Below are positions 1 to 64,000 of a stretch of DNA of 64,000 nucleotides, one piece after another; position 1 is the first letter of the stretch, and every line of letters starts with the position of its first letter. This stretch comes from Burkholderiales bacterium (GTDB taxonomy: Bacteria > Pseudomonadota > Gammaproteobacteria > Burkholderiales > Burkholderiaceae_C). The DNA lies in contig JACRAZ010000016.1 in NCBI GenBank assembly GCA_016213205.1, positions 1 to 64,000 of the forward strand, read 5' to 3'. Under the pieces are notes generated by a model, which had not been told where the DNA came from, searched no databases, and saw only the letters and a list, made by a program, of their open reading frames with translations. Made by a program: the position numbers and the translations under genes.

Positions 1-167
1 AACGCGTCGCGTCGAACACGGGTTGCCCACCGCGGCGGTCGGTCGGTTCGTCGCAAGCGCCGACCGCCCCCCGCCGTGGACAACCCTGCGCCGCAGTGCT
101 TCGACGGCCCTCATGAGCCGTGAGGTTGCCTTATGAGCCTGCCAGATCGCCCGGCGAGGCCGCCGGG

Positions 168-773
168 TCAGTGGCTCTGCACGGGCCGCGCCGACATCGG
201 CACCCCGGCCTCGCCGATGCGGGCCGCGGCCACCGGGGTCAGGCTCAGGCGCAGCACCACGCCATCACCCCCGGCGGCGCTGGCCGCCTCGACCCGGTGC
301 GCCGCCACGCCGCGTGACAGCAGGTGCCGGCGCGCCGCCAGGGCCCGTGCGGCCGGGCCGGGCGCACCGATCTGCAGCTTGCTTGCGGGCTGGCGCTTCA
401 GGCTCTGGCTCAGCTTGTCCAGCACCGCGGCCAGCGCCGGTTTGGGCTGCGGCGAATCGGTCTCGAAGGAATGGGCCATCGGCACCCGCAACAGCAGCGC
501 CGCGCCATCGGGCTCGACATCGATGCGCACCGGCGTGCCCTCGAACAGCTGGCTCAGCCAGCGCTGTTCGCCCGCCAGGGGTTGGGGTCGGGGCCCCGGG
601 GCGCTGGCGGCCGGGGCTGCCGCGCGGGGCTCGCCTCGCGCATGTGGCGCCTGGCCCGGCCCGGCCTGTGCCGCCGGCGCGGCAGCGCTGCCCGGCGCCT
701 GGGCCGGGGTCCTGGGGGCGCCTGCGCAGCCGGCCAGCAGCAGCGCCGCACCCAACAACAGCAGCGGTCTCAT
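168..773 (-). CDS. OmpA-like outer membrane lipoprotein
   Basis: This is a 201-aa protein starting at the ATG at 773. Residues 1-16 form a lipoprotein signal with lipobox LAGC (Cys16), so it should be acylated and held in an outer or inner membrane leaflet. An Ala/Pro/Gly-rich linker (about residues 17-75) follows. The C-terminal part (about 95-190) has the pattern of an OmpA/MotB peptidoglycan-binding domain: a Phe-x-x-x-Ser-Pro-Gln segment, a helix [13 protein letters not shown], and an Arg-rich helix leading to a GVAAHRVEA turn. It is divergent from metH2 across the riboswitch leader. The reading frame stays open far upstream, but that part runs antisense to metH and lacks secretion signals. 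The OmpA assignment rests on pattern alone and the divergence is considerable. Confidence 0.7.
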
Positions 774-902
774 GGCGCGATTACACCGCGCACGGCGGGG
801 CCCGCACAGGCGCCGGCCCCGCCGACCTGGGGGGTCGCAGGGCCCTGGGCGTGTAAGGTCGGTGTGCATCGGTGAACCGGCCCCAGTAGAATCCCGCACT
901 CT

Positions 903-995
903 CCCGAGGAGCGTTGCAACGGCGTCACCATACGCCGCCAGGCTCGGGGCGCCGTCGGGCTTACCGGTCCGTCGGCCACAGCAACGGCGCTCACC
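903..995 (+). promoter_or_regulatory. SAH (S-adenosylhomocysteine) riboswitch upstream of metH2
   Basis: The leader matches the SAH riboswitch pattern. CCCGAG (903-908) pairs with CTCGGG (943-948) as helix P1. The conserved GAGGAGCGTTGCAAC block begins at 906 and GCCAGGCTCGG ends P1. The downstream strand CAACGGCGCTCA (982-993) can pair back to GAGCG/TTG as the pseudoknot. SAH riboswitches are known in beta- and gammaproteobacteria as on-switches for the SAH/methionine recycling genes ahcY, metF and metH. That fits the metH2 start about 30 bases downstream. I inferred the fold by eye; it has not been modelled. Confidence 0.85.
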
Positions 996-1026
996 CTCGC
1001 TTTCCACAGCCCAGGGTGATCCCGTC

Positions 1027-3780
<2,754 letters not shown>

Positions 3781-3888
3781 GCCGCGCTACCAGCCGTAAG
3801 CGCTGGTTCAAGTGTGAACGATTTGGCATTTCTTGCCGCCCGCCGCCGCCAACAATGCACGCACATCGTGACTTGAACGGGGGGCGGA

Positions 3889-5682
3889 ATGGCCGCAAAA
3901 GGGAGATGGCGGGCGACGCTGAGCAGCGTCGGCCTGGGCGCCTTGCTGGTGTTGCAGGGCTGCGGCGGCGGTGACACCGCGGCCGACGACAACACCTCGC
4001 TGCAATCGACTCAACGCAGGGCGCTGGCGCTGCCCACCACACCGTCGGCCCTGCCGGCCTACACCAACGCGCACCGCCTGCTCAACCAGGCCGCGTTCGG
4101 TGCCAGCCAGGCCGCGGTGGACCAGGTGCAGGCCGCTGGCGGCCCGGCCGCCTGGATCGAGCAGCAACTTGCGGTGACCACCCCGGTGAGCACGCGCGCC
4201 CGCTGGGAGGCGGCCGACGCGGCGGCCAAGGCGCTGGATCCCAACAGCGGTGCCAACACCACCGATGTCTACAACGCCCTGTGGCAGCAGGCCCTGGCCG
4301 GCGACGACCAGTTGCGCCAGCGTGTGGCCTACGCGCTGTCGCAGATCTTCGTCATCTCGTTCGACAGCGCGCTGTCCAGCTACCCGCGCGGCGTGGCGTC
4401 CTGGCACGACATGCTGGCCGAGCGGGCCTTCGGCAACTTCCGCAACCTGCTCGAAGGCGTGGCGCGTCATCCGATGATGGGTTTGTACCTGTCGCACCTG
4501 CGCAACCAGAAGGCCGATCCCAAGACCGGCCGCGTGCCGGACGAGAACTTTGCGCGCGAGGTGATGCAGCTGTTCACGATCGGCCAGGTCCACCTCGATT
4601 CGGCCGGCCTGCCCCACATCCAGCGTGACGGGACGCCCAACCCCACCTACACCCAGGCTGATATCGCCGGCCTGGCCAAGGTGTTCACCGGCTGGAGCTG
4701 GGCCTGCCCGGATGCGCCGCAGTCGGGCTGCTTCTACAACGGCAGCTACCAGGGCCGCAGCGACCCGGATCGCGCCATCAAGCTGATGGTGGGCTACCCG
4801 GCCTTCCACAGCACCGAGGAGAAGCAGTTCCTCGGCCGGACCATTCCGGCACAGACCGTGGCCGACCCGGCCGCGAGCCTGAAGGTGGCGCTGGACACCT
4901 TGTTCCAGCATGCCAACGTGGGGCCCTTCATCGGCCGCCAACTGATCCAGCGCCTGGTCACCAGCAACCCGAGCCCCGCCTATGTGCGGGCGGTGGCCTC
5001 GGCGTTCGACAACAACGGGTCCGGCGTGCGCGGCGACATGAAGGCGGTGATCCGCGCCATCCTGCTGCACCCCGAAGCCCGCAACGTGCCCACCGGCAAC
5101 ACCGCTGGCAAGCTGCGCGAGCCGGTGCTGCGGGCCACGGCGCTGCTGCGGGCCTTCGACTACCGCTCGGATTCCGGTCTGTTCCGCCTTGGTGACACCA
5201 GCAACCCCGGCACCGCGCTGGGACAGGTGCCGCTGAAGGCGCCTTCGGTGTTCAACTTCTATCGGCCCGGTTACGTGCCGCCTGGCACGCAGGCCGCACA
5301 GTTGGGCCTGGCGGTTCCCGAGATGCAGCTGATGCACGAGACCAGCGCTGCGGGCTATGTGAACTACACCCGCAATGCCATCAGCTCCGGCCTCGGCAGC
5401 TACAGCAGCACCTTTGGTCGTGCTGACGTGCAGCCCAACTTCGCGCCCGAGCTGGCGCTGGCCGACCAGCCCGGTGCCTTGGTGGACCAGGTGGCACTCA
5501 AGTTGATGGGGGCGCCCATGCCCGCCGCGCTGCGCACCGAAGTGGTCACCGCGGTCACGGCCATCACCGTGCCCACGCCCACGTCCACCAATGCAACGCA
5601 GGTGGCCAATGCGCGGCGCAACCGGGTCAATGCGGCGGTGTTCCTCACCGCGGTGTCGCCCGAATTCCAGATCCAGAAGTGA
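3889..5682 (+). CDS. DUF1800 family lipoprotein
   Basis: This 597-aa protein carries a lipoprotein signal with lipobox LQGC (Cys25) followed by a Gly/Asp-rich linker. The body matches DUF1800: a helical AHRLLNQAAFGAS start, then WHDMLAERAFGNFRNLLEGVARHPMMGLYL, DENFAREVMQLFTIG and FTGWSW motifs, and a C-terminal VFNFYRPGYVPPG stretch. DUF1800 proteins are large, predicted exported proteins of unknown activity, almost always encoded directly before a DUF1501 protein, as here. The two genes are separated by about 20 bases and surely form one transcript. No catalytic residues can be named. The family assignment is firm and the function is unknown. Confidence 0.9.
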   Translation: MAAKGRWRATLSSVGLGALLVLQGCGGGDTAADDNTSLQSTQRRALALPTTPSALPAYTNAHRLLNQAAFGASQAAVDQVQAAGGPAAWIEQQLAVTTPVSTRARWEAADAAAKALDPNSGANTTDVYNALWQQALAGDDQLRQRVAYALSQIFVISFDSALSSYPRGVASWHDMLAERAFGNFRNLLEGVARHPMMGLYLSHLRNQKADPKTGRVPDENFAREVMQLFTIGQVHLDSAGLPHIQRDGTPNPTYTQADIAGLAKVFTGWSWACPDAPQSGCFYNGSYQGRSDPDRAIKLMVGYPAFHSTEEKQFLGRTIPAQTVADPAASLKVALDTLFQHANVGPFIGRQLIQRLVTSNPSPAYVRAVASAFDNNGSGVRGDMKAVIRAILLHPEARNVPTGNTAGKLREPVLRATALLRAFDYRSDSGLFRLGDTSNPGTALGQVPLKAPSVFNFYRPGYVPPGTQAAQLGLAVPEMQLMHETSAAGYVNYTRNAISSGLGSYSSTFGRADVQPNFAPELALADQPGALVDQVALKLMGAPMPAALRTEVVTAVTAITVPTPTSTNATQVANARRNRVNAAVFLTAVSPEFQIQK

Positions 5683-5702
5683 GCGGCAGGGAGACCCACG
5701 AC

Positions 5703-7247
5703 ATGACGAAAATCGATGCCTCCCGCCGCCAGTGGCTGGCCCGCGCCGCGGCGTTCTCAGGCTATGCGGCCGGTGCGCCGCTGGCGCTGAACCTCGCCGC
5801 GCTGGGCACGGCGGCGGCCCAGAGCGCCGGCGACTACAAGGCGCTGGTGTGCCTGTTCCTGTTTGGCGGCAACGACGCCTACAACATGGTGCTGCCCACG
5901 GACGCGGCCTCCTGGACCAACTACCAGACCGTGCGCAACCAGGCGCCTGACCCGATTGCGCTGATGGCGCCGGGCACCGCGCCCAATCCGGCGGCCGCAG
6001 CGGGCTCACCGGCCCGACTGGGCGGCGTGCTGCCGCTGTCGCCCGTCACGCCGCTGGCCGGCGGGCGCACGCTGGCGCTGCACCCGGTGATGAGCGGGCT
6101 GCAGACCCTGTTCAACACCGACCGCCGGCTGGCCGTGCTGCCCAACATCGGCCCGCTGGTGATGCCCACGACGAAGGCGCAGTACGGCTCCTCGCTGCAC
6201 CCGAAGCCGGCGAACCTCTACTCGCACAACGACCAGACCAACACCTGGCAGGCGCTGGGCCCCGAGGGGGCCACCGTGGGCTGGGGCGGCCGCATGGGCG
6301 ACCTGCTGGCCGCCAACAACGGCCTGCCGGTGTTCACCTCGATCTCGGCCGCCGGCAACGCCGTGTGGCTGGCCGGCGAGTCGACCCGCCAGTACCAGGT
6401 CAGCGCCAGCGGTGCCATCCGCATGGGGGCCGACAGCAACGGCCGCATCTACGGCTCGCAGGCGGTGGCGCAGGCGATGCAGCGTGTCGTGGCCACCACG
6501 CGCAGTGCCCATGTGCTGGAGGCCGACCTGGTGTCGGTGACGCGCCGCTCCATCGATGCCGAGGTGCTGCTGCGCAACGCGCTGAAGCCGGCCGGCAGCG
6601 CGCCCTTCGGCACGCCGGTGGCCACCGGCACCTACAACAGCGACAACGACCCGCTGCTGCGCTACCCGAACCCGCTGACCGGCGCCACCGCGCCCAACGC
6701 GCTGGCCGTGCAGCTGCAGACGGTGGCCCGCATGATCGACGCCGGCCGCAGCACGCTGGGCGCGCGCCGGCAGGTGTTCTTCGTGAACCTGGGCGGTTTC
6801 GACACCCACGATGCGCAGAACCGCGGCCAGGCCGACCTGCTGGCACGGCTGAGCCACGCAATGGCCTACTTCGATGCCACGCTGGGCGGCCTGGGGCTGC
6901 GCAACCAGGTCACGCTGTTCACCGGCAGCGACTTCGGCCGCACCTTCACCAGCAATGGCGACGGCACCGACCACGGCTGGGGGGCTCACCATTTCGTGAT
7001 GGGCGGCGCCGTGCGGGGCGGCGCGGTGTACGGCAACGTGCCGACACTGGGCGCGAAGAACGCCAACAACAACAACTTCGACAGCAGCCCCGACCAGCTG
7101 GGCAACGGCGCCCTGCTGCCCACCACGTCGGTGGACCAGTTGGGCGCCACGCTGGGCACCTGGTTCGGCCTGAGCAACACGCAGTTGCTGGACATCTTCC
7201 CGAACCTCGGCAACTTCTCGAACCGCAACCTGGGCTTCATGGCCTGA
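5703..7247 (+). CDS. DUF1501 family Tat-exported protein
   Basis: This 514-aa protein starts at ATG 5703 (MTKIDASRRQWLARAAAFSG), preceded by GGGAG. An upstream in-frame ATG (5679) overlaps the preceding gene and is less likely. The N-terminus is a Tat-type signal (SRRQWLA, then a hydrophobic stretch ending AAAQS). The body is DUF1501, related to the alkaline phosphatase/sulfatase superfamily: CLFLFGGNDAYNMVLP, LALHPVMSGL, a NLGGFDTHDAQ motif and SDFGRTFTSNGDGTDHGWGAHHFVMGG near the C-terminus. The Asp/His residues of the last two motifs are plausible metal ligands. Its constant partner, the DUF1800 lipoprotein, lies just upstream. The substrate is unknown. Confidence 0.9.
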   Translation: MTKIDASRRQWLARAAAFSGYAAGAPLALNLAALGTAAAQSAGDYKALVCLFLFGGNDAYNMVLPTDAASWTNYQTVRNQAPDPIALMAPGTAPNPAAAAGSPARLGGVLPLSPVTPLAGGRTLALHPVMSGLQTLFNTDRRLAVLPNIGPLVMPTTKAQYGSSLHPKPANLYSHNDQTNTWQALGPEGATVGWGGRMGDLLAANNGLPVFTSISAAGNAVWLAGESTRQYQVSASGAIRMGADSNGRIYGSQAVAQAMQRVVATTRSAHVLEADLVSVTRRSIDAEVLLRNALKPAGSAPFGTPVATGTYNSDNDPLLRYPNPLTGATAPNALAVQLQTVARMIDAGRSTLGARRQVFFVNLGGFDTHDAQNRGQADLLARLSHAMAYFDATLGGLGLRNQVTLFTGSDFGRTFTSNGDGTDHGWGAHHFVMGGAVRGGAVYGNVPTLGAKNANNNNFDSSPDQLGNGALLPTTSVDQLGATLGTWFGLSNTQLLDIFPNLGNFSNRNLGFMA

Positions 7248-7427
7248 GGGCCGGCCCCGGGCGCGGGCAAGGCCGGCCCGGCAGGGCCGGTGGCCGTGCT
7301 CGCCGCGCCGGGTGCCTGGCGCCTTGTGGCACATCAACGGCGCGCGCCGCGGCGCGCGTATCGTGCCTGATGCGGGCCGTGCGCGGGTGTGATCGCAGCG
7401 CGCGTGGCCGCCGCTCAGGAGTGGGCC

Positions 7428-8813
7428 ATGCCCCTGCCATCCATGCTGCAACGCCTGCCGCGGTGGGCCTTGCTGTTGCCGTGGCTGGCCTGCCTGTGCA
7501 TGGCGCCAGCGGCGCTGCACGCGGCCGAGTGCGGGCAGATCACCACCTGGCAGGCGTCGGACTTCGCCGCGGCGCTGTACCCGAGCGTCATCACGGTCAA
7601 TTCACCTGGCGCGCCGCCCGGTGGCCCGCCGGGTGGCGGGCTTGCCACCACCATCGCCGCGACGCCGCAGCCCAGCGGTGCCCGCACGCTGGCGAACAAC
7701 ACCGCCATCACGGTCTACTCGTTCACCAGTGCGGCCAACGCATCGGCCTACTACGCCCACCGCCGGGCCCACATCGTGCTGCCCCCCGTGCACGAGCAGG
7801 CGGGTCAGGTGGCCATCGTCAGCAGCACGCTGCGCCAGGGCAGTGTCACGGACCTCTACCTCGACGCGCTCCACCGCAGCAGCGTGATCCTCGTCGCGGG
7901 CTATGCCGACAGCAGCCAGCCCATGGCCTCCGGCAGCGCCGTCAGCCTGTACCTGAGCCTGCTCGCCCAGGCCCAGGCCCTGGTGGATGCCAAGTGCGGG
8001 CCGGTCACGCCGGTGAACCGGCCGCCCACGATCGCGCTGTCGCCGGACCCGGCCGCGGCGCCGGCTTTCCAGGAGCTGATGACACAGGGGCATGAGTTCG
8101 CGCTGCAGGTGAACGACCCCGACGGCATCGGCGACATCGACCTCGGCAGCTTCCACGTGTGGGTGGCTGGCGTGGACAAGACGCGCCACTTCCTCGAAAC
8201 CGTGGCGCGGCATCCGAGCCGGCAGCGCCAGGTCAGCACCGCCACCGGGGCGACCTACTACCTGCGCCCCGATCCGCAGTTCCTGATGACCGAGTTCAAC
8301 TACTTCAACATCCAGTGGAACGGCAAGTGGCCGGTGGCCTTCGGCATCTGCGACCGCCAGGGCGCCTGTGCGCGGGCCGACTACACGATCTACTTCGGAC
8401 CCTATTTCGCGTTGACGCCCGCCACCTGGCTCGGGCAGGCCGGCGGCGGCTGCGTGGGCACGAACAAGGAGATCCGGGTGTCGTACATCCTGGGCAACAA
8501 CGGCCACGACAGCCAGCACGTCGGGATCTACCTCGGCCTGCTGCGCGCCAGCGACGACGCCCTGTGGACCTACGGCCGCGACGACTCGCCGAACCAATGG
8601 CACTGGAAGGCGCTGGTGCCGGCGTGGAACTGGCCCAACGCCTTGTCCGGCGTGCGCATCAGCCCGCCCGGCGAGGTGGCGCTGACGCTGGACACCAAGC
8701 CGGCCTACCGGCCCATCGCGGCCGGCAGCTATGAATTGCTGGCCACGGCGGCGGAGCCTTCGGCCACCGACATGCTGCTGGTGTCGCGTCCGGCCGTGAT
8801 CTGCGCGCACTGA
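7428..8813 (+). CDS. Secreted protein of unknown function
   Basis: This 461-aa protein starts at ATG 7428, behind an AGGAG ribosome site. It has a Sec signal peptide (RWALLLPWLACLCMAPAALHAAE) and a Gly/Pro-rich stretch APPGGPPGGG near residue 65. One segment (about 85-190) resembles a periplasmic monitoring fold. The central part (FALQVNDPDGIGDIDLGSFHVWVAGVDK) looks like a cadherin/Ig-like calcium-binding sandwich. The C-terminal region (NKEIRVSYILGNNGHDSQHVG onward) is probably another beta-sandwich. It follows the DUF1800/DUF1501 pair by 180 bases on the same strand and may belong with it. I do not recognise a family and assign no function. Confidence 0.75.
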   Translation: MPLPSMLQRLPRWALLLPWLACLCMAPAALHAAECGQITTWQASDFAAALYPSVITVNSPGAPPGGPPGGGLATTIAATPQPSGARTLANNTAITVYSFTSAANASAYYAHRRAHIVLPPVHEQAGQVAIVSSTLRQGSVTDLYLDALHRSSVILVAGYADSSQPMASGSAVSLYLSLLAQAQALVDAKCGPVTPVNRPPTIALSPDPAAAPAFQELMTQGHEFALQVNDPDGIGDIDLGSFHVWVAGVDKTRHFLETVARHPSRQRQVSTATGATYYLRPDPQFLMTEFNYFNIQWNGKWPVAFGICDRQGACARADYTIYFGPYFALTPATWLGQAGGGCVGTNKEIRVSYILGNNGHDSQHVGIYLGLLRASDDALWTYGRDDSPNQWHWKALVPAWNWPNALSGVRISPPGEVALTLDTKPAYRPIAAGSYELLATAAEPSATDMLLVSRPAVICAH

Positions 8814-8821
8814 GCGCGGTG

Positions 8822-10345
8822 TCAGCCCGGCAGCGCGCGGCGGAACTGCAGCGCCTCGGCCACGTGCGGCACGCCCAGCGTGTGGGCACCGTCCAGATCG
8901 GCCACCGTGCGCGCCACCTTCAGCACCCGGTGCAGCGCGCGGCCGGACCAGCCCAGGCGCTGCGCCGCCTGCTGCAGGAAGCGCGCCGCGGCTTCGTCCA
9001 GCGGGCACAGCGCATCGAGCTGGGCCGCGCCGAGCGCTGCGTTGGCACAACCCTGGCGCGCCACCTGGCGCCCGCGCGCGGCCGCCACGCGCGCGGCCAC
9101 CACCCCCGAGGGCTCGCCCTGGGGCTGGGCCAGCATCTCGGCCGCGGGCACCGCTGAAACCTCCACCTGCAGGTCGATGCGGTCGAGCAGCGGGCCCGAC
9201 AGCTTGCCTTGATAACGCGCAACCTGCTCGGCCGTGCAGCGGCAGCTGCGGCCGCTGGCCGCCGGTGCGCCCAGGTAGCCACAGGGGCAGGGGTTCATGG
9301 CCGCCACGAGCTGGAACGCGGCCGGAAAGCTGGCCTGGCGGGCCGCGCGGGAGATCGTGATGTGGGCGCTTTCCAGCGGCTCGCGCAAGGCCTCCAGCGC
9401 CGCGCGCGGGAATTCGGGCAGCTCGTCCAGGAACAGCACGCCGCCATGCGCGAGCGAAATCTCGCCGGGCCGCGGCGGCGTGCCGCCGCCGACCAGGGCC
9501 ACCGCGCTGGCCGAGTGGTGTGGGGCGCGCACCGGGCGCCGGCCCCAGCGCGCGGGGTCGAAGCCGCCGGGCGCCAGGCCCTGCAGCGCGGCGCTGGCCA
9601 GGGCCTCGGCCTCGTCCATTGGCGGCAGCAGCGCGGGCAGGCGCTGCGCCAGCATCGACTTGCCGGTGCCCGGCGGTCCCACCATCAGCAGGCTGTGGCC
9701 GCCGGCTGCGGCCACTTCCAGCGCGCGCTTGGCGGCGGCCTGGCCACGCACCTCGGCCAGGTCGGGGCCGCCGGCGCCGGGTTCGGGCGGCGGCGGCAGG
9801 CTGCGGGGCAGGGGCTCGGCCGTGTCGCCGGGCTGCATGGCACGCACCACATCCAGCAGGTGGCGTGCGCCATGCACCACGACGGTGGTGGCGCGGGCGG
9901 CCTCGGCGGCGCTGGCCAGTGGTAGCACCAGCGCCCGTTCCTGGCCCGCGCGCTGCAGGCCCAGCGCCAGGGCCAGCGCTCCGCGCACCGGGCGCAGCTC
10001 GCCGGCCAGCGAGAGCTCGCCGGCGAATTCATGGCGCGCCAGCCGGTCGGCGTCGAGCTGGCCGTCCGCGGCCAGGATGCCCAGCGCGATCGGCAGGTCG
10101 AAGCGGCCTGATTCCTTGGGCAGGTCGGCCGGCGCCAGGTTCACCGTCACCCGCTTGTTGTGCGGGAAGCTGAAGCCCGAGGTCGTGAGCGCCGCGCGCA
10201 CCCGTTCGCGCGCTTCCTTCACCTCGGTGTCGGCCAGGCCCACCAGCGTGAAGCTGGGCAGGCCGTTGGCCAGGTGCACTTCCACCTGCACCGCGGGCGC
10301 GGCCAGCCCGTCGAGCGCACGGCTGTTGATCACCGCGAGCGTCAT
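8822..10345 (-). CDS. comM: YifB/ComM family Mg-chelatase-like AAA+ ATPase
   Basis: This 507-aa protein is the usual length for YifB/ComM. The N-terminal ChlI-like domain (residues 1-125: VINSRALDGLAAPAVQVEVHLANGLPSFTLVG) is followed by an AAA+ module. Walker A is GPPGTGKSMLAQRLP near residue 222, Walker B is VLFLDELPEF, and sensor elements follow. The C-terminal Mg_chelatase_C region contains MNPCPCGYLG, with its cysteines, and DRIDLQVEVSAV. ComM is known in naturally transformable bacteria as a branch-migration helicase that extends integrated DNA strands. The start MTLAVINSRALDG is the conserved one. It is divergent from the porin-glnK-amtB operon, with a 231-base regulatory gap between them. 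Confidence 0.92.
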   Translation of the reverse strand: MTLAVINSRALDGLAAPAVQVEVHLANGLPSFTLVGLADTEVKEARERVRAALTTSGFSFPHNKRVTVNLAPADLPKESGRFDLPIALGILAADGQLDADRLARHEFAGELSLAGELRPVRGALALALGLQRAGQERALVLPLASAAEAARATTVVVHGARHLLDVVRAMQPGDTAEPLPRSLPPPPEPGAGGPDLAEVRGQAAAKRALEVAAAGGHSLLMVGPPGTGKSMLAQRLPALLPPMDEAEALASAALQGLAPGGFDPARWGRRPVRAPHHSASAVALVGGGTPPRPGEISLAHGGVLFLDELPEFPRAALEALREPLESAHITISRAARQASFPAAFQLVAAMNPCPCGYLGAPAASGRSCRCTAEQVARYQGKLSGPLLDRIDLQVEVSAVPAAEMLAQPQGEPSGVVAARVAAARGRQVARQGCANAALGAAQLDALCPLDEAAARFLQQAAQRLGWSGRALHRVLKVARTVADLDGAHTLGVPHVAEALQFRRALPG

Positions 10346-10402
10346 CGTCTTGTTCTCTCCCTGGCCGCGCATTGTGCGCGCGCGCCGCCGAGCGCCCAAA
10401 GC

Positions 10403-10445
10403 GCACCGAAGCGGTGCTTTTTCTGCGAAAGCGCCAATGCGGTGC
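10403..10445 (+). promoter_or_regulatory. Two candidate NtrC binding sites
   Basis: Site 1 (10403-10417) is GCACCGAAGCGGTGC, a palindrome with the GCAC-N7-GTGC spacing of NtrC (NRI) sites. Site 2 (10431-10445), GCGCCAATGCGGTGC, has the same spacing with one half-site mismatch. Their centres are 28 bases apart, similar to paired NtrC enhancers at glnA/glnK promoters. They lie about 70-100 bases upstream of a -24/-12 promoter and in front of a glnK-amtB operon, which is where NtrC would be expected. Identified by eye. Confidence 0.7.
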
Positions 10446-10509
10446 ACCCGGATGCCGCATGTCGGGTCGTGTTCACCGGCTTGGGGCGATGCCGTCGAGG
10501 GGATCGAGG

Positions 10510-10525
10510 TGGCATGGAAGCTGCA
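10510..10525 (+). promoter_or_regulatory. Sigma-54 (-24/-12) promoter of porin-glnK-amtB operon
   Basis: TGGCATGGAAGCTGCA matches the RpoN consensus TGGCACG-N4-TTGCW, with the invariant GG and GC dinucleotides separated by exactly 10 bases. It lies about 50 bases before the porin start and downstream of two NtrC-like palindromes. This implies nitrogen-limitation control of the porin, the PII protein and the ammonium transporter. Confidence 0.75.
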
Positions 10526-10576
10526 GAACCCTGCCGGACCTTTCCTACTGCAAACCCCACCCTGGAGCCCCGCCCC

Positions 10577-11663
<1,087 letters not shown>

Positions 11664-11689
11664 GCCCCACGACAAGAGACAACCCCATC

Positions 11690-13216
11690 ATGAAGAAACT
11701 CATTGCTTCACTGGCCCTGGGCCTGGCGGTGCTCGGCTTCTCGGGTGCCGTGCTGGCCCAGGACGCCGCCGCTTCGGCGCCGGCGGCCATGGCCTCGGCC
11801 GCCGCCGCCCCCGTGGCCGAGGCGGCTTCGGCCGCTGCCGCACCGGCGGCTGCGGCCCCCGCTGCTGCCGCTTCGGCGGCGCCCGCTCCGGTGGCCAACA
11901 AGGGCGACAACGCCTGGATGCTGGTCTCCACCCTGCTGGTCATCATGATGACCGTGCCCGGCCTGGCGCTGTTCTACGGCGGCCTGGTGCGCAGCAAGAA
12001 CATGCTGTCGGTGCTGATGCAGGTGATGGTCACGTTCTCGCTGATCGTCGTGCTGTGGGCCATCTACGGCTACAGCCTGGCCTTCACCGAGGGCAACGCC
12101 TTCGTCGGCGGCCTTGACCGGCTGTTCCTGAAGGGCGTGTTCGATCCGGCCGCGGGCAGCTTCGCGATGGCCGCCACCTTCAGCAAGGGGGTCTACATCC
12201 CCGAGCTGTTGTTCGCCGCCTTCCAGGCCACCTTTGCCGGCATCACCTGCTGCCTGATCGTCGGTGCCTTCGCCGAGCGCATCAAGTTCAGCGCGGTGCT
12301 GCTGTTCATGGTGCTGTGGTTCACCTTCAGCTACACGCCGGTCGCGCACATGGTCTGGTACTGGATGGGCCCGGACGCCTACACCGGCAAGGAAGTGGTC
12401 GACGCGATGAACGCCAAGGCCGGCTACCTGTGGCAGATGGGTGCGCTGGACTTCGCCGGCGGCACCGTGGTGCACATCAACGCGGCCGTCGCCGGCATCG
12501 TCGGTGCGTTCATGATCGGCAAGCGCGTGGGCTACGGCAAGGAAGCCATGGCGCCGCACAGCCTGCCGCTCACGATGGTGGGTGCCTCGCTGCTGTGGGT
12601 GGGCTGGTTCGGCTTCAACGCCGGCTCGGCGCTCGAAGCGGGCAACTCGGCCGTGCTGGCCTTCATGAACACCTTCACCGCCACCGCTGCCGCGGTGCTG
12701 GCCTGGTGCCTGGGTGAAGCCATGCTGCGTGGCAAGGCCTCGATGCTGGGTGCGGCCTCGGGTGCCGTGGCCGGCCTGGTGGCCATCACGCCGGCAGCGG
12801 GCAACGTGGGCCTGATGGGCGCGATCGTCATCGGCTTCGTCGCCGGCTTCGCCTGCCTGTGGGGCGTGAACGGCCTGAAGCGCCTGCTCGGCGCGGACGA
12901 CTCGCTGGACGTGTTCGGCGTGCACGGCGTGGGCGGCATCGTCGGTGCGCTGCTCACCGGCGTGTTCAACACCCAGGACCTCGGCGGCCCGGGCCTGGTG
13001 ACCGACTGGGTCACCGCCACCGTGGGCTCCAACCCGATCGGCGCGCAGGTCTGGATCCAGCTCAAGGCCGTGTTGCTGACGGTGCTCTGGTCCGGCGTGG
13101 TGGCGGCGGTCTCGTACAAGATCGTCGACCTGGTGATCGGCCTGCGTGTCACCGAAGAGGAAGAGCGCGAAGGCCTGGACATCAGCTCGCACGGCGAGAC
13201 GGCGTACAGCAAGTAA
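11690..13216 (+). CDS. amtB: Ammonium transporter AmtB
   Basis: This 508-aa Amt/Rh channel has a signal peptide (MKKLIASLALGLAVLGFSGAVLAQ) and about eleven membrane helices. Family marks include DNAWMLVSTLLVIMMTVPGLALFYGGLVRSKN, the HMVWYWMGPDAY region, the pore histidine stretch GGTVVHINAAVAGIVGA and DVFGVHGVGGIVGA. Between the signal and the first helix there is an unusual segment of about 45 residues, almost entirely Ala with some Pro/Ser (residues about 25-70), which should lie in the periplasm. It is the last gene of the porin-glnK-amtB operon, and a strong terminator follows. GlnK is expected to gate it from the cytoplasmic side. Confidence 0.95.
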   Translation: MKKLIASLALGLAVLGFSGAVLAQDAAASAPAAMASAAAAPVAEAASAAAAPAAAAPAAAASAAPAPVANKGDNAWMLVSTLLVIMMTVPGLALFYGGLVRSKNMLSVLMQVMVTFSLIVVLWAIYGYSLAFTEGNAFVGGLDRLFLKGVFDPAAGSFAMAATFSKGVYIPELLFAAFQATFAGITCCLIVGAFAERIKFSAVLLFMVLWFTFSYTPVAHMVWYWMGPDAYTGKEVVDAMNAKAGYLWQMGALDFAGGTVVHINAAVAGIVGAFMIGKRVGYGKEAMAPHSLPLTMVGASLLWVGWFGFNAGSALEAGNSAVLAFMNTFTATAAAVLAWCLGEAMLRGKASMLGAASGAVAGLVAITPAAGNVGLMGAIVIGFVAGFACLWGVNGLKRLLGADDSLDVFGVHGVGGIVGALLTGVFNTQDLGGPGLVTDWVTATVGSNPIGAQVWIQLKAVLLTVLWSGVVAAVSYKIVDLVIGLRVTEEEEREGLDISSHGETAYSK

Positions 13217-13242
13217 GCGCCACACCGGCTGCGGCCGACAAG

Positions 13243-13270
13243 GGGGCTGCCTGCGGGCAGCCCCTTTTTT
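13243..13270 (+). terminator. Rho-independent terminator after amtB
   Basis: The stem GGGGCTGCC (13243-13251) pairs with GGCAGCCCC (13256-13264) around a short loop and is followed directly by six T residues. It closes the nitrogen operon before gshA. Confidence 0.9.
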
Positions 13271-13361
13271 CATGGGGGCGCGTCCGGCCGGGGCCTTGCC
13301 TTTGGCGCCGCGGGCACCAGCTTCCTACAATCCTTCGTCCGCCCTCCGTCAGGCCGTCCCC

Positions 13362-14657
13362 ATGGTTCCCCACCTCATCACTGCGCTCACCGGCCCGATC
13401 AACGAGCTGGAGGCGCGCATCCTCGAATCGATGCCGGCCATCGAGCGCTGGTTCCGCCTCGAATGGATGGAGCACACGCCGCCGTTCTACACCGCGGTGG
13501 ACATCCGCAATGCCGGCTTCAAGCTGGCGCCGGTGGACACCAACCTGTTCCCCGGCGGCTTCAACAACCTCACGCCCGAGATGCTGCCGCTGGCGGTGCA
13601 GGCGGCGATGGCGGCCATCGAGAAGATCTGCCCCGAGGCCAAGAACCTGCTGCTGATCCCGGACAACCAGATCCGCAACACCTTCTACCTGACCCACATC
13701 CGGCGGCTGGTCCAGATCTTCACGCAGGCCGGCCTCAACGTGCGCCTGGGCTCGCTGGACCCGGCGCTGAAGGAGCCCACCACGCTGGCGCTGCCCGATG
13801 GCAGCGAACTGGCGCTGGAGCCGCTGCTGCGCACCCGCGGGCGGCTGGGGCTGAAGAACTTCGACCCCTGCACCATCCTGCTGAACAACGACCTGGCCGA
13901 TGGCGTCCCGCAGGTGCTGCAGGGCCTGCACGAGCAGTACCTGCTGCCGCCGCTGCACGCGGGCTGGTCGGCCCGCCGCAGGAGCAAGCACTTCAACAGC
14001 TACGAGGAAGTGGCCAAGAAGTTCGCCAAGCTGCTGGGCATGGACCCCTGGCTGATCAACCCGATGTTCGCCCAGTGCGGCGAGCTGAACTTCTCATCGG
14101 CCTCCGGGCTGGACTGTGTGCAGAGCAGCGTCGATGCGTTGCTGACCAAGATCCGCCGCAAGCACAAGGAATACGGCATCGCCGAAAAGCCCTTCGTGGT
14201 GGTGAAGGCCGACGTGGGCACGCAGGGCTTCGGCCTCGTGACGGTGCGCGACGCGAAGGAACTCGAAGCCGCCGGCAGCCGCGCGGTGGAGGCGCTGCGC
14301 ACGCTCGATGCCGAACACCCGCTGGGCGACGTGATCATCCAGGAAGGCGTGCCCACCTACGAACGCGTGAACGACGCGGTGGCCGAGCCGGTGGTCTACA
14401 TGATCGACCGCTACGTGGTGGGCGGTTTCTACCGCGTGCATGCCGAGCGCGGCGTCGACGAGAACCTCAATGCCCCCGGCTCGCGCTACGTGCCGCTGGC
14501 CTTTGCCGAGAGCCACCACCTGCCGCGCCTGGGCGAGAAGCCGGGCGCCAGCGCGCCGAACCGCTTCTACATGTACGGCGTGATCGGCCGGCTCGCGATG
14601 CTGGCCGCCAGCTACGAGCTCGAGGCCACCGACCCGGACGCCGAGGTCTACGACTGA
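13362..14657 (+). CDS. gshA: Glutamate-cysteine ligase, proteobacterial type III
   Basis: This 431-aa enzyme makes gamma-glutamylcysteine from Glu, Cys and ATP, the first step of glutathione synthesis. It matches the form found in betaproteobacteria and acidithiobacilli rather than the E. coli type. Marks include LTGPINELEARIL, the DIRNAGFKLAPVDTNLFPGGFNNL segment near residue 50 and the ATP-grasp-like stretch KPFVVVKADVGTQGFGLVTVRD near residue 280. In many relatives gshB follows at once, but here an AraC regulator lies downstream. Its position after glnK-amtB agrees with synteny in Burkholderiales. ATG 13362 gives the conserved N-terminus. Confidence 0.92.
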   Translation: MVPHLITALTGPINELEARILESMPAIERWFRLEWMEHTPPFYTAVDIRNAGFKLAPVDTNLFPGGFNNLTPEMLPLAVQAAMAAIEKICPEAKNLLLIPDNQIRNTFYLTHIRRLVQIFTQAGLNVRLGSLDPALKEPTTLALPDGSELALEPLLRTRGRLGLKNFDPCTILLNNDLADGVPQVLQGLHEQYLLPPLHAGWSARRRSKHFNSYEEVAKKFAKLLGMDPWLINPMFAQCGELNFSSASGLDCVQSSVDALLTKIRRKHKEYGIAEKPFVVVKADVGTQGFGLVTVRDAKELEAAGSRAVEALRTLDAEHPLGDVIIQEGVPTYERVNDAVAEPVVYMIDRYVVGGFYRVHAERGVDENLNAPGSRYVPLAFAESHHLPRLGEKPGASAPNRFYMYGVIGRLAMLAASYELEATDPDAEVYD

Positions 14658-14731
14658 CCCGGCCCCGCGGGCCTGCCCGCTTGCGAAGCCCGCGGTGGCG
14701 GCAGCACACTGTCCGGCCCCGAAGGAAGGCC

Positions 14732-15628
14732 ATGCACGCCAGCGAGATCGTCGTCACCAAGGACCAGCGCCTGCAGGCGCTCGCGTCCCAGCCCGCCTAC
14801 CGGCCCCAGGACCTGGTCCACTGGACGGGCCTGCGGCTGGCCCAGTTCCGCCTGCCCGAGCGGGTGCACGACCGCCACATCCACGGCGCGCACCCGATCA
14901 TCACGCTGCTGCGCAGCGGCCGCACCGAATCGCACCTGCGTTATGGCCAGCGCGAGGTGAACACCCAGTGCCGCGCCGGCGAGCTGATGTGCTACCGCGG
15001 CGGCCTGGAGATCGAGCAGGCCCGCTGGCAGGCCAGCGATGCCACGCTGTTGTCGGTGGAGCTGGACCCACAGCGCCTGCTGCACTGCGAGCAGGGCGAC
15101 GAGCGCCTGGCCCCCCCGGTGCTGGTGGGGGCACCGCGCTTCAGCGATGCGCGCCTGGCCGCCACGCTGCAGGCCTTGTGGGACGAGGTGATCGCCGGCT
15201 GCCCGCGCGGCCGGCTGTACGTGGACAGCCTCTCGCTCGGGCTGGCGAGCCAGGTGCACACCCGCTTCGGCGCGCTGCAGCCTGATCGCCGCGAGGCCGC
15301 CGCCCGGCTGACGCCGGCCCAGCGGGCCCATGTGCAGGCCTTCATCGAGGCCCACCTGGGCGAGCCCATCGGCCTGGTGGAGCTGGCGCAGGCCGCGGGC
15401 CTGAGCCGCTACCACTTTGCCCGGCTGTTCCGCAACACGCTGGGGCACAGCCCCTACCAGCACGTGCTGCAGCAGCGCGTGGCGCGCGCCCGCCGGCTGT
15501 TGCGCAACCGCGCGCTGTCCTTGAGCGAGGTGGCCCTGCGCACCGGGTTCGCGAGCCAGGCGCACTTCTCTGACACCTGCCGGCGGCTGCTGGGCAGCAC
15601 CCCGGGCGAGCTGCGCGCGCGCGGCTGA
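14732..15628 (+). CDS. AraC family transcriptional regulator
   Basis: This 298-aa protein has an N-terminal cupin-type sensing domain (about 1-180; HGAHPIITLLRSGRTESHLRYGQREVNTQCRAGELMCYRGG). The C-terminal double helix-turn-helix of the AraC/XylS family follows: helices in IGLVELAQAAGLSRYHFARLFRNTLGHSPYQHVLQQR, then the second motif LSEVALRTGFASQAHFSDTCRRLLGSTPGELR. GGAAGG sits just before ATG 14732. Its effector is unknown. The next gene on the same strand, 127 bases away, encodes a carboxylesterase lipoprotein that could be its target. Confidence 0.9.
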   Translation: MHASEIVVTKDQRLQALASQPAYRPQDLVHWTGLRLAQFRLPERVHDRHIHGAHPIITLLRSGRTESHLRYGQREVNTQCRAGELMCYRGGLEIEQARWQASDATLLSVELDPQRLLHCEQGDERLAPPVLVGAPRFSDARLAATLQALWDEVIAGCPRGRLYVDSLSLGLASQVHTRFGALQPDRREAAARLTPAQRAHVQAFIEAHLGEPIGLVELAQAAGLSRYHFARLFRNTLGHSPYQHVLQQRVARARRLLRNRALSLSEVALRTGFASQAHFSDTCRRLLGSTPGELRARG

Positions 15629-15755
15629 TCCGGGTTAGCCCGGGGCCGGTGCGCAAGAAACTGGAAGACCCGGCCGGATGGGCCCGCCTAGAGTGCGGCC
15701 GACGCTGCGCGGCCCCCCGTGCCGGCGGCGCACCGACCTGCCTGGAGACTTCTGC

Positions 15756-17444
15756 ATGAGACCGCAATCCTTTTCCGCCCGCCACGGCCACCCCGGGGCT
15801 GCCCGGCGCCTGCTGGCCTGCCTGTCCGCCCTGGCCATCGGCCTGGGGCTCGCCGCCTGCGGCTCCGACGACGACCTGCCGCTGCAGGTGAGCACGCGCC
15901 AGGGCGCCGTCGAAGGCCTCGAAACGGACACCGGCTACCAGTACCTGGGCATCCCCTACGCGGCGCCGCCGGTGGGCGCGTTGCGCTGGGCGGCACCGCA
16001 GCCGGCCGCGTCCTGGAGCGGCATCCGCCCGGCCCAGGCCTACGGCAACCATTGCCCTCAGGCCCCCACGCCGGGCATGGGCTACGGCTTTGCCGGCGGC
16101 CAGGAAGACTGCCTGTACCTCAACGTGTTCCGTCCCAAGAAGCCCGGCCCGCACCCGGTGATGGTGTGGATCCACGGTGGCGCCTTCGTGCTGGGGCGCA
16201 GCAACAGCTACACCCCCACCCGGATGGTGGAGCGGGACGTGGTGGTGGTGACGCTGAACTACCGCCTCGGCTCGCTGGGCTACCTGTCGCACCCGGCCCT
16301 GGCCGATGCCCAGGGCCGTTCGGGCAACTACGGTTTCCTGGACCAGATCGCGGCGCTGAAGTGGGTGCAGGCCAACATCGCCAGCTTCGGCGGTGACCCG
16401 AACAACGTCACGCTGTTCGGCCAGAGCGCCGGGGGCTTGAGCGTGCAGGCCCAGCTGGCCTCGCCGCTGGCCAAGGGCCTGTTCCACAAGGCCATCGTGC
16501 AAAGCGCGCCGGGCCTGACCCTGCAAAGCCAGGCCGCGGCCAACACCCTGGGCGCCACCATCGCGGCACGTGCGCCGGCCCCGGCCGTGCCGGCCCGCGG
16601 CGCGACGCCGGCGGTGGCCGCCGTCACCGGCTTCAACTGCCCGAACGACGCCAAGGCCGCGAGCTGCCTGCGTGGCCTGTCGGTGGACTACATCATCGCG
16701 AACCAGCCGGGCTCGTTCTCGCCGGTGAACCAACCGGTGGTCGACGGCAACTTCCTCACCCAGGACATGTACGCGGCCTTTGACGCCGGCAACTTCAACA
16801 AGGTGCCGATCATGTCGGGCACGGTCCACGACGAGTTCACCTCGTTCATGGGCCAGACCGAGCTGCGCAACGGCGCGCCGATGTCCGCTGCGGCCTACCC
16901 GTTCGCGCTGGCCGGCCAGTTCACCTCGCCCCCGGCGCCGGCGGGCTTTGCCACGCTGCTGGCCACGCAGATCTACCCGCTGAGCGCCTACCCCGGCAGC
17001 ACCGGCCCGAGCCTGGCCTTCAGCGCCGCGGTGGCCGACGGCCTGTTCTCCTGCGCCATGCGCAAGGCCACCAAGCAGTTCCAGAAGGCTGGCGTGCCGG
17101 TGTACTCGTACGAGTTCAACGACCCGAATGCGCCGATGACGCTGCAGCCGCTGGTGAGCTTCCCGTACAAGGCCTACCACGCCGCCGAGATCCAGTACCT
17201 GTTCGACGTGCCGGGCTCCACGCTCACCGCCGCCCAGAAGGCGCTGGCCGACACCCTGGTGGCGCAGTGGACGCAGTTCGCCCGCACTGGCAACCCGTCG
17301 GGGGCCGGCAACGTGGTGTGGCCCGCGTACGGAAGCACCGAGTCGGTGCTGAGCCTGGCGCCCGTGGGCACCGGTGCCGGCACCGTGGTGACCACCGGCT
17401 TCGCGGCCGACCACAAGTGCGCCATCTGGACGCCGGGCGTCTGA
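15756..17444 (+). CDS. Carboxylesterase/lipase family lipoprotein (type B)
   Basis: This 562-aa alpha/beta hydrolase has a signal ending in lipobox LAAC (Cys35), so it is probably a surface or periplasm-facing lipoprotein. Type-B carboxylesterase signatures are clear: EDCLYLNVFRP, the oxyanion-hole region PVMVWIHGGAFVLGRSN, and the nucleophile elbow FGQSAGG with Ser224. A catalytic Glu is expected in the SGTVHDEFTSFMG region and a His near AYHAAEIQYLFD. Four further cysteines (NCPNDAKAASC, SCAMRK and near the C-terminus) may form disulfides. The ester substrate is unknown. A strong terminator follows and an AraC regulator precedes. Confidence 0.92.
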   Translation: MRPQSFSARHGHPGAARRLLACLSALAIGLGLAACGSDDDLPLQVSTRQGAVEGLETDTGYQYLGIPYAAPPVGALRWAAPQPAASWSGIRPAQAYGNHCPQAPTPGMGYGFAGGQEDCLYLNVFRPKKPGPHPVMVWIHGGAFVLGRSNSYTPTRMVERDVVVVTLNYRLGSLGYLSHPALADAQGRSGNYGFLDQIAALKWVQANIASFGGDPNNVTLFGQSAGGLSVQAQLASPLAKGLFHKAIVQSAPGLTLQSQAAANTLGATIAARAPAPAVPARGATPAVAAVTGFNCPNDAKAASCLRGLSVDYIIANQPGSFSPVNQPVVDGNFLTQDMYAAFDAGNFNKVPIMSGTVHDEFTSFMGQTELRNGAPMSAAAYPFALAGQFTSPPAPAGFATLLATQIYPLSAYPGSTGPSLAFSAAVADGLFSCAMRKATKQFQKAGVPVYSYEFNDPNAPMTLQPLVSFPYKAYHAAEIQYLFDVPGSTLTAAQKALADTLVAQWTQFARTGNPSGAGNVVWPAYGSTESVLSLAPVGTGAGTVVTTGFAADHKCAIWTPGV

Positions 17445-17464
17445 GGTTTCAGGCCCCCGCCCGA

Positions 17465-17487
17465 ACCCGCCGCCCGGCGGGTTTTTT
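17465..17487 (+). terminator. Rho-independent terminator after carboxylesterase
   Basis: ACCCGCCG (17465-17472) pairs with CGGCGGGT (17475-17482) and runs into six T residues. It ends the esterase transcript. Confidence 0.88.
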
Positions 17488-17627
17488 GCGCCGGGTGTGA
17501 CGGAGTGCGCCCCCGCTGGGCGAGCGCACTCGAAAAGCGGTGGTTGTTAACAGCCGCATGGCGCGGCCTCGCCTACAAAGAGGGCTCACGGGATGCAAAG
17601 CCCGACAGCCCACAGGAGAGGTCCACC

Positions 17628-17795
17628 ATGCTGCACGCCACCCTGGTCGAGATGCCGATCGAAACCGACAGCGAACGCGACCCCAGCACCCTGCTCGACG
17701 TGGAAGACCGCGCGGCGATGGCGCTGCTGCGCATGGTCACCGTCACCGCGCTGGCCATCGGCCTGCTCGGCCTGGTGGTGCGCTGGTTGGCCTGA
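17628..17795 (+). CDS. Small single-pass membrane protein, 55 aa
   Basis: This is a 55-aa ORF with a strong ribosome site (AGGAG, 17613-17618) at good spacing from ATG 17628. The first 33 residues are acidic and polar (EMPIETDSERDPSTLLDVED). The C-terminal 20 are one hydrophobic helix (MVTVTALAIGLLGLVVRWLA). It is preceded by the esterase terminator, so it has its own promoter. No family is recognised. The spacing, the Shine-Dalgarno and the clean amphiphilic layout argue that it is real. It resembles another small membrane protein at 27067-27198 in size and build, but not clearly in sequence. Confidence 0.6.
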   Translation: MLHATLVEMPIETDSERDPSTLLDVEDRAAMALLRMVTVTALAIGLLGLVVRWLA

Positions 17796-17923
17796 GCGCG
17801 CCGGGCCGCTCCCAAGCGCGAATCCCGGAGCGCTTTGCGCGGAGGGTAGTCCAGGGAGCGCCACGGTCGAACGCCGGCCGCACGGGCCGGCCAGACGCGG
17901 CGCCCGATGGCGCCGGCGCGGCG

Positions 17924-19012
17924 TCAGCCCCTGCTACGCGATGCGGCGGCCGGCGGTTCACGCCGCTTGAAGTCGGCCGGCACCTGCATCAGCGCCGGGT
18001 CGGGTTCACCGCGCCGCAGGTTGGTGAGCCGGTAGCGTGTTTCGCCGCTGCGCGGGTCGTAGTCGGTGGACGAGAGGGTCAGCAACAGGTCGGGTGAGCG
18101 CCACACCTCCCGCGTGATCACGATGGGCTTCTCGTTGCCCAGCTTGCCCGCCTCGATCGTCCAGGTGGTGCGTTCGCCGCCGGCGCGCAGGCCCTCGATC
18201 TCCTTGCTGCCCAGGGCCGTGAGCACACCCGGCCCGCGGGGGGCCAGTTGTCCGGCCCGGAACGCCAGCCCGAGCGGCAGCGGCAGGTCGGCACCGGCCT
18301 GGCCCGGCACCTCGCTGCGCAGGATCCGCACCTGCATCTCGTGCTTGCCGGCGCCCTCGGTGGTGACGACCACCGGCACCGGCGGCGCGGGGGGCGCCGG
18401 TGGCGTGGGCGGCACGGGCATGGCGCTGCCGGCGCCGGGCACCGCGCCGGCCGAGCCCTGCGCACGCATGCGCTCGGCCACGCCGCGCGCCCATTCGCGC
18501 ATGCGCTCGGCGTACTCGCGCCAGGCGCTGGTGTCGTGTTCCACCGTGGGCCAGCCGCCGGGGCCCGCCGCCAGGCCGAGGCGCCGCGCCGTGCGCTGCA
18601 CCGGGTCCAGCACCCAGCTCTCGCGTGCCACCGGGTCGCGCAGGTAGATGCGGCGGCGGCCGTCGCGCTCGACCTCCTGCCGGGTGCGGCCCTCGCCATC
18701 GCGGCACAGGCGGGTCTGCTGCCGCTTGACGATGCGGTTGCCGCCGGCGCCGCTGGCATCGGGCAGCCACTGCAGGGTTTCATGCACCGCATCGGCGCAA
18801 TAGGGCGCGCCCTTCACCGGGCGCTCGGCTTCCAGCGTGTCACCGATGAAGGCCTGGCCGTCGTCCAGCGCCAGTTCGAGCCGCGTCTGCAGGCTGGCCT
18901 CGGCCAGCTGTTCGGGCCATTCGGCCTCGCCGCCGGGCGCCGCCGCCACGGGCGTGGATGCCAGGGCCGTGGCCAGGCCGGCCGCGGCGGCCAGGGTGTG
19001 CAATCGGTTCAT
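17924..19012 (-). CDS. Exported protein of unknown function in ECF sigma operon
   Basis: This 362-aa protein has a Sec signal (MNRLHTLAAAAGLATALASTPVAAA). The start is set by the ribosome site: AGGAG lies six bases before the ATG at 19012, whereas it abuts the ATG at 19018. The body holds a conserved-looking segment ALDDGQAFIGDTLEAERPVKG and then basic strand-rich blocks (RIVKRQQTRLCRDGEGRTRQEVERDGRRRIYLRD). A Pro-rich hinge (VPPTPPAPPAPPVPVVV, about 210-225) leads to a C-terminal beta-rich part ending in TDYDPRSGETRYRLTNLRRGEPDP. It is the third gene after an ECF sigma factor and a membrane protein. It may be the envelope-side sensor or target of that pathway. No known family was recognised. 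Confidence 0.75.
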   Translation of the reverse strand: MNRLHTLAAAAGLATALASTPVAAAPGGEAEWPEQLAEASLQTRLELALDDGQAFIGDTLEAERPVKGAPYCADAVHETLQWLPDASGAGGNRIVKRQQTRLCRDGEGRTRQEVERDGRRRIYLRDPVARESWVLDPVQRTARRLGLAAGPGGWPTVEHDTSAWREYAERMREWARGVAERMRAQGSAGAVPGAGSAMPVPPTPPAPPAPPVPVVVTTEGAGKHEMQVRILRSEVPGQAGADLPLPLGLAFRAGQLAPRGPGVLTALGSKEIEGLRAGGERTTWTIEAGKLGNEKPIVITREVWRSPDLLLTLSSTDYDPRSGETRYRLTNLRRGEPDPALMQVPADFKRREPPAAASRSRG

Positions 19013-19025
19013 CGTCATCTCCTGC

Positions 19026-19517
19026 TCATGGATGGAGCACACGCACCGCGAGCACCTCGCCCGACGGATGCATCAACAGTTCGGCCGGCACCCGCTCGCC
19101 CACGCGGGAGGGGTCGACCGGCAACCCCAGCGCGGCCAGACGCTCACGCGGCAGCTCGGTGGGCACCAGCCAGGCGGCGGCGGCGCTGTCGCCGCGCATC
19201 AGCTGCTGCCAGCGTTCGGCACTGGCCACGTTCACGAAGGCCTCGCCGGCCTGCACCGGAAACTGCGCGCCGGGCGGGCCGTCCGGCGGCGCCAGCACCA
19301 TCAGCACCAGCGAGGCCGCGAGCGCCGCGCCGCACAGCGCGGCCCCAGACGCTGCCCAGGCCAGCCCGCGGCGCCAGGGTGATGCCGGCCGGGCCAGCGC
19401 CCGCCGCGCCGCTGCCGGCAGCGGCGGCGGGGCCACCGTGGCCAGGTCTTCGGCCAGGCGCCCGAGCGCGGCCGACAGCGGTTCAGGCCCCGGGCCGGGG
19501 TGTTCCGTCCTCGTCAT
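19026..19517 (-). CDS. Putative anti-sigma factor, single-pass membrane protein
   Basis: This 163-aa protein overlaps the sigma gene by four bases (ATGA), the classic coupling of a sigma factor to its anti-sigma factor. It has a cytosolic N-terminal part (about 1-48, EPLSAALGRLAEDLATVAPP), one membrane helix (about 50-75, GLAWAASGAALCGAALAASLVLMVLA) and a periplasmic C-terminal domain of about 85 residues. No zinc-binding His-x3-Cys-x2-Cys is present, so it is not a ZAS-type anti-sigma. The role is inferred from position and topology only. Confidence 0.6.
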   Translation of the reverse strand: MTRTEHPGPGPEPLSAALGRLAEDLATVAPPPLPAAARRALARPASPWRRGLAWAASGAALCGAALAASLVLMVLAPPDGPPGAQFPVQAGEAFVNVASAERWQQLMRGDSAAAAWLVPTELPRERLAALGLPVDPSRVGERVPAELLMHPSGEVLAVRVLHP

Positions 19518-20101
19518 CCTGCGTCTCCCTGCCCGGCGCCAAGGGCGGCGGCCAGGCGGTTGCGGCCGCGCAGCACGCGGGTGCGCAGCGTGTTCAGTTC
19601 GCAGCCGGCGATGCGGGCTGCCTCCGCATAGGCGCGGCCCTGCAGATCCACCAGCACCACCGCCTCGCGCTGCGGCCAGGGCAGCGCGCGCAGCGCGGCC
19701 CACAGCTGCTGCAGGTCCTGGCGCTGCACCAGCTGCTGTGCGGGGTCGGCGTCGTCATCCGGCCGCTGGGCCAGCAGTTCGTCGTCGACCTCGGCCTCGC
19801 GGCCGCTGCGGCGCCACGCGGCCAGCAGCGCATGGCGGGCCACGCCGGCCAGGTAGGCGCCCAGGCTGCCGCGGCCGGCATCGAAGGCCTGCGGCCGCTC
19901 GGCCAGCGCGACAAAGGCCTCCTGCGTGGCATCGGCCGCGGCCGCCGGCTCGCCGGCCAGCGCCAGCGCATAGCGGTACACCGCCGCCGCCTCCTGCCGG
20001 TACAGCGTGTCCAGCGCCCGCGTGTCGCCGCGCGCCAGCGCGCGCAGCAGGCTGGCGGTGTCGGCGCTCAGGCGGGGGGTCCAGGGCACGAAGGGCAGCA
20101 T
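19514..20101 (-). CDS. ECF-type RNA polymerase sigma factor
   Basis: This 195-aa protein has the two domains of an extracytoplasmic-function sigma factor. Region 2 (about 25-95) is DTLYRQEAAAVYRYALALAG...ATQEAFVALAERP. Region 4 (about 135-185) is LPWPQREAVVLVDLQGRAYAEAARIAGCELNTLRTRVLRGRNRL, with its helix-turn-helix. A short acidic linker (RPDDDADPAQQ) joins them. It heads an operon with a membrane anti-sigma candidate and an exported protein. ATG 20101 has GGGAGA 11 bases upstream. The operon is divergent from a LytS-type kinase operon, which suggests joint control of an envelope response. Confidence 0.9.
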   Translation of the reverse strand: MLPFVPWTPRLSADTASLLRALARGDTRALDTLYRQEAAAVYRYALALAGEPAAAADATQEAFVALAERPQAFDAGRGSLGAYLAGVARHALLAAWRRSGREAEVDDELLAQRPDDDADPAQQLVQRQDLQQLWAALRALPWPQREAVVLVDLQGRAYAEAARIAGCELNTLRTRVLRGRNRLAAALGAGQGDAG

Positions 20102-20118
20102 CGTCGGCGTCTCTCCCC

Positions 20119-20152
20119 GGGTATTGGCCGCAGCGGCCCCGAAAGTTCCCGC
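20119..20152 (-). promoter_or_regulatory. Possible ECF-type promoter of the sigma operon
   Basis: Reading leftward, GGGAACTTT (reverse complement of 20142-20150) resembles the GGAACTT -35 element recognised by RpoE-like ECF sigma factors. It lies about 40-50 bases before the sigma factor start, where an autoregulated promoter would be. No convincing -10 element was found at the expected spacing, so this is weak. Confidence 0.3.
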
Positions 20153-20334
20153 CACTGGTGCGGGCTGCGGGTAAACGCCAGGCGGCGCGCCGCCCGCGGG
20201 CCGACGGTCCCGGCCGTCGGCGCCGCGTGCGGCCTGTCCGGCCGCGGCTGCAGCGTGTCACATGGCCGGTGCATGCCGCCGGGGGTGTTGCGTACAGTCG
20301 GCCCCATGTCCTGCACCACTGCGCACCTCCAGCC

Positions 20335-21780
20335 ATGACCACCGCGGCCGGCTCCCCCTGGACGGAACGCTGGCAGCGTTTCTCGGCCGCCAGCGTGCGG
20401 GGCTTTCATGTCTATGCCAACTGGCTGGTGGGCATCACCTGGCGGCGCTTCGTGGTGCTGTCGGTGCTGCTGCTGATCGGCACCGCCATCCTGCAGGAGC
20501 TGCCGCCGTTCCGCTGGAAGTACACCGAGGTGGTGTCGTCCAGCCCGAAACTCAGCGTGCCGCGGCCGCCCGCGCCTCCGGCCATGCCCAGGCCGCCCCG
20601 CGAGCCCGGGGTCCGGATCGAGACCACCCCGCGTGAAGGTGGCAAGGGCGGCGTGCAGATCTCGATCGACGAGAACGGCGTGCGCATCACGCCGCAACGC
20701 AAGGGCGCGGCCGCCGGGGCCGAGGCGGCGGCCTCGGCGGCTTCCGCCGCCGCCAGCGCCGCGGCCGAGGGGGAGCCCCGGCCGGTGGTGGACATCCACC
20801 TGCCCCCGGGCAGCACCAGCGAAACGGTGCGCGAGGCGGTGGAAGAGGCGCGACGCACCATCCGTGAATCGATCGAGCAGGCCCGCGAGGACGCCCGCGA
20901 GGCGGCGCAGGACGCTGCCGATGCGGCGCGTGAGGCGGCCGAGGCCGCCCGTGCCGAGGCGGGGCTGGCCGAGTTGGAGCCGCACCGCCGCACCCGCGAG
21001 GTGCGCTTGGGTGAGGCCTTGCCGCAACTGGCGCTGCTGTGGATCCTGGCTTCGGCGGTGATCAAGATCACCTACAAGCGCCAGATCCAGGCCGAGGCCC
21101 AGGCCGCGCAGGCGGTGGAAACGGCCGAGGCCGAAGCGCTGAAGCGCCAGGTGGTCGAAGCCCGCATGGCCGCGATGCAGGCCCAGGTGGAGCCGCACTT
21201 CCTGTTCAACACGCTGGCCTCGATCGACCACCTGATCGAGGTGGACCCGAAACGCGCCAGCCAGATGCAGAAGAACCTGATCGCGTTGCTGCGCGCGAGC
21301 ATGCCCACCATGCGCGAGGCCAGCGGCAACGGCGGCAGCAGCGGCCTGCGCGACCTGGGGCGCGAGCTGTCGGTGATCCGCCCCTACCTCGAGATCCTGA
21401 AGGTGCGCATGGAAGAGCGCCTGAGCACCGACATCAACGTGCCCGAGGGCCTGGTGTCGGCCGAGTTCCCGCCGATGATGCTGCAGACGCTGGTGGAGAA
21501 CGCCATCAAGCACGGCCTTGAGCCCAAGCCCGAGGGCGGCCACCTGGCGGTGAAGGCCGAGATCGTGCATGGCAAGCTCGCGGTCAGCGTCAGCGACACC
21601 GGGCTGGGCTTCGGCCGCGCGGCCACCGCCGGCACCGGCGTGGGCCTGGCCAACATCCGTGAACGGCTGCAGCTGCTGTACGGGCCGAAGGCCGGCCTCA
21701 CCATCGCCGAGAACCCGGGTGGCGGCACGCGCGCAACCATCACCGTGCCCTACAAGCCGGTGGAAGGTGCCCACGCATGA
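20335..21780 (+). CDS. LytS/AlgZ-type sensor histidine kinase
   Basis: This 481-aa inner-membrane kinase has two membrane helices (about 38-57, RFVVLSVLLLIGTAI; and about 225-243, LPQLALLWILASAVIKI). The LytS-class phosphoacceptor block is AAMQAQVEPHFLFNTLASID (His288), and the HATPase domain has TLVENAIKHGLEPKPEGG, GLGFGRA and GVGLANIRERL. The periplasmic part of roughly 165 residues is unusual. It is Pro-rich, then has a strand motif QISIDENGVRITPQ, an Ala-rich run and a long charged coiled coil (about 160-215). It overlaps the next gene by four bases, and the cognate LytTR regulator is two genes down. It is divergent from the ECF sigma operon. Confidence 0.88.
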   Translation: MTTAAGSPWTERWQRFSAASVRGFHVYANWLVGITWRRFVVLSVLLLIGTAILQELPPFRWKYTEVVSSSPKLSVPRPPAPPAMPRPPREPGVRIETTPREGGKGGVQISIDENGVRITPQRKGAAAGAEAAASAASAAASAAAEGEPRPVVDIHLPPGSTSETVREAVEEARRTIRESIEQAREDAREAAQDAADAAREAAEAARAEAGLAELEPHRRTREVRLGEALPQLALLWILASAVIKITYKRQIQAEAQAAQAVETAEAEALKRQVVEARMAAMQAQVEPHFLFNTLASIDHLIEVDPKRASQMQKNLIALLRASMPTMREASGNGGSSGLRDLGRELSVIRPYLEILKVRMEERLSTDINVPEGLVSAEFPPMMLQTLVENAIKHGLEPKPEGGHLAVKAEIVHGKLAVSVSDTGLGFGRAATAGTGVGLANIRERLQLLYGPKAGLTIAENPGGGTRATITVPYKPVEGAHA

Positions 21781-22226
21781 GTTACCCCGTGCCCACCCGC
21801 CGCCGGTGCCGCTGGCCGGCCGTGCTGGCCCTGCTGATGCTGGGCAGCCTGCTGGCGCTGGCGCTGGGGCTGTACCTGGGCATTGAGCACCTGGCCGAGC
21901 TGCCGGTGACGGTGGTGGTCAATGGCGACGAGGTCACCCACGGCTTCGAGCTCGGCAGCCTGTCCGGCGCACACAAGCTGGTGCTGGTGGCCGGCGTGCT
22001 GTTCGCGCTGCTGGTCGTGGCGCTGGTGGTGCCGCTGACGCTGCTGCTGGTGGTGCTGGTCGTGGGCCTGGTGCTGGCGCTGGCGCTCGGCCTGCCGCTG
22101 CTGGTGGCCGCGTTGCTGCTGGGCGTGGCGGCCTCGCCGCTGCTGCTGCCGGGCCTGCTGCTGTGGTGGGCGCTGCGCACGCCGCGTCGCGCAGCGACCC
22201 CGCCCTCGGCTACGATCCGCGCATGA
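21777..22226 (+). CDS. Hydrophobic membrane protein inside the two-component operon
   Basis: This 149-aa protein overlaps the kinase gene before it and the regulator gene after it by four bases each (ATGA at both ends), so it is translationally coupled to both. It shows a first helix (about 12-32), a loop with NGDEVTHGFELGSLSGAHK, and then two or three very Leu/Val-rich helices (about 68-135). No known family was recognised. Kinase and regulator genes of this class are usually adjacent. A membrane protein wedged between them may modulate the kinase or report membrane state. Confidence 0.75.
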   Translation: MSYPVPTRRRCRWPAVLALLMLGSLLALALGLYLGIEHLAELPVTVVVNGDEVTHGFELGSLSGAHKLVLVAGVLFALLVVALVVPLTLLLVVLVVGLVLALALGLPLLVAALLLGVAASPLLLPGLLLWWALRTPRRAATPPSATIRA

Positions 22227-23044
22227 ACACCCCCGCACCCGCGATGACGGCGCGCGCCGTCATTGCCGACGACGAGCGCCTGATGCGTGAACAGCTGCGC
22301 GCCCGCCTGGCCGAGGTCTGGCCCGAGCTGCAGATCGTGGGCGAAGCCAAGAACGGCCTGGAGGCGGTGGCCCTGGTGAACGAGCAACGGCCCGACCTGG
22401 TGTTCCTGGACATCCGCATGCCCGGCCTCACCGGTGTGGACGCCGCGCGCCAGATCGCGCAGATGGAGATCGGCGACGACGAGTCGCTGCCCGAGATCGT
22501 GTTCATCACGGCCTACGACCAGTACGCGGTGGAGGCCTTCGAACAAGGCGTGTGCGACTACGTGCTCAAGCCGGCCGAGCGTGAACGGCTGCAACTCACC
22601 GTGGCGCGCATCCGCCAGCGCCTGGCCACGCGGGGCACGCCCGAGGCCGATGCGGCGCCCCCGGTGCAGCAACTGCTGCACAAACTGGCGGCGCAGCTGA
22701 ACCCGGGCGCGGCACCGCGCTACCTCGAGTGGATCCAGGCCACCGTGGGCCAGAGCATCCAGATGATCCCGGTGGCCGAGGTGCTGTTCTTCATCAGCGA
22801 CGAGAAGTACACCCGGGTGCAGACGCCCACCATCGAGGCCCTGATCCGCAAGCCGATCAAGGAGCTGATCGACGAGCTCGATCCGCAGCAGTTCTGGCAG
22901 ATCCACCGCTCCACGCTGGTCAACGTGAAGGCCATCGCCGGCATCACGCGCGATTTCCGCGGCCGGCAGATCGTCTCGGTGAAGGGCCACAACGAGAAGC
23001 TCGAAGTCAGCCGCAGCTACACGCACCTGTTCAAGGGGATGTAG
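22223..23044 (+). CDS. LytTR family response regulator (LytR/AlgR type)
   Basis: This 273-aa protein has a receiver domain (about 10-135) with acidic pocket ADDE and phosphoacceptor Asp63 in LVFLDIRMPG. A linker follows, then a C-terminal LytTR DNA-binding domain (about 168-268: GQSIQMIPVAEVLFFISDEKYTRVQT, FWQIHRSTLVNVKAIAGI). It is the partner of the LytS-like kinase at 20335. Its last 14 bases overlap the convergent soxR gene. Targets are unknown. The divergent ECF sigma operon is the nearest candidate. Confidence 0.92.
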   Translation: MNTPAPAMTARAVIADDERLMREQLRARLAEVWPELQIVGEAKNGLEAVALVNEQRPDLVFLDIRMPGLTGVDAARQIAQMEIGDDESLPEIVFITAYDQYAVEAFEQGVCDYVLKPAERERLQLTVARIRQRLATRGTPEADAAPPVQQLLHKLAAQLNPGAAPRYLEWIQATVGQSIQMIPVAEVLFFISDEKYTRVQTPTIEALIRKPIKELIDELDPQQFWQIHRSTLVNVKAIAGITRDFRGRQIVSVKGHNEKLEVSRSYTHLFKGM

Positions 23045-23564
23045 CGCGGCGCGGCCGCGGCGCCCTGGGCGCGCGTGGTGCCGCCGGCCCCGGCTTGGCC
23101 GCCTCCGGCACCGGCGGCGTATCGCCCGCCAGGTAGCGTGCACCGGGGCCCCGCAGCGCGATGCTGTCCTGCGGGTTGTACAGCGCGCAGGCCTTCAACG
23201 AGAGGCAGCCGCAGCCGATGCAGCTGTCCAGCCGCTCGCGCAGGCGCTGCAGCGCGGCGATGCGCGCATCGATCAGCGGCTGCCAGCTGCGGGCCAGGCG
23301 CTCCCAATCGGCCCGTGTGGGCGTGCGCTGTTGCGGCAGCGCGGCCAGCGCGTCGCGGATCTCCGGCAGCGCCAACCCCACGGCCTGCGCCGCGCGGATG
23401 AAGCCCACCCGGCGCAGCACGTGGCGCGGGTACTGCCGGTGGCCGCCGGCGCTGCGGTTGCTGGCCAGCAGGCCCTGCTCCTCGTAGTAGCGCAGGGCGC
23501 TGGCCGCCACGCCGGCGCGGCGCGCCAGCTCGCTGATCGTGATCTGGTCGGTGGGCTTGCCCAT
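23031..23564 (-). CDS. soxR: Redox-sensing MerR-type activator SoxR
   Basis: This 177-aa protein has a MerR winged-helix domain at the N-terminus (ISELARRAGVAASALRYYEEQGLLASNRSAGGHRQY), a dimerisation helix and the [2Fe-2S] ligand set CIGCGCLSLKAC (Cys115, 118, 120, 126). This is the spacing seen in E. coli SoxR. The C-terminus carries an extra Pro/Ala/Arg-rich tail of about 40 residues. No soxS is nearby, as is normal outside enterobacteria, where SoxR directly controls a few redox-cycling defence genes. The gene ends inside the 3' end of the convergent LytTR regulator. Confidence 0.93.
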   Translation of the reverse strand: MGKPTDQITISELARRAGVAASALRYYEEQGLLASNRSAGGHRQYPRHVLRRVGFIRAAQAVGLALPEIRDALAALPQQRTPTRADWERLARSWQPLIDARIAALQRLRERLDSCIGCGCLSLKACALYNPQDSIALRGPGARYLAGDTPPVPEAAKPGPAAPRAPRAPRPRRATSP

Positions 23565-23599
23565 CTCGAGGTGTCGCCCGCGCCGGCCCGTGCCCGCGC

Positions 23600-24277
23600 T
23601 CAGGCCGCGCGCCGCGCCAGCGAGGAGGCGATCAGCCATTGCGCGGTCCAGTAGGTGCCCAGCACCCACAGGCTCGAAGCGGGCAGCGGCAGCGCGAAGC
23701 GGTTGGTGGCCAGCAGTGCATCGGAGGCCAGGAACAGCGCACCGCCGATCGCGGCGCGCCGCGCCAGCGCGCGCTGGTCCGCATCGGCGGTGCCCAGCCA
23801 TTGCACGGCCGCCTGCGCGGCCATGGCGGCCAGGCACAGCACGTAGGCCACCACCGGCACCCGCAGCGCCAGCGGCACGCTGGGCCACAGCAGGCCGAGG
23901 ATCAGCGCGGCCAGCAGCGCGTAGCCGACAAAGGGCCCTGCGCGCGCGGCCAGCCGCACCCGCCGCGTGAAGGCCACCAGGTAGGCCAGGTGCGCCAGCA
24001 GGAAGGCCACCAGCCCGGCCACGAAGCCTTGCGCGAACAGCAGCGCCACGTCACCCGCGAGCGACAGCACCAGCCCCGCGAGCACCGCGCGCCGTTGCAT
24101 GTCGCCCGGCACGCCACGCCGCCAGGCATGCACGATGATGAGCACGGTGGCCAGCGGCTTGAACACGAAGTTCAGCCACGGCTGGCCCAGCGCCCACGGT
24201 GCCGAGGCGATGGCCAGCCCGGCGGCCACCAGCACCGCCAGCGCCAGCACCGGCCGCGGGGTGGGCAGGGTGTTCAG
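23600..24277 (-). CDS. Lysoplasmalogenase (YhhN family)
   Basis: This multi-pass membrane protein of about 216-225 aa has seven or eight hydrophobic segments. YhhN/TMEM86 family marks include FKPLATVLII, LSLAGDVALLF and GALFLASDALLATNRF, with the conserved Asp residues expected at the active site. The family hydrolyses the vinyl-ether bond of lysoplasmalogens. No ATG is available. The listed start is CTG 24277, which overlaps the stop of the preceding OmpA-like gene as CTGA. GTG 24250 is the conventional alternative. The product assignment is good but the start is unsettled. Confidence 0.75.
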   Translation of the reverse strand: MNTLPTPRPVLALAVLVAAGLAIASAPWALGQPWLNFVFKPLATVLIIVHAWRRGVPGDMQRRAVLAGLVLSLAGDVALLFAQGFVAGLVAFLLAHLAYLVAFTRRVRLAARAGPFVGYALLAALILGLLWPSVPLALRVPVVAYVLCLAAMAAQAAVQWLGTADADQRALARRAAIGGALFLASDALLATNRFALPLPASSLWVLGTYWTAQWLIASSLARRAA

Positions 24278-24777
24278 GGTGTCACCAGCCGGATCTCGAC
24301 CCGGCGGGCCTCTTCGGCGGGGCCATCGGCCGCGGCCTTCTCGGGCTTGCGCAGCGCCACACGGTCGTTGGTGATGCCGCGGGCATTCATGGCCTCGCGC
24401 ACGGCCTTGGCGCGCTGCTTGGCCAGTTCGGCGTTGTGCGCCGGATCGCCGGTCAGATCGTGGAAGCCCGAGATCAGCAGCGTCTTGCCGGGGTTGGCGC
24501 CGAGTGCCAGCACGGCCGAGGTGAGCGCCGTCTCGGCGCTGGGCGGCAGGGCGGCCTGGCCCACGTCGAAATGGACCTTGCCGATCAGCTCGCCGGTCAG
24601 CGGCACGTCCAGCAGGCCGTCGGCGCCGGCCTTCGCGGTCGCCGCGGCCGGCGGCGCGGCCTTGTGCTTGTTCACCGATCGGATCGCCACGCCGCCCAGC
24701 AGCCCGAACAGCATCAAGGTCACGATGGCCAGCGTGACCCACAAACCGACGCGTGCGCCGTCGTCTTCGTCCGACAT
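24274..24777 (-). CDS. OmpA-domain inner membrane-anchored protein
   Basis: This 167-aa protein has a short acidic cytosolic tip (MSDEDDGARVG), a single membrane anchor (about 12-32, LWVTLAIVTLMLFGLLGGVAI) and an Ala/Lys linker. An OmpA-like peptidoglycan-binding domain follows (about 62-166): GKVHFDVGQAALPPSAETAL, LLISGFHDLTGDPAHNAELAKQRAKAVREAM, with Arg/Asp contacts near the end. It should tether the inner membrane to the cell wall. It is coupled to the lysoplasmalogenase gene downstream, which starts at or near its stop codon. Confidence 0.85.
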   Translation of the reverse strand: MSDEDDGARVGLWVTLAIVTLMLFGLLGGVAIRSVNKHKAAPPAAATAKAGADGLLDVPLTGELIGKVHFDVGQAALPPSAETALTSAVLALGANPGKTLLISGFHDLTGDPAHNAELAKQRAKAVREAMNARGITNDRVALRKPEKAAADGPAEEARRVEIRLVTP

Positions 24778-24857
24778 GGAATCCCCCGGGGGTGTTGTTG
24801 GTACTGGCGCGGATTGTGCCGCCGGTGGCTGACGGCGCCGCGCCCCGGGCCGTGGTG

Positions 24858-26963
<2,106 letters not shown>

Positions 26964-27066
26964 GGCAGTGCGGCGGCGGCCCGGGGCGGGGCGCACATCG
27001 CGGGGCAAAGGCCGGGATCATAGACAGGCCCGCCGCCACCGGTGCGGCGCGGGCCCCGCGGGGGCC

Positions 27067-27198
27067 TCACAACGCGCTCATCACCCCGATCATGCACACC
27101 AGGGCCACCGCCACCGCGGTGAGCCGGTACTTCATGGCCTCTGCATGCTTGAACAAGCCGGGATCGACCGGCTCCAGGTCCTGGGCGAGACGCTGCAT
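27067..27198 (-). CDS. Small single-pass membrane protein, 43 aa
   Basis: This is a 43-aa ORF with a strong CGGAGG ribosome site seven bases before ATG 27198. The first 20 residues are charged (MQRLAQDLEPVDPGLFKHAE). The rest is a single hydrophobic helix (LTAVAVALVCMIGVMSAL) running to the C-terminus. It is divergent from the phosphatase gene at 27310. No family is recognised. It is below the size most gene callers accept, yet the ribosome site and topology are convincing. Confidence 0.55.
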   Translation of the reverse strand: MQRLAQDLEPVDPGLFKHAEAMKYRLTAVAVALVCMIGVMSAL

Positions 27199-27309
27199 GG
27201 TGAACCTCCGACAAGCGACAGGTCGCCGCGGCGCGGCGGGGCCTGTCCTTGCCTGTTCGGTGTTTCGCGGGCCTGCGTGAAGGGGCACCGGTCGCGGCAC
27301 ACTGGCGCG

Positions 27310-28833
27310 ATGGACAAGTCCGTTGTTTTGTCACGCCGGCAGTGCCTGGCCCTGGCCGCCGGGCCGCTGTTCGTGCGCCACGCCCGTGCCGCGGACGTGC
27401 CCCGCTTCGCGCTGGGCCTTGCCTCGGGCCATCCCCGCCCCGATGGCATGGTGCTGTGGACCCGGCTCACCGGCATCGACCTGCCCGAGCGGGTGGCGGT
27501 GCAGTGGGAGCTGGCGCATGACGAGGCCTTCCACGACATCGCGGCGCGCGGCACCGAGACGGCCGACGCCGCCTGGGCGCACAGCGTGCACGCCGAACCG
27601 GCCGGCCTGGCGCCCGACCGCTGGTACTGGTACCGCTTCAGCGCACTGGGCCAGCGCAGCGAGGCCGGCCGCACCCGCACGGCGCCCGCGCCGGACGCGG
27701 CGGCGCGGCTGCGCTTCTCGATCGCGAGCTGCCAGCGCTGGGACCACGGCCACTACGCGGCCTGGGCCCACATGGCGCGCCAGGAGCAGGACCTGGTGCT
27801 GTTCCTCGGCGACTACATCTACGAGTACCCCTCGCCCGACCGTGCGCTGCGCCTGCACGAAGGCGGCCTGCTGCGCACGCTGGCGCAGTACCGGGCGCGC
27901 TACGCGCAGTACAAGAGCGACCCCGCGCTGCAGGCCGCGCATGCCGCCTTCCCCTGGCTGATGGTGTGGGACGACCACGAGGTGGCCAACGACTACGCCA
28001 ACGACCAGGGCGCGGCCCTCGGGGCACCGGCCTTCCTGGCGCTGCGCGCGGCGGCCTACCAGGCCTGGTGGGAACACCTGCCCGTGCCCAAGGCCTGGCG
28101 CCCGCACGGGCCGGACATGCGCATCTACGCGCGCCATGCGTGGGGGCGGCTGGCATGCATCCACACCGTCGACGACCGCCAGTACCGCGACCCCCAGGCC
28201 TGCCCGCTGCCGCTGCGCGGCATGGGCTCCAGCACCGTGGATGCGGCCGCTTGCGCCGCGCTGAACGACCCGGCGCGCAGCCTGCTCGGTGCCACGCAGG
28301 AGCGCTGGCTGGCCGAGGGCTGGGACCTGCAGCGCCGCTGGAACCTGCTGGCCCAGCAGACGCTGATGGCGCGGGCCTCGCGCCGGCCGGTGACGGCCCA
28401 GGACCCCGGCCGCTACTGGACCGATGCCTGGGACGGCTACGCCCCTGCGCGCCGCCGGCTGCTGGAGACGCTGGCCGATCGGCGCGTGCCCAACCCGGTG
28501 GTGCTGGGCGGCGACGTGCACGCGCACTACGTGGCCGACCTGAAGCCCGACTTCGACGATGCGCGTTCACCGGTGGTGGCCAGCGAGTTCTGCGGCAGCT
28601 CGATCAGCAGCCACGGCATTGCGCAGTCGCGCGTGGACGAACTGCTGCGCCACAACCCGCACCTGCGTTATGGCCGGGCGGACCAGCGCGGCTACGTTCG
28701 CTTCGTGCTCGATGAGCGCCGGCTCGACGCCGAGCTGATGGTGGTGGACCATCCGCAGGACGCCAGCAGCCCGGTGCACGTGGGCGCGGCCTTCGTCGTC
28801 GAGGCCGGGCGGCCGGGGCCGCAACCGGCCTGA
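27310..28833 (+). CDS. phoD: PhoD-like alkaline phosphatase/phosphodiesterase
   Basis: This 507-aa protein has a Tat signal (SRRQCLALAAG, then a hydrophobic run to AAD) and an N-terminal Fe/Ig-like PhoD domain (RFALGLASGHPRPDGMVLWTRL). The metallophosphatase domain shows RFSIASCQRWDHGHYAAW, LVLFLGDYIYEY, WDDHEVANDY and VLGGDVHAHYVADL, the Asp/His/Asn ligands of the PhoD metal centre. PhoD enzymes release phosphate from phosphodiesters outside the cytoplasm. Its stop codon lies inside the 5-bp target duplication of the adjacent MITE, so the insertion fell exactly at the gene end. Confidence 0.92.
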   Translation: MDKSVVLSRRQCLALAAGPLFVRHARAADVPRFALGLASGHPRPDGMVLWTRLTGIDLPERVAVQWELAHDEAFHDIAARGTETADAAWAHSVHAEPAGLAPDRWYWYRFSALGQRSEAGRTRTAPAPDAAARLRFSIASCQRWDHGHYAAWAHMARQEQDLVLFLGDYIYEYPSPDRALRLHEGGLLRTLAQYRARYAQYKSDPALQAAHAAFPWLMVWDDHEVANDYANDQGAALGAPAFLALRAAAYQAWWEHLPVPKAWRPHGPDMRIYARHAWGRLACIHTVDDRQYRDPQACPLPLRGMGSSTVDAAACAALNDPARSLLGATQERWLAEGWDLQRRWNLLAQQTLMARASRRPVTAQDPGRYWTDAWDGYAPARRRLLETLADRRVPNPVVLGGDVHAHYVADLKPDFDDARSPVVASEFCGSSISSHGIAQSRVDELLRHNPHLRYGRADQRGYVRFVLDERRLDAELMVVDHPQDASSPVHVGAAFVVEAGRPGPQPA

Positions 28834-28834
28834 G

Positions 28835-28990
28835 AGCTTGAGAGGCTTTCCCATGCACCCACGCCGGGGTACGCAAGGGCGCTGGCGGGCGTTGCGCTGC
28901 TGGCCCGGGTGGACACCCGGGCTGCGCATCGCGCCTACGCCAGCGCCCTTGGCCACCCCGGCGTGGGTGCATGGGAAAGCCTCTCAAGCT
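28835..28990. mobile_element. MITE-like palindromic element, 156 bp
   Basis: This 156-bp element has perfect 36-bp terminal inverted repeats (28835-28870 and 28955-28990) starting AGCTTGAGAGGCTTTCCCAT. Second inner arms of 14 bp match perfectly (28874-28887 with 28938-28951), so almost the whole element can fold into one long hairpin. It is bounded by a direct 5-bp repeat CTGAG at 28830-28834 and 28991-28995, a target-site duplication. It encodes no transposase. The left duplication contains the stop codon of phoD. It is a non-autonomous element presumably moved by a transposase elsewhere. Transcribed, it could act as a terminator or RNA-processing hairpin. Confidence 0.85.
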
Positions 28991-29086
28991 CTGAGACCCC
29001 GGGCCGCCCTGGCGCCACGCCCTGCAGCCGTGCACGCTGGTGCGGCGTGCCTGCGCGCAGGTGCGCTGAGATACTCGGCCGCTGTC

Positions 29087-30055
29087 ATGCAGGCCATCCT
29101 TGCCGTCACCGTTCCGTTCTTCGCGCTGGTGCTGGCGGGCTACCTGGCGGCGCGGCGCCATGTGCTGCCGGAGTCGGCGATTCCCGGGCTGAACGCCTTC
29201 GTGCTGTACTTCGCGCTGCCCTGCATGCTGTTCCGCTTCGGCATGAACACGCCGGTGCTGCAGTTGCTGAACCCGGCGATGCTGGCGCTGTACACGGCCT
29301 GCGCGCTGCTGATCGTGTTCTTCACGATCGCCATCACGCTGCGCGAACCGGTGGGCCTGAAGGATGCCGCCTTCGGCGCGCTGGTGGCCGCGTTCCCGAA
29401 CACCGGCTTCATGGGCGTGCCCTTGCTGGTGGCCTTGCTGGGGCCGGCGGCCGCCGGGCCGGTGATCTGCACGATGCTGGCCGACCTGTTCATCACCAGT
29501 TCGCTGTGCATCGCGCTGGCGCAGGCCCATGGCGCGGCCGAGCATGGTGCGCGCACGGCGGCGCTGCGGGCGCTGCGCGGGGCCTTGTCGAACCCGCTGC
29601 CGTGGGCCATCGCGCTGGGTGCGCTGTGCTCGGTGGCGGGCGTGAAGACCAGCGGGCCGGTGGACGTGGTGGTGCGCATGCTGGCCGATGCCGCCAGCCC
29701 GGTGGCGCTGTTCACCATCGGCGCGGTGCTGCATCGCGCCGGCCAGCATGCGCAGGGCCGCACGCCGGTGAGCCGCTTCCTGCCCGTGGCGCTGATCAAG
29801 CTGTTCGTGCACCCGCTGCTGGTGCTGGCGCTGGGCGCTGCCGCGCGGCAACTGGGCGCGCCCTTGTCCGCCTTCCAGCTGCTGGTGCTGACGCTGGCCG
29901 CGGCCCTGCCCAGCGCGAGCAACGTGTCGCTGCTGGCCGAGCGCTATGGGGCCGACAACGGCCGCATCGCCCGCATCATCATGAGCTCGACCACGCTGGC
30001 CTTCGTGAGCTTCACGCTGCTGGCCTGGCTGTTCGGCGTGCAGCCGGGGGCATGA
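29087..30055 (+). CDS. AEC family transporter (auxin efflux carrier-like)
   Basis: This 322-aa inner-membrane protein has about ten helices. The N-terminus MQAILAVTVPFFALVLAGYL, the AAFPNTGFMGVPLLVALLG motif, SVAGVKTSGPVDVVVRMLADAASPVALFTIGA and LAAALPSASNVSLLAERYG are typical of AEC carriers, which export or import organic acids such as malate and malonate. The ATG at 29087 is about 95 bases after the MITE. The frame is open backward through the MITE, but that stretch is low-complexity and belongs to the element. The substrate cannot be told. Confidence 0.9.
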   Translation: MQAILAVTVPFFALVLAGYLAARRHVLPESAIPGLNAFVLYFALPCMLFRFGMNTPVLQLLNPAMLALYTACALLIVFFTIAITLREPVGLKDAAFGALVAAFPNTGFMGVPLLVALLGPAAAGPVICTMLADLFITSSLCIALAQAHGAAEHGARTAALRALRGALSNPLPWAIALGALCSVAGVKTSGPVDVVVRMLADAASPVALFTIGAVLHRAGQHAQGRTPVSRFLPVALIKLFVHPLLVLALGAAARQLGAPLSAFQLLVLTLAAALPSASNVSLLAERYGADNGRIARIIMSSTTLAFVSFTLLAWLFGVQPGA

Positions 30056-30077
30056 GCGGCGGTGCCGGCCGGCACGC

Positions 30078-31250
30078 TCAGGCGCCGAACAGCGCCGCCA
30101 GCCGCTGCACGGCGGCCTCGGAGGCGGCGCGGTCGGGGTGCAGGGCCTCGCGGCCGTAGTCCTGCGGGTCCTGCGCCTGCACCACCAGGCCATCGCGCCG
30201 CGGCACCATCACCACGTTGTGGCCACGGTAGATCAGCGCGTAGGTCACCTCGGGCTGCGGAATCAGGCGCGCCGTCTGGCCGCGAATGGGCACCAGGCTG
30301 TCGTCCCGGCACAGCGCGCGGGCGCCGTAGCCGGTGGCATTGACCACCGTGCGTTCGCGCAGGCCCGTCAGCTCGCGCAGGTGATCGAAGCGCCGCGTGG
30401 TGATCTCGCCACCCTCGCGCAGGAAGTCGTCGTACAACAGGCGGCTGTAGGCCGGCAGGTTGAACACGAACTGGCCGAAGCGCCGCACATGCGCGGCGCG
30501 GAACGGGTGCTCGCCGGGCTCGAGCAGGCGTGATCGAGGGCGCAGGTCTGCGAGGCGGCCTTCGAGCTCGGCGTAGTCGGGTTCCGGGTCCGACCCGGGG
30601 GGTGCCGGCAAGGGCTGGTCGAACGGCAGGTCCGATGCGGTGTAGCCCTCGATCCACTGCACCGGATCACCCGGCAGCCCGAGCAGTTGCTGGAACATCC
30701 GGTGTGAAAAGCGCGCGGCCTGTTCCCAGCCGTGCACCCAGGCCGGGCTTGCGTGCTCGGCGGTGCACAGCCTCGAATCGGGTGACCACCAGCCGGTGGC
30801 CGCCATCGACGCCGCCAGCGGTGGTCGCTCCTGCGCATAGATGCGCACCCGCAGCCCGGCGCGCTGGGCCATGCGCGCCGTGGTCAGGCCGATGGCGCCG
30901 CAGCCCACCACCGCGATCCGGCGCTCGCCGGTGGCCAGGATCAGCGGCAGAGCGCGTTGCGCCCAGCCCCAGGAGAGCGACCAGCCGCTGCCGCCGTGGC
31001 CGTAGTGGTGAACGATGGTGTGGCGGCCCAGGCGCTGCGCCTCCAGGCGCGGCCCCTGGGCCCGGAAGGGGCGGGTGCACACGGCGATGTCGATCAGGCG
31101 GTCGGGCCGCGCGAGCACCGGCGCCAGTGCGGGCCGCCGTACCCACGCCGGCTGTGACGTCTCGGCCGTGGGGCTGCCCGGCGGCGCGGCACTGGCAGCA
31201 CCGACCAGCGTTGCACCGGCCTGGCCCAGGAAGTGGCGGCGAGTCAGCAT
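30078..31250 (-). CDS. FAD-dependent oxidoreductase (D-amino acid oxidase-like)
   Basis: This 390-aa protein has an N-terminal Tat-like signal (MLTRRHFLGQAGATLVGAA). A DAO-family fold follows: the dinucleotide motif RRIAVVGCGAIGLTTARMAQRAG begins near residue 113, an unusually late position. Further marks are FSHRMFQQLLGLPGDPVQWIEGY, NLPAYSRLLYDDFLREGGEI, VVNATGYGAR and VPIRGQTARLIP. D-amino-acid oxidases and related enzymes oxidise amines to imino acids with release of H2O2. The leading 110 residues contain a segment (GHGGSGWSLSWGWAQRAL) that in standard DAO proteins sits at the C-terminus and binds FAD. The protein therefore looks circularly rearranged or has an extra copy. Confidence 0.8.
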   Translation of the reverse strand: MLTRRHFLGQAGATLVGAASAAPPGSPTAETSQPAWVRRPALAPVLARPDRLIDIAVCTRPFRAQGPRLEAQRLGRHTIVHHYGHGGSGWSLSWGWAQRALPLILATGERRIAVVGCGAIGLTTARMAQRAGLRVRIYAQERPPLAASMAATGWWSPDSRLCTAEHASPAWVHGWEQAARFSHRMFQQLLGLPGDPVQWIEGYTASDLPFDQPLPAPPGSDPEPDYAELEGRLADLRPRSRLLEPGEHPFRAAHVRRFGQFVFNLPAYSRLLYDDFLREGGEITTRRFDHLRELTGLRERTVVNATGYGARALCRDDSLVPIRGQTARLIPQPEVTYALIYRGHNVVMVPRRDGLVVQAQDPQDYGREALHPDRAASEAAVQRLAALFGA

Positions 31251-31300
31251 GGGGTCGTGGTCGGTCAATGGACAATCATTTGAAGCGTTAGCGTCTTGGC

Positions 31301-33445
<2,145 letters not shown>

Positions 33446-33799
33446 GCGTGGCCCCCCGTCACTTGCGCGCGATAACTCGCATCCACATCAAGAAGAACAG
33501 TTAAGTCCATGATTGGAAACGAGTTTTCAAACTGTCCCCGACTTCTGTGGATAACTTTGTGGGAAAACTGGCGACCGTCGCGCTAAGTGCTTGATCTGCC
33601 GACCTTCAGGCTGATTTGCTCAATCCTGCAGCAGCAGCGGAAATCTGTTCCAAATCAATGGCTTGGCACGAATTTGCGCAATTTCTCATGGTGCATTGCA
33701 CAGTGAGGGCGGGCGCTTTGCCGTGATCGCGAGTTTGGGGATAAGTCAAGCCCTGAGCGCTCACTCACCCCTTGCGGGCACCCCAAAAAGATATGCGGG
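33446..33799. other. 354-bp AT-richer intergenic region between hemE and priA with DnaA-box-like sites
   Basis: This is the only gene-free stretch above 300 bases. It is clearly poorer in G+C than the rest of the window. It holds a perfect DnaA-box consensus in reverse orientation (TGTGGATAA, 33546-33554), a degenerate copy 12 bases on (TGTGGGAAA, 33558-33566) and a one-mismatch copy (TGGGGATAA, 33736-33744). It also contains the presumed hemE terminator. No ORF or RNA gene was recognised. It probably carries the priA promoter, possibly DnaA-responsive. Confidence 0.6.
33546..33554 (-). promoter_or_regulatory. Perfect DnaA box
   Basis: The reverse complement of TGTGGATAA is TTATCCACA, the high-affinity DnaA box. 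It lies about 100 bases upstream of the priA start, within the AT-rich gap. A degenerate neighbour follows at 33558-33566 in the same orientation. Confidence 0.6.
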
Positions 33800-33808
33800 T
33801 CAACCCGC
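33784..33808 (-). terminator. Probable terminator overlapping the hemE stop codon
   Basis: On the transcribed strand, GCGGG-TTGA-CCCGC is followed by ATATCTTTTT. The hairpin includes the hemE stop codon itself in its loop. The stem is short (5-6 bp), but the T-rich tail is good. Confidence 0.5.
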
Positions 33809-34891
33809 TTGTCGCAGGCTGCGCGAGTGGGCATGCACGGTCTCGACCAGGGCCTGCACATGTTCTGGCGGCGTGTGCTGGTTGATGCCGTGGCCCAGAT
33901 TGAAGATGTGGCCACCCAGGCGCCCATCGGCCCGGCGGGGCGACCCGAAGCTGTCGAGCACGGCCCGCGCTTCGGCCGCCACGGCCTCGGGCGAGGCAAA
34001 CAGCACCATCGGGTCGAGGTTGCCTTGCAGGGCCACACGGTCGTCCACGCGCCGCCGGGCCTGGCCGAGGTCGCAGGTCCAGTCGAGCCCGACCACGTCG
34101 GCACCGGTGGCGGCGATCTGCTCGAGCCAGAGCCCACCACCCTTGGTGAACACGATGCAGGGCACGCGCTGGCCGCCGGCCTCGCGCTGCAGTTGCGAGA
34201 CCACGCGCTGCGTGTAGGCCAGGCTGAACTGCGCGAAGGCCCGGTGCTCGAGCACGCCGCCCCAGGAGTCGAACAGCATCACCGCCTGGGCGCCAGCGTC
34301 GATCTGGGCGTTCAAGTAAGCGGCCACGGCATCGGCATTGATCTGCAGGATGCGGTGCATCAGGTCGGGCCGGCTGTACAGCATGGTCTTGACCAGGCGG
34401 TAGTCGTCCGAGCCCGCGCCTTCCACCATGTAGCAGGCCAGGGTCCAGGGGCTGCCAGAGAAGCCGATCAGCGGCACGCGGCCGTTGAGCGCCTTGCGGA
34501 TGGAGCGGACGGCGTCGAACACATAACGCAGCTTGTCCATGTCGGGCACCTGCAGCGCGGCGACCGCGGCCTCGTCGCGCAGCGGGCGCGCAAAACGCGG
34601 GCCCTCGCCGGCGGCGAACGACAGGCCCAGGCCCATGGCATCGGGCACGGTGAGGATGTCGGAGAACAGGATCGCCGCATCGAGCGCATAACGCTCCAGC
34701 GGCTGCAGGGTGACTTCGGTGGCGAAGTCGGGCTGCGTGGCCAGGCCCATGAAGCTGCCGGCCCGGGCACGCGTGGCGTTGTACTCGGGCAGGTAGCGCC
34801 CGGCCTGGCGCATCAGCCACAGCGGGGTGTAGTCGGTGGACTGGCGCAGGCAGGCGCGCAGGAAGGTGTCATTCAGGAGCGGTGCGACCAT
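33800..34891 (-). CDS. hemE: Uroporphyrinogen decarboxylase
   Basis: This 363-aa protein has the normal HemE length. The signature [19 protein letters not shown] (Arg-x-Ala-Gly-Arg that binds substrate carboxylates) is near residue 24. [19 protein letters not shown] supplies the catalytic Asp, and the conserved [27 protein letters not shown] and [19 protein letters not shown] follow. It decarboxylates the four acetate side chains of uroporphyrinogen III to coproporphyrinogen III in haem synthesis. Start ATG 34891 gives the conserved N-terminus. Confidence 0.96.
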
Positions 34892-34931
34892 CGGCGGATT
34901 ATCGCGCCGGCAACACGGTGCCGGCCTGCGC

Positions 34932-35765
34932 TCACCCGGCGCGTCGCAGCGGCGTGGGCTGGGGGTGCGCCGTGCCGTGCAGCCAGGCCTGCATCAGCGG
35001 CGCGCCGCCGGCGGGCTGGGCCCAGTCGAACAGCAGCTCCGGCGGCACCACGCGTGTGCCGGGTGGCGCGTGCGGCAGCTCGGCCGCCAGCGCCACGACG
35101 AAGGCCGCCACCTGCGTCGCGCGCAAGGGCTGGTCGCGCTGCGGCACCATCCAGTGCAGCTGCGACAGCAGCGCGCGCGACAGGCCGGTGAGCCACCGCG
35201 CCGCCCAGCCCAGGCGCGCATCGGTGGTGGGGCGCGCACCGGCTTCCGCGCGTGCCGGGCGCACCACCACGAAGTGCTCGAAGCCCAGCGCGGCAATGGC
35301 CTGTTCGTCCAGCGTGGCGAGCCCGGCTTTCAGGGCCTGCGGCAGCAAGGCCGGCGCGTGTGGCATCACCAGCACGAGGTGGCGCACACCCTCGCGCTGC
35401 AGCCACGACGCGAGCGCGGGCAGTTGCGCGGGCTGCGGGCGCAGGAAGGCCGCCTCGCGCCCGTGGTGCGAGCGCTCGCGGTCGAACACCACCAGGGCGC
35501 TGCGGGCCGGTGGCGACAGCCGGGCATGGTCGGCCGGCGGCATCGAGGCCTGCTGGGCCACCAGGCCGCGCAGGGCCACTTCGACCGGCTGGGTCACCAG
35601 CGCCGTCACGCGTGCCCAGGGGCCGTTGCCGAGCGCGCGCTCGAGCACTGCCGAGCCCAGCGGGCCGGCACCGCCGGCCACCACCAGGTGCTGCGCCGCC
35701 GTGGCGCGCGGCGCGGGCGGCACGCGCCGCGCGCCGTTTTGCAGCGCGTGCTTGAGCAAGGACAT
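34932..35765 (-). CDS. Rossmann-fold (NAD(P)-binding epimerase-like) protein
   Basis: This 277-aa protein has an N-terminal nucleotide-binding pattern [21 protein letters not shown] (about 25-45), where the Gly-Gly-x-Gly-x-x-Gly resembles extended/atypical short-chain dehydrogenases and NmrA-like proteins. Downstream it carries [23 protein letters not shown] and [15 protein letters not shown], then a helical C-terminal half. No Tyr-x3-Lys catalytic pair was seen, so it may bind a nucleotide without acting as a classical SDR. It is 40 bases upstream of hemE on the same strand and could be co-transcribed. Function unknown. Confidence 0.7.
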
Positions 35766-35852
35766 GGACGCACTGTAGCCGCCGGGCTTGAAAGCAGGCA
35801 GGCCTCCCCCATCTTCGGGCGGCGGGATCATCCGCACCCACCGGAGTAGCAG

Positions 35853-36464
35853 ATGCAAGCGGCTCGTTCACTGGTTTCGATCGCGGTTGTCGGCGCAGCG
35901 GTTTCGCTCTCGGGCTGCGGCTACAACGACTTCCAGCGTCTGGACGAACAGGTCAAGGCCGGCTGGTCCGAGGTGCTGAACCAGTACCAGCGCCGGGCCG
36001 ATCTGGTGCCCAACCTGGTGGCCACGGTCAAGGGCGAGGCCGGCTTCGAGCAGGAAACCCTGACCAAGGTGATCGAGGCCCGCGCCAAGGCCACCAGCAT
36101 CCAGGCCACGCCTGAGCTGATCAACAACCCCGAGGCCTTCCAGAAGTTCCAGGCCGCGCAGGGTGAGCTCACCGGCGCGCTGAGCCGCCTGATGGTGGTG
36201 AGCGAGCGCTACCCCACCTTGCAGGCCAACCAGGGCTTCCGCGATCTGCGGGTGCAGCTCGAAGGCACCGAGAACCGCATCACCGTGGCGCGCAACCGCT
36301 ACATCAAGGCGGTGCAGGAGTACAACGTGCTCACCCGCAGCTTCCCGACCAACCTGACGGCCATGGCCTTCAGCTACCAGGTCAAGCCCAGCTTCACGGT
36401 CCAGAACGAAGCCGCGATCAGCGCACCGCCCACCGTCAGCTTCGACAAGCCGGCCAGCAAGTGA
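35853..36464 (+). CDS. lemA: LemA family lipoprotein
   Basis: This 203-aa protein has a lipoprotein-type signal (lipobox LSGC, Cys22) and the LemA core: FQRLDEQVKAGWSEVLNQYQRRADLVPNLVATVKGEAGFEQETL, LSRLMVVSERYPTLQANQGFRDLRVQLEGTENRI and ARNRYIKAVQEYN. It is largely helical, with the N-terminus membrane-anchored and the bulk in the periplasm. LemA genes typically precede TPM-domain genes, as here. It overlaps the next gene by four bases (GTGA). The GGAG ribosome site is at 35842. Confidence 0.93.
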   Translation: MQAARSLVSIAVVGAAVSLSGCGYNDFQRLDEQVKAGWSEVLNQYQRRADLVPNLVATVKGEAGFEQETLTKVIEARAKATSIQATPELINNPEAFQKFQAAQGELTGALSRLMVVSERYPTLQANQGFRDLRVQLEGTENRITVARNRYIKAVQEYNVLTRSFPTNLTAMAFSYQVKPSFTVQNEAAISAPPTVSFDKPASK

Positions 36465-37354
36465 AAGCCTTCCTCGCGCTGGTGGCCCTGCTGCTGTTCG
36501 GCGGCGTGGCCCGTGCGCAGGACGTGCAGCCGGTGCCGCCGCTCGACGCGCGGGTGGTCGACACGATCGGCTTGCTCAGCAGTGCGCAACGTGCCGCGCT
36601 GGAGGGCCAGCTCGCGGCCTTCGAGGCCCAGGACGGCCCGCAGATCGTGGTGCTGCTGGTGGCCAGCACCCAGCCCGAGGACATTGCAAGTTATGCGCAG
36701 CGGGTGGCGGACGCCTGGAAGATCGGCCGCCGCGAGGTGGGCGATGGGTTGCTGCTGGTGGTGGCCAAGAACGATCGGCGCGTCCGCATCGAGGTGGCCA
36801 AGGCGCTGGAAGGCGCGGTGCCGGATCTTGCGGCGCGCCAGATCATCGAGCGCACGATCACCCCCGCCTTCAAGCAGAACGATTTCGCCGGCGGCCTGCA
36901 GGCCGGGGTCGACGCGCTGATCACCCGCATCCGCGGCGAACACCTGCCGGCACCGGCGCCGCGCGGCACCGCTGACGGCGGGGGTGTGGGCGGATTCGAC
37001 TGGGACACGCTGGCCTTGTTCTTCTTCGTCGGGGTGCCGGTGGCCGGCGCCCTGCTCACGGGCCTGCTGGGCCGCAAGCTCGGCTCGCTGGCCACCGCGG
37101 CAGGTACCGGCGCGCTGGCCTGGGCGGTGAGCACGAGCCTGCTGCTGGCCGGGTTGGCGGGCGTGGTCGCGCTGGTGCTGGTGGGCCTGCTGGGCATCGG
37201 TGCGGCCGGCCGGCGTGGCGGTTTCGGTCACGGCGGCGGCGGCGTGCCGGTGATCTGGGGCGGCGGTGGCGGCGACAGCGGCGGCGACGGCGGGGGTTTT
37301 TCGTCCGGCGGCGGTGGTGACTTCGGCGGTGGCGGTGCTTCGGGAGATTGGTGA
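36461..37354 (+). CDS. TPM-domain (YgcG-type) membrane protein
   Basis: This 297-aa protein starts with GTG overlapping the lemA stop. It has a signal peptide (MKAFLALVALLLFGGVARA) and a TPM domain (about 28-160): RVVDTIGLLSSAQRAALEGQLAAFEAQDGPQIVVLLV, then KIGRREVGDGLLLVVAKNDRRVRIEVAKALEGAVPD and FAGGLQAGVDALI. Two or three membrane helices follow (about 182-250), and the tail is a Gly/Ser repeat of about 45 residues ending ASGDW. This layout is that of YgcG-like proteins with unknown envelope roles, linked elsewhere to photosystem II repair phosphatases. Confidence 0.9.
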   Translation: MKAFLALVALLLFGGVARAQDVQPVPPLDARVVDTIGLLSSAQRAALEGQLAAFEAQDGPQIVVLLVASTQPEDIASYAQRVADAWKIGRREVGDGLLLVVAKNDRRVRIEVAKALEGAVPDLAARQIIERTITPAFKQNDFAGGLQAGVDALITRIRGEHLPAPAPRGTADGGGVGGFDWDTLALFFFVGVPVAGALLTGLLGRKLGSLATAAGTGALAWAVSTSLLLAGLAGVVALVLVGLLGIGAAGRRGGFGHGGGGVPVIWGGGGGDSGGDGGGFSSGGGGDFGGGGASGDW

Positions 37355-37872
37355 TGCGTCGGCTCTTCGACACCCTTGGCCGCGTGCTGCGGCATCGCTG
37401 GCTCGACGAGACCGATGTTCGTCGGGCACTGCCGCAGGCGGTGATGGACCGGCTCGAAGCACGCGTGGCCGCCAGCGAGCGCCGGCACGGCGGCGAGATC
37501 CGGGTCTGCGTGGAGGCGGGTCTGCCGCTGTCCTACCTGTGGCGGGGGCTGCGCGCGCGTGACCGCGCCATCACGCTGTTCGGCAAGCTGCGCGTGTGGG
37601 ACACCGAGCACAACAGCGGCGTGCTGATCTACCTGCTGCTGGCCGAGCACGCGATCGAGATCGTGGCCGACCGGGGGCTGAACCGCCATGTGACGCCAGC
37701 GCAGTGGCAAGCCGTGCTGCAGGGCATGCAGGCGGCGTTTCGGGCGGGCCGCTACGAGCAGGGCCTGAACGAGGCCGTCGACGCGGTGGAGCGATTGCTG
37801 GTCGAGCACTTTCCGCTGGCGCCCGAGCAGGCGCGCGCCAACGAACTGCCCAACCGGCCCTGGACGGGGTGA
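37354..37872 (+). CDS. TPM-domain protein, soluble paralogue
   Basis: This 172-aa protein has its ATG overlapping the previous stop (TGATG), with GGGAG upstream. It has no signal peptide. The TPM-like core runs ALPQAVMDRLEARVAASERRHGGEIRVCVEAGLPLSYL, then WDTEHNSGVLIYLLLAEHAIEIVADRGLNRHV and a C-terminal helix FRAGRYEQGLNEAVDAVERLL. LemA, secreted TPM and cytosolic TPM in one overlapping operon is a recurring betaproteobacterial set. The function of the pair is unknown. Confidence 0.88.
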   Translation: MRRLFDTLGRVLRHRWLDETDVRRALPQAVMDRLEARVAASERRHGGEIRVCVEAGLPLSYLWRGLRARDRAITLFGKLRVWDTEHNSGVLIYLLLAEHAIEIVADRGLNRHVTPAQWQAVLQGMQAAFRAGRYEQGLNEAVDAVERLLVEHFPLAPEQARANELPNRPWTG

Positions 37873-37923
37873 GCGAACCGGGGTGGCGGTACCGGCGCGT
37901 GCTGTCCGGCTGCGCAGGCCGGC

Positions 37924-38733
37924 TCAGATCGGCTTGAAGGGCCGCTTGAGCTTTTCTTCCAGGGGCGCATGGCCCAAGGGGGGCCAGTCGAGCGCGGCCT
38001 GTGGCACCTCGGTGTCCGGCAGGTGGTCGAGCAGGTGCCGGATCAGCGCCAGGCGGCCCCGCCGCTGGTCGTTGAAGTTCACCAAGGTCCAGGGCGCATG
38101 GCTCGTGTGCGTCGCTGCCAGCATGCGGTCGCGCGCCCGGCCATAGTCGGCGTACTTCTCGCGCGCCTTCAGGTCGATGGGCGACAGCTTCCAGCGCTTG
38201 AGCGGGTCGTCGCGGCGTTCGGCGAAGCGCTCTTCCTGCAGGGCCTGGTCCACGGTGAGCCAGTACTTGAACAACAGCATGCCGTCTTCGACCAGCATCT
38301 GCTCGAACACCGGCGCCTGCTTCAGGAAGGCTTCGGCTTCGGCCTCGCTGCAGTAGCCCATCACCCGCTCGACGCCGGCGCGGTTGTACCAGCTGCGGTC
38401 GAACAGCACGATCTCGCCCGCGGCAGGCAGGTGCGGCACGTAGCGCTGGAAGTACCACTGGGTGCGTTCGCGCTCGCTGGGCTTGGGCAGCGCCACGGTG
38501 TGGCACTGGCGCGGGTTCAGCGTGTCGGCGATCGCCGAGATCACGCCGCCCTTGCCCGCGGTGTCGCGGCCTTCGATCACGACCACCAGGCGCTTGCCGG
38601 TGTGCAGCAGCCAGCGCGCCATGCGGTTGAGTTCGAGCTCCAGTTCACCCAGGCGCTCGTAGTACTCGGTCTTGCCCAGCGTGTCCGGCGCGCTGGCAGA
38701 TGCCTTCGCTTCGCGATCCTTCTTCTTGCCCAT
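37924..38733 (-). CDS. ppk2: Polyphosphate kinase 2 (PPK2) family
   Basis: This 269-aa protein carries the PPK2 kinase fold: Walker A VIEGRDTAGKGG (about 51-62), the arginine-bearing block PKPSERERTQWYFQRYVPHLP, Walker B IVLFDRSWYNRAGVERVMGY and the lid region LKYWLTVDQALQEERFAERRDDPLKRWKLSPID, then DYGRARDRMLAATHT. It phosphorylates nucleotides from polyphosphate. Length and motifs suggest a single-domain class I enzyme (NDP to NTP), though class cannot be fixed by eye. It is downstream of the ATP synthase operon on the same strand, but a terminator separates them. Confidence 0.92.
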   Translation of the reverse strand: MGKKKDREAKASASAPDTLGKTEYYERLGELELELNRMARWLLHTGKRLVVVIEGRDTAGKGGVISAIADTLNPRQCHTVALPKPSERERTQWYFQRYVPHLPAAGEIVLFDRSWYNRAGVERVMGYCSEAEAEAFLKQAPVFEQMLVEDGMLLFKYWLTVDQALQEERFAERRDDPLKRWKLSPIDLKAREKYADYGRARDRMLAATHTSHAPWTLVNFNDQRRGRLALIRHLLDHLPDTEVPQAALDWPPLGHAPLEEKLKRPFKPI

Positions 38734-38805
38734 GGGGTGCCTCGTGGTGCGACGGCTGCCACGATACGCCATCCGTGCCATCGCCGCGTCAGGACGCGGC
38801 CCAAG

Positions 38806-38831
38806 CAAAACGCCCGCACGAGGCGGGCGTT
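38806..38831 (-). terminator. Rho-independent terminator of the atp operon
   Basis: Reading leftward, AACGCCCGC pairs with GCGGGCGTT around a CTCGT loop (38809-38831), followed by TTTT. It lies about 40 bases after the atpC stop and just before ppk2. Confidence 0.85.
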
Positions 38832-38868
38832 CGTCTGGCCGGGCCCACAGGCGGGCCGAGCGCGCGGC

Positions 38869-39285
38869 TTACTTCTTGCGGAGCTTGGCGATCGCGGCGA
38901 TTTGCGCCGCCATCATCGCGAACTCGCTTTGCGCCTTCGCGAAGTCGATGTCGCTCTTCGCGTTCTTCATGGCTTCTTCGGCGAGCTTCTTCGCCTCGTT
39001 GGCCTTGGCCTCGTCGAGGTCGTGGCCGCGGATCGCGGTGTCGGCCAGGACCGTCACCGTGCCCGGCTGCACCTCGAGGATGCCGCCGGCCACGAAGACG
39101 AACTCTTCCTCGCCGTTGTCGGCCCGCTCGATGCGCACCGCGCCCGGCCGGATGCGGGTGATCAGCGGCGTGTGGCGGGGCAGGATGCCCAGCTCGCCGT
39201 TCTCGCCCGGCAGCGCGACGAACTTGGCCTCGCCCGAGAAGATGCTTTCCTCGGCGCTGACCACGTCGACATGAATCGTTGCCAT
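38869..39285 (-). CDS. atpC: ATP synthase F1 epsilon subunit
   Basis: This 138-aa protein has an N-terminal beta sandwich ([48 protein letters not shown]) and a C-terminal helical hairpin ([48 protein letters not shown]). It is part of the central stalk and inhibits hydrolysis through the C-terminal helices. It is the last gene of the atp operon and a terminator follows. Confidence 0.97.
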
Positions 39286-39406
39286 GCTCGATGTCCTTTA
39301 GCGTTTTGAAGCAGGTTCAGAAGGCAAGCGGTCGGGTGTCAGGCCAGGCGCGCCCCGCAGCCATGCGGCGAGGAGCGCAACGAGGCCTGGCATCCAAGTG
39401 CGCCGC

Positions 39407-41757
<2,351 letters not shown>

Positions 41758-41786
41758 GACGGTGCTCCTTGTCTAGGCGTGCGGGG

Positions 41787-43340
<1,554 letters not shown>

Positions 43341-43377
43341 AGCTTTCTCCTGCGACGGACATGGGCGTCGAGACGCA

Positions 43378-43908
43378 TCACGCCGTCAGGGCGACCTTCA
43401 TTTGTTCGAGACGGGCCTTGACCGAGGTGTCGAGCACTTCATCGCCGACCACCACGCGCACGCCGCCGATCAGCTCGGGATCGAGCTCCACACGCGCATT
43501 GAGCTTGCGCGCGAAACGCTTTTCCAGCGTTGCGACCACTTCTGCCAGCGCCGCCCCGTCGATCGGGAACGCGCTGTAGACGATGGCGTCCGAGCTGCCG
43601 GAGCGGGCATTGACCAGGGCCTTGAACTGCGCGGCGATCTCGGGCAGCGCGACCAGGCGGCCGTTCTCGATCACGACCTGCAGCAGGTTGCTGACCTGGC
43701 TGTCGAGCGGCGTCTTGGCGGCTGCCGTGACGACCGAGAACACCTGCTGCGCGGCAACCTTGGGGTTGTCGGCGAACTGGCGCAGCTCGTCGTTCGCGGC
43801 AATCTGGCCCAGCGTGGCCAGTTGCTCGGTCAGCCCTGCGGCTTGCGCGCCGGCTGCCTTGAACAAGGCCTCGGCGTACGGACGGGCGATGGTGGCGAGC
43901 TCGGCCAT
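43378..43908 (-). CDS. atpH: ATP synthase F1 delta subunit
   Basis: This 176-aa subunit caps F1 and joins it to the b-subunit stalk. The N-terminus [19 protein letters not shown] and the C-terminal [25 protein letters not shown] are typical OSCP/delta marks. It starts two bases after the atpF stop. Confidence 0.96.
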
Positions 43909-43910
43909 GA

Positions 43911-44381
43911 TCAGAGTTCCGCCTTCAGGCGGCCCAACAGCTCGGCATGCACGCTGGCGTTGACTTCGCGGCGCAGGATCGCCTCGGCGCCCTTGACGGC
44001 GAGACCGGCGACCTGTTCGCGCAGCGCTTCACGCGCCTTCACGGCTTCCTGCTCGGCTTCGGCCTTGGCGGCGGCAATGATCTTGGCGCCCTCTTCGGAC
44101 GCGCGACCCTTGGCCTCTTCGACCATCTGCTGCGCCAGGCGCTCGGCATCGGCCAGACGCTTGGCGGCGTCGTCGCGGGCGGCCGACAGCTGTTGCTCGA
44201 CCTTCTGGTTGGCTTGCTTCAGGTCTTCCTTGGCCTTGTCGGCCGCGGACAGACCCGCCTTGATCTTCTCGGCGCGCTCGTCCAGCGCGGCGACGATCGG
44301 CGGCCAGACGAACTTCATCGTGAACCAGACCAGGATCAGGAACACGATCATCTGGGCGATGAGGGTACCGTTGATGCTCAC
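43911..44381 (-). CDS. atpF: ATP synthase Fo b subunit
   Basis: This 156-aa peripheral-stalk subunit has one N-terminal membrane helix ([20 protein letters not shown]) followed by a long charged helix with Ala/Lys/Glu heptads ([36 protein letters not shown]) that dimerises. It is separated from atpE by 132 bases carrying a palindromic repeat. Confidence 0.97.
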
Positions 44382-44399
44382 TTTGATGCCTCAATCACG

Positions 44400-44500
44400 T
44401 GGGTTGGACCACCCCCGGAGCGGCTGCGCCGCCTCCCCCTGCGGGGGGCACGACGCCAGCGGCCCGGCGGAGCCGGTTCCGCGGCGCCCACTGGGGGCAC
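44400..44500. repeat. Palindromic intergenic repeat between atpE and atpF
   Basis: This block runs from about CCACCCCCGGAGCGGCTGCG through a CGGCGGAGCCGGTTCCGCGG segment to a GGGGGC tail. It has several overlapping dyads (GGAGCGGCTGCGCCGCCTCC; CCCCCTGCGGGGG; GGCCCGGCGGAGCCGG). From memory, near-identical blocks are scattered in intergenic gaps of Acidovorax/Rubrivivax-type genomes. Only one copy was found in this window, so its repeat nature rests on outside knowledge. In the atp mRNA it would form hairpins between the c and b genes and could affect their relative expression. Confidence 0.5.
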
Positions 44501-44513
44501 GCACGGGCTGTGA

Positions 44514-44789
<276 letters not shown>

Positions 44790-44862
44790 TTAGAGAAGGT
44801 AGAGAGAAAGAGAGAGGTACGACTAGCGAAAGATGAACCCGAACGGCGCAAGACCCCGGGGC

Positions 44863-45699
44863 TCAGTGGGCGTCATGCGCCTGACCCACGTAGACGAGGG
44901 TCAGCATCATGAACACGAAGGCCTGCAGCCAGACGATCAGCAGGTGGAAGATCGCCCAGACGGTGCCGGCGATGATGTGGCCAATGAACAGCGCAATGCC
45001 GGTGCCCGACAGCGCGACGGCACTGCCCATCAGCGCGATCAGCATGAAGATCAGTTCGCCCGCATACATGTTGCCGAACAGCCGCATGCCGTGCGAAACG
45101 GTCTTGGCGACGAACTCGATGATCTGCATCAGGAAGTTCACCGGGTACAGGAACACCTTGTCGCCGAAGGGCGCCGAGAACAGTTCGTGCACCCAGCCGC
45201 CGATGCCCTTGATCTTGACGTTGTAGACCAGGCAGATGATCAGCACAGACAGCGACATCGCCATGGTCACCGACAGGTCGGCCGTCGGCACCACGCGCAG
45301 GTAGTGGATCCCGACGAGCTTGCCCGCTTCAGGCAGCAGATCGACGGGCAGGAAGTCCATCGCGTTCATCAGGAAGATCCAGAAGTACACCGTCAGCGCC
45401 AGCGGAGCCACCAGCTTGCGGCTCTTGGCGTTGTGCACGATGCCCTTGGCCTGCCCATCGACCATCTCGACGAGGAACTCCACCGCGGCCTGCATGCGGC
45501 CGGGCACACCCGAGGTCACGCTGCGCGCGACGCGCCAGAGGAAGAAGCAACCCACGACGCCGAGCAGCACCGAGAAGAAGATCGAATCGAGGTTGAACAC
45601 CGAGAAGTCGACGATTGCCGTCTGCTTCTTGTTCTGCAGGTGCGTGAGGTGGTGAACGATGTATTCACCCGCGGTCGGGGCGTGACCTTCGGCAGCCAT
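44863..45699 (-). CDS. atpB: ATP synthase Fo a subunit
   Basis: This 278-aa membrane subunit has five or six helices. The essential arginine lies in SHGMRLFGNMYAGELIFMLI, followed by the C-terminal half-channel helix GTVWAIFHLLIVWLQAFVFMMLTLVYVGQAH. It starts 28 bases after the atpI stop. Confidence 0.97.
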   Translation of the reverse strand: MAAEGHAPTAGEYIVHHLTHLQNKKQTAIVDFSVFNLDSIFFSVLLGVVGCFFLWRVARSVTSGVPGRMQAAVEFLVEMVDGQAKGIVHNAKSRKLVAPLALTVYFWIFLMNAMDFLPVDLLPEAGKLVGIHYLRVVPTADLSVTMAMSLSVLIICLVYNVKIKGIGGWVHELFSAPFGDKVFLYPVNFLMQIIEFVAKTVSHGMRLFGNMYAGELIFMLIALMGSAVALSGTGIALFIGHIIAGTVWAIFHLLIVWLQAFVFMMLTLVYVGQAHDAH

Positions 45700-45726
45700 G
45701 TGTTGAGTTCCAGTCCCGTCTTGTCT

Positions 45727-46245
45727 TTACTTTGCGCGGCGCCACAACAGCGCCACCCAGTACACCTTGATGCAGACCACCAACCCGACCAGCAAGGCCG
45801 GCCAGACCAGAGGCTGCACGATCCGGTTGGCGACGACGAGCATCACCACCGAAACGCCGATTTTCAAAAACTCCCACAACATGAAGCTGACGGCGGACGT
45901 GCCGGGCGCCATGCTGGAAAGCCGACTGGTCATGCCACGCGCCATCAAGGCCCCCGGCACCACCACCGTGGCCGCGCCATACAGCAACGACCACGCCACC
46001 TCGTTCCTCCCGGTGAGCAACCAGCCCAACAGGGCAGCCACCACACCGACCGCGACTTGCGCCACGACGACCCGCCAGGGTGAAACCGGCGGCTCCTTGG
46101 CCCTCAATGCGGCTGCTTCCTCGCGGGAGAGCCTCTTGAAAGACCCGTTTGCCGCCTCATCTTCTTCGTCGTGCCACCCCTCCCGCTGGCTTGGCCCGGC
46201 TGACTTGCCGGGCTGGCCCGCTGAGGTCGTGGGCCGCTGGGACAT
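45727..46245 (-). CDS. atpI: ATP synthase-associated protein I
   Basis: This 172-aa protein is the first gene of the atp operon. A polar N-terminal region of about 65 residues, longer than usual (FKRLSREEAAALRAKEP), precedes four hydrophobic segments (VVVAQVAVGVVAALLGWLL; WSLLYGAATVVVPGALMARG; FMLWEFLKIGVSVVMLVVAN; ALLVGLVVCIKVYWVALLWRRAK). AtpI helps assemble the c ring. Sequence is weakly conserved, so the call depends partly on position. Confidence 0.88.
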   Translation of the reverse strand: MSQRPTTSAGQPGKSAGPSQREGWHDEEDEAANGSFKRLSREEAAALRAKEPPVSPWRVVVAQVAVGVVAALLGWLLTGRNEVAWSLLYGAATVVVPGALMARGMTSRLSSMAPGTSAVSFMLWEFLKIGVSVVMLVVANRIVQPLVWPALLVGLVVCIKVYWVALLWRRAK

Positions 46246-46361
46246 GGTGGGTTACGCTCGGTTTCGGCAAACCGCAGGAGTATACGTGGAAACCCCTGCC
46301 GGCCGATAGGGGGCGCCACGCGTGGCCTGCGCGAGGCCTGTCCGGCCTTCAGCCCCGCACG

Positions 46362-47270
46362 CTACAGGCGCGCAAAGTTCACCGGCAGGCCCGGCACCGC
46401 CACCTGCAGCTGCAGCACGCAGCCGGCCCAAGGTTGCTGGGCCAGTTCATCGGCCGGGCGCTTCTCGCGGGCCGTGGTGATGTACAGCGTCTTCAGGTCG
46501 GCGCCGCCAAAACACGGCATCGTCGGGCAGCGCACAGGCAGCGGCAGCTCGGCCAGCAGCTCACCTTCGGGCGACAGCCTCAGCAGGCGTTGGCCCTCGA
46601 ACATCGCACACCAGTACGCGCCCTCGCTGTCGACCGCCGCGCCGTCGGGCCGGCCGCCGTAATGCGCAAGCGGCTCGTCCGGGGCGCGCGGTGGGAAGCG
46701 CCGCAACACACGACGCCGGCTCAAGCTGCCGTCATGGCCGTCCAGGTCGAAGGCATAGATCTGGTGGGCCTTGGTGTCGGACCAGTACAGCGTTCGTCCG
46801 TCGGGGCTGAAGCCCAGGCCGTTGCCCACCGTGGCGTCTGCGACCACGCGATCGCAGCGCGTGCCGGACCATCGGTACAGCCCAGCCTCCGGCTGCCGCC
46901 GGTCGTCGAGGGTGCCAACCCAGAAGCGACCTTGCGGATCTGCCTTGCCATCGTTGAAGCGCTGGTGCTTCGGGTCGTAGGGCGGTGGCGCAAGGCGGCT
47001 GCGCACGCCGGAGACCGGGTCGAAGCGCCAGAGGCCGTCGCGCATGGCGATCAGCAAACCGCCGCCTTGCAGCGGCGCGCAACTGCCCGGCTCGGCCTCG
47101 AAGGCCCATTGGTCGTGCTGGCGGCTGCGGGGCTCGAACGCGTTCAGGCGCCGGCCAGGAATGTCCACCCAGTACAGGCGCTGCTCGTCGGGGTGCCAGA
47201 ACGGCGATTCGCCCAGCGCCGAGGGCGGCACCGGCAGTGCCTGCAACGCCTGGCCGTCGAGGATGAGCAT
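46362..47270 (-). CDS. SMP-30/gluconolactonase family lactonase
   Basis: This 302-aa six-bladed propeller protein has LGESPFWHPDEQRLYWVDIPGR (metal-binding Glu), FNDGKADPQGRFWVGTLDD (Asn) and VGNGLGFSPDGRTLYWSDTKAHQIYAFDLD (Asn/Asp), the divalent-metal site of SMP-30 lactonases. It opens sugar acid lactones. It follows an aldolase of the HpcH/HpaI family by six bases, so the two likely act in one sugar-acid catabolic route. Confidence 0.92.
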   Translation of the reverse strand: MLILDGQALQALPVPPSALGESPFWHPDEQRLYWVDIPGRRLNAFEPRSRQHDQWAFEAEPGSCAPLQGGGLLIAMRDGLWRFDPVSGVRSRLAPPPYDPKHQRFNDGKADPQGRFWVGTLDDRRQPEAGLYRWSGTRCDRVVADATVGNGLGFSPDGRTLYWSDTKAHQIYAFDLDGHDGSLSRRRVLRRFPPRAPDEPLAHYGGRPDGAAVDSEGAYWCAMFEGQRLLRLSPEGELLAELPLPVRCPTMPCFGGADLKTLYITTAREKRPADELAQQPWAGCVLQLQVAVPGLPVNFARL

Positions 47271-47276
47271 CGGGGT

Positions 47277-48095
47277 TCAGGCCGATCCGTCGGTGCGCGT
47301 GCCGCCACTGAGCGTGTGCACGTGGTGATTGCCGCCCTGGGTGCGCAGGGCCTTCAGCGTGGCGGTGGCGCCTTGCATCATCAGGCTCAGGTCGGCGGCC
47401 ACGGCGAGGTAGTCGAAGGCCATTGCACGATAGGTGGCAGCCGCGTCGTGGGTGAGTGCCAGCGTGCCGATCGGTGTGCCCACCGCCTTGGCGCGGCGCA
47501 CCGCTTCGGCCACCAGCGCCAGCACCGAGGCATGCATCAGCTGGCCTGGCACCCCGATGCTGCCGGACAGGTCGGCCGGGCCGACGAACAGCGCATCGAC
47601 CCCCGGCACGGCGGCGATCGACTCGAGGCGGTCGATGGCCTGCTCGGTTTCGATCTGGACGATCACGCCAATGTGCTTGTTGGCCGTCTGCAGGTAGTTC
47701 GGCGTGGTGCCGTATCGCGAGCCGCGGCTGAAGCCGGCCATGCCACGCACGCCTTCGGGCGGGAAGCGCGTGGCGGCCACCGCCCGACGCGCTTCTTCGG
47801 CGTCCTGCACGAACGGGAACATCACCGTGGTGGCACCGGCGTCGAGCACGCGCTTGACCATGACGGCATCGTTCCACGGCACCCGCACCACCGGCACCAT
47901 GCGGGTGTTGCCCACGGCCTGCAGCATCTGCATCACGCCGGTCATTTCCAGCGGCGTGTGTTCCATGTCGATCAGGCCCCAGTCGAAGCCTGCATGGCCG
48001 ATGGCCTCGGCCACCAGCGCGCTGGCCGACATCACCCAGGTGCCCAGCGGCGGCTGGTTGCCGGCGGACTTCAGCAGTTGGCGAAACGGGTTCAT
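47277..48095 (-). CDS. HpcH/HpaI family aldolase (2-dehydro-3-deoxyglucarate aldolase-like)
   Basis: This 272-aa class II aldolase shows LGTWVMSASALVAEAIGHAGFDWGLIDMEHTPL, PVVRVPWNDAVMVKRVLDAGATTVMFPFVQDAEEARRAV, VQIETEQAID (metal-binding Glu) and GVDALFVGPADLSGSIGVPG (metal-binding Asp). Family members cleave 2-keto-3-deoxy sugar acids or 4-hydroxy-2-ketoheptanedioate to pyruvate plus an aldehyde. Pairing with the SMP-30 lactonase favours a sugar-acid substrate. The exact one cannot be told. Confidence 0.9.
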   Translation of the reverse strand: MNPFRQLLKSAGNQPPLGTWVMSASALVAEAIGHAGFDWGLIDMEHTPLEMTGVMQMLQAVGNTRMVPVVRVPWNDAVMVKRVLDAGATTVMFPFVQDAEEARRAVAATRFPPEGVRGMAGFSRGSRYGTTPNYLQTANKHIGVIVQIETEQAIDRLESIAAVPGVDALFVGPADLSGSIGVPGQLMHASVLALVAEAVRRAKAVGTPIGTLALTHDAAATYRAMAFDYLAVAADLSLMMQGATATLKALRTQGGNHHVHTLSGGTRTDGSA

Positions 48096-48110
48096 GCGGG
48101 CCTTTCGCGG

Positions 48111-48602
48111 TCAGCCCAGCGCCACCTTCAGGTAGTGCGCGCCGGGAACCGGGTTGAAGTAGTAGGGCGGAATCTCCTCGAAGCCGAGTGATTCGTACAG
48201 GCCGCGCGCGGCTTCCATGTCGTCCAGCGTGTCCAGCAGCATCGCCGAATAGCCGGCCTCGGTGGCGCGGTCCATCAGGGCCTGCGCCAGCACGCGGCCC
48301 AGGCCGAAGCGGCGGAATGCGCGCCGCACGTACAGGCGCTTCATTTCGCAGGCGTTGGCGTAGTCGGCGTCGGGCAGGGGGCGCAAGGCGCCACAGCCGG
48401 CGAGTTCATCGTCCACAAACGCCAGCAGCAGCGCGCCCTGCGGCGCGGCATAGTCGCCCGGCAGGCCGGCGAGTTCCTGCTCGAAGTTCTGGAAGCAGAG
48501 GTCGACGCCCAGGCCCTGTGCGTACTCGCGGAAGATCTCGCGTGTGCGATCCAGCAGCGCCGGGGTGTCGGGCACCTGCAGGCGAATGGCGGGCGAGGAC
48601 AT
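48111..48602 (-). CDS. GNAT family N-acetyltransferase
   Basis: This 163-aa protein has the acetyl-CoA binding fold with MKRLYVRRAFRRFGLGRVLAQALMDRATEAGYSAMLLDTLDDMEAARGLYESLGFEEIPPYYFNP. The Arg-Arg-x-Gly-x-Gly-type loop and the GFEEIPPYY C-terminus resemble the subgroup acting on small amines or amino acids. It is 15 bases before the aldolase and probably co-transcribed with the aldolase/lactonase pair. Confidence 0.9.
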   Translation of the reverse strand: MSSPAIRLQVPDTPALLDRTREIFREYAQGLGVDLCFQNFEQELAGLPGDYAAPQGALLLAFVDDELAGCGALRPLPDADYANACEMKRLYVRRAFRRFGLGRVLAQALMDRATEAGYSAMLLDTLDDMEAARGLYESLGFEEIPPYYFNPVPGAHYLKVALG

Positions 48603-48646
48603 CGGGTGGGCGGGCCGGGATCAGGCGGGCAGGCAGCGCCGCCAGT

Positions 48647-49339
48647 CTAACCGCCGAGGCGGCCGATCCACACCGACAGTGCTGCGCACAGCAGCACCAG
48701 CACCAGGGCCAGCGCGCGGGTGCGAAGCGTGTCGGTGGTGGGGGGCACGGTGGAGGGCAGCAGCTTGTCGCCCCCCAGCATGGGCGCCACGAGGTTGCTG
48801 CCGCGCAGCCGGTAGAACACGATCGCGGCCAGGTGCAGGCCCACCAGCACCAGCAGGATCGCCTGCCCCGGGCCCTTGTGCCAGGCCGTGGCCTGCAGCC
48901 CGGTGGCGGTGTCGACGAAGCGGTTCAGGGGCCCGGTGGTGGCGATCTCGTCGTCGGCGAGCAGGCCGGTGCCCACCTGTGCCAGCAGCAGCCCCAGCAT
49001 GGCCAGCACCGAGAGGCTGCCCAGCGGGTTGTGGCCGACCTCGAAGTGGTCGTCTGCGCGGTGCTCGCCGCGCAGGTAGCGCAGCACGGTGGCCGGCGAG
49101 CGCACGAAGCTGGTGAAGCGCGACCAGCGCCCGCCAATGACGCCCCACACCAGGCGGAACGCCAGCAGCGCCAGCACCAGCAGGCCCAGGCGCATGTGCC
49201 ACACCAGGGCATTGCCGCCCACCTTGCCGGTGACCACCAGGCCGATGACGGCCAGGGCCAGCAGCCAGTGGAAGCAGCGCGTGGGCAGGTCCCAGACGCG
49301 GACGGGGCGAAGTTCAGCAGGGCTGCCGGTGGGGGTCAT
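48647..49339 (-). CDS. Cytochrome b561-type membrane protein
   Basis: This 230-aa di-haem b protein begins VRVWDLPTRCFHWLLALAVIGLVVTG, where a conserved His binds haem. It has further helices with histidines (WHMRLGLLVLALLAFRLVWG; LLVLVGLHLAAIVFYRL) and an HNPLGSLSVLAMLGLL segment. Such proteins shuttle electrons from the quinol pool to small c-type cytochromes. A cytochrome c' gene lies divergently 1.25 kb away beyond a PEP-CTERM gene. In related bacteria the two are usually adjacent. Confidence 0.88.
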   Translation of the reverse strand: MTPTGSPAELRPVRVWDLPTRCFHWLLALAVIGLVVTGKVGGNALVWHMRLGLLVLALLAFRLVWGVIGGRWSRFTSFVRSPATVLRYLRGEHRADDHFEVGHNPLGSLSVLAMLGLLLAQVGTGLLADDEIATTGPLNRFVDTATGLQATAWHKGPGQAILLVLVGLHLAAIVFYRLRGSNLVAPMLGGDKLLPSTVPPTTDTLRTRALALVLVLLCAALSVWIGRLGG

Positions 49340-49449
49340 GGGGTGGTTCCTCGGGCTGGACGCAGGCAGGCGCTGACGATAGCCGATGACGCCCCCGGGC
49401 GCAGGTGGCCCCCCCACACCCCGCCGCGCGCCCGGCGCGCGGCCGTGGC

Positions 49450-50379
49450 TCAGCGCAGACCGAAGGTGTCTCGCAACTGCAGCACCAGCGCGCCCACCCA
49501 GCCAGCCTGCACCGCCGGCAGTTCCAGGCCATGGCGTTGCACCGCGGGCAGGGCCTGCGATGCCGTGGGCGCTGCCGCCAGCGTGGTGGCGGCCAGCAGG
49601 GCCGCGAAGCAGGATTTCAGTCGGTTCGTTTTCATCGAGGGGTGTCCTTTCCGGGACGGGTTGGGAAGCTGTTGCGGCCGGATGCGGCGGCTCGCCAGGC
49701 CCAGGGCCGCCAAGGCCGCCAGCCAGAGGCCGGCCGGCTCGCTGACCGGCGCCGGCGCGCCACCGGGGCCAAGCAACTCGAAGGCAAAGTCGCTCTGCTG
49801 GTCGGTCCACCAGGCCTGGTGGTGCCGCCAGAGCGAGGCGCCGTCACCGCTGCCGGACAGGGCCCACAGCCAATCGGCCGCGTCGCCGGCGGTGTTGTTG
49901 CTGATCGATGCGTAGTACTGCAGGTTGGGCACCAGTGCAAACGCCAACGGGGCCTCGTAGGCGTACACCGGCACGAGTTCGGCCTGGCCCAGCGCATTGA
50001 CGTGGGTCCAGTGGCCCACTGGCGCCACGCTGCGCTGCACCGTGCCGGCGGCGAAGTGGTGGTCGAGCAGCAGCTGGGAGATGTTGGTGTGCGCGCTCAG
50101 CGTGAAGCGGAAGTCGTCGCTTGCCGGCAGCGGCCCGCCGCGATAGCTGCCCCAGAAGCGCAGCCGGGTCACGATGGGCACGTCGTTGGCATTGCCCGGC
50201 ACGGCGAACAGGTCGGCGCCTTGCGCGGGCATGTCCTCGTCGCTGACGAGGGCACCGCTGAAATCGGGGCCGCCATTGCTGAACACGATGCCGGCCGCGG
50301 CGGTGCCGGGCGCCAGCAGTGCGGCCGTCAATGCGGCGGCGGCCAGTGCGGTGGTGGTGGGAGATTTGTCGGGGTTCAT
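49450..50379 (-). CDS. PEP-CTERM protein reading in frame into a second signal-peptide protein
   Basis: This is a 309-aa ORF with AGGAGG seven bases before ATG 50379. Residues 1-28 are a signal (TALAAAALTAALLAPGTAAAG). About 29-215 is a beta-rich domain (FRFTLSAHTNISQLLLDHHFAAGTV, AFALVPNLQYYASISNNTAGD). About 220-245 is a PEP-CTERM sorting motif (VSEPAGLWLAALAALGLASRRIR), where such proteins normally end. Instead the frame continues to MKTNRLKSCFAALLAATTLAAAPTASQA, a complete second signal peptide (internal ATG 49635, AAGGA upstream), and a 33-aa tail. Either a stop was lost, or two overlapping products are made from one frame. PEP-CTERM proteins are sorted by exosortase to the cell surface. 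Confidence 0.8.
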   Translation of the reverse strand: MNPDKSPTTTALAAAALTAALLAPGTAAAGIVFSNGGPDFSGALVSDEDMPAQGADLFAVPGNANDVPIVTRLRFWGSYRGGPLPASDDFRFTLSAHTNISQLLLDHHFAAGTVQRSVAPVGHWTHVNALGQAELVPVYAYEAPLAFALVPNLQYYASISNNTAGDAADWLWALSGSGDGASLWRHHQAWWTDQQSDFAFELLGPGGAPAPVSEPAGLWLAALAALGLASRRIRPQQLPNPSRKGHPSMKTNRLKSCFAALLAATTLAAAPTASQALPAVQRHGLELPAVQAGWVGALVLQLRDTFGLR

Positions 50380-50592
50380 GGTTGTGCCTCCTGAAGTGGC
50401 CGGCAGTGTGGGATGCGAGGCCATGCGGTGTCGTCAGGAAACCGTGTTGTTTCGGTCAGCGCGGCGCCGGGCGTCGGCACGGCCGGCCGGTGCACCTGCA
50501 TGGAATAAGGCAATCGCCTGCCCCGTACACTGGCCGGCGCTCTGGGCAATCCGCCCGCGCGCCGCCCAGACTTTCAAGCCCGGAGGATCCGC

Positions 50593-51060
50593 ATGAACCG
50601 ACTGCTCGTGGCCACGGCCGCAGCCCTTGCGGCGCTGGCCAGCCTGCCCGCCGCCGCCCAGTTCCAGAAGCCTGAGGACGCCATCAAGTACCGTCAAAGC
50701 AGCCTGACGGTGATGGCCAACCACTTCGGCCGTGTCGCTGCCATGGCGCAGGGCAAGGTGCCGTTCGACGCCAAGGTGGCGGCCGACAACGCGCATGTCG
50801 TCGCCACGCTGTCGCGCTTGCCTTTCACCGCCTTCGGCGAGGGCACCGACAAGGGCGCCCCCAATCGCGCCAAGCCCGAGATCTGGAAGGAGCAGGCCAA
50901 GTTCAAGGACGCGGCCGAGAAGATGGCCGGCGAAGTGGCCAAGCTCGAGGCTGCCGCCAAGGCGGGCAACCTGGATGCGATCAAGGCCGCGGTCGGTGCC
51001 GTCGGCGGCAGCTGCAAGGCCTGCCACGACGACTTCCGCGCCGAGAAGTACAGCAACTGA
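50593..51060 (+). CDS. Cytochrome c' (class II)
   Basis: This 155-aa periplasmic protein has a signal (MNRLLVATAAALAALASLPAAAQ), a four-helix bundle and the C-terminal haem site CKACHDDFR (Cys141, Cys144, His145), the layout of class II c-type cytochromes. Cytochrome c' binds NO or CO and protects against nitrosative stress. GGAGG precedes the ATG. A strong terminator follows. Confidence 0.94.
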   Translation: MNRLLVATAAALAALASLPAAAQFQKPEDAIKYRQSSLTVMANHFGRVAAMAQGKVPFDAKVAADNAHVVATLSRLPFTAFGEGTDKGAPNRAKPEIWKEQAKFKDAAEKMAGEVAKLEAAAKAGNLDAIKAAVGAVGGSCKACHDDFRAEKYSN

Positions 51061-51081
51061 GCGCTGCCCCGGCCAGCACGA

Positions 51082-51105
51082 AGCCCCGCCGTGCGGGGCT
51101 TTTTT
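51082..51105 (+). terminator. Rho-independent terminator after cytochrome c'
   Basis: AGCCCCGC (51082-51089) pairs with GCGGGGCT (51093-51100) around a CGT loop and is followed by a run of six T residues. It separates the cytochrome gene from the convergent AlaX gene. Confidence 0.9.
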
Positions 51106-51114
51106 CTGGGCCGA

Positions 51115-51834
51115 TCAGTCCGGCGTGGCGAAGCCGAGCACGACCCGGCGCGTCCGGGCGGACTTCTTCTCGATCTTGGTGACGACCACGGCGCCGATCT
51201 CGGTGGTGTTGGCCACGTGGGTGCCTCCGCAGGGTTGCAGGTCGACACCCTCGATGGCGATCACGCGCACCCGGCCCTGGCCGCGCGGGGGCTGCACGCT
51301 CATGCTGCGCACCAGGCCCGGCTTGGCATCGAGCTCGGCCTCGCTGATCCAGCGGTGCTCCACGGCGTGGGCTTCGGCCACCAGGCGCGCGAGGCCGGCG
51401 TTGAGCACGTCCTTGTCCAGCGGCTCGGTCATGTGGAAGTCCAGCCGCGCGTAATCAACCGTGATCGAGCAGCCGTCCACCGGGTGCGGCACCAGCGCGC
51501 ACAGCAGGTGCGTCGCGGTGTGAAAGCGCATGTGGCGATGGCGCCGCCGCCAGTCGATGCGGGCCGTGACGGTGTCGCCCACCGCCCAGCCGGCCAGGTC
51601 GGCCCCTTCGGCCGGCAGGTGCACGATGGTGCCGGGATCGACCCCCTTGCGGGTGTCGACAATGGCCAGTTCGCGGCCGTCGGCCTGGCGCAGCAGGCCA
51701 ACGTCACCCGCCTGGCCACCCCCTTGCGGGTAGAACACGGTGCGGTCGAGCTGCACGCCCCGCGCTTCGAGGGCGGTGATGCGGGCCTCGCAGTGCTGCA
51801 GCCGGGCGTCGTCGCGGAACAGTGCTTCGGTCAT
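51115..51834 (-). CDS. alaX: Alanyl-tRNA editing protein AlaX
   Basis: This 239-aa stand-alone relative of the AlaRS editing domain has FYPQGGGQAGDVG, the zinc motif FHTATHLL (His-x3-His) and QPCGGTHVANT (Cys-x3-His), all intact. AlaX enzymes hydrolyse Ser- or Gly-tRNA(Ala). The size fits the type II/III class. It is the last gene of a five-gene overlapping run; its ATG overlaps the stop of the VOC gene by four bases. Placement with amino-acid enzymes suggests it guards translation when a mischarging amino acid accumulates. Confidence 0.93.
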   Translation of the reverse strand: MTEALFRDDARLQHCEARITALEARGVQLDRTVFYPQGGGQAGDVGLLRQADGRELAIVDTRKGVDPGTIVHLPAEGADLAGWAVGDTVTARIDWRRRHRHMRFHTATHLLCALVPHPVDGCSITVDYARLDFHMTEPLDKDVLNAGLARLVAEAHAVEHRWISEAELDAKPGLVRSMSVQPPRGQGRVRVIAIEGVDLQPCGGTHVANTTEIGAVVVTKIEKKSARTRRVVLGFATPD

Positions 51835-52487
51835 GGCGGGCTCGTCAGGGTGAGGGGGCCGCGGGGGGTGTGCAGGCGCACGCTCAGGCCGGGCAGGTCG
51901 GCCGCGGCCACGCCGCGCAAGCGCAGCAAGCGGTGCACCGGCGCCGGCAACCCGCCCAGCGTGACGGCGCCCAGTGTCACGCCCGAAGGCGGCATGTCGT
52001 CGGCGGGATGGCGCGCGCCCCATTCGATGAGCGTGGGCAATGCGCCGTTGCAGGCGATCGCGCCGTCCTCACGCACCAGGAGGCGCCAGGTCAGCCGGCC
52101 CTGGGGCGTGTCGCGTTCGGCGGCGATCGGCGGTCCGGGGTCGGTGCCCAGCGCGAACAGCGCATCGCGCAGGGGTTCGATCGGGCGGCAGCGGGCCACC
52201 AGGTGCACCAGGCGAGGGGTCTCGCGCACGGCCGCCTGCAGCGCGGGGTGGTCCATGCCGAACCAGCGCGCGCGTGCCGGGGGTGGGGCCTCGGGATCGA
52301 TGGTGATGATCTCGAGGTAACTGCCAGGATACGCGTCATTGGCCAGCGACAGCAGGCGGTTGTGTGTGCCCATCAAGGCATGACGTCCACCCGGCCCGGG
52401 GGTCGCGCCCAGCGTCTGCTCGCACCAGGCCACGCCCTGCGCCAGCGAGTCGGCCACGACGACGAGGTGGTCGACCTCGGTCGTCAC
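51831..52487 (-). CDS. VOC/glyoxalase-like domain protein
   Basis: This 218-aa protein starts with GTG 52487, overlapping the PhzF stop (GTGA). Two halves of the VOC fold are visible: TEVDHLVVVADSLAQGVAWCEQTLGATPGPGG with LEIITIDP, and a second RLVHLVARC block to the C-terminus (PHRLLRLRGVAAADLPGLSVRL). This corresponds to the glyoxalase-like domain of the YckE/PF13468 type. VOC proteins catalyse isomerisation, ring cleavage or thiol transfer with a metal. Which of these applies here is unknown. Confidence 0.82.
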   Translation of the reverse strand: MTTEVDHLVVVADSLAQGVAWCEQTLGATPGPGGRHALMGTHNRLLSLANDAYPGSYLEIITIDPEAPPPARARWFGMDHPALQAAVRETPRLVHLVARCRPIEPLRDALFALGTDPGPPIAAERDTPQGRLTWRLLVREDGAIACNGALPTLIEWGARHPADDMPPSGVTLGAVTLGGLPAPVHRLLRLRGVAAADLPGLSVRLHTPRGPLTLTSPP

Positions 52488-53320
52488 AGCGTCACCTGCC
52501 CCTGCACCACCGGGGTCACATCGCCGCCGATCCAGGTGGTGGCGCCTTCGGCCTGCACATGCACACGGCCGGCGCGGCCGAGCGCAGTGCCCTGGGCCGC
52601 GACGTAGCCGGGTGGCGCCAGGCCCTCGCCGATGAGCCATTGCGCCAGCCCCGCGTTGAGGCTGCCGGTCACCGGGTCTTCCGGAACCCCCAGCGAGGGC
52701 ACGAAGGCCCGCACCTCCCACTGGCATGCGCTGCCGGCCGGGTGCGCGCCCACCACGCCCAGCTTGAGCCCGCGCATCGCCGCGAAGTCCGGCTGCAGCG
52801 CCAGCACCGTGGCGGCATCGGGCAGCAGCGCGGCCAGCCAGCCCGGGCCGTTGTCCACCCACTGCAGGCGCAGCAACTGCTCGTCGCGCAGCTTCAGCGA
52901 AGCCAGCACCTGGGCCCGTTCCTCGGCGCCCGCCGGCCCGCTGCGGCGCAGCGGCGGCGCGGCAAAGGCCAGGCGCGCACCATCGCGGCGGATGCGCACC
53001 AGGCCCACGCCGCATTGCTGCACCACTTCGCCGGCGGTGCGCGGCTGGCCGCCTGCGGCCAGCCAGGCGTGGCAGCTGCCCAGCGTGGGATGGCCGGCAA
53101 ACGGCAGTTCACCACCGGGGGTGAAGATGCGCACGTGGTAGTCGGCGCCTGGCTCGGTGGGCGGCAGCAGGAAGGTGGTTTCCGACAGGTTGGTCCAGCG
53201 TGCGAACGCGGCCATCTGGGCTTCGGTGAGGCCGGCCGCGTCGTGCACCACCGCGAGCGGGTTGCCGCGCAGCGGCTGCGTGGTGAAGACGTCCAGTTGC
53301 GAGAAGCGGTGGGTCGACAT
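52484..53320 (-). CDS. PhzF family isomerase/epimerase
   Basis: This 278-aa protein has the diaminopimelate-epimerase-like fold: QLDVFTTQPLRGNPLAVVHDA, the catalytic Glu in TNLSETTFLLPP, GGELPFAGHPTLGSCHAWL, and the second-domain signature VPEDPVTGSLNAGLAQWLIG. PhzF itself isomerises trans-2,3-dihydro-3-hydroxyanthranilate, but most homologues act on unknown substrates; no phenazine genes are nearby. It overlaps the VOC gene downstream and follows the dehydratase by eight bases. Confidence 0.92.
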   Translation of the reverse strand: MSTHRFSQLDVFTTQPLRGNPLAVVHDAAGLTEAQMAAFARWTNLSETTFLLPPTEPGADYHVRIFTPGGELPFAGHPTLGSCHAWLAAGGQPRTAGEVVQQCGVGLVRIRRDGARLAFAAPPLRRSGPAGAEERAQVLASLKLRDEQLLRLQWVDNGPGWLAALLPDAATVLALQPDFAAMRGLKLGVVGAHPAGSACQWEVRAFVPSLGVPEDPVTGSLNAGLAQWLIGEGLAPPGYVAAQGTALGRAGRVHVQAEGATTWIGGDVTPVVQGQVTL

Positions 53321-53328
53321 GCTCGTTC

Positions 53329-54342
53329 CTACGATGTGAAGGGCGCGTCCTGCCGGTCGGCCAGCACCTGAGCGTAGACCTGGCGATCGACGTTGCCGCC
53401 GCTGAGCACCAGTGCCGTGCGGCGGCCAGCCAGGCGCGGCGCCTCCTGCAGCGCGGCGGCCAGCGCCGCGGCGCCGGCACCCTCGGCCACCTGGTGGGTG
53501 CACTCGTAGAGCCGCCGCATCGCGCCGGCGACCTCGTCGTCGCTGACCTGCACCACGCGCGCCAGGCCTTGCGCCAGGATCGCCAGTGCCTGCGGCTCGG
53601 GGGTGCGGCAGGCCATGCCGTCGGCGAGCACGGTGGTCACCGCGTGCGATACCGGCGCGCCCTGTGCGAGCGACAGCGCGTAGGCCGGTGCACCCGTGCT
53701 GACCACGCCGATGACCTCGGTGGCCAGGCCCAGGGCGTCGCGCGCGGCGATCAGCCCGCAGGCCCCGGAGCCCAGGCCGATGGGCACGTACACCGCGTCC
53801 AGCCTCGGCTGGGCGTCGAACAGCTCCAGCGCATAGCTGGCCACGCCCGCCACCAGGTCGGGGTGGAACGAGGGCACCATGTGCCAGCCCCGCTGCGCGG
53901 CGAGCGCCTGCGCGTGTTCGCGCGCGGCCTGGAAGTCGTCGCCGTGCTCGACCAGCTCGACCCCCAGCGCCCGCATCGCCGCGTTCTTCTCGCGGCTGTT
54001 GCCGCGCGGCACCACCACCAGCGCGGCCAAGCCGTGGCGGCGCGCCGCGAACCCGATCGACTGGCCGTGGTTGCCGCGCGTGGCGCTCACGACGCCGACC
54101 GGGCGCACCCCGCTGGCCAGCAGGCGCTCGAAGTAGACCAGCCCGCCGCGGATCTTGAAGGCGCCCACCGGCGTGTGGTTCTCGTGCTTGAGCCAGAGCT
54201 CGGTGCCGTCGTCCGGCCGCGGTGCCACCTGCGCCTCCAGCAGCGGCCAGCGGTACTGCGGCGTCGGCGGCAGCACGGCGTGCACGGTGCGCGCGGCGGC
54301 GGCCAGGTCGTCGCGGGCCGCGTCGCGTGCACCGGCCATCAT
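53329..54342 (-). CDS. PLP-dependent threonine/serine dehydratase-like enzyme
   Basis: This 337-aa fold-type II PLP enzyme has the Schiff-base lysine in HTPVGAFKIRGGL (Lys63), VSATRGNHGQSIGFAARRHG that holds the phosphate, and IGLGSGACGLIAARDAL and LVLSGGNVD. Without an ACT domain it resembles catabolic threonine dehydratase and EutB of hydroxyectoine degradation. It removes ammonia from beta-hydroxy amino acids to give keto acids. ATG 54342 overlaps the aminotransferase stop by four bases. Confidence 0.92.
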   Translation of the reverse strand: MMAGARDAARDDLAAAARTVHAVLPPTPQYRWPLLEAQVAPRPDDGTELWLKHENHTPVGAFKIRGGLVYFERLLASGVRPVGVVSATRGNHGQSIGFAARRHGLAALVVVPRGNSREKNAAMRALGVELVEHGDDFQAAREHAQALAAQRGWHMVPSFHPDLVAGVASYALELFDAQPRLDAVYVPIGLGSGACGLIAARDALGLATEVIGVVSTGAPAYALSLAQGAPVSHAVTTVLADGMACRTPEPQALAILAQGLARVVQVSDDEVAGAMRRLYECTHQVAEGAGAAALAAALQEAPRLAGRRTALVLSGGNVDRQVYAQVLADRQDAPFTS

Positions 54343-55544
54343 GGCGCCACCTCGCGCAGGCCGTCGAGGTGTTCGCCGAGCACGCGGCCGAGCACCGAGA
54401 CGCCGTCGGCAATGTCCTCCGGCGACAGTGTCACGAACGACAGACGCAGCGTGCGCGCATCCGGCGCGTGGGCGTAGAACGCGGCGCCGGGCACGTAGGC
54501 GATGCCGGCGGCCACCGCCTTGGGCAGCAGGGCCATTGCGTCGCAGCCGGCGGGCAGGCGCAGCCAGAAGAACATGCCGCCCTGCGGCTGCTGCCATTCG
54601 GTGCCTTCGGGCAGGTAGCGGGCCAGCGCGGCGGCCATCGCATCACGCTGGCGGCGGTAGCGCGCGCGGATCGTGGGCACGTGCTGGTCGAGGAAGCCGT
54701 TGCGGATGACTTCGTAGACGACACGCTGGTTGAAGCCCGGGGTGTGCAGGTCGGCCGCCTGCTTGGCCTGCAGCAGCTTGGGGCACAGCTCGTGCGGCGC
54801 CACCACGTAGCCGAGGCGGAAACCGGGCGAGAGCACCTTCGAGAACGAGCCCAGGTACACCGTGCCCTCGGGCCAGCGCGCGGCCAGCGGTGCCGGCGGT
54901 TCTTCGTCGAACCAGAGGTCGCCATAGGGGTTGTCTTCCACCAGCGGCACCCGCGCGGCCTGGGCGGCACGCACCAGCGCAGCGCGGCGTGCCTCGCCCA
55001 GCACCCGGCCGGTGGGGTTCTGGAAGTTCGGCAGCAGGTAGGCGAAGCGGGTGCCCGGTGCATCGTGGGGCAGGGCCTCGATCGCGTCCGGCAGCGGGCC
55101 GTCGCCGTCGCTGGCCAGGCTGGTGTAGATCGGCTCGTAGGGGTTGAAGGCCTGCAGCGCACCCAGGTAGGTCGGGGTCTCCACCGCCACCGGCGCGCCG
55201 GCATCGACCATCACCTTGCCCACCAGGTCCAGGCCCTGCTGCGAACCGGTGGTGATGAGCACCTGGTCGGGCCCCACGCGCAGGCCCATGGCGCCCAGGC
55301 GCTGCGCCACCCAATCGCGCAGCGGGCCGAAGCCTTCGCTGGCGGCGTACTGCAGCGCCTCACGCGGGGCGTCGGTGAGCACCTTGTCGCAGGCCGCGCG
55401 CACCGCTTCCACCGGAAAGGTGTCGGCCGAGGGCAGGCCGCCAGCCATCGACAGGATGCCGGGCTGCTCGGTCACCTTCAGGATCTCGCGGATGATCGAC
55501 GGGTTCAATCGCGCGCTGCGGCGCGCCTGGTGCCACAAGCTCAT
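54339..55544 (-). CDS. PLP-dependent aminotransferase (class I/II, 2-aminoadipate-type)
   Basis: This 401-aa fold-type I aminotransferase starts at ATG 55544 (MSLWHQARRSARLNPSIIREIL). The PLP lysine lies in LGSFSKVLSPGFRLGYVVAP. LPNFQNPTGRVL and VEDNPYGDLWFDEE supply cofactor contacts. It groups with the LysN/2-aminoadipate or MocR-like transaminases rather than AspC. It heads the enzyme run, 87 bases after the EamA exporter gene. The substrate is unknown but presumably the amino acid recognised by the divergent MocR. Confidence 0.9.
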   Translation of the reverse strand: MSLWHQARRSARLNPSIIREILKVTEQPGILSMAGGLPSADTFPVEAVRAACDKVLTDAPREALQYAASEGFGPLRDWVAQRLGAMGLRVGPDQVLITTGSQQGLDLVGKVMVDAGAPVAVETPTYLGALQAFNPYEPIYTSLASDGDGPLPDAIEALPHDAPGTRFAYLLPNFQNPTGRVLGEARRAALVRAAQAARVPLVEDNPYGDLWFDEEPPAPLAARWPEGTVYLGSFSKVLSPGFRLGYVVAPHELCPKLLQAKQAADLHTPGFNQRVVYEVIRNGFLDQHVPTIRARYRRQRDAMAAALARYLPEGTEWQQPQGGMFFWLRLPAGCDAMALLPKAVAAGIAYVPGAAFYAHAPDARTLRLSFVTLSPEDIADGVSVLGRVLGEHLDGLREVAP

Positions 55545-55631
55545 GGCAGGTCTCCGGATGGACAAGGGGATGCGGGGGCGCCCAGCGTAACGCCGGGCGA
55601 CCGGATGTGAACAGGGTGGTGGTGCACGGCG

Positions 55632-56567
55632 TCAACGCACCGGCATGCGCCGCGACAGCAGCACGGTGGCCATCACCGCGAGCGAAAACCCCACGGTGAC
55701 AGGGTCCAGCCGCTCGCCCAGCACCGGCACGGCCAGCCACATGGACAGAAACGGCTGCAGCAGCTGCACCTGGCTCACCCTCACGGTGCCCCCCAGCGCC
55801 AGGCCGCGGTACCAGGGAAAGAAGCCGAGCCACATCGACACCACGGCCACGTAGGCGAAGCCGGCCCAGGCCGCGGGCTGCACCCCGTGCGCCGGCCAAT
55901 CCAGCGCCACCAGCAGCGCGCTGGCCGGCAGGGTGAGGGGCAGCGCCAGCACCAGCACCCAGGAGATCACGGCCGCGGGCGGCATCGGCTCGCCGCAGTG
56001 GCCGCCGAACAGGCGCGCGCACTGCACATAACCGAAGCCACCAAACAGCACCGCGGCCAGCAGCCAGGCATCGGCGGCGTGCAGCGCGCTGCCGCCCTTC
56101 CAGGCCGCAAAGCCCAGCACCAGCGCGGTGCCCAGCAGCGCGCAGGCCCAGAAGGCGGCGCTCGCGCGCTGGCGCAGCCACCAGGCGCCCATGGCCGCCG
56201 TGGCCAGCGGCAGCACGCCGGTGACCACCGCCGCGTGCGCGGCCTCCACCTCGCGCACCGCCAGGCCGATGCACAGCGGAAAACCGAACACCACGCCCAG
56301 CGCGGCCAGTGCCAGCACACGCCACTGGGCGGCTTGTGGCCGCGCTGCGCCGGTGAGGCGCACCCAGGCCAGGGCCAGCAGCCCGGCCACCGCGGCCCGG
56401 GCGATGGCGACGAACAGCGGCGAGAGCTGCGGTGCCGCCGCGTCGCCGCCGGCCAGGCGCGTCATCGGGATCGTGAAGGCGAACGCCAGCACGCCCAGCG
56501 CACCCAAGAGCCAGCCGCGGCGCAGTGCGGCGTGGCTGGGGGGCGTGGGGATGGCGGGGCGGCTCAT
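55632..56567 (-). CDS. EamA/DMT family exporter
   Basis: This 311-aa inner-membrane protein has ten helices in two EamA repeats (LGALGVLAFAFTIPMTRLAGG; ALVLGFAAWKGGSALHAADAWLLAAVLFGGFGYVQ). EamA proteins often export amino acids or related metabolites. It is transcribed from the same intergenic region as the MocR regulator and upstream of the aminotransferase set, so it may export the same compound. Confidence 0.9.
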   Translation of the reverse strand: MSRPAIPTPPSHAALRRGWLLGALGVLAFAFTIPMTRLAGGDAAAPQLSPLFVAIARAAVAGLLALAWVRLTGAARPQAAQWRVLALAALGVVFGFPLCIGLAVREVEAAHAAVVTGVLPLATAAMGAWWLRQRASAAFWACALLGTALVLGFAAWKGGSALHAADAWLLAAVLFGGFGYVQCARLFGGHCGEPMPPAAVISWVLVLALPLTLPASALLVALDWPAHGVQPAAWAGFAYVAVVSMWLGFFPWYRGLALGGTVRVSQVQLLQPFLSMWLAVPVLGERLDPVTVGFSLAVMATVLLSRRMPVR

Positions 56568-56600
56568 GCGGCGCAGTCTAGGTCGCGGAACAGCACAGCA

Positions 56601-56655
56601 GCAGTACACTTGCCAATACAGTTTCTTCCTCTGTACTGCTGTTGATGGCAGTACA
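56601..56655. promoter_or_regulatory. Candidate MocR operators in the EamA/MocR divergent promoter
   Basis: The octamer GCAGTACA occurs at 56601-56608 and 56648-56655, and its reverse complement TGTACTGC at 56632-56639, with a partial copy near 56616 (TACAGT). Three matched sites in 55 bases between divergent genes is what a MocR dimer regulating both sides would need. TTGCCA (56610-56615) and TGTACT (56632-56637), 16 bases apart, could be -35/-10 for the regulator gene, placing one operator on the -10. Confidence 0.65.
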
Positions 56656-56667
56656 GATCGACCCACC

Positions 56668-58116
56668 ATGAACGCACCCCACGAGTTGGCAACCCGCCTG
56701 CTGCCGCGCGAGCGCAGCCAGAGCCTCGGCGAGCAGTTGGCGAGCCGGTTTGCCGAACGCATCCAGCAACGCGGCCTGGCGGCCGGTGCGCGGCTGCCTT
56801 CGGTGCGCGAATGCGCGCGGCTGCACGGCGTGAGCCCGAGCACGGTGGTGGCGGCCTACGACCAATTGCAGGCCCAGGGCCTGGTGGAGGCCCGGCGCCA
56901 GCGCGGCTTCTTCGTGCGCGAGGTGCCGGCGGTGCGCGCCGGCGTCCCGCCCGCGGCCCGGCCGGCCGGGCTGCCGCCGCCGGTGGACGCCACCGCGCTG
57001 ATCCGGGGCATGTTCCAGAACCGGCGGCCCCAGGCCGGCCCCGGGCTGGGCACCCTGCCCGAGCCCTGGCTGGACCGCAGCCTGCTGGAGCGTGCGCTGC
57101 GGCGAACGCTGGCGCAAGCCGGCGACGCGCTGAGCTACGGCGAGCCGGCGGGCGACGAGTCGCTGCGCCAGGCCTTGGCGCGCCGGCTGGGTGGCGACCT
57201 CGGCATCCCGGCCGACAGTGGCCAGATCGTCACGACGCTGGGCGCCACCCAGGCGCTGGACATCGTCGCCCGCACGCTGCTGCAGCCCGGCGACGCCGTG
57301 CTGGTGGACGAGCCCGGCTGGGCGGTGGAGTTCGCCCGCCTCACGCGCCTGGGCATGCGGCTGCTGCCGGTGCCACGCGGCCCGCAGGGGCCGGACCTGG
57401 CGGTGATGCAGGCGCTGCTGGCCGAGCACCGGCCGCGCCTGTACGCCACCGTGTCGGTGCTGCACAACCCGACCGGCCACATGCTCTCGCTGGCCACCGC
57501 GCACCAGGTGCTGAAGCTGGCCGATGCGCATGAGCTCACCATCGTCGAGGACGACACCTACGCCTGGCTCGCGCCGCCGCATGCGCCGCGGCTGGCGGCG
57601 CTGGATGGGCTGCAGCGCACGGTCTACGTCTCGGGCTTCTCGAAGATCCTGGCGCCGAACTGGCGCGTGGGCTACGTGGCCGCCTCGCCGGCGCTGACCG
57701 AACGTTTCGTCGACACCAAGCTGCTGATGACCCTGACCACGCCGGCGCTGCTGGAGCGGGCGGTGGCCTGGTGCCTGGACCAGGGCCTGTTGCGCCGCCA
57801 TGCCGAGCGGGTGATCGAGCGCCTGGAATCGGCCCGCCAGCGCGTGCGCCGCCTGGCCGAGGACGCCGGGTGCGAGTTCCTCGCGCCACCGCAGGGCCTG
57901 TTCGGCTGGATCGACACCGGGGTGGACACCGACCAGCTGGCCTCCCGCCTGGCCACCGAGGGCTGGCTGGTGGCGCCGGGCAGCCTGTTCCATGCCGTGC
58001 CCCGGCCCAGCACGCTGATGCGGCTGAACTTCGCCAGTTCGCAGGACACACGGTTCTGGCAGAGCTTTTCCCGGGCCCGGCGGGGCCTGCTCCCCACCCC
58101 GACCCCGGGGGTCTGA
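56668..58116 (+). CDS. MocR-type (GntR HTH plus aminotransferase) transcriptional regulator
   Basis: This 482-aa protein has a GntR winged helix at the N-terminus (about 15-85: LGEQLASRFAERIQQRGLAAGARLPSVRECARLHGVSPSTVVAAYDQLQAQGLVEARRQRGFFV). A linker leads to a fold-type I aminotransferase-like domain with PLP lysine in VSGFSKILAPNWRVGYV. MocR regulators such as PdxR and GabR sense PLP-amino acid adducts and usually control adjacent, divergent genes. Here those are the EamA exporter and amino-acid enzymes. Confidence 0.94.
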   Translation: MNAPHELATRLLPRERSQSLGEQLASRFAERIQQRGLAAGARLPSVRECARLHGVSPSTVVAAYDQLQAQGLVEARRQRGFFVREVPAVRAGVPPAARPAGLPPPVDATALIRGMFQNRRPQAGPGLGTLPEPWLDRSLLERALRRTLAQAGDALSYGEPAGDESLRQALARRLGGDLGIPADSGQIVTTLGATQALDIVARTLLQPGDAVLVDEPGWAVEFARLTRLGMRLLPVPRGPQGPDLAVMQALLAEHRPRLYATVSVLHNPTGHMLSLATAHQVLKLADAHELTIVEDDTYAWLAPPHAPRLAALDGLQRTVYVSGFSKILAPNWRVGYVAASPALTERFVDTKLLMTLTTPALLERAVAWCLDQGLLRRHAERVIERLESARQRVRRLAEDAGCEFLAPPQGLFGWIDTGVDTDQLASRLATEGWLVAPGSLFHAVPRPSTLMRLNFASSQDTRFWQSFSRARRGLLPTPTPGV

Positions 58117-58182
58117 AACGTAACGTCACCATCTGTATCCGACGCGCGCCGTACCATCTTCGTCCACCGCCCCACACCCCCC

Positions 58183-58926
58183 ATGTTTCGCTCCACCTTG
58201 CCGCAGGGCGCGCCTGACCTGATGCGCGTCAGCGAGTTCCGCCGCTATCTGGACGAGCTCGACCGCGTGCAGGGCACGGATGCGGCCAATTCGCGCCTGA
58301 CCTCGCTGAGCCCCTCGCTGCTGCAGGACCTGCAACGCTTCGAGCAGCATGGCCAGCAGAGCGAACTGCTCGAGGTGCTGGCGGCGGGCATCCGGCACAC
58401 GCAACCGTTGGCCATCCACCTGCAGTGGGGTGAGCAGGTGGTGACGTTGACCATGTTCCCGGCGCAGAAGCTCGCCCATGCCCCGGTGCCGATGAACAAG
58501 CTGCTCAGTGGCCGGCTGTCGGAGTTCCAGGTGCTGCAGGTCGAGCAGGCCACCTTGCGGGCGCCCGGCGACCGCGAGAGCACCCTGGTGGGCAACCCGG
58601 CACTGTACGCGCCGCTGGCGCCGCTGCTGTGGGCGATGGCGATGCGCGGCTCACGCGAGGCGCTGCTGCCCGAGATCGCCGGCCAGGCGGCCTACCGGGT
58701 GGCGCCCGGCGTCAGCTTCGACGGGCTGGACCTGCCGGCCGTGCTGGCGCGCTGCATCACGCGGCTGCGCCGCCAGACCTGCAACCTGCGCGAGATCTGC
58801 GAGTGGCCGGGCATCGACCGCGGCCGTGCGCAGCGCCTGCTCAATGCGGTGTACCTGCAGGCGGGGCTGATCGTCAGCCGCACGCACCCGGCCGCCACGA
58901 ACGAGGGCTGGGTGGGCTACCGCTGA
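58183..58926 (+). CDS. Conserved protein of unknown function
   Basis: This 247-aa soluble protein has no signal peptide or membrane helix. The N-terminal half is helical (FRRYLDELDRVQGTDAAN, LLQDLQRFEQHGQQSELLEVLAAGIRHTQPLAIHLQ). A beta segment follows (VTLTMFPAQKLAHAPV), then a C-terminal winged-helix-like part (CITRLRRQTCNLREICEWPGIDRGRAQRLLNAVYLQAGLIVSRTHP). That last stretch looks like a DNA- or protein-binding helix-turn-helix. It follows the MocR gene by 66 bases. I recognise it only as a betaproteobacterial unknown. Confidence 0.75.
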   Translation: MFRSTLPQGAPDLMRVSEFRRYLDELDRVQGTDAANSRLTSLSPSLLQDLQRFEQHGQQSELLEVLAAGIRHTQPLAIHLQWGEQVVTLTMFPAQKLAHAPVPMNKLLSGRLSEFQVLQVEQATLRAPGDRESTLVGNPALYAPLAPLLWAMAMRGSREALLPEIAGQAAYRVAPGVSFDGLDLPAVLARCITRLRRQTCNLREICEWPGIDRGRAQRLLNAVYLQAGLIVSRTHPAATNEGWVGYR

Positions 58927-58980
58927 CAGCCGCCGGCTGGGGCCCCCGGCAGGGGCCGGCCGCTGTGCGGCCAGCGGCGG

Positions 58981-60117
58981 TCAATGGATATAGCGCCCGC
59001 CGGGCCCCACGATCAGCAGGTCGACGAAGGTGGAGCCGTGGTGGTTCTGCGGGCCGAACTGCTGCGGGAAGCCGCCGATGTCGAACTTGCCCATGCCTTC
59101 GATCGTGGTGACCAGGCTCTGCGGCGTGACACCCTTGCCGGCGCGCTTGATCATCTCCAGCAGCACGCGCAGGTTCGAGTAGCCGAAGAAGTGGTCGAAG
59201 TCGATCGGGATCTTGGCCTTCTCCATCACGGCCGCGTAGTCCTTGGTGAGCTGCGTGGTCGCGCGCAGCGCATAGGGCACCACGCGGGTGAAGGCCAGGC
59301 CGCGTGATTCTTCGCCCAGCGCCTCGATCAGCTGGCGCGAATTGGAGATCGACAGCGCATACAGCGGCACGCCCAGGTGCGCCCGCGTGGCCTTGACGAA
59401 CGGGATCAGTGCCGGCCCGAAGGCCAGGAAGATCACGGCCTGCGGCGTGCTCGCGGCCAGGGTCTGGGCGACGCTGACCGACTCGTTGCCCGGGATGTCC
59501 AGCGGTGCCTTGGCCACCAGCGTGGTGCCGGCTTCCTTGCACACCTCTTCCACCACCGGCAGCATCAGCTGGCCGAAGGGCGAGTTGTGGTACGCCACCG
59601 CGATCTTGGTGCGGCCCACGGTGGACAGGTTCTTGACCATCTGCACGATCTCGTCGCGGTAGCTGGCCATCGTGGTGAAGAAGTACGGGTGCTGCTTCGC
59701 GCGCAGCGCCGGCGCGCCGGTGTACACACCCACCAACGGCACCTTCTTGTCCAGCAGCAGCGGCAGCACGGCGCCCACGTTGGCGGTGCTGGCCAGGCCG
59801 TACAGCACGGTGGCACCTTCCTTGTCGATCAGCGTGTTCACGTTCTCGACGCAGCGCTTGGGGTCGTAGGCATCGTCCAGCGTGACCAGGCGCACCTTCC
59901 GGCCGCCGGCGCCGCCCTTGCGGTTGAACTCCTCGATGGCCAGTTGCTGGCCCCGGATCACCGGCTTGAAGCTGGGCGCCAGCGGGCCCGTGAGGTGCGC
60001 GCTCTGGCCGATGACGATGTCCCCGGTCTGGGCCAGGGCCTGCCCGGGTGCCCAGGCACCCGCCAGCAGGGCCCCCAGCCCGGTCAGGGTTTCGCGGCGA
60101 CGAATCAGGTTCGACAT
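58981..60117 (-). CDS. Periplasmic branched-chain amino acid-type substrate-binding protein (copy 1)
   Basis: This 378-aa protein has a secretion signal after Arg-Arg-Arg (LTGLGALLAGAWAPGQALAQ) and a Peripla_BP_6 fold: GDIVIGQSAHLTGPLAPSFKP, VTLDDAYDPKRCVENVNTLID, VPLVGVYTGAPALR, SPFGQLMLPVVEEVCKEAG and a C-terminal FGPQNHHGSTFVDLLIVGPGGRYIH. It should deliver a small amphipathic solute to an ABC importer, but no permease or ATPase gene is close. It is colinear over its whole length with its neighbour at 60218. Confidence 0.92.
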   Translation of the reverse strand: MSNLIRRRETLTGLGALLAGAWAPGQALAQTGDIVIGQSAHLTGPLAPSFKPVIRGQQLAIEEFNRKGGAGGRKVRLVTLDDAYDPKRCVENVNTLIDKEGATVLYGLASTANVGAVLPLLLDKKVPLVGVYTGAPALRAKQHPYFFTTMASYRDEIVQMVKNLSTVGRTKIAVAYHNSPFGQLMLPVVEEVCKEAGTTLVAKAPLDIPGNESVSVAQTLAASTPQAVIFLAFGPALIPFVKATRAHLGVPLYALSISNSRQLIEALGEESRGLAFTRVVPYALRATTQLTKDYAAVMEKAKIPIDFDHFFGYSNLRVLLEMIKRAGKGVTPQSLVTTIEGMGKFDIGGFPQQFGPQNHHGSTFVDLLIVGPGGRYIH

Positions 60118-60217
60118 CGAGGTTCTCCCATTGCCACGGCGGTGCCGTGAGTGTTGGACATGGCAGCCAGCGCGCGGCCGGGCCCGGCACAGGGCCGGCC
60201 GCGCAGGTGGATTCCGG

Positions 60218-61354
60218 TCAGTGGATGTAGCGCCCGCCCGGGCCGATGATCAGCAGGTCGGCGAAGGTGGAGCCATGGTGGTTCTGCGGCCCGAAGTTCA
60301 GGGTGTAGCCGCCGAAGTCGACCTTGCCCAGACCCTCGATCGTGCTGACCAGCGACTGCGAGGTCACGGCCTTGCCGGCGCGCTTGATCATCTCGAGCAC
60401 CACGCGCATGTTCAGGTAGCCGAAGAAGTGGTCGAAGTCGGGCGGTACCTTGGCCTTCTCGGCCGCCGCGGTGAACTCGCGCGTGAGCGTGGTCGTGGCC
60501 CGCAGCACGTAGGGCACGATCAGCGTGAAGGCCAGGCCGCGCGCTTCGTCGCCCAGTGCGTCGATCAGCTGACGCGAGTTGGAGATCGACAGCGCATACA
60601 GCGGCACCCCCAGGTGGGCCCGCGTGGCCTTGACGAACGGAATCAGCGCCGGACCGAAGGCCATGAAGATCACGGCCTGCGGGTTGGCGCCCGCCAGGGC
60701 CTGCGCCACGGCCACCGATTCGTTGCCCGGGATGTCCAGCGGCGCCTTGGCCACCAGCGTGGAGCCGAGTTCCTTGCAGACCTCTTCCACCACCGGCAGC
60801 ATCAACTGGCCGAACGGGCTGTTGTGGTACGCCAGCGCGAGCTTGGTGCGGCCCACGGTGGCCAGGTTCTTCACCATCTGCACCACCTCGTCGCGGTAAC
60901 TGGCCATCATGGTGAAGAAATACGGGTGGTGGCGCGCGCGCAGGGCCGGCGCGCCGGTGTACACGCCCACCAGCGGCACCTTCTTCTCGGCCAGCATGGG
61001 CAGCACCGCGGCCACGTTGGCCGTGCTGGCCAGGCCGAACAGCGCGGTGACCTTTTCCTTCTCGATCAGCGTGTTGACGTTCTCGACACAGCGCTTGGGG
61101 TCGTAAGCGTCATCCAGCGTGAGCAGCTTCACCCGCCGGCCCTGCACGGCGCCGCGCTTGTTGAACTCGTCCAGCGCGAGCTGCTGCCCCCGCAGCGGCC
61201 CCTTCATCAGCGCGGCCAGCGGCCCGCTGAGGTGGGCGCTCTGGCCGATGACGATGTCGCCGGTCTGGGCCTGGGCCAGTGCAGGCAGGCTCGTGCTGGC
61301 GGCCAAGGCGCCCAGCCCGGTCAGGCACTCGCGGCGGCGAAACGGGATCGGCAT
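60218..61354 (-). CDS. Periplasmic branched-chain amino acid-type substrate-binding protein (copy 2)
   Basis: This 378-aa paralogue has the same length and domain order as the gene at 58981 (RRRECLTGLGALAAS signal; QTGDIVIGQSAHLSGPLAALMK; DPKRCVENVNTLIEKEKV; C-terminus GPGGRYIH). The two genes are in tandem, 100 bases apart, and look like a recent duplication with most changes at ligand-facing loops (for example SFKP/LMKG near residue 43). No transport partners are adjacent, so they may feed a permease encoded elsewhere or act as sensors. Confidence 0.92.
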   Translation of the reverse strand: MPIPFRRRECLTGLGALAASTSLPALAQAQTGDIVIGQSAHLSGPLAALMKGPLRGQQLALDEFNKRGAVQGRRVKLLTLDDAYDPKRCVENVNTLIEKEKVTALFGLASTANVAAVLPMLAEKKVPLVGVYTGAPALRARHHPYFFTMMASYRDEVVQMVKNLATVGRTKLALAYHNSPFGQLMLPVVEEVCKELGSTLVAKAPLDIPGNESVAVAQALAGANPQAVIFMAFGPALIPFVKATRAHLGVPLYALSISNSRQLIDALGDEARGLAFTLIVPYVLRATTTLTREFTAAAEKAKVPPDFDHFFGYLNMRVVLEMIKRAGKAVTSQSLVSTIEGLGKVDFGGYTLNFGPQNHHGSTFADLLIIGPGGRYIH

Positions 61355-61558
61355 CTAGGGTCTCCTGGTGACGCTGTGGGGCCCCCTTGATCAGGGGATG
61401 TGAGAGTTTGTCACCGGGATGTCTCGCGGCGCCTGCTCCCGAACCCTGGCGCCTGGGTGACAGCGCATTTCTCACGCGGATTCCGTCACACCCCGCAGCC
61501 GCTCGCGGCGCCGCGTTCGCCCCGCACGGCAGGGCGCTGCCCTGCGGGAGCGATGGGC

Positions 61559-63469
61559 TCAGGCGCCACGCGAGGCCTGTGCGGCCAGGGCCTCCCAGCG
61601 TTCGAGCGCGAGCATCAGCGTGTCTTCGATCTCGGCGTAACGTGCCTGCAGAGCGGCCACCTGCTGGGGCGCCTCCAGGTACAGCGTGGTGCCGGCCAGG
61701 CGCTCGCCGATCGTCTTCTGCTCGGCCTCCAGCGCCTCGATGCGCTGCGGCAGTTCGTCCAGCTCCCGCTGGTCCTTGTAGCTGAGCTTGGTGCGCGCCT
61801 TCGGGGCCGCGCTGCGCGGCGCGGCCGCTGGCGCCGGGGCGGGGGCGTCGGGTCGCGCCCCCGCGGCGGCACGGCTGCGCTCGCGCTGCAGCCGCCAGTC
61901 GTCGATGCCGCCCTCGTATTCGCGCCACAGGCCCGGTTTCAGGTCGCCGTCCCAGGCGATCAGGCTGGTCACCACGTTGTCCAGGAAGCGCCGGTCGTGG
62001 CTCACCAGGAACACGGTGCCGGTGTAGGTTTGCAGCAGCTCCTCCAGCAGCTCCAGCGTGTCGATGTCCAGGTCGTTGGTGGGTTCGTCGAGCACCAGCA
62101 CGTTGGCCGGCAGCGCGAACAGCCGTGCCAGCAGCAGGCGGTTGCGCTCGCCGCCGGACAGCGTGCGCACCGGCGAGTTCGCGCGCTCGGGCGCGAACAG
62201 GAAATCGCCCAGGTAGCTCATCACGTGCTTGCGGTTGCCACCGAACTCGATCCACTCGCTGCCCGGGCTGATGGTGTGCGCCAGCGTGGCATCCAGGTCC
62301 AGCCCGCCGCGCATCTGGTCGAAGTAGGCCACCTGCAGCTGGGTGCCACGGCGCACCGTGCCGCTGGTGGGGGCCTGCTCGCCGAGGATCAAGCGCAGCA
62401 GACTGGTCTTGCCGGCGCCGTTGGGTCCGACCAGGCCGATCTTGTCGCCGCGCAGGATGGTGGCCGTGAAATGGTCGACGATCACGCGGCCGGTGCTACC
62501 GTCGGCGCCGGGGTAGCGCAGGCTCACGTCCTGCAGTTCGGCCACGATCTTGCCGCTGGGCAGGCCGGCGTCGATCTCGAGCCGCACCTGGCCGAGCTGT
62601 TCGCGCCGCGCGCGGCGCTGCTCTCGCAGGCGCTTGAGCCGGGCCACGCGGCCCACGCTGCGGGTGCGGCGTGCCTCCACGCCCTTGCGCACCCACACCT
62701 CCTCGGCCGCGAGCAGCTTGTCGGCGCGGGCCGTGGCCAGGGCCTCGGCCTCGAGCTCACGCTGCTTGCTCTCTTCGTACGCGCTGAAGTTGCCGGGGTA
62801 GCTGCGCAGCACGCCGCGATCGAGTTCGACGATGCGGGTGGCCACCGCATCGATGAAGGCGCGGTCGTGCGAGACGACGATCAGCGCGCCGCGCCAGCCC
62901 ACCAGCAGTTCCTGCAACCACTCGATCGCATCGAGGTCCAGGTGGTTGGTCGGCTCGTCCAGCAGCAGCACCGCCGGCCGCGCCACCAGCGCCTGGGCCA
63001 GCGCCACGCGCTTCTTCGTGCCGCCGGAGAGCGTGTCGATCGGCGCCGTGGCGTCGAGCTGCAGGCGCTGCAGCGCTTCGTCCACGCGCTGCTCCCAGGT
63101 CCAGCCGTCCAGTGCCTCGATGCGGGTCTGCAGCGCGTCGAGGTCTTCGCCCGGCGCGTGCGCCTCGAAGCGGGCGCGCAGGGCCTTCACCTCGGCCACG
63201 CCTTCGCTCACGGCCTCGAACACGGTGGCGCCGGCCGTGAACTGCGGCTCCTGGGGCACGTAGAAGCGGGTGAGCCCCTGCTGCAGTTGCAGGCTGCCGT
63301 CGTCCAGTCGCTCCAGGCCGGCCAGCACCTTCAGCAGCGAGGACTTGCCGGTGCCGTTGCGGCCGATCAGCGCAATGCGCTCGGCGGGTTCGAGCGCAAA
63401 CGCCGCATGGTCGAGCAAGGGCACATGGCCGAAGGCGAGCTGGGCTTGGGTCAGGGTGAGCAGGGCCAT
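61559..63469 (-). CDS. uup: ABC-F family ATPase Uup
   Basis: This 636-aa cytosolic protein starts at ATG 63469 (MALLTLTQAQLAFG). It has two ATP-binding cassettes (Walker A GRNGTGKSS and GPNGAGKTS; signatures LSGGTKKRVALAQAL and LSGGERNRLLLARLF; Walker B LLLDEPTNHLD and LVLDEPTNDLD). The linker contains the charged KQRELEAEALATARADKL helix, and the C-terminal coiled coil (about 565-630) binds DNA in Uup. No membrane domain is present. Uup affects precise transposon excision and ribosome/DNA repair functions. Confidence 0.93.
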   Translation of the reverse strand: MALLTLTQAQLAFGHVPLLDHAAFALEPAERIALIGRNGTGKSSLLKVLAGLERLDDGSLQLQQGLTRFYVPQEPQFTAGATVFEAVSEGVAEVKALRARFEAHAPGEDLDALQTRIEALDGWTWEQRVDEALQRLQLDATAPIDTLSGGTKKRVALAQALVARPAVLLLDEPTNHLDLDAIEWLQELLVGWRGALIVVSHDRAFIDAVATRIVELDRGVLRSYPGNFSAYEESKQRELEAEALATARADKLLAAEEVWVRKGVEARRTRSVGRVARLKRLREQRRARREQLGQVRLEIDAGLPSGKIVAELQDVSLRYPGADGSTGRVIVDHFTATILRGDKIGLVGPNGAGKTSLLRLILGEQAPTSGTVRRGTQLQVAYFDQMRGGLDLDATLAHTISPGSEWIEFGGNRKHVMSYLGDFLFAPERANSPVRTLSGGERNRLLLARLFALPANVLVLDEPTNDLDIDTLELLEELLQTYTGTVFLVSHDRRFLDNVVTSLIAWDGDLKPGLWREYEGGIDDWRLQRERSRAAAGARPDAPAPAPAAAPRSAAPKARTKLSYKDQRELDELPQRIEALEAEQKTIGERLAGTTLYLEAPQQVAALQARYAEIEDTLMLALERWEALAAQASRGA

Positions 63470-63585
63470 CGCGCGATTGTCCGTGCTGGCCGGCCCGCCC
63501 GTGCCCGGCGTGGCGCGCTGTGGCACAGTTGCGCCCCATTGCCCACCCTCGGCCCCCAGCGTCAGCGCCCGCGGCGACCCTTCGT

Positions 63586-64000
63586 GTGATTCAACGTTCC
63601 TCCGCCCCGACGATCACCGACGTGGCCCAGCGCGCCGGCGTGTCGATGAAGACCGTCTCGCGGGTGCTCAACGACGAGCCGAACGTGCAGCCGCAGATGC
63701 GCGAGCGCGTGATGGCCGCGGTGGCGGAGCTGAACTACCGGCCCAATGTGTATGCGCGCAGCCTGGCGCGCTCACGCTCCTACCTGCTGGGCCTGCTGTA
63801 CTACGCCTCGAGCGCGGCCTTCGTCGCGGGGGTGCAGCGTGGCGCCACCGGGCGCTGCCGCGAGCTGGGCTACCACCTGGTCGTCGAATCGCTGGAAGAC
63901 GGCGCGGTCGACGTGGAGCCCCAGCTCAACCACATGATCTCGGCGCTGCGGCCCGACGGCATGATCCTCGCGCCCCCGGTGTGCGACAACCCGCAGGTGC
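63586..64000 (+). CDS. LacI family transcriptional regulator (partial, cut by window end)
   Basis: The frame starts at GTG 63586 and runs off the window with at least 138 codons. The LacI headpiece is evident: TITDVAQRAGVSMKTVSRVLNDEPNVQPQMRERVMAAVAELNYRPNVYARSLARSRS, followed by the start of the periplasmic-binding-protein-like effector domain (LLGLLYYASSAAFVAGVQRG). It is divergent from uup with 116 bases between. Its target genes lie beyond the window. The start could be slightly different, since no ATG is close. Confidence 0.9.
   Translation, partial: MIQRSSAPTITDVAQRAGVSMKTVSRVLNDEPNVQPQMRERVMAAVAELNYRPNVYARSLARSRSYLLGLLYYASSAAFVAGVQRGATGRCRELGYHLVVESLEDGAVDVEPQLNHMISALRPDGMILAPPVCDNPQV

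Follow-up and report, generated by a model that had tools for sequence, protein, structure and literature searches.

MocR regulons of the PdxQ type have been described as containing a DMT transporter, an aminotransferase, a PhzF-related protein and a GloA-family lyase, and the association of PhzF with DMT transporters was named as a predicted connection (Suvorova and Rodionov 2016, PMC5320631). Stand-alone tRNA editors encoded beside amino acid genes are also known: CtdA directly precedes the canavanine operon in Pseudomonas canavaninivorans, is found with canavanine genes in Rhizobium leguminosarum and is upregulated by its mischarging amino acid (PMC10018355). Hydrolysis of tRNA(Ala) mischarged with serine or glycine is known for AlaX proteins (PMC11295145), and the locally regulated EamA-family exporter AerA/AexA of Bacillus subtilis, which acts on three-carbon amino acids, is induced by 2,3-diaminopropionate (PMC11005379).

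The locus studied here lies in a 64,000-nucleotide stretch of a Burkholderiales genome, which we call the window. It shares with the PdxQ regulons the MocR regulator, DMT transporter, aminotransferase, PhzF and, when its VOC protein is counted as GloA-like, the fifth component, as well as two direct boxes and one inverted box, the commonest operator type in that study (PMC5320631). PdxQ regulons are described with B6 oxidases, under PLP metabolism, whereas the operon has no such gene; neither pdxO nor pdxH is found in it, and the genome has no second exact operator pair, with weaker sites possible. The word 'alanyl' does not occur in the main text of PMC5320631, although its supplementary target tables could still list AlaX. 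The likeness to CtdA lies in a stand-alone editor encoded beside enzymes handling a mischarging amino acid, but CtdA carries a B3/4 domain, acts on tRNA(Arg) and has a known substrate (PMC10018355); the AlaX of the operon has no B3/4 domain match. FthB of Streptomyces cattleya is likewise a stand-alone deacylase against a toxic amino acid, but it is related to ProXp-ST1, acts on tRNA(Thr) and belongs to the producer (cited in PMC11295145). AlaX-M (PDB 2e1b; PMC11295145) has the same domain make-up, zinc-binding residues and length as our putative AlaX, which differs in lying inside a MocR-headed operon and in scoring under the NF040865 cut-off. AerA/AexA, as described, has an AraC-family regulator and comes without enzymes or a tRNA editor (PMC11005379). 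The original prediction held that no system of this composition had been described. This does not stand for the MocR/DMT/PhzF/aminotransferase/GloA set, published in 2016 (PMC5320631), nor for an editor beside an amino-acid-analogue operon, for which CtdA is the precedent (PMC10018355); it may stand for the presence of AlaX in the set. Among the matches listed in the open-licence literature we saw no AlaX inside a MocR operon, and this appears to be the new element.

The predicted operon consists of six co-directional genes on the minus strand at 51115-56567. In transcription order these encode an EamA/DMT-family transporter, presumably an amino acid exporter (55632-56567, 311 aa), an aminotransferase of the LysN or kynurenine-aminoadipate type (54339-55544, 401 aa), a PLP fold-type-II dehydratase of the PRK06110 subfamily with the loop ATRGNHGQ (53329-54342, 337 aa), a PhzF-family isomerase/epimerase-like protein (52484-53320, 278 aa), a VOC protein of the Glyoxalase_3 type with a GTG start (51831-52487, 218 aa) and a predicted free-standing AlaX-M-like editing protein (51115-51834, 239 aa). 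Adjacent genes overlap by four bases at aminotransferase/dehydratase and on both sides of the VOC gene (PhzF/VOC and VOC/AlaX), and eight bases separate the dehydratase and PhzF genes. The gene order had been predicted correctly, as the stops and starts and the agreeing Pfam and NCBIfam searches for the operon genes and MocR confirm. Tight spacing at four of the five junctions is confirmed as predicted; at the fifth, the EamA and aminotransferase genes are separated by 87 bases (55545-55631), the sole loose junction, in which no exact copy of the operator octamer is found. A simple scan of 50900-58300 found no sigma-70-like site, and promoters are therefore left out of our account. It also gave five weak matches resembling terminators, four within the EamA gene and one within the aminotransferase gene, which we set aside as evidence.

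The MocR gene (56668-58116, plus strand, 482 aa) is divergent from the operon, and its product combines a GntR winged helix with a fold-type-I aminotransferase domain (PF00392 and PF00155, both above cut-off). Its best NCBIfam match is the PdxR equivalog (NF052282; 217 bits, under the cut-off of 320), and the aminotransferase of the operon also scores best, under cut-off, against the PdxR model. The octamer GCAGTACA occurs three times between the divergent genes, at 56601 (+), 56632 (-) and 56648 (+); the window holds four copies against 0.62 expected, and four were reached in 0 of 100 shuffles. The predicted divergent regulator with three matched octamers is borne out. The predicted operator (56591-56655) contains a degenerate CAGCACA at 56591, CAGTACA at 56602, an inverted TGTACTG at 56632 and a further box at 56648. 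We fitted the model CAGTACA-N4-CAGTACA-N23-TGTACTG to 20 regions between MocR and EamA genes, that of the window included, which were taken when MocR identity exceeded 50%, EamA identity exceeded 40% and the length was below 700. Best fits in these regions are 16-21 of 21 positions, against a maximum of 15 in 2000 mononucleotide shuffles, and in 19 of the 20 every box has at least five of seven matches at the same spacing; the region of locus L144 has no inverted box. The predicted sites thus make up a local operator in which some boxes are direct and one is inverted, which is a MocR-type feature. The perfect CAGTACA-N23-TGTACTG pair is found once in the 6.0-Mb genome, at the MocR/EamA intergenic region. 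A whole-genome scan for a wider regulon with the N23 pair gave three other sites, each with two mismatches, a number that the reversed control equalled or exceeded.

The enzymes of the operon belong to recognisable families. The dehydratase reaches 508 bits against NF004771 (PRK06110; cut-off 317) and matches threonine dehydratases in the PDB (7e-37), but its asparagine loop has an Arg at the position where solved threonine dehydratases carry Ala, which suggests that the substrate may be neither serine nor threonine. The loop ATRGNHG is found in 79 of the 80 dehydratase matches examined. The aminotransferase (PF00155) matches 2-aminoadipate transaminase (PDB 2egy, 1.7e-96). PhzF is the genome's sole match to PF02567 (4.1e-56), scores 180.8 bits against TIGR00654 (cut-off 76.2) and matches PhzF in the PDB (8.1e-32). 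The VOC protein matches PF13468 (5.7e-37), and a sequence search of the PDB at E 0.1 gave no solved relative of it; the transporter matches PF00892 over two stretches.

AlaX has an AlaRS editing domain and a second additional domain, and lacks an aminoacylation domain. In Pfam it matches PF07973 and the C-terminal portion of PF01411 above cut-off, tRNA_SAD and tRNA-synt_2c being the only families matched at E 0.001. Its PDB matches are AlaX-M (2e1b, 5e-18) and AlaRS (2zze, 2.9e-26). H105, H109, C202 and H206 are invariant or nearly so across 14 aligned sequences, and fit HxxxH and CxxxH, which we take to be the zinc-ligand motif of AlaX-M. Against the AlaXM equivalog NF040865 the protein scores 191.4 bits, under the cut-off of 300, as does the AlaX of locus L231 (233.7 bits). 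The AlaRS of the same genome retains the motifs HSATH and CGGTH; to our knowledge, the reason why cells retain free AlaX beside a self-editing AlaRS is not fully settled.

The family sample covers 19 of the 28 genomes that have AlaX and no dehydratase match, and 18 of the 49 with the dehydratase, for the most part those that score best. The dehydratase clusters contain PhzF in 17 of 18 cases, the aminotransferase in 17, EamA in 16 and MocR in 15, and AlaX lies within 6 kb in five. At the AlaX-only loci, 18 of 19 have a co-directional PhzF gene no more than 6 kb away, with the aminotransferase in 15, VOC in 14, MocR in 13 and EamA in 12. The dehydratase is the least constant part of the operon and optional in the genus, as G210, from the window's own genus, has the operon without it (locus L131). 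One family locus, L133, has AlaX and no MocR module. Among the genomes looked at, the module spans some three dozen genera of this one family.

Could AlaX and its neighbours be kept together by inherited gene order alone, with no joint function? Two unrelated neighbours, a cytochrome c' gene and a hypothetical gene (58183-58926), are conserved around the family clusters as well, so that synteny within the family overstates the link to AlaX, and elsewhere AlaX mostly has other neighbours. We nevertheless consider this explanation very improbable, since the same partners recur, reordered, in other families, orders and classes. Locus L222 of Magnetovibrio blakemorei has MocR / EamA-dehydratase-AlaX-GNAT-PhzF with two 4-base overlaps and a dehydratase at 476.9 bits against NF004771, L231 has MocR / dehydratase-AlaX-PhzF, L227 dehydratase-AlaX-tartrate dehydrogenase-PhzF and L209 MocR / AlaX-GNAT-PhzF. 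L045 and L233, from one genus, have MocR / VOC-AlaX-RhtB-EamA-RidA-aminotransferase-GST, L273 has MocR / EamA-ThiF/JAB/rhodanese-CysK-like-SAT-like-AlaX, L245 MocR / AlaX-RhtB and L208 MocR / AlaX. Dehydratase-like matches at 27-29% (L250, L292, L304) were excluded from the PRK06110 count. The window and L222 have a 4-base overlap into AlaX, as does L273 when a TTG start is assumed. The RhtB protein of L045 fits a cysteine/O-acetylserine transporter model best, under cut-off. The Rid-family protein of L045 and L233 belongs to a group that quenches 2-aminoacrylate. These reshuffled versions in distant relatives suggest that the partnership is real, and we reject incidental adjacency of AlaX; its link to the amino acid enzymes and exporter is unlikely to be incidental. 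The comparison named in advance as able to overturn the prediction, AlaX or PhzF being only incidentally adjacent, came out the opposite way, and layout, operator and comparative genomics together support a MocR-headed operon tying amino acid enzymes to AlaX.

We put at about an even chance that the locus confers inducible tolerance, as a tolerance module directed at an amino acid with which AlaRS can charge tRNA(Ala); serine or some other beta-substituted alanine is the most likely candidate. MocR with PLP would bind the amino acid as an aldimine, judging from its family, and switch the divergent promoters through the operator. EamA would export the amino acid, the dehydratase and aminotransferase would strip its amino group, and PhzF and the VOC protein may act on it or on its products. 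While the pool is high, AlaX would hydrolyse the wrong aminoacyl-tRNA(Ala), adding to the editing site of AlaRS itself, as the catalytic residues of the one and the motifs of the other suggest. Comparison of genomes supports the view that these genes form a set; the substrate is the weak step. The AlaXM score under the equivalog cut-off counts against this reading, as do the Arg in the dehydratase loop, the optional nature of the dehydratase within the genus and the conservation of unrelated neighbours in the family, and so does the fact that we know of no nameable role for PhzF or VOC in a serine route. With its coupling of AlaX to a sensor, an exporter and enzymes that deaminate, the operon points to a rise in a particular amino acid as the condition in which AlaX is needed, and its inducer would be a direct route to that condition. 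The locus could also help to find what the clusters' PRK06110 and PhzF-like proteins act on, and with it the principle of CtdA and FthB would reach tRNA(Ala).

Other functions for the same genes have to be weighed. A catabolic operon using a non-protein amino acid from plants or the environment as food, with AlaX guarding as CtdA does, has the precedent of CtdA adjoining canavanine genes in canavanine users (PMC10018355). The dehydratase and aminotransferase are of degradative types and a tartrate dehydrogenase lies within the L227 set, but the operon has no importer gene, EamA and RhtB/LysE being families best known as exporters, and we regard this as unlikely. Slightly less probable is a PdxQ-like regulon for the homeostasis of PLP (vitamin B6), in which MocR would sense free PLP, the DMT protein would move a B6-related compound and AlaX would guard against serine accumulating when PLP enzymes fail. 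The gene content of PdxQ regulons (PMC5320631) and the PdxR-directed scores of MocR and the aminotransferase speak for it, as does a phosphomethylpyrimidine-kinase gene (PF08543; L222:5473-6282) abutting the Magnetovibrio MocR gene, with a similar kinase gene ahead of the L209 and L227 sets. PF08543 is a family that includes pyridoxine kinases. The kinase ends a row of other genes identical in L222, L209 and L227, however, and so may be there by inherited order; moreover, no B6 oxidase or kinase is found among the operon proteins or the scanned module proteins of L045, L222, L227, L231 and L273, and the MocR groups differ, that of L222 fitting EhuR best.

A cluster for biosynthesis of, and self-immunity to, a toxic amino acid seems improbable. 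The gvg cluster has a MocR-like regulator, GvgR, with LysE exporters, at least one of which is required for survival (PMC8067088), FthB hydrolyses fluorothreonyl-tRNA in the comparable fluorothreonine case (as cited in PMC11295145), and the ThiF/CysK/SAT set of L273 looks biosynthetic. Yet the broad distribution over genera of one family is unlike that of strain-specific product clusters, and no ligase, NRPS or tailoring enzyme is found among the operon proteins of the window.

Returning to the tolerance module, we tentatively suggest, while leaning against it, that amino-acid-induced tRNA proofreading may be a general, repeatedly assembled module, with MocR joined to AlaX in roughly five or more proteobacterial lineages. 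It would mostly come with an amino acid exporter and a serine/cysteine-type PLP enzyme, shielding translation only while the level of a serine-like amino acid is raised. If this holds, AlaX-M in Proteobacteria would mainly guard serine, O-acetylserine and cysteine metabolism, rather than act as a housekeeping backup of AlaRS. Most AlaX genes are remote from any MocR module, which counts against the tolerance module. For Burkholderia, Paraburkholderia, Caballeronia and Pandoraea, 15 of 16 AlaX loci have no MocR module (one locus is 3.8 kb), and among the first 20 order-level AlaX loci the module is found in one (L045) and a 41% dehydratase relative in another. From a wider contig sample, 80 of 588 confirmed stretches were taken and 78 labelled, L190 and L217 being too short; MocR, PhzF, dehydratase or aminotransferase is found within 6 kb at 19 of these 78 loci. 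Several contigs end close to AlaX. In the phylum sample we looked at 63 of 65 AlaX genomes (without G268 and G240) and 20 of 38 dehydratase genomes. In favour of the tolerance module, AlaX is present in 22 of the 38 dehydratase genomes, compared with 43 of the 360 other genomes (p = 5e-10, ignoring kinship); against it, the two genes are adjacent in only two of the 22 (the window and G608). A serine/cysteine theme, to which the RhtB and Rid-family proteins above belong, also speaks for the module: of the 63 AlaX loci, 47 have a CysK-like gene within 5 kb (42 close, five of pseudomonad type at 31-36%) and 28 have a sulfurtransferase nearby. On the other side, MocR is near 10 of the 63 and PhzF near two. 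A 'GCS' motif in AlaX is more frequent among module-linked proteins (43 of 51 against 33 of 132), but we set it aside, since it tracks kinship and the regular expression misread some rows. An AlaX tree (FastTree, 185 rows, of which L096 and L208 were dropped for stops and near-copies removed, leaving 141) carries a loose 'module' label, L041 having merely a 41% dehydratase relative. Its deep branches are weak, and we therefore use it solely to note that MocR-linked AlaX proteins fall in separate places. Counted by genus, and in favour of the link, MocR is near AlaX in five of 40, with a chance of p 1e-3 to 1e-5 for eight to three MocR genes per 5-Mb genome.

On the minus strand of the window, from 56567 down to 51115, genes for EamA, an aminotransferase, a dehydratase, PhzF, a VOC protein and AlaX follow one another, and a MocR regulator gene starts at 56668 on the opposite strand. 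The original prediction had described this order with a divergent MocR at its head, four tight junctions (4-base overlaps or an 8-base gap) and three matched octamers at the MocR end. All of this is borne out: Pfam and NCBIfam profiles uphold the gene names of the operon and of MocR, three junctions are 4-base overlaps and one is an 8-base gap, with 87 bases between EamA and the aminotransferase, and three of the four copies of GCAGTACA in the window (0.62 expected) lie in the 100-base MocR/EamA intergenic region. The dehydratase is a member of the PRK06110 subfamily (508 bits against an NCBIfam cut-off of 317), the nearest solved structure in PDB to the aminotransferase is 2-aminoadipate transaminase (1.7e-96), and PhzF is the sole match to its Pfam family in the whole genome. 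A conserved hypothetical protein at 58183-58926, with no Pfam match at E 0.001, keeps its place next to MocR across several genera of the window's family.

The pattern CAGTACA-N4-CAGTACA-N23-TGTACTG was fitted to 20 MocR/EamA intergenic regions including that of the window. The best fits cover 16 to 21 of 21 bases, compared with at most 15 in 2000 mononucleotide shuffles, and all three boxes of the predicted operator match at 5/7 or better with constant spacing in 19 of the 20 regions; the region of locus L144 has no inverted box. In the window the first box of the predicted operator is degenerate (CAGCACA, 56591) and there is an additional box at 56648. Two direct boxes and one inverted box are also the commonest layout for MocR regulators according to Suvorova and Rodionov (PMC5320631). 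The exact operator pair occurs once in the 6.0 Mb genome, and from this sequence evidence MocR looks like a local regulator of the operon.

Among 150 sampled genomes of the family, the dehydratase is found in 49, AlaX in 53 and both in 25 (Fisher p = 0.006). Where the surroundings of the dehydratase were fetched (18 of the 49 genomes), the cluster contains PhzF in 17, an aminotransferase in 17, EamA in 16 and MocR in 15, and AlaX lies within 6 kb of it in 5. For AlaX genomes without a dehydratase match (19 of 28 fetched), 18 of the 19 loci have PhzF no more than 6 kb away and on the strand of AlaX, 15 have the aminotransferase, 14 VOC, 13 MocR and 12 EamA. AlaX therefore belongs to the cluster of this family as a rule, and it is the dehydratase that varies. 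In the AlaX and dehydratase-cluster loci seen, the dehydratase stands between the aminotransferase and PhzF only in the window and in genomes G339 and G296, and is placed after PhzF or VOC in the others. The gene order in the family is partly inherited, since a cytochrome c' and a hypothetical gene beyond the operon are likewise conserved. An Asp/Glu-racemase-like gene separates the aminotransferase from EamA or MocR in L138 (3327-4142, with a PF01177 match) and also in L137, L157, L164 and L176, and several other clusters have an extra GST, LysE/RhtB exporter or histidine-phosphatase gene.

Co-occurrence in other genomes, the check proposed with the original prediction, extends outside the family, where these partners are found again in different arrangements. 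In Magnetovibrio blakemorei (L222) MocR is divergent from EamA-dehydratase-AlaX-GNAT-PhzF, with 4-base overlaps at EamA/dehydratase and dehydratase/AlaX, and L231, from a class other than that of the window, has dehydratase-AlaX-PhzF beside MocR. The row in L227 is dehydratase-AlaX-tartrate dehydrogenase-PhzF, and AlaX-GNAT-PhzF is found in L211 and, with MocR, in L209. Two loci of one genus in a different family of the window's order (L045 and L233) share the order VOC-AlaX-RhtB-EamA-RidA-aminotransferase-GST after MocR. Shorter MocR-headed sets are AlaX-RhtB in L245, from the window's class, and AlaX alone in L208 (Burkholderia sp.). The MocR kinds differ, the best fit being PdxR in the window and EhuR in L222 (both under cut-off), which speaks for separate assembly of the sets. 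The AlaX tree, from which L208 was left out and whose deep branches are weak, has the MocR-linked loci in separate places. The gene set is real, conserved and assembled more than once.

Also in the window's class, L273 (1053-6582) has a MocR-headed row of EamA, a ThiF-JAB-rhodanese fusion, a CysK-like protein, a serine-acetyltransferase-like protein (named by eye; Pfam gives the hexapeptide repeat only) and AlaX. The row appears to encode an inducible thiocarboxylate pathway for making a cysteine-like amino acid, accompanied by an exporter and a tRNA editor. Four further loci from its genus (L246, L271, L272 and L274) share at least MocR, the CysK-like gene and AlaX with it; the gene-by-gene reading covers L273. 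L267 (5831-11063) has MocR with a PRK06110-like dehydratase, a PLP decarboxylase (PF00282) and PhzF, AlaX being absent there; the AlaX of this genome is next to a sulfurtransferase some 48 kb off.

Of 398 genomes sampled across the phylum, 38 have the dehydratase, 65 AlaX and 22 both (p = 5e-10, kinship ignored), and dehydratase and AlaX lie side by side in 2 of these 22, the window and G608. Within 5 kb of the 63 AlaX genes covered, a cysteine-synthase-like gene is found in 47 (42 close; 5 at 31-36%, from one pseudomonad-type genus); within the same distance of AlaX there is also a sulfurtransferase in 28, MocR in 10 (9 under a stricter threshold) and PhzF in 2. With genera as the unit, 5 of 40 have MocR near AlaX, for which chance gives p of about 1e-5 with three MocR genes per 5-Mb genome and 1e-3 with eight; the maximum per genome is at least eight (200 genomes, best 8 candidates per genome scored). 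The majority of AlaX genes lie outside any MocR module, which counts against the link. In the first set of 20 order-level loci, 1 has the module, and 15 of 16 in Burkholderia, Paraburkholderia, Caballeronia and Pandoraea are without it. Beyond Burkholderiales, a usual setting of free-standing AlaX has a cysteine synthase gene on its upstream side and one for a mercaptopyruvate-type sulfurtransferase on its downstream side (both named by eye from sequence), in some loci also with a GNAT protein. It was read in L214-L217, L219, L221, L226, L228 and L234-L237, with L231-L250 and L271-L310 as phylum-sample loci. Among the open-licence literature matches listed for this setting, nothing deals with it, and the alanyl-tRNA editing protein is not named in them.

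The strongest rival explanation is that the operon is a B6 regulon of the PdxQ type. Its make-up of MocR, transporter, aminotransferase, PhzF and GloA-like protein is that of the published PdxQ-type regulons, which in the excerpts of PMC5320631 combine MocR, a DMT transporter, an aminotransferase, PhzF and GloA, also include pdxO or pdxH, and are assigned to PLP metabolism; neither pdxO nor pdxH is among the operon proteins. In Magnetovibrio a phosphomethylpyrimidine-kinase gene adjoins MocR, which could favour this rival; in L209 and L227 this gene likewise comes last in a series of unrelated genes, and therefore its placement may be inherited order. The claim that no system of this composition had been described does not hold for the MocR/DMT/aminotransferase/PhzF/GloA part; AlaX in such a set was not found among the titles listed. 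In the open-licence literature, no title among the matches listed links AlaX to a MocR operon, neither AlaX with PhzF nor 'alanyl-tRNA editing' with dehydratase, PhzF, EamA or MocR was found, and MocR with alanyl-tRNA gave only papers unrelated by title. Comparable systems, as excerpts describe them, are CtdA, a stand-alone editor in front of a canavanine operon (PMC10018355), FthB, which removes fluorothreonyl-tRNA (as cited in PMC11295145), and the toxic amino acid FVG, governed by a MocR-like regulator with LysE exporters (PMC8067088).

For the amino-acid reading, AlaX is accompanied across lineages by serine/O-acetylserine/cysteine-type enzymes and by exporters of families that are known to handle amino acids of this sort. 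Excerpts of PMC11005379 describe export of cysteine and O-acetylserine by E. coli EamA and of three-carbon amino acids by its B. subtilis relative AexA, and the best fit of the L045 RhtB is the cysteine/O-acetylserine transporter model, under cut-off. The L045 and L233 sets include a Rid-family protein; in the excerpts cited, such proteins quench reactive enamines (PMC5320631), of which 2-aminoacrylate is named (PMC12172467). As the simplest common denominator, the best candidate for the shared substrate is serine or a different beta-substituted alanine. In this reading MocR would sense the serine-like amino acid, EamA would export it, the dehydratase and aminotransferase would deaminate it, and AlaX would strip it from tRNA(Ala). 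This logic of sensing, export, deamination and proofreading is a well-supported working model.

The asparagine loop of PRK06110 proteins reads ATRGNHG in the window dehydratase and in 79 of 80 relatives, as against ASAGNHA in solved threonine dehydratases, and many have a GSG phosphate loop instead of GGG. The arginine of ATRGNHG stands where serine racemase has its re-face serine, and is a caution against taking plain serine or threonine for the dehydratase substrate. Judging from these motifs, the PRK06110 dehydratases (53329-54342 in the window, and relatives) may not be ordinary serine/threonine dehydratases.

The AlaX of the operon, 239 aa long, is a free-standing editing protein with PDB matches to AlaX-M and the AlaRS editing domain and with 191.4 bits on the AlaXM equivalog profile, below the cut-off of 300. 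Its four presumed zinc ligands are invariant across 14 aligned sequences. AlaX looks like an addition to the cell's AlaRS and not a substitute, because the AlaRS of the same genome retains HSATH and CGGTH. Hydrolysis of Ser- and Gly-tRNA(Ala) by AlaX proteins is described in PMC11295145. At residues 121-123, many AlaX proteins from Burkholderiales or of the pseudomonad type read GCS and the cysteine-synthase-linked ones have other letters, a distribution that may reflect kinship only.
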